Below, one piece after another: positions 1 through 35,919 of a stretch of DNA of 35,919 nt. Both the position numbers and the translations under genes were made by a program. Source of the stretch: a virus; the IMG/VR virus record IMGVR_UViG_3300042691_028410, positions 1 through 35,919 of that record; one strand, 5' to 3'. Within the stretch, counting starts at the first letter, position 1. Every line of letters begins with the position of its first letter. A model generated the notes under the pieces. The model was not told the origin of the DNA, did not search any database, and saw only the letters and a list, made by a program, of their open reading frames with translations.

Positions 1-46
1 CTTGTGAAATTGTATAAGTCATGAAAGTACAATGGGGAAATGATAT

Positions 47-78
47 AACGCTAACATACCAAGTTATGTTGGCGTTTT
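47..78 (+). terminator. Intrinsic terminator of the upstream gene
   Basis: A near-perfect stem of about 11-12 bp (ACGCTAACATA pairing with TATGTTGGCGT, one G-T wobble) encloses a six-base loop and is followed by TTTT. It presumably ends a transcript that enters from the left of the window. The first reading frame ends with TGA at 22-24, which could be the tail of that upstream gene, but too little is visible to annotate it. Confidence 0.7.
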
Positions 79-102
79 ATAATCTTAGAAAGAATAATTA
101 AA

Positions 103-336
103 ATGAACGTAGGAGCATCAAAAGATTGGATACAACAACAATATGTTAGAGAGTTTGGACCAAAACTCCAACCAACTGAATTTTATTATGATAGTCAAGG
201 TAGAATGGTAATGACAGAAGAGTATCACAAAAGACGAGGTAGATGTTGTGGTAATGGATGTTTACATTGCCCATACGAACCAAGACACGAAAGAGGAAAT
301 ACAAACCTACAAGAAAAATCACTGAGTAATCGGTGA
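103..336 (+). CDS. DUF5522 family small Cys-rich protein
   Basis: This 77-residue protein carries the DUF5522 signature: an aromatic/Gly stretch (FYYDSQGRMVMTEEYH, residues about 27-42) followed by RGRCCGNGCLHCPY. The four closely spaced cysteines and nearby histidines suggest metal binding, but the family has no established biochemical role that I know of. The family is common in Bacteroidota, which fits the proposed host. The gene starts just after a terminator, and its own stop codon lies inside the next terminator, so it is a compact single-gene unit. The start is the first ATG, with an A-rich leader and no Shine-Dalgarno sequence. The C-terminal tail after CPYEPRH is hydrophilic. Family assignment is from motif recognition; function is unknown. 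Confidence 0.85.
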   Translation: MNVGASKDWIQQQYVREFGPKLQPTEFYYDSQGRMVMTEEYHKRRGRCCGNGCLHCPYEPRHERGNTNLQEKSLSNR

Positions 337-346
337 TTTTTTTTTT
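316..346 (+). terminator. Intrinsic terminator after the DUF5522 gene
   Basis: AAATCACTGA pairs with TCGGTGATTT around a GTAA tetraloop (GNRA type), with one T-G wobble, and is followed by a run of T to position 346. The stop codon of the DUF5522 gene (334-336) lies in the 3' arm. It separates that gene from the promoter at 351. Confidence 0.9.
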
Positions 347-350
347 GAGA

Positions 351-360
351 TATATTTATT
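351..360 (+). promoter_or_regulatory. Putative late promoter element TATATTTATT
   Basis: TATATTTATT lies 13 bases before the ATG at 374. The same ten bases occur exactly at 943, 19315, 32036 and 35269, each time directly before a gene start. No -35 partner is visible. This resembles the single-element late promoters of T4-like phages (TATAAATA) in design, not in sequence. A promoter role is inferred from position and recurrence. Confidence 0.65.
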
Positions 361-373
361 ATTAAAAAAAATC

Positions 374-904
374 ATGAAAAAAACAATTAGACTTACGGAA
401 ACAGATTTAACAAAATTAATTAAAAGACTTATTAAGGAAGAGGACGAAAATTTATCAAATATAGGTGCTAACTCTACAAATATAACAACAAACAAAAAAC
501 AATCTTTTAATATTACCGGTAAAAAAATTAATATGACTGGAGGTGGAGGGATGCACCCTGAAATACTTTATAGGTTTAATAACTATAATGATAAGATTAA
601 AGAAATATCTAATGATGACGTAGTATTAGTTGAGTTTGAATTACCGTTCAAGGTAATACTAAATAAAAGTACCGGAACGGAAGACGGCATTTCAAATCTA
701 AATGTTAGCACAACAAACACATCAACAAAAATTAGTATGGAAATAACTAGAAAAAGGGCGGTTGTCAGTATTAGGGGAAGGGTTTTACCAAAATATGGTG
801 ATTTTGAATTAAACATCGCGTTTGAAAAATATAAAAAACCTGAAGACGTAACAATCAAAGAAAACGTTAGAAAAGTTTTAAATAGTCTATACTTTAAAAG
901 ATAA
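374..904 (+). CDS. Leader-tagged small protein, possible head-internal cargo
   Basis: A 176-residue protein of unknown function. Residues 1-22 (MKKTIRLTETDLTK...) match the leader of the proteins at 32060 and 35293 position by position, although the rest is unrelated. The leader is basic and amphipathic and contains L-T-E at 7-9 and I-K-E at 20-22, both fitting the [IL]-x-E rule of T4-type prohead proteases. After it comes an Asn/Thr/Lys-rich stretch (about 25-55), a GGGGM turn, and a beta-rich domain (about 75-160) that resembles nothing I recognise. It has its own late-type promoter and sits between a terminator and the baseplate genes. Virion packaging with removal of the leader is inference; the alternative is a conserved N-terminal interaction motif that is not cleaved. 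Confidence 0.85.
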   Translation: MKKTIRLTETDLTKLIKRLIKEEDENLSNIGANSTNITTNKKQSFNITGKKINMTGGGGMHPEILYRFNNYNDKIKEISNDDVVLVEFELPFKVILNKSTGTEDGISNLNVSTTNTSTKISMEITRKRAVVSIRGRVLPKYGDFELNIAFEKYKKPEDVTIKENVRKVLNSLYFKR

Positions 905-942
905 AACAAAAAGTTTTTTATTTATATAAAATTATACCAGGT

Positions 943-952
943 TATATTTATT
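943..952 (+). promoter_or_regulatory. Putative late promoter element before the baseplate genes
   Basis: An exact TATATTTATT copy ends four bases before the ATG at 957. A weaker TATTTAT lies at 919-925. If the element acts as a -10 box, transcription would begin at or next to the start codon, giving a leaderless or nearly leaderless mRNA for the baseplate operon. Confidence 0.6.
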
Positions 953-956
953 TGAT

Positions 957-1418
957 ATGGCTAATGGTATTACATATGGTATTATATTTCCCTTTAGACA
1001 AAGTGTTGATGGTAAATTTTTATTATTATCTGAAGAAACAAACGACGAAATAAGAAGTAACTTAATCCATTTGTTATTAACAAGAAAAGGAAGTCGTTAT
1101 TTTTTACCGGATTTTGGAACAAGACTATATGATTTTATTTTTGAACCATTAGATGGGTTAACTTTTGATAGTATTAGAACCGAGATTGAGGACTCTGTTA
1201 GTAAATACATACCCAATCTAATAATACAAAACATTTCAATAGAGCCATATATAAATACGGAACCTTCTTTAGGTGAATTACCATCCGAACAATTTGACAT
1301 ACCTGTTTATAGAGTACCAGGTGCAAATACAGAAGAATATACCGCAAAAGTTAAAATAGAATACATAGACAACTCAAACGCCTTTGGAACTAGAGAATTT
1401 GTAATAATCAATATTTAA
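957..1418 (+). CDS. Baseplate wedge protein, gpW/gp25 family
   Basis: This 153-residue protein matches the gpW/gp25 family of baseplate wedge components in contractile phage tails. The family core is visible at residues about 25-80: a helix with IRSNLIHLLLTRKGSRYFLPDFGTRL, where R-G-(S)-R followed by PDFG is typical, then the IFE and a further helix. T4 gp25 is about 130 residues, so the length is normal. It sits 6 bases before the gp6/J-like gene, the same order as in many myoviruses, which strongly supports the role. The start ATG follows a late-type promoter element. The C-terminal extension after residue about 100 contains a short insert before the final beta strands. Confidence 0.92.
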   Translation: MANGITYGIIFPFRQSVDGKFLLLSEETNDEIRSNLIHLLLTRKGSRYFLPDFGTRLYDFIFEPLDGLTFDSIRTEIEDSVSKYIPNLIIQNISIEPYINTEPSLGELPSEQFDIPVYRVPGANTEEYTAKVKIEYIDNSNAFGTREFVIINI

Positions 1419-1424
1419 TTATAT

Positions 1425-3263
1425 ATGGCAAACAGAAAAATATCATATACCGAAAGAGATTTTGAAGGGATAAGAAGAGAGTTAATAAACTACACCCAAC
1501 AGTACTATCCTGAATTAATACAGAACTTTAACGACGCGTCAGTTTTTTCAGTTTTGATGGACTTAAATGCTGCGGTGACCGACAACTTACATTTCCATAT
1601 AGATAGAAGTATTCAAGAAACTGTATTACAGTATGCACAACAAAGATCTTCTGTTTTTAACATTGCTAGAACATATGGACTCAAAATACCTGGCTTTAGA
1701 CCTTCAGTCACAATAGCCGACATATCTATAACTGTACCTGCCGCTGGCGATTCAGAAAATACCGCATATTTGGGGGTATTAAGAGCGGGATCCCAATTCG
1801 CAGGTGCCGGAACAATATTTGAAAATCTTTATGATATTGATTTTTCTTCAGATTACAACATTGAAGGATTTGTTAATAGAACTAAAATACCAACATTTGA
1901 TCAAAATAATAACATAGTAAATTATGTTATAACAAAAAGAGAAGTAATAGTTAACGGATCTACAAAAATTTTCAAAATAGTTGTAAATTCAAATAACGTA
2001 GTACCTTTTTATAGTTTTTTCCTACCTGAAAAAAACGTGTTAGGGGTTACTTCAATTATTCAAAAAGATGGAACTTCTTATCAAAACACACCAACATACT
2101 CCGAGTTTAACTCCTCTAATGGTAGATGGTATGAGGTTGATGCTTTGGTTGAAGATACTGTATTTATTGAAGACAACACAAAACCTGTTGATTCTGCGGG
2201 TGTTAAAGTTGGTAAATATATCAAAACCGACAATAGATTTATTACGGAATACACACCGGAAGGGTTTTTAAAAATACAATTTGGGGCTGGAACAACAACA
2301 CCAAATCAACAACTTCAACAGTTTACACAAACAGGTATTCCACTCAAATTACAAAATTATCAAAACAACATAGGGTTAGGTTTAACCGTTCAACCAAACA
2401 CAACGATTTTTGTTCAATATAGAGTTGGTGGTGGTTTAGTATCTAATATTGGGGTCGGTGCTATTACTCAAGTAGTAACCGCTGATTTTTATGTGAATGG
2501 TCCTTCTGATAGTATTAATAGGAGTGTTACACAATCTTTAAGTGTTAATAATATAACTGCAGCAATTGGGGGTTCAAACCAACCTTCAATAGAGGAAGTA
2601 AGAAACATGGTGACTTTTAATTTTGCGGCTCAAAAAAGAGCGGTAACCATTAATGATTATAAGTCATTGATAGATACAATGCCAGGAAAATTTGGAGCAC
2701 CTGCAAAAGTATCTATCACAGAATTAGATAATAAAATATTGATAAAAATACTATCTTATGATAATACTGGAGTTTTAACACAGACAGTCTCTAATAATCT
2801 AAAAACCAATTTGGCAACCTATCTATCAAAGTATAGAATGATAAATGATTATATATCAATAGAGGTTGCTAAAGTTATTGATTTAGAATTAGAATTTTTA
2901 GTAATATTGGACAACGCAGGATCACAATCTGAAGTAATAACACAAATAATAAATCAGGTTAGCACGTATATGAATCCAAATAATAGAGAACTTGGCCAAA
3001 ACCTAAACGTATCAGATTTAAGAAGGTTAGTTCAAGATATCGGAGGAGTTAACACGTTAGCAGAAATAAGGGTTTATAATAAAGTTGGGGGACAATACTC
3101 ATCATCTGAAACTTCTCAAAGATATGTTGACAATACAACAAAACAAATAGATTTAGTTGATGATACTGTTTTTGCAGAACCCGATCAAATTTATCAAATT
3201 AGATTCCCTAAAAAAGACATCAAAGTTAGGGTTAAAAACTTATCAACCGTAGACTTCATATAA
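1425..3263 (+). CDS. Baseplate wedge protein, gp6/baseplate J-like
   Basis: A 612-residue protein with the layout of T4 gp6 and P2 gpJ-type proteins, which join neighbouring wedges into the baseplate ring of contractile tails. The N-terminus (ISYTERDFEGIRRELINY, then NFNDASVFSVLMDLNAAVTDNLHFHIDR, residues about 5-66) is the usual helical start of this family: a short 'Y-x-x-R-D/F' segment, then a helix with a conserved D and an L-A-Y-like stretch. The middle is beta-rich, and residues about 385-480 (VRNMVTFNFAAQKRAVTINDYKSLI) carry the typical A-x-x-R-AVT-x-x-DY motif of baseplate J proteins. T4 gp6 is 660 residues, so the length fits. It follows gp25 by six bases, with an AATTATATATGG start context that is also seen at 31406. 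Confidence 0.92.
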   Translation: MANRKISYTERDFEGIRRELINYTQQYYPELIQNFNDASVFSVLMDLNAAVTDNLHFHIDRSIQETVLQYAQQRSSVFNIARTYGLKIPGFRPSVTIADISITVPAAGDSENTAYLGVLRAGSQFAGAGTIFENLYDIDFSSDYNIEGFVNRTKIPTFDQNNNIVNYVITKREVIVNGSTKIFKIVVNSNNVVPFYSFFLPEKNVLGVTSIIQKDGTSYQNTPTYSEFNSSNGRWYEVDALVEDTVFIEDNTKPVDSAGVKVGKYIKTDNRFITEYTPEGFLKIQFGAGTTTPNQQLQQFTQTGIPLKLQNYQNNIGLGLTVQPNTTIFVQYRVGGGLVSNIGVGAITQVVTADFYVNGPSDSINRSVTQSLSVNNITAAIGGSNQPSIEEVRNMVTFNFAAQKRAVTINDYKSLIDTMPGKFGAPAKVSITELDNKILIKILSYDNTGVLTQTVSNNLKTNLATYLSKYRMINDYISIEVAKVIDLELEFLVILDNAGSQSEVITQIINQVSTYMNPNNRELGQNLNVSDLRRLVQDIGGVNTLAEIRVYNKVGGQYSSSETSQRYVDNTTKQIDLVDDTVFAEPDQIYQIRFPKKDIKVRVKNLSTVDFI

Positions 3264-3314
3264 GATTATTTATTTTGGTAATAGTCTTGTTATTTTTAAA
3301 ATAACTAACATAAC

Positions 3315-3321
3315 TATTTAT
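3315..3321 (+). promoter_or_regulatory. Possible late promoter element (TATTTAT variant)
   Basis: ACTATTTATCAACAAAG lies 14 bases before the ATG at 3336 and shares the TATTTAT core of the TATATTTATT elements. Another core copy is at 3267-3273. Between them an inverted repeat (GTTATTT/AAATAAC, about 3288-3305) lacks a clear T-run, so termination there is doubtful. Confidence 0.4.
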
Positions 3322-3335
3322 CAACAAAGAGAATT

Positions 3336-6300
3336 ATGTCCAAAAATTATAGATTAAGAACCACACCTGGTATTGATAAAAACATAAGAATTAAAGTAGA
3401 TCAAGACTTTGATTTTATTGAGATACTATCTTTAAAATTAAAACAATCTGATGTTTATACAAGATTTTGTGCCGATTATGGTGTCGTTGCTGGTAGGGTT
3501 ATTGCAAATGGAGGATATGGGGTACCAAATGTAAGTGTGTCTGTTTTTGTACCACTTTCCATTCAAGACTCAGAAGACCCTGTGATTTCAACACTTTACC
3601 CATATAAAAGTTTAACAGATAAAAATGAAGATGGTTATAGATATAATCTTTTACCATATGTTCAAGAATATGGAGGACATAATCCAACAGGAACTTTTCC
3701 TGATAGAGAAGATGTTGTAAGTAACAGTACCGTTTTAGAAGTGTATGAAAAATATTATAAATACACTGTAAGAACAAATGAAAGTGGTGACTTTATGATT
3801 GTTGGGGTTCCGTTAGGTCAACAAATTGTTGTAATGGATATGGATTTATCAAACATTGGTTGTTTTTCACTTAGACCATCCGATTTAATAAGAATGGGGA
3901 TGGGTAGTGAAGGACAATTTGAAGGTTCTTCTTTTAAATCATCACCTGATTTAGATTCATTACCACAAATTGTAAATGAAAAGAAAGAAGTTGAAGTAAC
4001 TTCATTTTGGGGCGATGATGAATTATGTAATATTGGAATCACAAGAGTTGATTTTGATTTAAGAGATTTAGGAATACAAATTGAACCTCAAGCAATATTC
4101 ATGGGATCAATGTTTTCAACAACAGATGAAGATGCGTTACAAACAAACTGTAAACCAAAATTTGATACAGGAAATCTTTGTGATTTGGTTAGTGCTCCCG
4201 GTACTATTTTAGCCATTAGACAAACAATATACACAGATTCTGCGGGTTATCCAATACTTGAACAATATAAATTACCTGAAGGTGGTAATATCATTGATAG
4301 TGACGGTACTTGGTTGATTGAAATGCCAATGAATTTGGATTACATAACAACAAATGAATTTGGAGAACAAGTAATATCAAACGATCCTAAAGTGGGGATA
4401 CCAACAAAGGCTAAATATAGATTTAAAATTCAGTATCAAAATGAAGGGTTTGCCGCATCAACACAAAGAGCGGATTATTTGGTTCCTAATATTAGAGAAT
4501 ACGGTTGGGACTCAACACAAAGTGCCAATGGACCGGCAAATGACACACTACAAAGACAGTCATATGCGTTCAGTTTAGATTGGACTGATTATGGTGATAC
4601 GGGTACAACAATAGGTCAAAAAATGATTGCAGATGCAATAAACTGTGAAGATAAGTTTTTTGAATTTAATTATAATAGAGTTTATACCGTTTCAAGTTTT
4701 ATTGATAGATGGAAATGGGGATTTAATAGGTCAAGACATTTAGGGATAAAAGAAATTACAAATAGGGAATGTTCAACAACAACAAATAGAATGCCAGTAA
4801 ATGATGGTGTTAGAAATTTTGATTTAATATTTTTTCTATTTAATCTAGTAATAACTATTTTTTCACCATTAGCATTTGTATTAATACCTTTACTACATTT
4901 AATTGCAAAATTTTGGCCAATCGCTAAGTGGGCCATAAGTATTGGAGTACCTCTATTTTTAGGATACTTAACAGTCAATTTTGCAATTGCGGCGATCGCA
5001 GCATTTCCCGCAATTGGTTTAATGATATTAAACGCAGGTACCGCAATACTTTTTGGTTTAGCAACCGCGTTTTATATTTTAAGGGTAAGCCCATTAATTA
5101 ATGCCACATCAAATTTGAAAGGTATAACATTACCTTCCATAACATATCCTGATTGTGAGGCTTGTTCATGTGACACACCATCACTTAATATTGAAGAAAT
5201 AGTTGGTGATGGGACACAAGGGAATTTAACAGTAGTAACCATTAGAGGTAATAACATATATACTAGAAAAAATTCTTCATTTTTATGTGATGTAAATTCT
5301 AATTCTTTTTGGGGTAACACACCTAATGAAGAAACTTGTACCGCCGGTGGTGATGATGATAACGATTGTTCAGATTATCCTGCATTTTGTAATATGAGAA
5401 CTGAACGATATTCCGGCGGAGCATTATTAGAAAGACAAAAATATGAAATGAATTCATATGGTATACGATATTCAATCGCTGGTTACCCAAATCTTGCGGT
5501 AAAAGGTACACCTATAAATAGATTACATTTTCCTAGTGGAGTTATAATAATGCAACAAGACATAACATATTCACATAAATTAAATTTTGCTAATTTGAGA
5601 CAAAGATATTTTGACCCATCGGGATATCAAAATGTAATTCAAACTAAAGTAGAAAATGATGGTTACCCATCACAACCATTTACAGATAATGTAATGGTTT
5701 TATTGTGTGACCCAAACACCATTGATAACCTAATTCCGGGATCGTTAATTACATTTACAAATCCGGATAATGTACAAGATAAAAACGTAAACGGATACAA
5801 TGTTAGTGGAGTTACTGAAAACCAATTTGGTACAAAATCAATAACAGGAACTTCATCAATACAAACAACAACAAATATTAATTTTATTAAACCCGATGGG
5901 ACACCAGGTGTTGCTACACTAACAATAACAGGAAGCTCAACAGAAAGGGAATATAAATTTAAAGGAGGGTTAGAATATTTTCAAGTTATAACTGGTATGA
6001 CAGTTGAAAGAGCATTTCAACTACAAGCTAACGCTATACCAAGTTTTATGAGATTTAATATTTTACGAACCGCACAGAATATTAGTTATAGAAAAGTTTG
6101 CGGATCAACAAACCCGGCTGTAAATTCAGTAATAAATCCATTGACAATTAATGATAACACCGGATATCGTAATTATAATGTAGTTTTTTTAGTAAGAGGG
6201 GTAGATCCATTTACAGAAAAACAGATTATAAAATATGATTTATCTACTCTTTTTGGGTTGGCTCAAAATACAATAACAATAAAAGGTAAATATTATTTAA

Positions 6301-8576
6301 ACATACCTATACAAGAAAACAGTGGTAACCCTTCGGCTGATTGGTGGATAAATAAAAAAACACCTGAATCGCATGAAGTTCAGTACCAATATTCAAAATT
6401 ATATCATAAACCATTTAATTTTAGACCAGACCCAAATTTATATTCTGCATTTACAACTAATAGTATAAAATATTATTCTGCATTAGATAGAAAAACGTGG
6501 TTTTATAATTTTAAAGCGTGGAGTATTGATGATTATGGAATAAGAATGTCTTCAGGTTCACCACTGGCAGTTATAAACTATAACACAAATACACCATACG
6601 AGTATTGGTACAATACTGGATTAAGTGATTATCATAGTGATGCTAGTAATACGTATAGAGTGGGTTTTTCTAATTATGATATATTCAATAATTTTTTCTT
6701 TTATTCTCAAACATGGCAAGGAAATGTTGAGGGTGGTACTTTTATGTATACTAACATTCCTGAATCGGATTTAGAAGAAAAACAAGACTTAGGTGATAAT
6801 GATGATGTGGAAAATTATTTATCATGGGAAAGTCCTGACGGAAACGCTCAGTTTATTGATTATAGAAAACCTAGAGTATTTGCCCCAGCCTATCACCACA
6901 CAATTAATCCTAACTTACAAGCAAACATTACTTTTGACAATAATGTTGATAATGTTAGAATGATTATTAGATCTGATAGGTTACCCACATCAGATACCGT
7001 ACAAACAAATTATAATAACAGTTATCCATTATTTCAAAACGATAATTTTACAATCTATAGAATTTTAGATAGTGGTGAGGTAATACAATTAGGTGGGCAA
7101 CAAACAGATTTTACTGGAAATTCTGATGATTATGCAGAAGATGCTATTTCCGGTACAACTTCTGTGTTATCCACTTTCAGTTGTGAAGGAATGGTCCCTC
7201 TACCCTGTTATAGTGGATCAGGAGACGATTTTGGAGTTAAAAATCCTTGCCCCGAAAATGAAAACCCAACAAGAATTTCTAAAGGTTGTTATAAATTAAT
7301 TCAAGAACCTTATTTAAGTGATGGTGCAATAATAAGAGATTATAATAACTTTTTTGAATGGAAATCAAGATTTAGATTATTATTTGGTGCGTGTAGAGGG
7401 GTGATTAGTCACGTATTTCAAAATAATTGGGTAAACGGAACATTATATTCCTACGCCTTCAAAAAGAAAACAATATTCGATGCACAAAATAACCCTAAAA
7501 AGTATATTTTTTGTGGTTCAAAAGAAGTTGACTTAGTGCCAGGAAGACAAAATCAAGGACCAATTTATTTAGATGAACAAACAAACACTTTTTATTATAG
7601 ATCAACACCTTACGTTTTACAACAAAATGGAACAAATGTTAATGGATACTTTATAGGACAAGAACCAAAATATAATGGAAACCACATTAAAAATATTTAT
7701 GGAAAAGGGGTTAACCAAAGAAATTTACATTTTCCAACAACTATAATGGATTTAGGACCAAGAGATCAATTTGCGAAAGAAATTTGTTTGAACCCACAAT
7801 TAGAAAATTATTTAGTAGAAACAATACAATCAACATCATTTAATGATACAAGTGATTTATTATTATTGTTTATAGTTTCAAGATTGGTTAATACTGGGTT
7901 TTGGGAGTTGGCTCTTAGTAGTGGAGACGCATCAATAAATCAATTATTTTCAAGGTCCGATGATAGGATTGATGGTGACGTTGCCCAAATGTTTAGTATT
8001 AATTCAGAATATGGTATAATTCCTTTTAACGAACAATTTTATGGAAATGACGATATTGTTTTAGGAACACCTAATGAAATATTCTATGGAGTGTTATTTT
8101 CTGCGATTACACAAAATAGAGTGGCATTAACACCTGGCGTCGCAACTTTTGGTAATATTCAACAACTTGTTGGTTACCCCAAAACTCAAGTCGTACCAAT
8201 GTATAATTGGGAAATAAGGAGAAAAAACAGTAGTGGTAATATTGTGGCCGACACCACACCATCAACAATATTTGGTACTGAGCATAATGATTGGTTAACA
8301 TCCATACCATTAAACACTAATCAAATGTATTCAATACCATATCAAAACATGTCGTTTACTGGTGCCGATTATTTTAAAGCAACTAATGGTCCTAGTACTG
8401 GGTATATTTTTAATTACAACAATTTGGGAGAAAGAGATTATGTATGGTCAAACCCAAGTAATCAAAATAAACCAAATTTTGTTGTAGGGGCACCATACCA
8501 TTTTTATTTTGGTTTAGGTAAAGGTAAGACCGCATTAAATAGATTCATAACTAAATATATAATAGGTACTGAATAG
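3336..8576 (+). CDS. Giant baseplate/tail structural protein with internal hydrophobic region
   Basis: The largest protein in the window, 1746 residues. Residues about 45-165 look like a carboxypeptidase-regulatory-like beta sandwich (GVVAGRVIANGGYGVPNVSVSVFVPL, later TNESGDFMIVGVPLGQ). Residues about 495-588 are strongly hydrophobic, with several helix-length segments (FFLFNLVITIFSPLAFVL; later AIAAIAAFPAIGLMIL), which is unusual for a soluble tail protein. A Cys cluster (DCEACSC, about residue 605) and further cysteines follow. The rest is long, aromatic and Asn-rich, without a fold I recognise. By position after gp25 and gp6 it takes the place of T4 gp7, but I see no direct gp7 homology. 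It is most likely a wedge/peripheral baseplate protein; the hydrophobic part may insert into the host membrane or be buried. The next gene starts one base after its stop. Confidence 0.85.
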   Translation: MSKNYRLRTTPGIDKNIRIKVDQDFDFIEILSLKLKQSDVYTRFCADYGVVAGRVIANGGYGVPNVSVSVFVPLSIQDSEDPVISTLYPYKSLTDKNEDGYRYNLLPYVQEYGGHNPTGTFPDREDVVSNSTVLEVYEKYYKYTVRTNESGDFMIVGVPLGQQIVVMDMDLSNIGCFSLRPSDLIRMGMGSEGQFEGSSFKSSPDLDSLPQIVNEKKEVEVTSFWGDDELCNIGITRVDFDLRDLGIQIEPQAIFMGSMFSTTDEDALQTNCKPKFDTGNLCDLVSAPGTILAIRQTIYTDSAGYPILEQYKLPEGGNIIDSDGTWLIEMPMNLDYITTNEFGEQVISNDPKVGIPTKAKYRFKIQYQNEGFAASTQRADYLVPNIREYGWDSTQSANGPANDTLQRQSYAFSLDWTDYGDTGTTIGQKMIADAINCEDKFFEFNYNRVYTVSSFIDRWKWGFNRSRHLGIKEITNRECSTTTNRMPVNDGVRNFDLIFFLFNLVITIFSPLAFVLIPLLHLIAKFWPIAKWAISIGVPLFLGYLTVNFAIAAIAAFPAIGLMILNAGTAILFGLATAFYILRVSPLINATSNLKGITLPSITYPDCEACSCDTPSLNIEEIVGDGTQGNLTVVTIRGNNIYTRKNSSFLCDVNSNSFWGNTPNEETCTAGGDDDNDCSDYPAFCNMRTERYSGGALLERQKYEMNSYGIRYSIAGYPNLAVKGTPINRLHFPSGVIIMQQDITYSHKLNFANLRQRYFDPSGYQNVIQTKVENDGYPSQPFTDNVMVLLCDPNTIDNLIPGSLITFTNPDNVQDKNVNGYNVSGVTENQFGTKSITGTSSIQTTTNINFIKPDGTPGVATLTITGSSTEREYKFKGGLEYFQVITGMTVERAFQLQANAIPSFMRFNILRTAQNISYRKVCGSTNPAVNSVINPLTINDNTGYRNYNVVFLVRGVDPFTEKQIIKYDLSTLFGLAQNTITIKGKYYLNIPIQENSGNPSADWWINKKTPESHEVQYQYSKLYHKPFNFRPDPNLYSAFTTNSIKYYSALDRKTWFYNFKAWSIDDYGIRMSSGSPLAVINYNTNTPYEYWYNTGLSDYHSDASNTYRVGFSNYDIFNNFFFYSQTWQGNVEGGTFMYTNIPESDLEEKQDLGDNDDVENYLSWESPDGNAQFIDYRKPRVFAPAYHHTINPNLQANITFDNNVDNVRMIIRSDRLPTSDTVQTNYNNSYPLFQNDNFTIYRILDSGEVIQLGGQQTDFTGNSDDYAEDAISGTTSVLSTFSCEGMVPLPCYSGSGDDFGVKNPCPENENPTRISKGCYKLIQEPYLSDGAIIRDYNNFFEWKSRFRLLFGACRGVISHVFQNNWVNGTLYSYAFKKKTIFDAQNNPKKYIFCGSKEVDLVPGRQNQGPIYLDEQTNTFYYRSTPYVLQQNGTNVNGYFIGQEPKYNGNHIKNIYGKGVNQRNLHFPTTIMDLGPRDQFAKEICLNPQLENYLVETIQSTSFNDTSDLLLLFIVSRLVNTGFWELALSSGDASINQLFSRSDDRIDGDVAQMFSINSEYGIIPFNEQFYGNDDIVLGTPNEIFYGVLFSAITQNRVALTPGVATFGNIQQLVGYPKTQVVPMYNWEIRRKNSSGNIVADTTPSTIFGTEHNDWLTSIPLNTNQMYSIPYQNMSFTGADYFKATNGPSTGYIFNYNNLGERDYVWSNPSNQNKPNFVVGAPYHFYFGLGKGKTALNRFITKYIIGTE

Positions 8577-8577
8577 A

Positions 8578-10332
8578 ATGAGAAAACAAGACGAAATAAG
8601 AATAGTTTTAGGTAATAAAAGATTTGCAGGGTCTTCTAACCAACCAGTACAAATACAACTTCCACTTATTGGTGAAAGACGTGAATTGATACAAGGAGAC
8701 CGCGCAACTTCAATAAATCTTAGAGAGATATTTGATAGCGAAAGACAAAATTCAAGTATTTTTAGATTAAATGGTAAAATTGTAAACATTTTTGATAATG
8801 TAATTTCAGGGAAAACAGATTATACGCCATTTAAAAACTATCTTTATTATTTAGATCCCGTTACTTCTATAAACACCGGAGTATGGAAAGGATATCCACA
8901 ATACGATGAATTTTCAATTATAAGAGATAGTTCAATACCGGGACACGTTATTTTTACTCCGAAAAGTGCAACAACCTATAATTGGATGACCTATGTATCA
9001 TACGCATTTAGTAGTACAACAGCACAAACAATGTCATTTGTTGATGAGGACTTTAATGTTACAAATGCCAATTTTAATGTTGCGGATGGAATACCATTTG
9101 TTATAAAAAACAAAACGCAAAACGGAAAAAACTTAGTTTATTTTTATTGTGCAACAAATCACAATTTAACTATAGGTCAGTACGTCAAATTAAATATAAC
9201 TATAGATGGAAAAAACACATTTCAAGTTTATAGTTTAGGTGATGATACATATAGGTCTGAACTTAGAGTTTTTGGAATTTATAATTTAAAGTTTCCTGAT
9301 AACGATATTGTTGATGGTACTTATGGAAATTTTAAAAGAATAATTGATTTAAACAATACAGGTGATACAACGTCTAGATATTATGTAAGGTTACATAAAA
9401 TTTTGACATCAAATGATGAAACATTTTTAACTAAAATGGCATTTGAAAATAATGCATTTCCGATTAAAAGAAAGTTAGAATATTCGGCATTAACACCAAA
9501 CAACCAACAAAGAATTTCAGTTAAAGACGGAACACAAAGTTATGGGTTTACGGTTAATAAAGATATAGACATATTTAGTTTATTAGATAATAACGGAAAA
9601 CCTGTAACTGAACTTTTTATGACGATTGTAAATAGAGGTTATATGGGTTGGTTTAATAAACCACCACAATCATTACAGAGGGCAATAGATATAGGATGGG
9701 AATTTAATTTTTTACAAAACACAATAGATCCCTGGTGGGTTCACACATCAACAGACAATAAAGATAATATAACAGTAGGTTCGTATCAAAAAAGCGGAGT
9801 TGATTTCTATTATAATAATTTTTTGAACATTGATGATGTCATTAAAGGTGATTTTTGTGAATATAACGATATTGAACAAAAAGAGTACGTATTATCACCA
9901 TTATATCATAAGTATTCATATAATCCTGACGTTTTTAATATTTCACAACCAATCCCATCGGGTATTAATGGTTTTGGAGTTTCAATAAGTAATTATGTAA
10001 GTACGGTACTATTTCCTCCTGGTTATATATATAAACCACATTATTCAATACCAATAAGATCTTTTAGTGATTATGTTGAAAACGCGTCTTTAGAAGAAAT
10101 TGATAACGTACCTTTTCACTCCTATTATTCTGACACTAATGGTCAATTTTATTGGAGAGACATATATAATTATGGTTTTGTTGATGGAGAAGGTCTTGGT
10201 TTAGATATACCTTTTATGAATGGCGCACACTACCCGTTTAAAACAATTAACTTTATTCATTTCCCAACCAAAAGAAACACATCTTTTATTTATAATGAAA
10301 TAAATCTACCAACAAACGATACTTGTGAATAA
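8578..10332 (+). CDS. Tail/baseplate structural protein, unknown family
   Basis: A 584-residue protein with no signal peptide or membrane segment. It opens with a short charged beta region (EIRIVLGNKRFAG...QIQLPLIGERRELIQGD) and is otherwise rich in Asn, Tyr, Phe and beta-strand patterns, like its neighbours. The ATG lies one base after the stop of the 1746-aa gene, and its 3' end overlaps the next gene by eight bases, so the three are translated together and are probably needed in similar amounts. By order it sits where T4 has gp8, but this is only positional. There is no known enzymatic motif. I place it in the baseplate or the tail periphery on context alone. Confidence 0.8.
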   Translation: MRKQDEIRIVLGNKRFAGSSNQPVQIQLPLIGERRELIQGDRATSINLREIFDSERQNSSIFRLNGKIVNIFDNVISGKTDYTPFKNYLYYLDPVTSINTGVWKGYPQYDEFSIIRDSSIPGHVIFTPKSATTYNWMTYVSYAFSSTTAQTMSFVDEDFNVTNANFNVADGIPFVIKNKTQNGKNLVYFYCATNHNLTIGQYVKLNITIDGKNTFQVYSLGDDTYRSELRVFGIYNLKFPDNDIVDGTYGNFKRIIDLNNTGDTTSRYYVRLHKILTSNDETFLTKMAFENNAFPIKRKLEYSALTPNNQQRISVKDGTQSYGFTVNKDIDIFSLLDNNGKPVTELFMTIVNRGYMGWFNKPPQSLQRAIDIGWEFNFLQNTIDPWWVHTSTDNKDNITVGSYQKSGVDFYYNNFLNIDDVIKGDFCEYNDIEQKEYVLSPLYHKYSYNPDVFNISQPIPSGINGFGVSISNYVSTVLFPPGYIYKPHYSIPIRSFSDYVENASLEEIDNVPFHSYYSDTNGQFYWRDIYNYGFVDGEGLGLDIPFMNGAHYPFKTINFIHFPTKRNTSFIYNEINLPTNDTCE

Positions 10333-11242
10333 TAAATATTTTAGAAAAACAATCACCGATCAAGACCAATATTTGGATATTCCATTGGAAATTAATTTTG
10401 ATATGCTTGGAAGAGAAGATGGAGTTGCAAGTTTTGAAAACGAAGTAATTTCTGAAATATTAAATCCAATCTCTGATTTTGAAATAACAAAGTTTGCACA
10501 CTCAGAATATGATGAAATAATAACAACAACAACACAAGTTGTGATCACAAACCCAAATACCGGACAACAAAATATAATTAATATACCAATTAATTTAATG
10601 ACGATACAAAAAACTTCAACAAATTATGAATTTTATTTTTTTGATTATTTGACAGGGGTTACTGCATCAACATCAACCAATTGGTTAACTGATTATGAAA
10701 ATGCAACATTTACTGATAGCGAAATATATTACTTTGCAAATTCATTCAAAGGGAGTTTTTTTAAATTAGATTTTTACGACTCACCACAAAATGAAAATCA
10801 AACATTGTTATTAAGCGTTATTTTACCAACACAACAAGGACTTAAAGAACCGGGAACAATAGGACCACCATTAAACCAAACTGCGGTACAAGTAAAAAAA
10901 CCTAAATTTGTTTTGGATTACACAGGAGCAGATAAAGAAGGATTTTATATATATTGGTTAAAAGATAAAAATTATTTAAACATTACAGAATTTTATGTAA
11001 GTGCAAAATTCTTTAATGCAAAAACAGGTCAATTTGTTAGAATGATGAATAGACCACAATCTACATTTATTGGTCAAAACATGTTTAATTTAGACAAGCC
11101 ATTATATTTTTATTACAAATATGTTATTGATTATAACACAAATGAATATAAAGTTTACACATATAACAATAATTTTCAAAACGCACAAAGAGTCGGAATA
11201 GGTGTTTCGCCTATAAAATGGTATGAATATGTTAACCCATAA
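10325..11242 (+). CDS. Structural protein, unknown family (GTG start)
   Basis: A 305-residue protein whose only start consistent with the operon is GTG at 10325, eight bases inside the preceding gene. It has a short N-terminal segment with FDMLGREDGVASFENEVISEIL (about residues 25-46), then beta-rich sequence containing TTTTTQVVITNPNTG and YFFDYLTGVTAS. The C-terminus (YVIDYNTNEYKVYTYNNNFQNAQRVG) is also beta-like. No domain family is recognised, and there is no signal peptide. The stop overlaps the next start in TAATG, the coupling type repeated through this block. A virion structural role is inferred from position between baseplate genes. Confidence 0.75.
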   Translation: MNNKYFRKTITDQDQYLDIPLEINFDMLGREDGVASFENEVISEILNPISDFEITKFAHSEYDEIITTTTQVVITNPNTGQQNIINIPINLMTIQKTSTNYEFYFFDYLTGVTASTSTNWLTDYENATFTDSEIYYFANSFKGSFFKLDFYDSPQNENQTLLLSVILPTQQGLKEPGTIGPPLNQTAVQVKKPKFVLDYTGADKEGFYIYWLKDKNYLNITEFYVSAKFFNAKTGQFVRMMNRPQSTFIGQNMFNLDKPLYFYYKYVIDYNTNEYKVYTYNNNFQNAQRVGIGVSPIKWYEYVNP

Positions 11243-12324
11243 TGGAATCAGAAAGAATTAATATAATAATATCACCTGAAGTATTAAATCGTGACATATT
11301 TAATATAACTTATAACGGAATAACTTTTGGTTCGTATTCGGGATTATCTCAAGTTTTAAGTGGTGGAACAAATGGAGATTCATTATTAACAGGACTTACT
11401 ATACCCATTTTATTTACCCAATCATATAATGATTTAGGTTATTATAGTACGTTTGATGGGTTATCCAACCAATTAGATGTTGTTACAAATTTTGTCATAT
11501 CAGGTAACCCAACATCACCATATAATATCAGACTTTATAATAGTGCGGGCTATACATATAATAGTTTTTTAGAATTATCAAACTATAAAGTAGATTGGGG
11601 AGACGGTTTAGTAAGTCAATATTTGAGCGTTAATCAAAGTAGTTTAGACCACACATATTCACCAACACCACAAAATTATACAATTAAAATGGTTCAGAGC
11701 AACCCCTGGGGGATAACTGAAATACAAAAAACAATAACACTACCATTTACAGGTGTTACTGTTGATAATGAACCAGGTAACATAACATTCACTCAACAAG
11801 GAGGTAATTGGTCAGGAATACCAATTAGTTATGATTACATATTTACAGGAGATAGTGAAAATAATATACCTTCACAAATATCAAGCTCATATTTACAAGT
11901 ACCATTTATTGTTTCAGGATATACTAATTCAAGATTAGCACTTTTAAGAAGATGGGGACCTAACCCTTATACTGTTGGTTATGTATTAAACCCAATAAAG
12001 GGAGTTATTGGATACGTTACTGAAATTAACCCAACATACACCGCATATACGGTTAATGATATTAATTATGTTGATTTTAATAATGGTAAAACTTTGTTCT
12101 TGGTTAATTCATCAGGATTGACCGCTAATGATTTAGTAGTATCAGCATTAACTAAAGATGAAATACTTTTAGATTTTGTAATGGATCCTGAAATACAATC
12201 TGACGTATTTGTTGAAAGAGGTAAATACAGTGCAGTTGAGGGGTTACAAAGACTAGGTGAGGTTGATAATTTAGGTGATTTAATAAGATATGGATATGGT
12301 TATTTTAAAATTAATAACACATAA
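11242..12324 (+). CDS. Structural protein with PKD-like domain
   Basis: A 360-residue protein. Residues about 95-175 show a PKD-type Ig-like fold: VDWGDG at 117-122, then DHTYSPTPQNYTIKMV, the usual W-G-D-G followed by H-x-Y and a Y-x-V/I strand. PKD domains are common in Bacteroidota surface proteins and phage tails, where they act as spacers or sugar/protein-binding modules. The N-terminus (about 1-90) contains repeated SGxT turns; the C-terminus (about 230-360) is beta-rich with a final helix region (VEGLQRLGEVDNLGDLIRYGYGYFKI). The start overlaps the preceding stop (TAATG). A role in the baseplate or fibre attachment is likely, but no specific homologue is evident. Confidence 0.82.
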   Translation: MESERINIIISPEVLNRDIFNITYNGITFGSYSGLSQVLSGGTNGDSLLTGLTIPILFTQSYNDLGYYSTFDGLSNQLDVVTNFVISGNPTSPYNIRLYNSAGYTYNSFLELSNYKVDWGDGLVSQYLSVNQSSLDHTYSPTPQNYTIKMVQSNPWGITEIQKTITLPFTGVTVDNEPGNITFTQQGGNWSGIPISYDYIFTGDSENNIPSQISSSYLQVPFIVSGYTNSRLALLRRWGPNPYTVGYVLNPIKGVIGYVTEINPTYTAYTVNDINYVDFNNGKTLFLVNSSGLTANDLVVSALTKDEILLDFVMDPEIQSDVFVERGKYSAVEGLQRLGEVDNLGDLIRYGYGYFKINNT

Positions 12325-12340
12325 AAAACAATATAAACTC

Positions 12341-12347
12341 TATTTAT
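12341..12347 (+). promoter_or_regulatory. Possible late promoter element (palindromic TATTTATAAATA)
   Basis: CTCTATTTATAAATAAAAATGG contains the TATTTAT core and, overlapping it, an exact TATAAATA, the T4 late consensus. The ATG at 12356 lies eight bases after the core. Since TATTTATAAATA is a palindrome, the strand cannot be decided from sequence; only + strand genes exist nearby. Confidence 0.45.
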
Positions 12348-12355
12348 AAATAAAA

Positions 12356-13264
12356 ATGGCATTAGGAGCATACGGTACAGTTAGACCCGCAGATGTGTCA
12401 CCACAAGATGTTGACATTATTCTGAATTACACACCATCAAGGGATGTAACAAATAATTTTGTGTTAAAAAAATTAAATAGCGCAAATATTCTTACACCAT
12501 ATTTTCACAATTCACAAACAGGTGGTGTTAATGGTAAAGAAATATTAGGGGGCTTGTATAATTTAAGATTACCTGCAAACGAATTTAATCAAATAGGTAT
12601 CTATACTTTATATATAAGACCTGCAGAGATTAGAACAACAATTACTGATTGTGGGGTTCTATCTGCGTTACCTAATGTAAAAGGAATAATTGTTGATTTA
12701 AATGATGTCCCTGCAGAATTCAGAAATAAATTTACAGCACAAGGTTTAGTTGGGTTTAGGGTTGAATATTTAAACTCTGACGGTACAAAAATACCTAACT
12801 TTTATAGAATAATTACATCTTCATTTTTTTGTGAACCTGTTGTAACTGACCAAACTAACACATCACAAAAATCAATTAGATATAGATATTTAGATACGGG
12901 AAGTGATTTATTATTTTGTACATTATCACCATCCGCATCACCAACAAATAAACCTAATGCAACACCATTTATTGGTCAACCAAACCAAGAAATTATAATT
13001 AGTAATACGTATTTTAATCCATTTACTGTTGATATACAAATTGCTGAACACGATATTGATACATTGGCAATAGCTCTTTATGGTAATCAAACTAAGAGTA
13101 TTGAAGATGGTATATACACTCTTTATGATACTGCTGGAAATATTTACAAACAATATAACTTGTTTGAGGTTAGAGATACATTTAACGAATTACTTTACGA
13201 AGTAAGACAAGATAGAGGTTTGAATATTGATTTTAGTAAAAACTTTACAAATATTATTAGTTAA
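12356..13264 (+). CDS. Tail structural protein, unknown family
   Basis: A 302-residue protein with no recognised domain. The N-terminus (MALGAYGTVRPADVSPQDVDIILNY) lacks a signal peptide. The middle (residues about 75-150) has a beta pattern ending in NVKGIIVDLNDVPAEFRNKFTAQGLVGFRVEYL. Residues about 190-210 hold a small Pro/Ser/Thr patch (LSPSASPTNKPNATPF). The C-terminal third reads as beta strands followed by a helix (DTFNELLYEVRQDRGLNIDF). It has a promoter-like element directly upstream and overlaps the next gene by one base (TAATG), so it may be co-expressed with the 1000-aa protein that follows and be its partner. Confidence 0.78.
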   Translation: MALGAYGTVRPADVSPQDVDIILNYTPSRDVTNNFVLKKLNSANILTPYFHNSQTGGVNGKEILGGLYNLRLPANEFNQIGIYTLYIRPAEIRTTITDCGVLSALPNVKGIIVDLNDVPAEFRNKFTAQGLVGFRVEYLNSDGTKIPNFYRIITSSFFCEPVVTDQTNTSQKSIRYRYLDTGSDLLFCTLSPSASPTNKPNATPFIGQPNQEIIISNTYFNPFTVDIQIAEHDIDTLAIALYGNQTKSIEDGIYTLYDTAGNIYKQYNLFEVRDTFNELLYEVRQDRGLNIDFSKNFTNIIS

Positions 13265-16200
13265 TGGCTAAAACTAAATTCATATGTCCAACACCACCAC
13301 CTGTAGGTTCGGGTACTTTTTCTGATGATTTGGTCGGAGTACAATTAGTATCGGGAGGGGGTCTGACTCTTGGGAATTTTCAGTTCACAAGATCGGTTTA
13401 CGAAAAAGTTAGTAGAACTTTTAGTACTGGAATATTTTCTGACCCATTCAACTTAGAAAATTTAAATATACAAAGTTTAGAAGAATCAAAAAAAATTATA
13501 GAAAAAAACTTTAAAGTTTACCCTAATTTTGATTTATCACAAATAACTAGTTTTTCTCTATATGGTTCTTTAAGTAAAAGAATTTCATCATCTATAAATA
13601 AAATTATTAATTATTTTCCTGCGGCAATTGAGGTAAACTTTACTAATTTAATTCTACAAACAGGTAACACCGCATTTAATATATCATATGATGTTATTGA
13701 CAATGAAACAACATTTGATATTGACTCAAACTTTTTTAGAAATCCCTTTGACATTGATTTTTCAATTAATGCAAACACTAATGTTAAAAACAGACCTATA
13801 AAAGTTTCTAAATATAGAGACCTCACAAGTAATTACCAAGACTTTGCGGTTTTTGTAGGAGAAACAAATAACGAATACAAAATAGTAGATTTAACACCAA
13901 CAAATTCAGTAACCGGAGGCACCGTAACTATAACAGTACAGGGAAAACCATTTTCCTCAAATACCACTACAGAAACAATTTTATTAAAACCTAACAAATT
14001 AATAACGGAAAAAATATTTCAAGATGATTTTGATGAAGTTGAAGATTATTTGTTAAATAGATATGCATATCCGCAATATACTACTAAATTTAGTTATCCG
14101 GATTACGATGATAATGGAAATTATATTATCATAAATAAAATTTTAACATGGTCACTAGATGGTCTATGGAATTTGGACATAAGAACAAGTCAGTTTGATG
14201 AATATTTGACAAATTTGCAATATATAACAGAAAGATTAGACGAATACAAAACAAATTTAGTAAGTAGATTTTTAATTTCAGGATCATTAAAAGAATTTGA
14301 TACAAATGATCAGAAAATAGAAAAAACTTTACAAATTTACGGAAGAAGTTTTGATGAAACTAAAAAATTTATAGACGCACTTGCTAATATAATATCTGTA
14401 AATTATGTGGTAAAAAATGACATACCATCTGCATTATTAGCCAATTTAGCGGCGACTTTAGGAATTGACCCAAACATATCACCAATTACTAATGACTCAT
14501 TACTACAATCAGTTTTTTCAACGACAAACGATATAATATATCCTGGACAAGGTAAAGAAGATACCCCTGCAGAACTAAATTATCAATACTATAGGAATTT
14601 AATTCTTAATTCTGGTTTTTTATTTAGATCAAAAGGAACTAGAACCTCAATTGAATATATTATGAGGATGATTGGTGCACCTGAAGCGCTAATAGAATTT
14701 AATGAGTATGTGTATTTAGCCGACCAAAAAATTTCTTTAGACGATTTTTATGAAAAATATGCAAAAATATCAGGAGGTACTACTTACATAGAATCACCAA
14801 CACTAGATTCAACTAATGTGTTTTCAATTTTAGGAACACAATATACCGGATTTACAACATCGGGAGTCATAAAATCAACATTACCGGATTTAAATAATTA
14901 CCCAATTAATATAGATACCGGATATCCTGAAATGCCAACTGAAAGTGATTCATTTTTCTTTCAAAAAGGTGCGGGTTGGTTTGAATCAACACCTGAACAT
15001 AGGTCAACAGAAGAAATTGATTTTACATTGTCTAATTTTACAGTATCGCCCTCAATTATTGTTACAAAACTCAAACCTTTTACTTATGGTCAAGATTATT
15101 TAAGTAGGTATGAAAAATTCCCAACGATGGATCTTGGGTATGGATTAACAAGAACTATAGATAATAAAAAATCTTGGAAAAAAGATGAGGTTGGTTTAAG
15201 AAAAAATACACAAAGTTCGGCACCAACAAATTATTTGTTAGAAAACGAAGGGCAGGTTATAAACGTAAAAAACATGGAGTTATATCTTAACATGGGTCAA
15301 GGAATAACCTATGATATTTGGGAAATGTCCTCAAGATATAATTACCCAATACCAAATTCGGGATTAACGGCACCTTATCCATCACCAGGACTTAATGATT
15401 GGACAGTAATAAATCCAAGACCTAATCAAAAAACATTTTTTGAATTTGCTCAAACCTTTTATAATAATTTAATAAATGTAAGAAATAGACAATATATATC
15501 TGATGGTAAAACTGGTGGTTACCCAGCATTACAATCAATTTTTTGGAAATACTTACAAACTGATCAAGTTTTAAATATACCAAACAATAAGTTCACATAC
15601 CAAAAAATGATAGATTTCACATTAGGGTTAGGTGATTATTGGATAAGACTTGTTGAGCAGTTTGTTCCTGCAACAACAATATGGAACACTGGACAAAAAA
15701 TGGATAATTCTGTTTTTCATAGACAAAAATTTGTTTGGAGAAGACAAAGAGGTTGTACATTTATTTTAGGTGATCTTAAAAATACTGATTGCTTACCTTG
15801 TACGTATGATGGTGAACCATACGCATACGATTGTATTGATCAAACAACACAATGTTCTTTACCTACTTTTGACCCAATCGCGGTACTTAATCAAAAAATT
15901 AATGAGATTTATACAAGTAGTGGTTTTACAAGTAATGATTGCGACAATACTTCTATGGTATCAACATGGTACGTTGAATTAACTTTAAAAGACACAATAA
16001 CAAATATTGAAGATACTTTGGTTTTTGAACCTTTTTATGTTGGTTATGGTCAAAATGCTGTTGACGTAGTGACTGGTTTACCTATTGATTATTTCCAAGT
16101 AATAAATGCTATTGATTCTAAACTTCAGTATTTATATCAGTACGGATTAAATTATTATTTTTCAGGTGGTGTATTAGTTGTTTCTAACACTAGTTGTTAT

Positions 16201-16266
16201 GATAATTTCACCAATAAACTTCTAAACCTTTATATAGGTTTGGACTTACAAATTAATTGCGGATAA
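13264..16266 (+). CDS. Baseplate protein with tail-protein-I-like core
   Basis: A 1000-residue protein. Residues about 340-480 resemble the P2 gpI/tail protein I family of baseplate components: a helix [25 protein letters not shown], then [13 protein letters not shown], and the characteristic [26 protein letters not shown]. This points to a wedge-arm role, linking J-like protein to fibres. Residues about 840-880 contain a Cys-rich turn (RRQRGCTFI...DCLPC...[10 protein letters not shown]). The last about 108 residues (893-1000) form a separate module with W...A-I...L...Y...L-x-V-x-x-x-x-C...L-x-I-x-C, which appears again in the next protein after its repeats. The start overlaps the preceding stop (TAATG). 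Length far exceeds gpI (about 180), so this is a large composite protein. Confidence 0.85.
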
Positions 16267-19022
16267 TGGCTTGTATTACTGGATTTACCACAGGTGGTTA
16301 TTATAGTTACACAGATTGTTGTGGAGTATTACAAGTAGGGTTTGCTGGTGGTTTAGACACGGTATGTGTTGATACCGCATTTTCTGCATCATCAATAGGT
16401 CTTATTTTAGATCCTGTTAGTGTATGTGTTCAAGATTGTAGCACGGGACCATTAAGTTATACTTTTTCAGTCACTGGTGTTTGTAACAATCCTACAGGTA
16501 GTGTTACATTTTCTTCATTTGGTGGAGTTGCTCCCTATACAATAGATAATATTACACCAACAGGAAGTGGATTAAGTGCACAAACAAGCTCAGGTCAAAT
16601 AACATTTACAGGATTAACTGGTGGAACATATGTTTTTAGAATAAATGATTCTTTAGGTTTACAAAATAATGAACTTTTTGTAAATGTTTTAATTTCTGAT
16701 TGTTTTAATGCAAACATAATTAACACTTCAGGTACTATTTGTGGTGATAATAATGGTAGTTTTGAAGTAAGCGGATCATCAATAAATGCACCATATACTA
16801 TACTTGTTTATAGTGGGGTTTCAGACTATGTTGGAAGTTATAATGCAATAACTTTCCCATACCAAATTAATGGATTACCACCATCAATTTATCATGCGGT
16901 TGTATATGATTATGGTTTAGCAACCGCAATTACAGAAAACGTAGTTATAAGTGCTAGTACAAACATTGATTATGGTTTTTGGGTGGTAGATGCTGGAACT
17001 TGCGTAATAAATACAGGTAAAGTTGCGGTTACAGGTGTCACAGGAACGGGACCTTATACATATTTGTGGTCTGATGGGCAAACAACACAGTTAGCTACAG
17101 GATTAACTGCGGGTAACTATTCAGTAACTGTTACTGATTTTTACGGTTGTCAAGTCACTAAACAAGCAACAGTTGGAATTGCACAACCACTTGGAGTACT
17201 TTCTATAAATCCGACACAACCTGATTGTTTTATTTCAAACGGTTCATTACAAATAACAATGTCGGGAGGTACTGGACCTTACTTTTATTCTGCAAATACA
17301 GGACAAGTTGGTTATACATTATCCAATACTTTCACAATTAATTCATTACCTGCGGGTAGCTATTCTATTTTAGTGAGAGATGCAAATTATTGTCCAATTA
17401 TTGTTAACACATCCTTGAATACTGTTGGAGGATTTAATGTAATTGGGAATACAATAACAAACTCAACATGTAATCAAAATAGCGGATCTATTACCACGAC
17501 AATTAGTGGATTAATTGGGTTTTATTTATATTCATTAACCGGACTCTCCAACAATCAGGTTTATACTTATTACACACAAAGCCAAAACGTTACGTTCCCT
17601 AACCTACCAAACGACACGTATGTTTTATCAATATCAGGAGAAAGTGCTGGTTGTGGTTATAGTGAAACTTTAGTAGTAAACTCAGTTGAAAAATTTAGTG
17701 TTGATGTTTCAGTAACAAACGCTACTTGTGAATTAAATAATGGTTTAATTACAGTAAATGTCGGAACAGGATACACTAATTGGGATTTAAATGGTCAATT
17801 AGATTATATTTTAACAGGAGTACCACCAATCATTGACACCACACTTAGCTCAATGACGTTCAGTAATTTAGCACCTGGTATATATACAATACAAGTAAGA
17901 GACGAAGAAGACTGTATTGTTTCAGATACTTTTACAATAGGAACAACACCACAATTAGATAGTGCAGTTTTTGTTAACAATTGTGTTTTTGGTAATGATG
18001 GTTCAGCAAGTGTTTCTATTTTTGATGGTACACCACCATTTACATACGATTGGTCAGATAATGTACCTCCTTTACAAACGGGAAGTACTGTAACTGGTTT
18101 ATCTGGAGGATCATATACTGTTACAGTTACTGACAATAGTGGATGTACAAATTATCTTTCTTTTGTTATTGATTGCACGTTTACTCAAGTAACAGGTTTT
18201 ACAAGATATAGTGTCTGTTCTGATAATAATTTTATTACAACATCAGGAACAAAAAGGGGGATTGTTGAAATGATATCTGAAGGGTTTTTAGATTTGACTT
18301 CAGGATATACAAATTGTTTTATAAATACTTACACCTTAGATTGTGATATAACATTAAATGGTAGTGCATTTACTCAAACGGTTACTGTTGAAAATGATGC
18401 TGGATGGCAACAAGCAATTGAAACCATTCTTTCATCAATACCTGAAGTTGGTGAATATAGTGTCAATTTAACAAATAATACGTTACAGATAAAATCAAAT
18501 TGTCAAAATGGTATTGACCCATTAGGTAATGCTGATTTTAGTTTATCTTTGAGTATAAATTACGATATTTCATGTCAGGATATTGCACCAACACCAACAC
18601 CAACTCCGAGTCCAACTCCGAGCCCAACTCCGAGCCCAACACCAACACCAACTCCGAGCCCAACACCTGGACCAACTCCAAGTCCAACACCAACTCCAAG
18701 CCCAACACCGGCACCTACCGCAGTTTATTATACTTGGTTATCCAACAATAATTATTATGCTTTAGGTGTACCACAAACTTGCCTAGACCCAATAGGGTCG
18801 TTGATATTATATACATCAACACCAACATTAAGTGCTGGTACAGTACTTTATACTAACCCTTCATTAACAACAACACTATCTCCATCGACCTCTTGTGGTG
18901 GTGCACCTGGCGCTTTGTGTCAAAAACCTATTAAATCTTCTAATCCTATAAGTTTTAGAAAAAAAGTAACAGTTGGTAGTGGTGGTGTAATACAAAATAA
19001 CCCTAGCCTTTCCAACTGTTAA
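16266..19022 (+). CDS. SprB-repeat tail fibre/adhesin
   Basis: A 918-residue protein built mainly of about seven SprB-type repeats of roughly 80-90 residues (about 55-640). The clearest copies are [18 protein letters not shown], then [16 protein letters not shown], and [13 protein letters not shown] with [14 protein letters not shown]. SprB repeats are typical of Bacteroidota gliding adhesins, so a host origin is likely. Residues about 640-770 match the C-terminal module of the previous protein. A Pro/Thr/Ser linker (775-818) leads to a terminal domain with YTW...[17 protein letters not shown], similar to the end of the 24865 protein. I choose ATG 16266 (TAATG coupling) over an upstream TTG at 16257. 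Probably a long receptor-binding fibre; many cysteines suggest disulphides or metal sites. Confidence 0.88.
18588..18719 (+). repeat. Short tandem repeat coding a Pro/Thr/Ser linker
   Basis: About 44 codons built from CCAACA, CCAACT and CCGAGC/CCAAGT units encode alternating Pro with Thr or Ser, broken by one Gly and one Ala. It separates the repeat stalk from the terminal domain of the fibre. Near-identical hexamers make it prone to length change by slippage and to recombination with the similar tracts around 25447-25962. Confidence 0.9.
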
Positions 19023-19024
19023 AA

Positions 19025-19312
19025 ATGCCATATTCAATAGACATAACAGGAGTGACTGGTGGTACGGCACCAATCGCATTTTATGCTTGTGATGAATATG
19101 GTAATAATTGTAGTTTATTAGGTTATTCGCCAGGAATATACGTTTTACCAACACTACTACAGACCGCAACAACTATTATGGTAAAATCTGTTGATGCAAC
19201 GGGATGTATATATTTTAAGTTACTTACATGTAACCCTGAAACTTTCTTTATATTAACAGAGTTGGGTGATGTTATAACAACCGAAGGTGGTGATTCGTTA
19301 GTTTGGTTATGA
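19025..19312 (+). CDS. Small Cys-containing fibre-associated protein (paralogue A)
   Basis: A 95-residue protein that starts two bases after the SprB fibre stop. It is related to the proteins at 19328 and 26501: an opening beta strand ending in TGGTAPIAFYACDEYGNNC, a middle ending in LP, then a strand with VKSVDATGCIYFKLLTC. The shared frame is TG-(G/T)-x-x-P-x-x-x-x-x-C-D...C...K-x-x-D-x-x-x-C. It reads like a single Ig/SprB-size beta domain, with two pairs of cysteines. The tail (about 75-95) is acidic and Gly-rich. Each copy follows a fibre gene, so it may be a small fibre cap, clamp or decoration. No known family is recognised. Confidence 0.8.
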   Translation: MPYSIDITGVTGGTAPIAFYACDEYGNNCSLLGYSPGIYVLPTLLQTATTIMVKSVDATGCIYFKLLTCNPETFFILTELGDVITTEGGDSLVWL

Positions 19313-19314
19313 TG

Positions 19315-19324
19315 TATATTTATT
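19315..19324 (+). promoter_or_regulatory. Putative late promoter element between two small paralogues
   Basis: An exact TATATTTATT copy lies three bases before the ATG at 19328 and two bases after the stop of the preceding gene. The tight spacing would make the transcript start at or after the start codon, so either this mRNA is leaderless or it serves the gene at 19648. Confidence 0.5.
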
Positions 19325-19327
19325 ATT

Positions 19328-19615
19328 ATGATAATACAAATTACAGGAGATACTGGCGGAGTTGAACCATACGACGTTTATTTATGTGACCCAACAAATA
19401 TAGGGTGTTTTTACATTTCAGGACTTACATCAATACCGGGAACTGTGGAAATAAATAGTCAATACTATTTTCCAAACGAAGTTTTTTTATATTTGAAGAT
19501 TGTTGATACTATTGGATGTGTAAAGTTGTATCCTTTAGATTGTGGTACACAAAAAGCATTTCAAGATATTGTATACTTCAATTTCATGGATGGTATATCT
19601 TATTTGTTTGAATAA
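19328..19615 (+). CDS. Small Cys-containing fibre-associated protein (paralogue B)
   Basis: A 95-residue protein, a diverged copy of the gene just upstream: IQITGDTGGVEPYDVYLCDPTNIGC at the N-terminus and LKIVDTIGCVKLYPLDC near residue 70. The conserved cysteines and the K-x-(V/I)-D motif line up with the other copies at 19025 and 26501, while the rest differs. The C-terminal end (KAFQDIVYFNFMDGISYLFE) is aromatic. Such side-by-side duplication with divergence is expected for host-interaction parts under selection. Function is unknown; its position between an adhesin and a fibre suggests that it belongs to the tail tip. Confidence 0.8.
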   Translation: MIIQITGDTGGVEPYDVYLCDPTNIGCFYISGLTSIPGTVEINSQYYFPNEVFLYLKIVDTIGCVKLYPLDCGTQKAFQDIVYFNFMDGISYLFE

Positions 19616-19630
19616 ATCTAACAAACTTAA

Positions 19631-19637
19631 TATTTAT
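19631..19637 (+). promoter_or_regulatory. Possible late promoter element before the S74 fibre
   Basis: TTAATATTTATAAAATAAAAAATG carries the TATTTAT core ten bases before the ATG at 19648, followed by an A-rich leader like those at 12341 and 32036. Confidence 0.45.
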
Positions 19638-19647
19638 AAAATAAAAA

Positions 19648-22600
19648 ATGCCAGTTTATCAATTATTAACCGATAGAACATTAGCTCAAGCATCGGCAAT
19701 CACACCGACAACGCTTATTCACATAGTAACCACTGGTGATACAACACAAAACGCCGCAGGATCTTCATATAAAGCAGAATTAGGACAATTAATTTCTATT
19801 TTTGGTGGATCCTCTGACACATATTTAACAGGTGGTACTTACTCTGCAGGAACAATAACATTTACAAATAGTACTGGTGGTACTTTCACAGTTACCGGAT
19901 TAACCACAGGAGACACAACCACAATTACAGGGGCAACTAGTGTTGGAACAGGGGTGACAATATTTGATAGTATTGTTGATAGAGATATAAAAATTAATAC
20001 AATAACAGGAGATACTTTTGAAAAAATAACTAGCACATTAGCCTCAAACACTATAGAATTGGGGATAAATGAGCAAAATTTGGACCTATGGTCTTTAGTT
20101 GTTCAGGGAAATAGGTTAATAAACGGAGGTGCAGCATATGTTAGTGGTTTAACTTTTGAAACAACAATATTAAAGTATATTATTGGAGGAGAAATTTATG
20201 ACATTTTATCACCAACAACTTTGGTTTTGTCAAGTGGTGATACTACGTTTGATAGAATAGACGTTTTAGTTGCCGATATAAGTGGGAATACATCAGTAGT
20301 GCAGGGAACACCTTCAGCAAATCCCGAAAAACCTGACATAGATGAAGAAACCCAAGTTGAAATAACTTTCGTGTCCATACCGGCTAATGGAACAATACCT
20401 GATTTAGGTTTATTTTTATTGTATAATGAAAATTTAGGACCACCAACAGAATGGACATTTGGTGCTGTAGGTGCTCAACCAACAAGAATAAGTGGTTCAT
20501 CTACCGATCAAGCATACAGTGGATCAACATCAATTAGGGTTAGTGGAGTTACTGGTGCATTTACAACTTCATTTAGATTAACAGGTAGTACTGTAGTTGA
20601 TACAAATGAATATGCAACATTACAATTCGCAATAAAAAATTTATCAGCAAATACAACAACAAGTCAAATAAGAATAGGATTTAGATCAACTGGCGGTACT
20701 CAAAATGGTGGTTACGTATATATGAACTCTGCGGGATCTTCAGGGTATGTACAATATACAAGTAATAATACATCCACATGGCAGTTGATATCTATACCAT
20801 TATGGAGATTCTATTTGACTAATACAAACACACAAGTATTAGAATTTTCATTTAATAGCCCAAATGCGAGATACTATTTTGATATGATACAATTGGTGGA
20901 TGGTCTTGCGTCCTCACCACCAACAAATGCTTGGACAACATTTAAAGGAGATGGGGCAACAACAATAACGGCACCCAACCCAAACGCTACATTAACAATA
21001 TCAGGAGGAACAAATATTGGTTCATTTATATCAGGTAGCTCAACTGTTGTTTTGAATTTGGATAATAATATTGTTTTAAATAGTGTTAGTGCATCAACAA
21101 TTAGTGCAACTACTATTGGTTCATCATCTAAATGTGTTGATGATATTTATGTTTCAGAAATACATTCTTGTTCTCCTTTGAATATAAATCCATTAGACGA
21201 GGGTGAAGTTTATTTTGGTTCAACAAGTGGTGTTACAATAGATGTTACAAATTCTAGGTTAGGTATTGGAACATCAAATCCACAATACCCACTACAAGTT
21301 TTTAGTGGAACTAATCAATTATATTACGACCCAACTTCAACGGGTGGTAGGTTACTTTTAAGTGGATCCACAAATATACCAAGATTAGACGTAACAAATA
21401 GTCCTTATTTGTTAAGATCAGGTTCGGGTGGTAGTTTAGGTGTAAGGGCTTGGAATGATACCGCATACTCTGGATATGGTAAAGTTGGTGATATGTTTTT
21501 ATATGTGGGTGAAGATACATATGGGTTAAATATTGTAAAACAAAACGGACCAGGATTTCCCGTAACTGAAGATTATATCAGATTTTATGCAGGACAAGAC
21601 GCTAAAACAACCAATACTCCCGACATACATATACAAGGAAATGGAACAACAAGAGGTTTTGTTGGTATAAATAATTCTAACCCTACCGCCAATTTACATG
21701 TCTCAGGAAGCACTTTAGTTAGTGGTTCTTTATCTGCGACAACCTTAAATTTGACCGCAAATAATAATCTAAACACCTCAAATAACACATTAAGATTTAC
21801 AGATACAGATGCAGGTGCATCCGCCAACCAATTCAGTGGTAAAATTGAATTTTATAGTAGTGATGTTTCTGGTATTGGTGTTAAAAGTTATATTGGGGGT
21901 ATTGTCAGTAGTACGTCATCAGAAGGTTCTATAATTTTTGGAACAACAGGAACCACAGGGACATTATCTGGCGGAACAACCGTTGGTGAAAGAATGAGAA
22001 TAACAAGTCAGGGTCGTGTTGGTATTGGTGAATCAACACCTTCTTATACTTTAGAGGTTTCATCCGGTGTTGAAAATTTAAATGAAATTGCATTATTTGT
22101 TAAAAATGACGGAGACAAAGGGTTATTTTTTATACCAACTGCGGGTGATGGTGGTTACAATTTTAATACAAAATCGGGAGATACCGTAATAATGTCAACA
22201 CAAGGAGAACATTTAGTTGTTGGTGCTAAAGATGGTGCAGCCTTTAGGTTTAGTGGAGGAAGTTCGTCATTTAATTCCGGTAATACAATTACTACCGGTA
22301 ATAAAGTGGGAATTGGTCCCGATTTCTTTGCAGGACAACCAACGGAGTATCTTGACGTTGCTGGAAATGCTAGAATTAGGGCGGTTGGGGCGGCAACAGG
22401 AGTTAATTCACTTTATATAACATCTGATGGTACATTAACAACAGTATCTTCTGATGTAAGATTAAAAGAAAATATTCAACCATTAACAAATTCGTTAGAA
22501 AAACTTTTACAACTTTCAGGTGTAACTTATAGTTGGATTGGACAAGAAGAAAAAAGAATTGGGTTTATTGCACAAGAAGTTGAAAAAGTAATACCTGAGT

Positions 22601-22743
22601 TAGTATTCACTAATAATAATACTGAAGAAAAAATAAAAGGAATACATTTGGATAATATAACTGCGGTTTTAGTTGAGGCAATCAAAGAACAACAAAAAAT
22701 TATTGAAGAACTAAAAGTAAGAATTAGTAATTTAGAATCTTAA
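19648..22743 (+). CDS. Tail fibre with C-terminal S74 intramolecular chaperone
   Basis: A 1031-residue fibre. The last about 100 residues form a peptidase S74 (endosialidase-type) chaperone: SSDVRLKENIQPL, then GFIAQEVEKVIPELV and a C-terminal coiled-coil helix. In this family the domain trimerises, helps the fibre fold and cuts itself off before the S-D bond; here S935-D936, with K940 as candidate partner. Upstream are GIGTSNPxxxLxV-type stalk repeats (around residues 540, 670, 790 and 900). Residues about 265-420 look like a jelly-roll sugar-binding module (WTFGAVGAQPTRISGSS...YYFDMIQLVDG). The Thr/Gly-rich N-terminus (about 1-110) probably attaches to the baseplate. The mature fibre would end near residue 935. 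A TATTTAT-type element precedes the gene. Confidence 0.93.
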   Translation: MPVYQLLTDRTLAQASAITPTTLIHIVTTGDTTQNAAGSSYKAELGQLISIFGGSSDTYLTGGTYSAGTITFTNSTGGTFTVTGLTTGDTTTITGATSVGTGVTIFDSIVDRDIKINTITGDTFEKITSTLASNTIELGINEQNLDLWSLVVQGNRLINGGAAYVSGLTFETTILKYIIGGEIYDILSPTTLVLSSGDTTFDRIDVLVADISGNTSVVQGTPSANPEKPDIDEETQVEITFVSIPANGTIPDLGLFLLYNENLGPPTEWTFGAVGAQPTRISGSSTDQAYSGSTSIRVSGVTGAFTTSFRLTGSTVVDTNEYATLQFAIKNLSANTTTSQIRIGFRSTGGTQNGGYVYMNSAGSSGYVQYTSNNTSTWQLISIPLWRFYLTNTNTQVLEFSFNSPNARYYFDMIQLVDGLASSPPTNAWTTFKGDGATTITAPNPNATLTISGGTNIGSFISGSSTVVLNLDNNIVLNSVSASTISATTIGSSSKCVDDIYVSEIHSCSPLNINPLDEGEVYFGSTSGVTIDVTNSRLGIGTSNPQYPLQVFSGTNQLYYDPTSTGGRLLLSGSTNIPRLDVTNSPYLLRSGSGGSLGVRAWNDTAYSGYGKVGDMFLYVGEDTYGLNIVKQNGPGFPVTEDYIRFYAGQDAKTTNTPDIHIQGNGTTRGFVGINNSNPTANLHVSGSTLVSGSLSATTLNLTANNNLNTSNNTLRFTDTDAGASANQFSGKIEFYSSDVSGIGVKSYIGGIVSSTSSEGSIIFGTTGTTGTLSGGTTVGERMRITSQGRVGIGESTPSYTLEVSSGVENLNEIALFVKNDGDKGLFFIPTAGDGGYNFNTKSGDTVIMSTQGEHLVVGAKDGAAFRFSGGSSSFNSGNTITTGNKVGIGPDFFAGQPTEYLDVAGNARIRAVGAATGVNSLYITSDGTLTTVSSDVRLKENIQPLTNSLEKLLQLSGVTYSWIGQEEKRIGFIAQEVEKVIPELVFTNNNTEEKIKGIHLDNITAVLVEAIKEQQKIIEELKVRISNLES

Positions 22744-22784
22744 TTTTTATTTACAAAATATTTTTAAAAATCTATTTTTAGGTT

Positions 22785-24020
22785 ATGAAAATATTCATTC
22801 AAATTGCATCATATAGAGACCCCGAGCTTTTACCAACAATCAAATCTTGTTTAGAAAATGCTAAATACCCCGAAAATTTAGTTTTTGGAATTGCAAGACA
22901 ATTTCATCCTGATGATAAGTTTGATGATCTATCTAAATACGAATCGGATAAAAGATTTAGAGTTTTAAATATACCACACCAAGAATCAAAAGGTGTTTGT
23001 TGGGCTCGTAATCAAGTACAACAACTTTATAAGGATGAAGAATATACCCTCCAAATAGATTCTCATATGAGATTTGAAAAAGATTGGGACGAGACACTAA
23101 TAGGTATGGTTAGACAATTACAAGATTTAGGTATACCAAAACCATTATTGACTGGTTATGTTTCTTCTTACGACCCAAATAATGAACCACACGGAAGAGT
23201 AAGAGTACCTTGGCGAATGGTATTTGATAAATTTATACCTGAAGGTGCCGTATTTTTCTTACCTGAAGCAATTCCCGATTGGCAAAATATTGACACACCA
23301 ATCCCATCGAGGTTTTATTCTGCTCACTTTTGTTTCACGTTAGGTCAATTTAGTAAAGAAGTCCAACATAATCCCGATTTTTATTTTCACGGAGAAGAAA
23401 TTTCAATAGCTGTTAGGGCGTTCACTCATGGGTATGATTTGTTTCACCCACATAGAGTTGTTATATGGCACGAATACACAAGAAACGGAAGAGTAAAACA
23501 ATGGGACGATGATAAAGAGTGGTACAAAAAAAATGAAAATGCCCACCAGTTAAATAGAAAATTATTCGGAATGGATGGTGAAAAACAAGAAGGACATATC
23601 GGAAAATATGGTTTAGGGAACGTTAGAACGTTAAGAGATTATGAAAAATATGCCGGATTATTGTTTGAAAAAAGATCAGCACAAGAATATACATTACAAA
23701 AAAAATATCCACCCAATCCTGAAATAAATGATGATAAAGAATGGTTAAAAAGTTTTTCATCAATGTTTGAACATGAAATAATTTTAGAAAAAAACAATTT
23801 TACAGAGGAAGATTATGATTTTTGGGCCATAATTTATCATGATGAAAATGGTCAAGAAATTTATAGAAAAGATGCTGATGAAACTGAAATTAAAACACTA
23901 CTTAAAAATGAAATAAAAATTAAAAGACAGTTTTTAACTTATAGAAAACCTAAATCATGGACTGTTTGGTCACACTCTAAATCTAAAGAGTGGTTAGAAA
24001 AACTTGAGGGAACAGTATGA
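22785..24020 (+). CDS. GlcNAc-transferase-like glycosyltransferase (GT60-type)
   Basis: A 411-residue protein whose first about 250 residues match the Pfam 'Glycosyltransferase (GlcNAc)' family: IFIQIASYRDPELLPTI at the start, RVLNIPHQESKGVCWARN, then QIDSHMRF with D92-S93-H94 in place of the usual DxD metal motif, and FHGEEISIAVRAFTHGYDLFHP (H202, E204, E205). Family members transfer GlcNAc from UDP-GlcNAc to protein hydroxyproline or to Thr/Ser in mucin-like stretches; other members are uncharacterised. A C-terminal extension of about 120 residues is Lys/Glu-rich with a Trp-rich end. There is no signal peptide, so it acts in the host cytoplasm. The gene sits between fibre genes with Pro-Thr linkers, which are plausible acceptors. 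The next gene overlaps in ATGA. Confidence 0.9.
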   Translation: MKIFIQIASYRDPELLPTIKSCLENAKYPENLVFGIARQFHPDDKFDDLSKYESDKRFRVLNIPHQESKGVCWARNQVQQLYKDEEYTLQIDSHMRFEKDWDETLIGMVRQLQDLGIPKPLLTGYVSSYDPNNEPHGRVRVPWRMVFDKFIPEGAVFFLPEAIPDWQNIDTPIPSRFYSAHFCFTLGQFSKEVQHNPDFYFHGEEISIAVRAFTHGYDLFHPHRVVIWHEYTRNGRVKQWDDDKEWYKKNENAHQLNRKLFGMDGEKQEGHIGKYGLGNVRTLRDYEKYAGLLFEKRSAQEYTLQKKYPPNPEINDDKEWLKSFSSMFEHEIILEKNNFTEEDYDFWAIIYHDENGQEIYRKDADETEIKTLLKNEIKIKRQFLTYRKPKSWTVWSHSKSKEWLEKLEGTV

Positions 24021-24808
24021 TTGAAAATCCATCTATAGTTACTGCATTATTTGACATTGGTAGAGATAAATGGTCAAATTATTCACTTTCTTATCACACT
24101 TATATGATGTGGATGAGAAATTTATTACTGTTTGATTCAAAAATGATTATTTATACCGAACAAAAATTTGAATTATTTATAAAAGAACAAAGAAGTATAG
24201 TTGACCCTAATTTAGAAAAAACAATAATAGTAATTGATGTTATAGAAAATTTAGACTCTTACAAACTTTTTTATGACAGCGTGTCAACATTAATGAACCA
24301 AGATCAATTCAAAAGTAAAATACATTTTAATGTACCTGAAATGACACAATCACTATATAATATAATAATTTTTAATAAACCTTATTTTATTAAAAGATCA
24401 ATAGAAAAAAAACATTTTGATTCTGATATGTATATATGGTGTGATGCCGGTGTTTTAAGAGACGATAATCCATTGATAAAAAAAGGATTCCCAAATGTAG
24501 ATAAAATAAATCAAAATTATAACGATAAAATAACGTTTTTTAGTCACCATGAAAATTTTTCAATACCTGATAGACCCTTTCATTTGTTATCGCAATTTAG
24601 ATATATACATGGAGGTTGTTTTTTTGTACCTAATAACAAAGTTTTAGATAACTTTATTGACCATTTTGTTAATTTAATATTTCATTATTTAGAATTAGGT
24701 TACGTTGGTAGTGAAGAAAAGTATTTAGATTTTTGTTATTTAGACAATAAAGACAATTATAACATAGTAAAATCTGATTGGAGACAGTATTTTGACATAT
24801 TCGGTTAA
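24017..24808 (+). CDS. HtrL/YibB-like sugar-transferase-like protein
   Basis: A 263-residue protein that resembles the HtrL_YibB family, often found in surface-glycan loci and grouped with glycosyltransferases. Visible signatures are IVTALFDIGRDKW (residues 7-19), a following Y-x-x-W...L-L-x-F-D...I-I-Y-T segment, and IWCDAGVLRDD with W141-C142-D143-A144-G145, probably the sugar-nucleotide or metal site. The C-terminal half has FRYIHGGCFFVP, similar to the closing part of GT-A folds. The ATG overlaps the upstream stop (ATGA), so it is translationally coupled to the GlcNAc-transferase-like gene, and both may work on the same acceptor. Substrate is unknown. Confidence 0.78.
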   Translation: MIENPSIVTALFDIGRDKWSNYSLSYHTYMMWMRNLLLFDSKMIIYTEQKFELFIKEQRSIVDPNLEKTIIVIDVIENLDSYKLFYDSVSTLMNQDQFKSKIHFNVPEMTQSLYNIIIFNKPYFIKRSIEKKHFDSDMYIWCDAGVLRDDNPLIKKGFPNVDKINQNYNDKITFFSHHENFSIPDRPFHLLSQFRYIHGGCFFVPNNKVLDNFIDHFVNLIFHYLELGYVGSEEKYLDFCYLDNKDNYNIVKSDWRQYFDIFG

Positions 24809-24837
24809 AATACTATTCAATAAAATGAACTTATGAT

Positions 24838-24844
24838 TATTTAT
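24838..24844 (+). promoter_or_regulatory. Possible late promoter element before the Pro-Thr fibre
   Basis: GATTATTTATATAATAAAG has the TATTTAT core 20 bases before the ATG at 24865. It is followed by AAGTTTAAACTT, a short perfect palindrome (24851-24862) immediately before the start codon, which could affect initiation. Confidence 0.4.
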
Positions 24845-24864
24845 ATAATAAAGTTTAAACTTTA

Positions 24865-26496
24865 ATGGCTGATTTAAGATTTGAAGGTTGTTGTTATGAT
24901 GGTTATCAGTATGTTACTGATGACGCTGCTTGGATTGCAACGGGTGGAACGGCATCAACAGGAATTACTTATCATTTTTCGGGAGACCCCGTTGTACCTG
25001 ATGGGTGTTACACAATAGTTTCTGCATTTACTTCTGGATTTTCTGCAACCACATTTTCAATATTTGACGGAGTTTATACAATTCAAACGGACTGTTCCGA
25101 CACCTTATGTTTAACAGGAGATTGTTGTAGTAATTCTGTTTGTATTAATATACCAATATCAACATATTCGGGTTATAATGGGACTTATGTTGTTGCTGGA
25201 AATTATAATAGTTACCCATTTTGGACAGGAGGGACAACACCAGGTTATCTTTATTATAACTCAACAAAATGGTGTTTAACTTCAGGGTTAAGTGAAAGTT
25301 GCCTTTTTTATGGATCAAGCCCAACATCCGCAAATTGTCCTGATATTGATGAAACACTATATTATACCGGTTCGTGTTTTCCAACACCAACACCATACGA
25401 TCCTTGTTCGATATTAGATTTTGATATTGTTTTAGAGTGTGCATTTCCAACACCAACACCAACTGCAACACCTACACCCACACCTACAGTAACACCAACT
25501 CCCACACCTACACCGACAATAGATATTTGTTCAGGCTATACTGTAGGAGTTTCATTTTCAGCAATTACACCAACCCCAACCCCTACACCAACACCAACCC
25601 CTACACCAACAGTTTATCCTTATAATATTGTTTCAGGTGTGACATTTGTGATTGATAGTGGTAATTTTGTTTGTGTTAATGTAAATAAATTAGAAGATTG
25701 TAATAGTGATGACGTATATTACGTTAGTGGACCAATTATATATTCAGGATCACCAATTATAACAGGAACAACTATTTTAGGTTTAATAAATGACCAATAT
25801 AAGTGTTTGACATATACTGAAAATGTTTTTGGTAGTCCTGCCGATTATTTACAAGGAGTTTTAAGTGCAACAACAAGTGGATGTTCATATTGTTCAGTAC
25901 CGGCACCAACACCAACCCCTACACCAACACCGACACCTACCCCAACACCAACCGCAACACCTGTGATAACACCTACTTATGCACCAAACACGGTATTTGT
26001 ATTTACATCATGTACTGATAACTCAATGATTATTCAATATTCATATCCACCATACAATGTAAATGTTGGAGATATATTAAAAACCACATCAGGTGCATGT
26101 TATTCTTATGTTGGTGACTATTACCCATATACACCACCAGCAGGTTATATTTGGTCATATATTGAAACATTTACGGCAACAACCGCAACAACATATACAA
26201 ATTGTGTGAATTGTTTAATACCAACACCACAACCAACATTATCTTATAGTGTTTGGAGAGCAAGAGGTGAGTTTTCACTTTCTTGTCCTGTATGTGAATT
26301 AACAAATGGTGGATCGGTAATAACATTCTATACCTCATCTTCAGATTCTGTAATACAAACAGGTGTATATATTTATGAAGATCAAACATTAACAACACCT
26401 GTTATTGTTGACTACATAAAATATGGTACTAAGATATATAGTGTAGATGTTGATGGAAAATTAACTGAAATATGTAACGTAAACGGAAATTGTTAA
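24865..26496 (+). CDS. Multi-domain tail fibre with three Pro-Thr linkers
   Basis: A 543-residue protein, a string of small Cys-containing beta domains joined by Pro-Thr tracts at residues about 195-218, 235-249 and 346-366. The N-terminus (FEGCCYDGYQYV) resembles that of the SprB fibre (YYSYTDCCG), suggesting a common attachment end. Residues about 105-165 contain NYNSYPFWTGG...YLYYNSTKWCLTSG, a pattern repeated in the 26735 protein. The final domain (about 455-543: YSVWRARGEFSLSCPVC...ITFYTSSSD) matches the end of the SprB fibre after its own linker, so tip domains seem to be shuffled. Cysteines are numerous. I take it to be a receptor-binding fibre or decoration; the linkers are possible targets of the neighbouring glycosyltransferases. 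No enzymatic motif. Confidence 0.85.
   Translation: MADLRFEGCCYDGYQYVTDDAAWIATGGTASTGITYHFSGDPVVPDGCYTIVSAFTSGFSATTFSIFDGVYTIQTDCSDTLCLTGDCCSNSVCINIPISTYSGYNGTYVVAGNYNSYPFWTGGTTPGYLYYNSTKWCLTSGLSESCLFYGSSPTSANCPDIDETLYYTGSCFPTPTPYDPCSILDFDIVLECAFPTPTPTATPTPTPTVTPTPTPTPTIDICSGYTVGVSFSAITPTPTPTPTPTPTPTVYPYNIVSGVTFVIDSGNFVCVNVNKLEDCNSDDVYYVSGPIIYSGSPIITGTTILGLINDQYKCLTYTENVFGSPADYLQGVLSATTSGCSYCSVPAPTPTPTPTPTPTPTPTATPVITPTYAPNTVFVFTSCTDNSMIIQYSYPPYNVNVGDILKTTSGACYSYVGDYYPYTPPAGYIWSYIETFTATTATTYTNCVNCLIPTPQPTLSYSVWRARGEFSLSCPVCELTNGGSVITFYTSSSDSVIQTGVYIYEDQTLTTPVIVDYIKYGTKIYSVDVDGKLTEICNVNGNC
25447..25518 (+). repeat. Tandem Pro-Thr codon tract 1
   Basis: About 24 codons alternate CCA/CCT/CCC/CCG with ACA/ACT, with one Ala and one Val interruption. 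It links two small Cys-bearing domains of the fibre. The hexameric unit is shared with the tracts at 18588, 25567 and 25900. Confidence 0.88.
25567..25611 (+). repeat. Tandem Pro-Thr codon tract 2
   Basis: About 15 codons of alternating Thr and Pro separate a short domain (DICSGYTVGVSFSAI) from the next folded segment of the same fibre. Codon use for Pro and Thr is mixed, so the DNA is not a perfect microsatellite. Confidence 0.88.
25900..25962 (+). repeat. Tandem Pro-Thr codon tract 3
   Basis: About 21 codons of Pro-Thr with two Ala interruptions precede the C-terminal half of the fibre. It is the longest uninterrupted stretch in this gene (PTPTPTPTPTPTPTPT) and the strongest candidate for a mucin-like acceptor. 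Confidence 0.88.
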
Positions 26497-26500
26497 AAGT

Positions 26501-26719
26501 ATGCCAACATTAGTAACATTAACAGCAACAACGGGAACATTACCACTTAATTTGTGGATATGTGATAGTACAGGGGCAACCGCAACTTGTATTTATTATG
26601 ATACTGTAACGTCTTTACCATATCCGTTTGTTTTACCTACAGTATATGAAACTTACCCTTCATATGCATTAAAAATTATAGATGCTAATTTATGCATTTA
26701 TTATGAATTATCACCATAA
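26501..26719 (+). CDS. Small fibre-associated protein (paralogue C)
   Basis: A 72-residue protein related to the genes at 19025 and 19328: TLTATTGTLPLNLWICDSTGATATCIYY at the start and ALKIIDANLCIYYELSP at the end. It stops at the point where the others continue for about 20 more residues, so it is the minimal form of the family or a truncated copy. It follows the Pro-Thr fibre by four bases, repeating the fibre-then-small-protein order seen at 16266-19312. The next gene begins 15 bases later. Role unknown; probably part of the tail tip. Confidence 0.75.
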   Translation: MPTLVTLTATTGTLPLNLWICDSTGATATCIYYDTVTSLPYPFVLPTVYETYPSYALKIIDANLCIYYELSP

Positions 26720-26734
26720 ATTAAACTATAAATT

Positions 26735-28360
26735 ATGCCAGGATACAGTGCAAATACATGTGATATTATAACTTTGTACCCTTTAGGGGTGACTTGTAGT
26801 ACTATTAGTGCTTTTACACCATTTACAGTTGATGGGGTTGCGTCATTAATTATAACAGGAGGGACACCTCCATATAGTGTGACTTGGGAAAATGGATCAC
26901 AAACACAATTTTTGGCTGGTGTCGCTGCCGGTGATTATACTGCAACAGTAACTGATTATTATGGAGATTTTACAGCAACAACCACATGTACCGTACCTTA
27001 TAGTACATTTTATTTAGAAGAGTTTTATAATTGTAACGATTTTAATTCTAAACTTTATTATGTTGCAAATTTAGAAAACCAAACACAAACGGGAGTAACA
27101 TTTACACTTAATTCTCAACTTGGTTGTTGGATATCTAACGGCCTTATATTGTATTCTGGTCAAAGTTATTATAATTATAATGTTATAACAACATCAGGAC
27201 CATTTTTAAACTGTACTGATTGTTTACCGGTAACTCCACAACTTGAAAATACTTCAGGACTTTGCTTAACATCAAAAATTATCACGCCAGGGATATTTTC
27301 ACCAACGGTTACAACTACCCAATATCAGTTCTATTCTGCAAGTACTATAAATAATTATCCGTCTTGGTCTAGTAACACATTAACTATGTATTATAATACT
27401 AGTGCAACACAATGGATGATTTCAGGTTGGACACAACCAGGAATACCACTTCTACAATCAACCCTTTCACCACCTATTGGTGTTTGGACTTATAATGGTT
27501 TGGGTACCGCACTTGTAACACAAGGTAATTGTACAAGCGGCTTTGATATTACTACATCAACAATTAACCCTTCATGTGAAGGAGTTAATAATGGTAAAAT
27601 TATTGTAAATTCAGTTGTGGGAGGTACACCACCTTATACGTACTCAATAAATAATATAACATATCAAATATCAAATATATTTTTAGGTTTGGGTGACGGA
27701 ACATACACCGTTTATGTTAAAGATTTAATTGGTAACGTTAGTACAAAATTGGTAACCTTATCAAATCAAAACCCAATAACAAATTACCAAGTAACACTGA
27801 ATTTAGTACCACCAAACCCAACAGTAACAAACACATCAATCTCAAGAGAATGTACTTATAATTGGGAGGTATCGGTAACACCAACATTACCAGCAAATAG
27901 AGAAATAAACTTTACAATTATTCATACCTCAAGTTTATCTGGTGGAACTTCCTCTAATGCTGTTCCAACATTAACATATGTCGGAACAACAGGAACTACG
28001 GGTGGTGGACAATTTTTAACATCTAACGTATCTCAAACAAGTAACACATCTCTCACTGTAGGATGTCACCCAATTTATTACACAACAGGAATTACAAGAA
28101 TATACAGTGCAAAAATAGTTGGTACAGGTAAAGTGACTGGTCAAGTTTTTATGAAAGTCACAACACCAAACGGAAATGCGACTTGTGCACCATATGCTAA
28201 AATAAATGACACAATAACCGTAAATGGTACTATATTATTGAATAATGGTCCTTGCGAAACAGTAATACCACCAATAAATACTTTGTCTTTTGGTGTCTCA
28301 AAACAAGCAAACACTGTTTACTACGGTTTAGGTGGAGGTATAGGGGTTGGTAACATATGA
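26735..28360 (+). CDS. SprB-type tail fibre/adhesin 2
   Basis: A 541-residue protein with at least two SprB-like repeats. The first is at about residues 30-90 (TPPYSVTWENGSQTQFLAGVA, then GDYTATVTDYYG); the second is at about 265-350 (TINPSCEGVNNGKIIVNSV, then GGTPPYTYSINNITY and GDGTYTVYVKDLIGN). Between them lies NNYPSWSSNTLTMYYNTSATQWMISGW, matching a module in the 24865 protein. The C-terminal about 180 residues form a further beta domain with Thr/Gly repeats (TYVGTTGTTGGGQF), ending in GVSKQANTVYYGLGGGIGVG. The opening CDIITLYPLGVTC resembles the tail of the small paralogue B. It overlaps the next gene by four bases (ATGA). Probably another receptor-binding or side fibre. Confidence 0.83.
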   Translation: MPGYSANTCDIITLYPLGVTCSTISAFTPFTVDGVASLIITGGTPPYSVTWENGSQTQFLAGVAAGDYTATVTDYYGDFTATTTCTVPYSTFYLEEFYNCNDFNSKLYYVANLENQTQTGVTFTLNSQLGCWISNGLILYSGQSYYNYNVITTSGPFLNCTDCLPVTPQLENTSGLCLTSKIITPGIFSPTVTTTQYQFYSASTINNYPSWSSNTLTMYYNTSATQWMISGWTQPGIPLLQSTLSPPIGVWTYNGLGTALVTQGNCTSGFDITTSTINPSCEGVNNGKIIVNSVVGGTPPYTYSINNITYQISNIFLGLGDGTYTVYVKDLIGNVSTKLVTLSNQNPITNYQVTLNLVPPNPTVTNTSISRECTYNWEVSVTPTLPANREINFTIIHTSSLSGGTSSNAVPTLTYVGTTGTTGGGQFLTSNVSQTSNTSLTVGCHPIYYTTGITRIYSAKIVGTGKVTGQVFMKVTTPNGNATCAPYAKINDTITVNGTILLNNGPCETVIPPINTLSFGVSKQANTVYYGLGGGIGVGNI

Positions 28361-29211
28361 TAAAAAGAGCTGTTTATTCTTTATGGACAAAACCTATGAA
28401 CGGTAAAACCGTAGGGTTTAATACTGAAAAAAATTTAATAGAGTGTTTTGCTTTATCGTTACATTATACAAAAAAATGGTTTGATGAGGTACATTTAGTT
28501 ACCGATTTTGAAGGTAAAGACTTAGTTGAAAAGTATGGTTTGTCTTTTGATAATATTGATACAAGTTTGGAACATGCTATGATGGGTATTTATGAAAACC
28601 ATTGGTCATTAGGAAAAATTTATGCGTGCAAACTACAAAAAGAGCCTTTTATACATATAGATATTGACGTTATTTTATTCAAGCCACTTCCAGATAAGTT
28701 TTTAAAATCAGATGCCGCTTTTCAAAACTTAGAAACAGAATCACAAGAATATTGGTATAAATGGTTATTAGATCATGCTGAAAAAAATTATACAAGTAAA
28801 CCAAAATGGTTTGATACCGAAAAAGTCAAAGCATATAATTGCGGAGTTATTGCGTTCAATAAATTAGACGTAATACAAGAATGGTGGACGGAATCGTTAA
28901 ATTACATAAAATTTTTAGACGAGTCAAAGTTTAACTACGATCACCATTTATCTTGTTTAATATATGAGCAATTTTGTATATATTGTATTTGTAAATTTTA
29001 TAATTATAACGTTGATTTATTAACGTTTTATGGTGAAAGTCATGAAAAATATATGGGAACTATTTCCGAAGAATTGGCAAAAAAATTAGGATATACTCAC
29101 CTAATAGCTGCAAGTAAAAGAGACCCACTCATAGAAAAAAAAATAAAAAATAGACTTTTAGAAGAGGGAATTACGATTAAAAAAAATAACAAAGATTTAA
29201 GTATTTATTAG
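28357..29211 (+). CDS. DUF6734-like, GT-A-type sugar transferase candidate
   Basis: A 284-residue protein. It opens AVYSLWTKPMN, then has LSLHYTKKWFDEVHLVTDFEGKDLVEKYGL, typical of glycosyltransferase A-like folds, followed by FIHIDIDVILFKPLP with a D-x-D pair at D102 and D104 placed as a metal/nucleotide-sugar site. YNCGVIAFNKLDVIQEWW is a further GT8-like feature. It looks like the DUF6734 group of Bacteroidota and phage proteins, for which I know no proven reaction. The ATG overlaps the stop of the second SprB fibre, so fibre and enzyme are co-translated, which favours a fibre-modifying role. The C-terminus is Lys-rich. An alternative target would be the host surface glycan. Confidence 0.8.
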   Translation: MIKRAVYSLWTKPMNGKTVGFNTEKNLIECFALSLHYTKKWFDEVHLVTDFEGKDLVEKYGLSFDNIDTSLEHAMMGIYENHWSLGKIYACKLQKEPFIHIDIDVILFKPLPDKFLKSDAAFQNLETESQEYWYKWLLDHAEKNYTSKPKWFDTEKVKAYNCGVIAFNKLDVIQEWWTESLNYIKFLDESKFNYDHHLSCLIYEQFCIYCICKFYNYNVDLLTFYGESHEKYMGTISEELAKKLGYTHLIAASKRDPLIEKKIKNRLLEEGITIKKNNKDLSIY

Positions 29212-29212
29212 T

Positions 29213-31399
29213 ATGTCATACATTATTAAAACAACAAGTGGTTTAATTAATACAATTTTAACTGACGCCGCAAGAAAAAAGATTTCACAAGGTAAATTTG
29301 ATATATCATATTTTCAAGTAGGAGATAGTGAAGTTTGTTATAACTGTATAACAAATCAAAATTACGTAGAATTAAACGTATTATCACCGCAATATAACGC
29401 AGATAATTTAGTACCTGCACCGGAATATAATAGACTAAATGTAAAATATCCACTATTTGTTGATCCTAATTCGGGAAGTACTTTTGGTATTCCTTATGAT
29501 TCATCTTTTGTTGATAACATTTATAACTCAGCGGCACCAAGAGGATTTTTTACGGGAAACACTTTATATACGTCCTCGGCATATACAATTAACCCTAACT
29601 TTACGGTTTCAAATTCAAATTTGTCATCAGGTAATACTATTGTAATTTCTGCAAATACTGTTGATGTAACGGTATCAGGAACAGTAACACCTGGTATGTT
29701 TATGACTTTGTTTACGGGTGGATATAGCCCTATGACCGCAAATACACCTATGTTTACTTATGTTGTTGTTGGAGTAACGGGAGACACTTCATCCGCAACA
29801 ACAGTTACAATACAATTAGATAGACAATTACCTGATTTTTCCACTATGGGTTATAGTGGAAATAGTAATATTGTTTTTTATCCATCAGGTATGACTGTAA
29901 TTTATGATTCAGTAACACCTGAACCTTATTGGGCAACAAACGTATTTAATTTTGAAACAAACTGTGATGTTTCACAATCAGACGTGAAAGTTTGGAATAT
30001 GAACATTCCTTGGACTGAATCGCCGGCAGGTGTCTTTAATAATACTAACCAAGATTTTAATCTATATAGCGGTAGAACATATGTTGGATCAAAAGAATAT
30101 TTAGGGTATAAAACAAATGCAGGTCAAGTTGATACTGGTTCAGTTTATTTTAATAACTCATTAGGTGATAAAATTACAGTACCACCATCAGACCAAAAGG
30201 CAATCGCAATAGTTCATTACACAAATCAATCTATAGATAATTTTTATGGTGAAAAGTTTGCACAACAAGAATACGACCCTGCAAATCCAGGAGCAACAGG
30301 ACAGGCAAGAAATCTTAAAATTGGTTTGCCATGGTTAATGTGGCACAAAAACCCTAATAAAACTATTGGTGAATATTTCTTTACTGACCCAAGTGGATTT
30401 ACACCCGATTTGTTTCAAACATATTACATAAAATCTAAAAGAAGTGCCGATTTTAATAATCCGGGTATTAGATACTATAATCTTTGGGACACACATGTAA
30501 CATCAACAGGATACCCAAATAGAGTTGGAAAAGTATTTCCTGATTTAAAAATGGTTGTTTTTGATGATGATGAAATAGTGGCATCATTAAATTATAAAAC
30601 AAATAGATCTTGGACATTACCAGCACCAAAAGTAGGTACAATAATACCAAATGCCTGTGACGGTGTTCTCGGAGATACTGAAGGGTTACTTAGTGCAAAT
30701 ACCGAACAGGTTTTTGTTACTTATAGGTTTAATAGTAGTGCATTTACAAACACATTACACTGTAATTATTACACAAACCTAACTCCGATTTTATACGATC
30801 CAACACAATCAACATATAACATATTTTTAAAATTTGGTAACGAATTTCCATTTTTACAATCAAACAATTTAACAGTACCATCAGGATTTACTGCCAATGA
30901 AATGAAAGTTCTAGTTCAAAAAACAAGTACAGGAACTACAAGACCGGTTGCAACACAATGGAGAGAAATTGATGTTATGTCTCAATTATCAGGTTATTCG
31001 GTAAATGGTTTTATTACTTTAAGTGGTTTGACTGGTACAACATTCCAAATAACAAAAGATATGTATGATAATGCACCAACATATAATTTGGCAAATTACA
31101 TTGATTTACCAACACTTAATCAATCTGGTGTAACTTTAAATTTTGGTGGAGAATATTATTTTTATGGAACATTACAGACAGATATTCAAGCAACAATTTA
31201 TGTTATGAATTATCTTTGTAATTTAGGACAGACTCAGTTTTTAAAATCCTCAAACCCTACATGGGATGGTATAACACCTCCTTATATTACTGAAGTAGGT
31301 CTTTACAATGCAGATAAAGAACTTATGGTTATTTCTAAGATACAATCTCCACAAAAAAGACAGGGGATTCAACAGTATCCTGTTAAACTTGATTTTTAA
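29213..31399 (+). CDS. Tail collar/fibre-like structural protein
   Basis: A 728-residue protein. The N-terminus (IKTTSGLINTILTDAARKKISQGKFDISYFQVGDSEV) resembles the attachment end of tail-collar fibre proteins, where a helix 'LTxxG...A...G' is followed by a strand ending in xGD. The centre has repeated beta patterns (NTVDVTVSGTVTPGMFMTLFTGG) and a well-conserved looking stretch LPWLMWHKNPNKTIGEYFFTDPSG. The C-terminal part (YITEVGLYNADKELMVISKIQSP) again resembles collar/fibre domains that recognise 'EVGLYD'. It starts one base after the previous stop and closes the structural block. Likely a baseplate-attached fibre or fibre-connector. No enzymatic motif. Confidence 0.82.
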   Translation: MSYIIKTTSGLINTILTDAARKKISQGKFDISYFQVGDSEVCYNCITNQNYVELNVLSPQYNADNLVPAPEYNRLNVKYPLFVDPNSGSTFGIPYDSSFVDNIYNSAAPRGFFTGNTLYTSSAYTINPNFTVSNSNLSSGNTIVISANTVDVTVSGTVTPGMFMTLFTGGYSPMTANTPMFTYVVVGVTGDTSSATTVTIQLDRQLPDFSTMGYSGNSNIVFYPSGMTVIYDSVTPEPYWATNVFNFETNCDVSQSDVKVWNMNIPWTESPAGVFNNTNQDFNLYSGRTYVGSKEYLGYKTNAGQVDTGSVYFNNSLGDKITVPPSDQKAIAIVHYTNQSIDNFYGEKFAQQEYDPANPGATGQARNLKIGLPWLMWHKNPNKTIGEYFFTDPSGFTPDLFQTYYIKSKRSADFNNPGIRYYNLWDTHVTSTGYPNRVGKVFPDLKMVVFDDDEIVASLNYKTNRSWTLPAPKVGTIIPNACDGVLGDTEGLLSANTEQVFVTYRFNSSAFTNTLHCNYYTNLTPILYDPTQSTYNIFLKFGNEFPFLQSNNLTVPSGFTANEMKVLVQKTSTGTTRPVATQWREIDVMSQLSGYSVNGFITLSGLTGTTFQITKDMYDNAPTYNLANYIDLPTLNQSGVTLNFGGEYYFYGTLQTDIQATIYVMNYLCNLGQTQFLKSSNPTWDGITPPYITEVGLYNADKELMVISKIQSPQKRQGIQQYPVKLDF

Positions 31400-31405
31400 T
31401 TATAT

Positions 31406-32011
31406 ATGGAAGAAAAAAGAGATTTAAAGAACACACCTAAAGTTCTTGGACTTGACATATCCACCAAAACGATTGGTTGGAGTCTTTTTGACATAAAAAC
31501 TCAAGAATTATTGGAACTTACTCATTTTTCTCCGGTGATAAAACCAAAACCCGAAGATAAAATTGAAGAATTACTATTAAAAGTGGTCGCGTTTGAAGAA
31601 AAACTAATCAACTATAAAAATTTAGGAATTACTAAAGTTGTTATTGAAGAACCATTACTTAACTCAAATAATGTTTGGACGGTAGGTACGTTACTAAGAT
31701 ACAATTCTATGATTACAAAATCAATTTATGACATTTTAGGAATAATACCATCATACATTTCAACCTATAATTCTAGAAAATTTGCATGGCCTGATTTTGT
31801 TCAACAAAATGATAAAGGTAAACATGTGTTATTTGGTGGATTACCAAAAGATGTAGATAAAAAAGAATTAATTTGGAAAAAAGTTTCCGATAAAGAACCA
31901 CAAATAACATGGCACTATACAAAAAATAATACATTGAAAAAGGAGTGTTATGATATGGCCGATTCTTATACTTGTGTTTTAGGTTATATGAAACAAGAAA
32001 ACATTTGGTAA
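31406..32011 (+). CDS. RuvC-like Holliday junction resolvase/nuclease
   Basis: A 201-residue protein with an RNase H-like RuvC fold. Catalytic acidic residues are visible in the expected order: D17 in VLGLDISTKTIGWSLFD, E81/E82 in VVIEEPLL and D183/D186 in YDMADSYTCVLG. These would bind the two metal ions that cut branched DNA. RuvC itself is about 170 residues, so the length is normal. In phages such enzymes clear branched replication intermediates before packaging, the job of endonuclease VII in T4. Placement at the end of the structural operon, with an AATTATATATGG start context like the gp6 gene, fits late expression and a packaging role. Confidence 0.88.
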   Translation: MEEKRDLKNTPKVLGLDISTKTIGWSLFDIKTQELLELTHFSPVIKPKPEDKIEELLLKVVAFEEKLINYKNLGITKVVIEEPLLNSNNVWTVGTLLRYNSMITKSIYDILGIIPSYISTYNSRKFAWPDFVQQNDKGKHVLFGGLPKDVDKKELIWKKVSDKEPQITWHYTKNNTLKKECYDMADSYTCVLGYMKQENIW

Positions 32012-32035
32012 TCACAGTTTTTTTTTATTTTATTG

Positions 32036-32045
32036 TATATTTATT
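32036..32045 (+). promoter_or_regulatory. Putative late promoter element of the second leader gene
   Basis: An exact TATATTTATT, extended to TATATTTATTAATAAAA and shared with the element at 35269, lies 14 bases before the ATG at 32060. A run of nine T (32018-32026) lies just upstream, as it does at the other two leader genes. Confidence 0.65.
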
Positions 32046-32059
32046 AATAAAATAAAATT

Positions 32060-32431
32060 ATGAAAAGAATTATTAGATTAACAGAATCAGATCTTACAAG
32101 AATTGTTAGAAGAGTGATAAGTGAACAAAAATTAACACCTAGATCTGACATGGCTGGAAAACCATTTAAATTAAATGGTAAAATGTGTAAAGTTGAAAAG
32201 GCGTTACAAATACCAAACGGTAGGGGTATTTTGATATTACCTGATGCTGCTAGTGGTTGTAGAAAAAATAACGGTGTTGTTGGTGGTGAAAAAGGGTATA
32301 TTTATTTAGGTAGTGGTACTTCAGTTATGAGTATGTTTGAATGGGATACAATAAAAAATAATTGGAAAGATCTTGGAGGAGGAGAATTATCAGAACCTAG
32401 AAACCCATTAGGTAGTATACAATTTATGTAA
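32060..32431 (+). CDS. Leader-tagged small protein, possible head-internal cargo
   Basis: A 123-residue protein. Residues 1-22 (MKRIIRLTESDLTR...) are the same leader as in the genes at 374 and 35293, with L-T-E at 7-9 and I-S-E at 20-22 as candidate prohead-protease sites. The mature part would begin at Q23 and is small, basic and Gly-rich: LNGKMCKVEKALQIPNGRGILILPDAASGC, then GVVGGEKGYIYLGSGTSVMSMFEWD. This looks like a compact beta-barrel or SH3-like fold, though I recognise no family. Own promoter and own terminator make it a self-contained unit between the late genes and the replication operon. Delivery into the host with the DNA is inference. Confidence 0.85.
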   Translation: MKRIIRLTESDLTRIVRRVISEQKLTPRSDMAGKPFKLNGKMCKVEKALQIPNGRGILILPDAASGCRKNNGVVGGEKGYIYLGSGTSVMSMFEWDTIKNNWKDLGGGELSEPRNPLGSIQFM

Positions 32432-32491
32432 AATCTTAATTTTAAAAAAGAGGATACAGAAAATATTAAAAATAAAAATTTTAAATAAAAT

Positions 32492-32518
32492 AACTCACCC
32501 CAAAAAGGTGGGTTTTTT
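32492..32518 (+). terminator. Intrinsic terminator of the second leader gene
   Basis: AACTCACC pairs with GGTGGGTT (one T-G wobble) around a seven-base loop, followed by six T. The core CACCCCAAAAAGGTGGG is repeated exactly at the terminator after the third leader gene (35850-35876). Confidence 0.92.
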
Positions 32519-32522
32519 GTTG

Positions 32523-32553
32523 TTTGACTATTCACCCTTATTTCTTATCTTTT
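32523..32553 (+). promoter_or_regulatory. Bacteroidota-type promoter for the replication operon
   Basis: TTTG (32523-32526), 19 bases, then TATCTTTT (32546-32553) closely fits the Bacteroidota sigma-factor pattern TTTG-N19-TAnnTTTG. A standard sigma-70 reading (TTGACT with TATCTT) is also possible. The primase ATG at 32558 is four bases further on, so the mRNA would be leaderless or nearly so. It lies directly after a terminator, so it starts a new unit. Confidence 0.65.
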
Positions 32554-32557
32554 ATGT

Positions 32558-33478
32558 ATGAAAGAAGAGTCACTATTAGTTGACCTTATTGAGAATATTT
32601 TTGGTGAACCTAAAAACGTAAATGAATATAGTGGTCAAATATCAGTTGACTGTCCCGTTTGTTCCTATGAAATAAAAGGTTTATCAAAAACCGATGGTAA
32701 GGGAAATTTAGAAATAAATTATATTAATCATGTTTATAAATGTTGGGCGTGTTCTGAAACACATGACACTCATGGACATTTAGGTAGATTAATTGAACAA
32801 TTTGGATCAAAAAAAGATAAAAAAACATATAACCTCATCAGACCTGATAAGGTAGAAAAAAAACAAAAAGAATATAAAAAATTAGAACTACCAAAGGAGT
32901 ACAAAAGATTTGAAGAAATCCATCCATTACATTTACCAAGAAAAGAAGCTTGGAACTATCTTAAAAAAAGAGGAATAACACAAGAAACAATAGATAAATA
33001 TAAAATCGGTCTTTGTGTTGAAGGTGAATACGCTGGTCGCATCATAGTTCCATCATTTAATAAAAAAGGAGAATTAAACTTTTTTGTTTCAAGATCATGG
33101 AACCCAAGAGCAAAACTTAAATACAAAAACCCTGAAGCTGCTAAGGACTTTCTTATTTTTAATGAAAGTTTGATTGATTGGAAAAAAGACATTTATTTAG
33201 TTGAAGGAGTGTTTGATTCATTCTTTTTGGATAACTCAATTGCACTACTTGGAAAGTATGTGAATGATAACTTATGGGAAAAATTATACGAGAAGGCAAA
33301 AAAAGATATAATAGTTTGTTTGGATGGTGACGCATTTAATGATGCTAAAAACATATATGACAAACTTAATGGAGGTACCTTATATGGTAGAGTTAAATTA
33401 ATGAAACTACCAAAAGATAAAGACGTTTGTGATCTTAGAGGTCAAATAAACGAATATATGATACAAGAAAAAGAATGA
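32558..33478 (+). CDS. DNA primase (zinc finger plus TOPRIM)
   Basis: A 306-residue primase of the DnaG superfamily. The zinc-binding module is at residues 32-65: C32-P-V-C35 and C62-W-A-C65. The TOPRIM catalytic part has E216 in IYLVEGVFD and D256-x-D258 in IVCLDGDA, the metal-binding residues of the family, followed by a Lys-rich stretch. Between them, GITQETIDKYKIGLCVEGEYAGRIIVPSFNKKGELNFFVSRSW is the usual primase core link. There is no helicase domain, so it resembles T4 gp61-type stand-alone primases and would need a separate helicase. It makes RNA primers on the lagging strand. It is the first gene after a host-type promoter and overlaps the nuclease gene by four bases. Confidence 0.9.
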   Translation: MKEESLLVDLIENIFGEPKNVNEYSGQISVDCPVCSYEIKGLSKTDGKGNLEINYINHVYKCWACSETHDTHGHLGRLIEQFGSKKDKKTYNLIRPDKVEKKQKEYKKLELPKEYKRFEEIHPLHLPRKEAWNYLKKRGITQETIDKYKIGLCVEGEYAGRIIVPSFNKKGELNFFVSRSWNPRAKLKYKNPEAAKDFLIFNESLIDWKKDIYLVEGVFDSFFLDNSIALLGKYVNDNLWEKLYEKAKKDIIVCLDGDAFNDAKNIYDKLNGGTLYGRVKLMKLPKDKDVCDLRGQINEYMIQEKE

Positions 33479-34332
33479 ATTTAAAAGAAGTTGCAAAAGA
33501 AATACGAGATATACTATCAAAAAGACAAAAAGAGTTAGATTTAACTTTTGAGGAAGACAAACATAGATACACCATGAAAGATGTTGATGGAACAATCAGA
33601 GACGATTTTCCTTCAGTATCTAAAGTAATGAAGTTATTTTATGATGAATTTCCTACTGAAGAGGCTGCAAGAAATAAGGCAAAAGGAGACCCATACATTA
33701 TGCAAACACTACTTGCAGAATGGGACGAAGCCGGCAAAACCTCAACAAACATGGGAAGTCGCGTTCATTATGAGTTAGAAATAGAAACAATCAAAAGACA
33801 CGGAATTAAAAAAGAAGTGAGACAACCACTTTATGAGTGTGATATGGATATGATTATGAAAGGTGATCGTATGATTAAAGCCGGGTATAAGTTTTTAAAA
33901 CTAATGGAAGAAAGAGGTGCGGTTTTATTAGATACTGAGATCGTTTTGGGGGACCCTGAACTCGGTTATACCGGACAACCCGATAAAGTATGGTTAATGT
34001 TTAATAAACAAAGGACGGGTTTTGGAATAGTAATTACGGATTGGAAAACAAACAAAAAGAAAAACATGGAAAGTAATGATTATACAAAACCAATGAGAGA
34101 ACCATTCAAGTTTTTACCAAATACTGCTCTTGGTCACTACAATACACAGTTACCTTTATACGGTAAATTACTTTTAAAAATGTTAAAAGGTAGTAAGTAT
34201 GAAAACATACCGTTTTATGGTTGTGTTATCGTCCACCTAACCGACGAACAAGACTTCACTGAATACAGGGTTGATAGAAAAGTAATTGATACCATAATGA
34301 ACATGGATATTAAACAACGTTTGACAAAATAA
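33475..34332 (+). CDS. PD-(D/E)XK nuclease, Cas4/RecB-like
   Basis: A 285-residue nuclease of the PD-(D/E)XK superfamily. In order: H98 in GSRVHYELE, E155 in LLDTEIVLG, D170 in GYTGQPDKVW, then D189-W-K191 in ITDWKTNK and Q225 in NTQLPLYGKLL. This H...D...D-x-K...Q pattern is that of the RecB-like/Cas4 group of 5'-3' or end-processing exonucleases. No Cys cluster for an iron-sulphur site is visible, unlike classical Cas4. The gene overlaps the primase stop (ATGA), so a role in phage DNA replication, recombination or host-DNA degradation is expected rather than in CRISPR adaptation. The N-terminal 45 residues are a Lys-rich helix plus a beta hairpin. Confidence 0.87.
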   Translation: MNLKEVAKEIRDILSKRQKELDLTFEEDKHRYTMKDVDGTIRDDFPSVSKVMKLFYDEFPTEEAARNKAKGDPYIMQTLLAEWDEAGKTSTNMGSRVHYELEIETIKRHGIKKEVRQPLYECDMDMIMKGDRMIKAGYKFLKLMEERGAVLLDTEIVLGDPELGYTGQPDKVWLMFNKQRTGFGIVITDWKTNKKKNMESNDYTKPMREPFKFLPNTALGHYNTQLPLYGKLLLKMLKGSKYENIPFYGCVIVHLTDEQDFTEYRVDRKVIDTIMNMDIKQRLTK

Positions 34333-34354
34333 ATAAAATAAATTATATTATAGT

Positions 34355-34474
34355 ATGAAACCAGAAATCACAATTGCTTGGTGGTATAACACCACTTGGG
34401 ATAAAGAAGTAGGAAAAATAAATGTAAAATATAAAACAAAATGGAAGAAATCATCAAACCAAAAATCAATTTAA
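34355..34474 (+). CDS. Possible 39-aa small ORF
   Basis: A short ORF begins with MKPEITIAWWYNTTWDKEVGK and overlaps the next gene by 34 bases in another frame. The start has an A/T-rich leader like its neighbours, and the peptide has three tryptophans, so it is not the low-complexity type expected from random AT-rich DNA. The overlap and the short length leave real doubt. No function can be proposed. Confidence 0.4.
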   Translation: MKPEITIAWWYNTTWDKEVGKINVKYKTKWKKSSNQKSI

Positions 34475-34656
34475 GAGACCAACCAACAATTGAGTGCGAA
34501 AAGTGCAAATCAACATATTTCAAAGAAGTTACAATATTAAAAAAAGTATCAAAAATTTTAACAGGTAGTCCTGAAGATACAATAGTACCATTTCCAACTT
34601 ATATGTGTAATGAGTGTGGAAATGTAAATGAAGACTTTAAATTATTTGATAAGTAA
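34441..34656 (+). CDS. Small zinc-ribbon protein
   Basis: A 71-residue protein with two CxxC pairs: C19-E-K-C22 and C56-N-E-C59. This is a zinc ribbon, with the pairs separated by a 33-residue insert that includes KKVSKILTGSPEDTIVPFPTY. Similar small zinc-ribbon proteins are frequent in large myoviruses and are usually of unknown function; binding to nucleic acid or to the transcription machinery is a reasonable guess. It is in the replication operon and its stop overlaps the next start (TAATG). Confidence 0.85.
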   Translation: MEEIIKPKINLRDQPTIECEKCKSTYFKEVTILKKVSKILTGSPEDTIVPFPTYMCNECGNVNEDFKLFDK

Positions 34657-34802
34657 TGGAAATAGCTAAAATGACAATAAGTGAAGCTTATCCACACCTT
34701 AAAGTGATTGCTAATGCTTATGGATTAAATTTAAACAGAGTAAAAGAATTTAAGTTTGCAAGAATTATTTTAGCAAATCTTTATAATCGTGAATTAATAT
34801 AA
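34656..34802 (+). CDS. Small helical protein, 48 aa
   Basis: An ORF of 48 residues (MEIAKMTISEAYPHLKVIAN...) begins in the TAATG overlap with the zinc-ribbon gene and ends seven bases before the next ATG. It is predominantly helical by pattern, with a possible short helix-turn-helix-like arrangement (SEAYPHLKVIANAYGLNLNRVKEF), where a small turn AYGLN follows the first helix. A DNA-binding role is only a suggestion. Coupling and tight packing argue that it is real. Confidence 0.68.
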   Translation: MEIAKMTISEAYPHLKVIANAYGLNLNRVKEFKFARIILANLYNRELI

Positions 34803-34809
34803 ATAAAAA

Positions 34810-35010
34810 ATGGGAAAAAAATTAGTATGGTATGAATCTTACAAAACAGTGTGTAAGTATTCTGCGGAATTGACAGATGAAGAAGCAAAACTTTTTGAAG
34901 AAGATGAAGAAAAGTTTTATGAAGAAGTAGATTTTAGAGGTGACCAAGAATTGGAGTGGGATAAAATCCAAGACGAAGATGAATACGATTTTAGTATTGA
35001 GGAGGACTAG
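34810..35010 (+). CDS. Small acidic protein, 66 aa
   Basis: A 66-residue, very acidic protein: residues about 20-66 contain TDEEAKLFEEDEEKFYEEVDFRG and end in DEDEYDFSIEED. The N-terminus (GKKLVWYESYKTVCKYSAEL) is basic and beta-like. Such acidic phage proteins may mimic DNA or bind nucleic-acid proteins, but there is no specific evidence here. It is packed seven bases after the preceding ORF and two before the next in the replication operon. Confidence 0.75.
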   Translation: MGKKLVWYESYKTVCKYSAELTDEEAKLFEEDEEKFYEEVDFRGDQELEWDKIQDEDEYDFSIEED

Positions 35011-35012
35011 AT

Positions 35013-35249
35013 ATGACATATAAAGAATTTTATATTTGGTTAGAGGGTTATTTACACGGTAAACTAAATAATAATAATGTAGATATTCACCCAATTATTG
35101 ATAAAATGTTGGAAGTAAAAGACGTTGATCCATTTTTTTCAAACCCTAAAATTAATGTACCTAGATTTGAACCAGTACCAATACCCCCAAACCCATTTAA
35201 AGATGATGGATATGATGATTTAGGAAAACCACCAAAAATTGTAATGTAA
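35013..35249 (+). CDS. Small protein with Pro-rich tail, 78 aa
   Basis: A 78-residue protein. The N-terminal part (TYKEFYIWLEGYLHGKL, NNNNVDIHPIIDKMLEVKDVDP) is helical and resembles a type of short conserved phage protein of unknown function. The C-terminal part is Pro-rich (PRFEPVPIPPNPFKDDG) and probably unstructured. It is the last gene of the replication operon; no hairpin is visible after its stop, only a run of ten T (35253-35262) before the next promoter element. Confidence 0.75.
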   Translation: MTYKEFYIWLEGYLHGKLNNNNVDIHPIIDKMLEVKDVDPFFSNPKINVPRFEPVPIPPNPFKDDGYDDLGKPPKIVM

Positions 35250-35268
35250 TGCTTTTTTTTTTGATTGA

Positions 35269-35278
35269 TATATTTATT
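35269..35278 (+). promoter_or_regulatory. Putative late promoter element of the third leader gene
   Basis: An exact TATATTTATT, extended to TATATTTATTAATAAAA as at 32036, lies 14 bases before the ATG at 35293. A ten-T run (35253-35262) precedes it, as at the other two leader genes. Confidence 0.65.
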
Positions 35279-35292
35279 AATAAAAATATATT

Positions 35293-35844
35293 ATGAAAAG
35301 AATTATAAGTTTAACTGAATCGGATCTTACAAGAATCGTAATACGAGTTTTAAAAGAACAAGAAAAAATGCCAATATTACAACCACAAGAAATACCAAAC
35401 AACATACCCTACACCATTTCAAATGAAGTTGATGAGTTAAGGTTAAAAAGAGAAGAGTTAATGCGGGAATTTGAAAAATTGAATAAAAAAAGTGGTGGAA
35501 TGATGGGTAGAGTAAAAAACAAAATTGGTGATTTAGAAGATAGTGTAATTGAAGAAATTAATAGTATAAAAACTAATATTGAAATGAAGTTAGATGATAT
35601 AAAAAGAACATTAGTATTAATACGAATGAAATCACAACAAAAAAAACAAGATAGAAGACAGGAAAGAGAAATTAAAATTTTAGAAAGAGACATTGAAAAA
35701 TATGAAAAAAGTATTAATCAAATAAAAAATAAAAAAATTGTAACATCAAATGATTTAAAAGACATTATAGCTGTAGTGAACGGTGTATTAATGTGGACGA
35801 CTGCGGCGATAGGTGTAATTATAAACCGTAAGATGAATAACTAA
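35293..35844 (+). CDS. Leader-tagged coiled-coil protein with C-terminal hydrophobic segment
   Basis: A 183-residue protein. Residues 1-22 (MKRIISLTESDLTR...) are the common leader with L-T-E at 7-9 and L-K-E at 20-22. Residues about 45-150 are a highly charged helical region with heptad-like spacing (EVDELRLKREELMREFEKL; later ILERDIEKYEKSINQI), a probable coiled coil. Residues about 158-178 (IIAVVNGVLMWTTAAIGVII) form one hydrophobic helix long enough to cross a membrane, followed by a short basic tail. If the leader targets the head, this protein might act at the host membrane after injection. Otherwise a holin- or spanin-like role is possible, though no lysis gene is nearby. It has its own promoter and terminator. 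Confidence 0.85.
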   Translation: MKRIISLTESDLTRIVIRVLKEQEKMPILQPQEIPNNIPYTISNEVDELRLKREELMREFEKLNKKSGGMMGRVKNKIGDLEDSVIEEINSIKTNIEMKLDDIKRTLVLIRMKSQQKKQDRRQEREIKILERDIEKYEKSINQIKNKKIVTSNDLKDIIAVVNGVLMWTTAAIGVIINRKMNN

Positions 35845-35849
35845 AACTT

Positions 35850-35876
35850 AACCCACCCCAAAAAGGTGGGTTTTTT
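35850..35876 (+). terminator. Intrinsic terminator of the third leader gene
   Basis: AACCCACC pairs with GGTGGGTT in a perfect eight-base stem around a seven-base loop, followed by six T. The core is identical to the terminator at 32492-32518. Confidence 0.92.
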
Positions 35877-35881
35877 GTTAA

Positions 35882-35912
35882 TTGACATTTTAATCAAATT
35901 TGACTATATTTA
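35882..35912 (+). promoter_or_regulatory. Bacteroidota-type promoter at the right edge
   Basis: TTG (35882-35884), 20 bases, then TATATTTA (35905-35912) fits the Bacteroidota -33/-7 pattern; TTGACA with TATATT at 17 bases also fits a sigma-70 reading. The ATG at 35917-35919, the last three bases of the window, probably opens the next gene. It follows a terminator directly, as the promoter at 32523 does. Confidence 0.6.
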
Positions 35913-35919
35913 GTCTATG

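Follow-up and report, generated by a model that had tools for sequence, protein, structure and literature searches.

Why three proteins that diverge immediately afterwards should begin with the same 22 residues is the question raised by the genes starting at positions 374, 32060 and 35293 of the window, which is the whole 35.9-kb IMG/VR fragment (35,919 nucleotides) analysed here. The three genes lie on the + strand, start with ATG and encode proteins of 176, 123 and 183 aa, respectively, and their leaders, encoded at 374..439 (MKKTIRLTETDLTKLIKRLIKE), 32060..32125 (MKRIIRLTESDLTRIVRRVISE) and 35293..35358 (MKRIISLTESDLTRIVIRVLKE), align without gaps. With the leader of the gene at 32060 as query, the window gave matches at these three starts and nowhere else, with E-values of 6.7e-11, 9.2e-8 and 2.3e-6, and chance was excluded as the source of the copies on the strength of these values. 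Thus, the shared gapless leader described in the original prediction is real, and the leader search finds all three copies. The homology past residue 22 that this prediction had named as the sign of a simple duplication was looked for by blastp and by profile-profile comparison and was absent, with nothing detectable after residue 22–23; the best blastp match between the proteins past the leader covered 11 residues (E 0.96), and when the three payload families were compared profile to profile, the probabilities were just 0.1–0.7%.

The window contains a gp25-like (957-1418, + strand) and a gp6-like (1425-3263, + strand) baseplate wedge gene, which together place it among T4-like giant phages, as well as genes for a RuvC-like resolvase (31406..32011, + strand), a DNA primase (32558..33478, + strand) and an exonuclease. 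By identity of the gp6-like protein, its relatives are G001 (112 kb, 99%), G002 (281 kb, 81%) and G003 (214 kb, 75%), and G002 has the same gene order as the window. Apart from the leader genes, a 77-aa ORF at 103-336 with a cysteine cluster (CCGNGCLHCPYEP) had no PHROGs match, and a gene with a similar start occupies the same place in G002 (159329). Two large proteins (16257-19022 and 24865-26496) carry long PTPTP(S) repeat tracts and lie near glycosyltransferase-like genes at 22785, 24017 and 28357, judged by eye only, in what may be a tail-fibre or surface-modification region.

The characters given earlier for the three payloads were broadly right. Payload 1 (440..904, + strand) is predicted, with low confidence, to be all-beta and has no family match; payload 2 (32126..32431, + strand) is a small orphan located between the RuvC and primase genes; and payload 3 (35359..35844, + strand) has a charged, coiled-coil-like sequence and a hydrophobic stretch at its C-terminus. 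None of them matched PHROGs or Pfam. Payloads 1 and 2 were modelled by AlphaFold with mean pLDDT of 59 and 52, the leader being predicted as a helix at low confidence, and when the first of these models was searched against the PDB all superpositions were poor (top TM about 0.3, rmsd about 13), from which no fold is claimed. Homologues of the window payloads found elsewhere also bear the leader: it is kept in all homologues of payload 1, namely L009 (88%) and L015/L016 (about 30%), and it is present in L392 (75%), the one relative of payload 3.

The distribution of the leader was then determined. G001, G002 and G003 have 4, 9 and 11 copies, respectively. Across 14 leader-bearing phage records, mostly of 154–335 kb, every record had between 4 and 17 copies at E ≤ 0.01, which bears out the genome-wide family anticipated from the window. 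A profile scan of IMG/VR gave at least 445 confirmed leader stretches on hundreds of contigs. Among 84,980 bacterial and archaeal species genomes, there were eight weak matches, mostly in Bacteroidota assemblies and one in an alphaproteobacterial assembly; contigs of the latter (DFKH01 contigs L239, L240 and L242; L254) encode leader proteins together with an S77 protease and are probably misbinned giant-phage contigs. No match was obtained in 50,697 sequenced phage records (INPHARED), T4-like ones included, and a T4 capsid-targeting sequence (CTS) of the same length, used as positive control, found 533 of the same records, many at 60–80% identity. The huge-phage record LR745206 had no match either, and no paper on the motif was found in a literature search.

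The 254 unique leader proteins of the loci read fell into 171 payload families, 128 of them singletons, when compared with one another by blastp (E<1e-3) past residue 24. The few Pfam matches in 110 sampled leader proteins were to NUDIX, PG-binding plus YkuD, and alpha/beta hydrolase domains. One duplicated gene with divergent tails, whose slowest-changing part is the leader, would be in keeping with the neighbouring tandem copies at some loci (L163, L187); it is scarcely credible given enzymes of different folds behind one leader, the number of payload families at this threshold, and window payloads that share no profile-profile similarity. The leader proteins are a probably virion-packaged and almost entirely uncharacterised set.

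The exchange of payloads was clearest in the variable slot flanked on the left by the RuvC-like gene and on the right by the primase gene. In relatives with flanks 80–98% identical, the leader was always there and the payloads belonged to at least six unrelated families. This finding of unrelated payloads in one conserved slot, together with the diversity of families, supports the earlier proposal of a targeting signal carried by many payloads. The same replacement of payloads between conserved flanks, with promoter and leader kept, is what would be seen if promoter and leader codons together acted at the DNA level, as an arm for recombination or homing by which payload genes are moved, the peptide itself having no role. 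The codons speak to this point. Thr8 is encoded by ACA, ACT, ACC and ACG in 79, 33, 19 and 16 cases, respectively, and in general the synonymous codons of the leader vary as freely as in the payloads while the residues are invariant; therefore, selection acts on the protein and not on the DNA. A role in recombination could coexist with this but leaves the protein conservation unexplained, and a purely DNA-level cassette was considered highly improbable.

The end of the leader was examined in 120 non-redundant leaders aligned on residues 7–12 with no restriction downstream. In this set, which was partly picked by similarity over 22–23 residues, Glu22 was present in 120/120 and I, L or V occupied position 20 (P3) in 120/120, the leader residue that varied most was at position 21 (P2; 2.5 bits), Q, N or S was usual at position 23, and the entropy was at background, about 4 bits, from position 26 on. 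An independent DNA-pattern scan that required only residues 1–12 recovered Glu22 in 95 of 101 leaders, and in five of the six exceptions (LTESDLH/LTESDLR forms) the [I/L]xE was shifted by four residues, i.e., one helical turn. The T4 prohead protease gp21 cleaves after Glu (PMC5694885). The comparable T4 sites are MKTYQEFIAE↓A in IPII and IPIII, ITE↓A in IPI and LTE↓A in gp23, where the arrow marks the cut. T4 gp21 prefers I or L at the first position of (I/L)xE. The drop in conservation after Glu22, with the pattern [I/L/V]-x-E↓Q/N/S, is by its sequence the cleavage motif of a T4-type prohead protease. The predicted cuts in the window fall after E22 in LIKE↓E (codon 437-439), VISE↓Q (32123-32125) and VLKE↓Q (35356-35358).

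An amphipathic basic segment in front of diverse payloads would also suit an uncleaved docking helix, which ties the payloads to a phage structure such as a replication factory, the membrane, the tail or the scaffold and is never removed. The invariant Glu, the free P2 and the immediate loss of conservation are, however, expected of a cut site and not of a retained helix. At L368:463-1299 (+ strand), moreover, two neighbouring slot payload genes have been fused in frame, and decay of the second leader has spared little but its RRFINE↓QG site, a single case that points the same way, and a retained helix is considered unlikely. An export or membrane signal peptide would likewise be N-terminal and basic. 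By inspection only, the segment has neither a hydrophobic core nor a signal-peptidase motif; basic and hydrophobic residues alternate, the spacing of the hydrophobic ones is that of a single face of a helix, and the net charge is about +3, so that the chance of such a peptide is practically negligible. A prohead-protease-type site at the end of the leader suggests instead that the proteins are bound for the phage head and that the leader is removed.

The window and G001, both fragments, lack the head genes, and the leader is linked to a protease through G002 and other leader-bearing phages. In G002, the genes of an S77 protease (69583-70293), an acidic scaffold-like protein (70666-72153) and a gp23-like capsid protein follow one another in T4 order, and the core protein is encoded at 67754-68482. 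Among 24 S77 proteases, the LNHP and SSRG motifs of T4 gp21 are kept, with NHP in all, and nearly all have [I/L]xE followed by S, N or A close to the N-terminus, near residue 30. In most records, [I/L]xE↓[S/N] occurs four to seven times in the core protein encoded beside the protease. Every major capsid protein that was read with its propeptide region has [H/F]LINE↓A; its equivalence to LTE↓A of T4 gp23 rests on spacing, T4 gp23 being unaligned through the site. The P1' residue is mostly Q in the leaders versus S, N or A in the protease, core and capsid sites. The motif [I/L]xE[SANQE] was found at residues 10–30 of 65 proteins in G002 and 57 in G003, compared with 24.5 ± 4 and 18.3 ± 3.5, respectively, expected from internal windows; the corresponding values for T4 were 24 and 13.8 ± 3.2.

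An S77 protease was detected in 9/12 and 11/14 leader-bearing viral records, and gp23 scored over the cut-off in 12/14. The co-occurrence of leader and S77 protease, counted within leader-bearing records, is a matter of consistency rather than proof. The records missing S77 or gp23 include fragments and G015 (274 kb), where neither was found. Since the leader genes are equally spaced in G014 and G015, the latter seems to be the same genome in a shorter assembly, apparently without the head region. The S77 protease of the 335-kb phage G037 (IMGVR_UViG_3300028888_000045; L385:874-2025, + strand) carries an intein-like insertion directly before the catalytic NHP motif, which matched Pfam Intein_splicing at 3.9e-6 (below the curated cut-off) and Hint_2 at 0.005, with T4-like protease halves on either side.

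The regions upstream of the leader genes contain a common element. It lies at 353..367 for the gene at 374 (TATTTATTATTAAAA, TATTTAT beginning 21 nt before the ATG) and at 32038..32052 and 35271..35285 for the genes at 32060 and 35293 (TATTTATTAATAAAA in both, 22 nt before the ATG), all on the + strand. TATTTAT about 22 nt upstream was found for 83 of 162 leader genes as compared with 92 of 709 other ORFs of the same loci (p = 6e-24), and about half of the leader genes are without the TATTTAT...TAAAA element. In G002, the element also precedes the protease, the core protein and several tail and baseplate genes, and we infer that it is a candidate phage late promoter. The T4-style late promoter TATAAATA, tried on the sense strand, was weakly represented (4/23 vs 9/545), and the enriched element was TATTTAT...TAAAA; TATTTATA is the reverse complement of this T4 late core.

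Other N-terminal types ending at [I/L]xE were seen by eye in G002 and G003 (L113-L138). They include MKIIITESQYKxLxE, MKQLIKQILKEE, LxNEINRxKxLM...ISEQ and xSEEEKNxIRxxYGxxxE, so that MKIIITESQY-, ILKEE-, NEINRIK- and SEEEKNxIRxxYG-like types stand beside LTESDL in these phages, and they may be more capsid-targeting leaders. The promoter element was present in only 2 of 22 leader-like MKIIITESQY proteins.

Five lines of observation are presented here, namely one leader on many payloads, the conservation cliff at the motif, a protease with matching substrates in relatives, the shared promoter context and the exchange of payloads in a slot. The leader is, on what these sequences tell, very probably a removable capsid-targeting sequence, by which payloads would be loaded into the head, freed by the prohead protease and ejected into the host. 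Points against this reading are the different P1' residues, the lack of sequence similarity to the T4 CTS, and the absence of the promoter element from about half of the leader genes and from most of the MKIIITESQY type. The leader proteins would be expressed late from a promoter common to the head genes. In the leader, a short hydrophobic strand would lead into an amphipathic basic helix, with L12, I15, V16, V19 and I20 on one face and R/K on the other, and the leader would dock the protein onto the assembling prohead core. At shell closure, the gp21-like S77 protease would cut after Glu22 at [I/L/V]-x-E↓, possibly with a second cut at an internal LTE9↓S; sites of this kind would also be where it processes the major capsid protein, the core protein and itself. 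Once released, the payloads would stay in the head with the DNA and enter the next host, most plausibly as factors of early host takeover or anti-defence. By analogy with T4 IPI-III (PMC12373910, PMC3012670), anti-defence would be their most plausible general role.

The T4 CTS has 10–19 residues, is enough to package foreign proteins and is cut by gp21 (PMC9026906). IPI, IPII, IPIII and Alt of T4 have a short N-terminal leader on unrelated mature parts (PMC9026906, PMC3012670, PMC12373910), like the proteins described here, and IP1-3 inhibit different GmrSD restriction enzymes (PMC12373910, PMC3012670). Further likenesses to the T4 CTS proteins are the (I/L)xE gp21-type leader end, with an S77 protease and a gp23-like capsid protein in the relatives, and, as for the T4 IP genes, hypervariability in place. 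Unlike the T4 CTS, the present leader has 22 residues of unrelated sequence and a different promoter. The number of copies also differs, being 4–17 per large record, with the 171 payload families sampled, against three IPs plus Alt in T4. The best reading is that the leader falls outside the T4 CTS family by sequence but would work as a T4 CTS does. The ip genes of T-even phages were themselves identified by their leader (PMC12373910). The polymorphism of the T-even ip locus was reported by Repoila et al. 1994 (cited in PMC12373910 and PMC3012670), and as that work is described in these two papers, injected-protein genes are swapped there behind a constant leader, as in our slot, whereas here many loci per genome are involved. 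The giant phages phiKZ and SPN3US similarly have head proteins cut after Glu by a prohead protease and head-packaged, ejected proteins (PMC5694885); the SPN3US propeptides, however, are mostly >100 residues long with A/SxE sites and occur on few proteins, as against 22 residues, [I/L/V]xE and many small orphans here.

There is roughly an even chance that these T4-like giant phages, all of them uncultured, have a general programme of protein delivery, in which dozens of exchangeable payloads per virion and several leader types would depend on one protease site. The leader suggests a second, independent packaging tag, used far more widely than that of T4 IPI-III and Alt and by phages without a relative among the sequenced phage records searched. 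One leader recognisable from sequence would turn orphan genes into a class of proteins that are packaged, cut after residue 22 and ejected, and would provide a means of predicting which proteins in metagenomes are injected. If the delivery programme is real, the leader alone would index injected host-takeover and anti-defence proteins by the thousand in metagenomic data, most of them uncharacterised.
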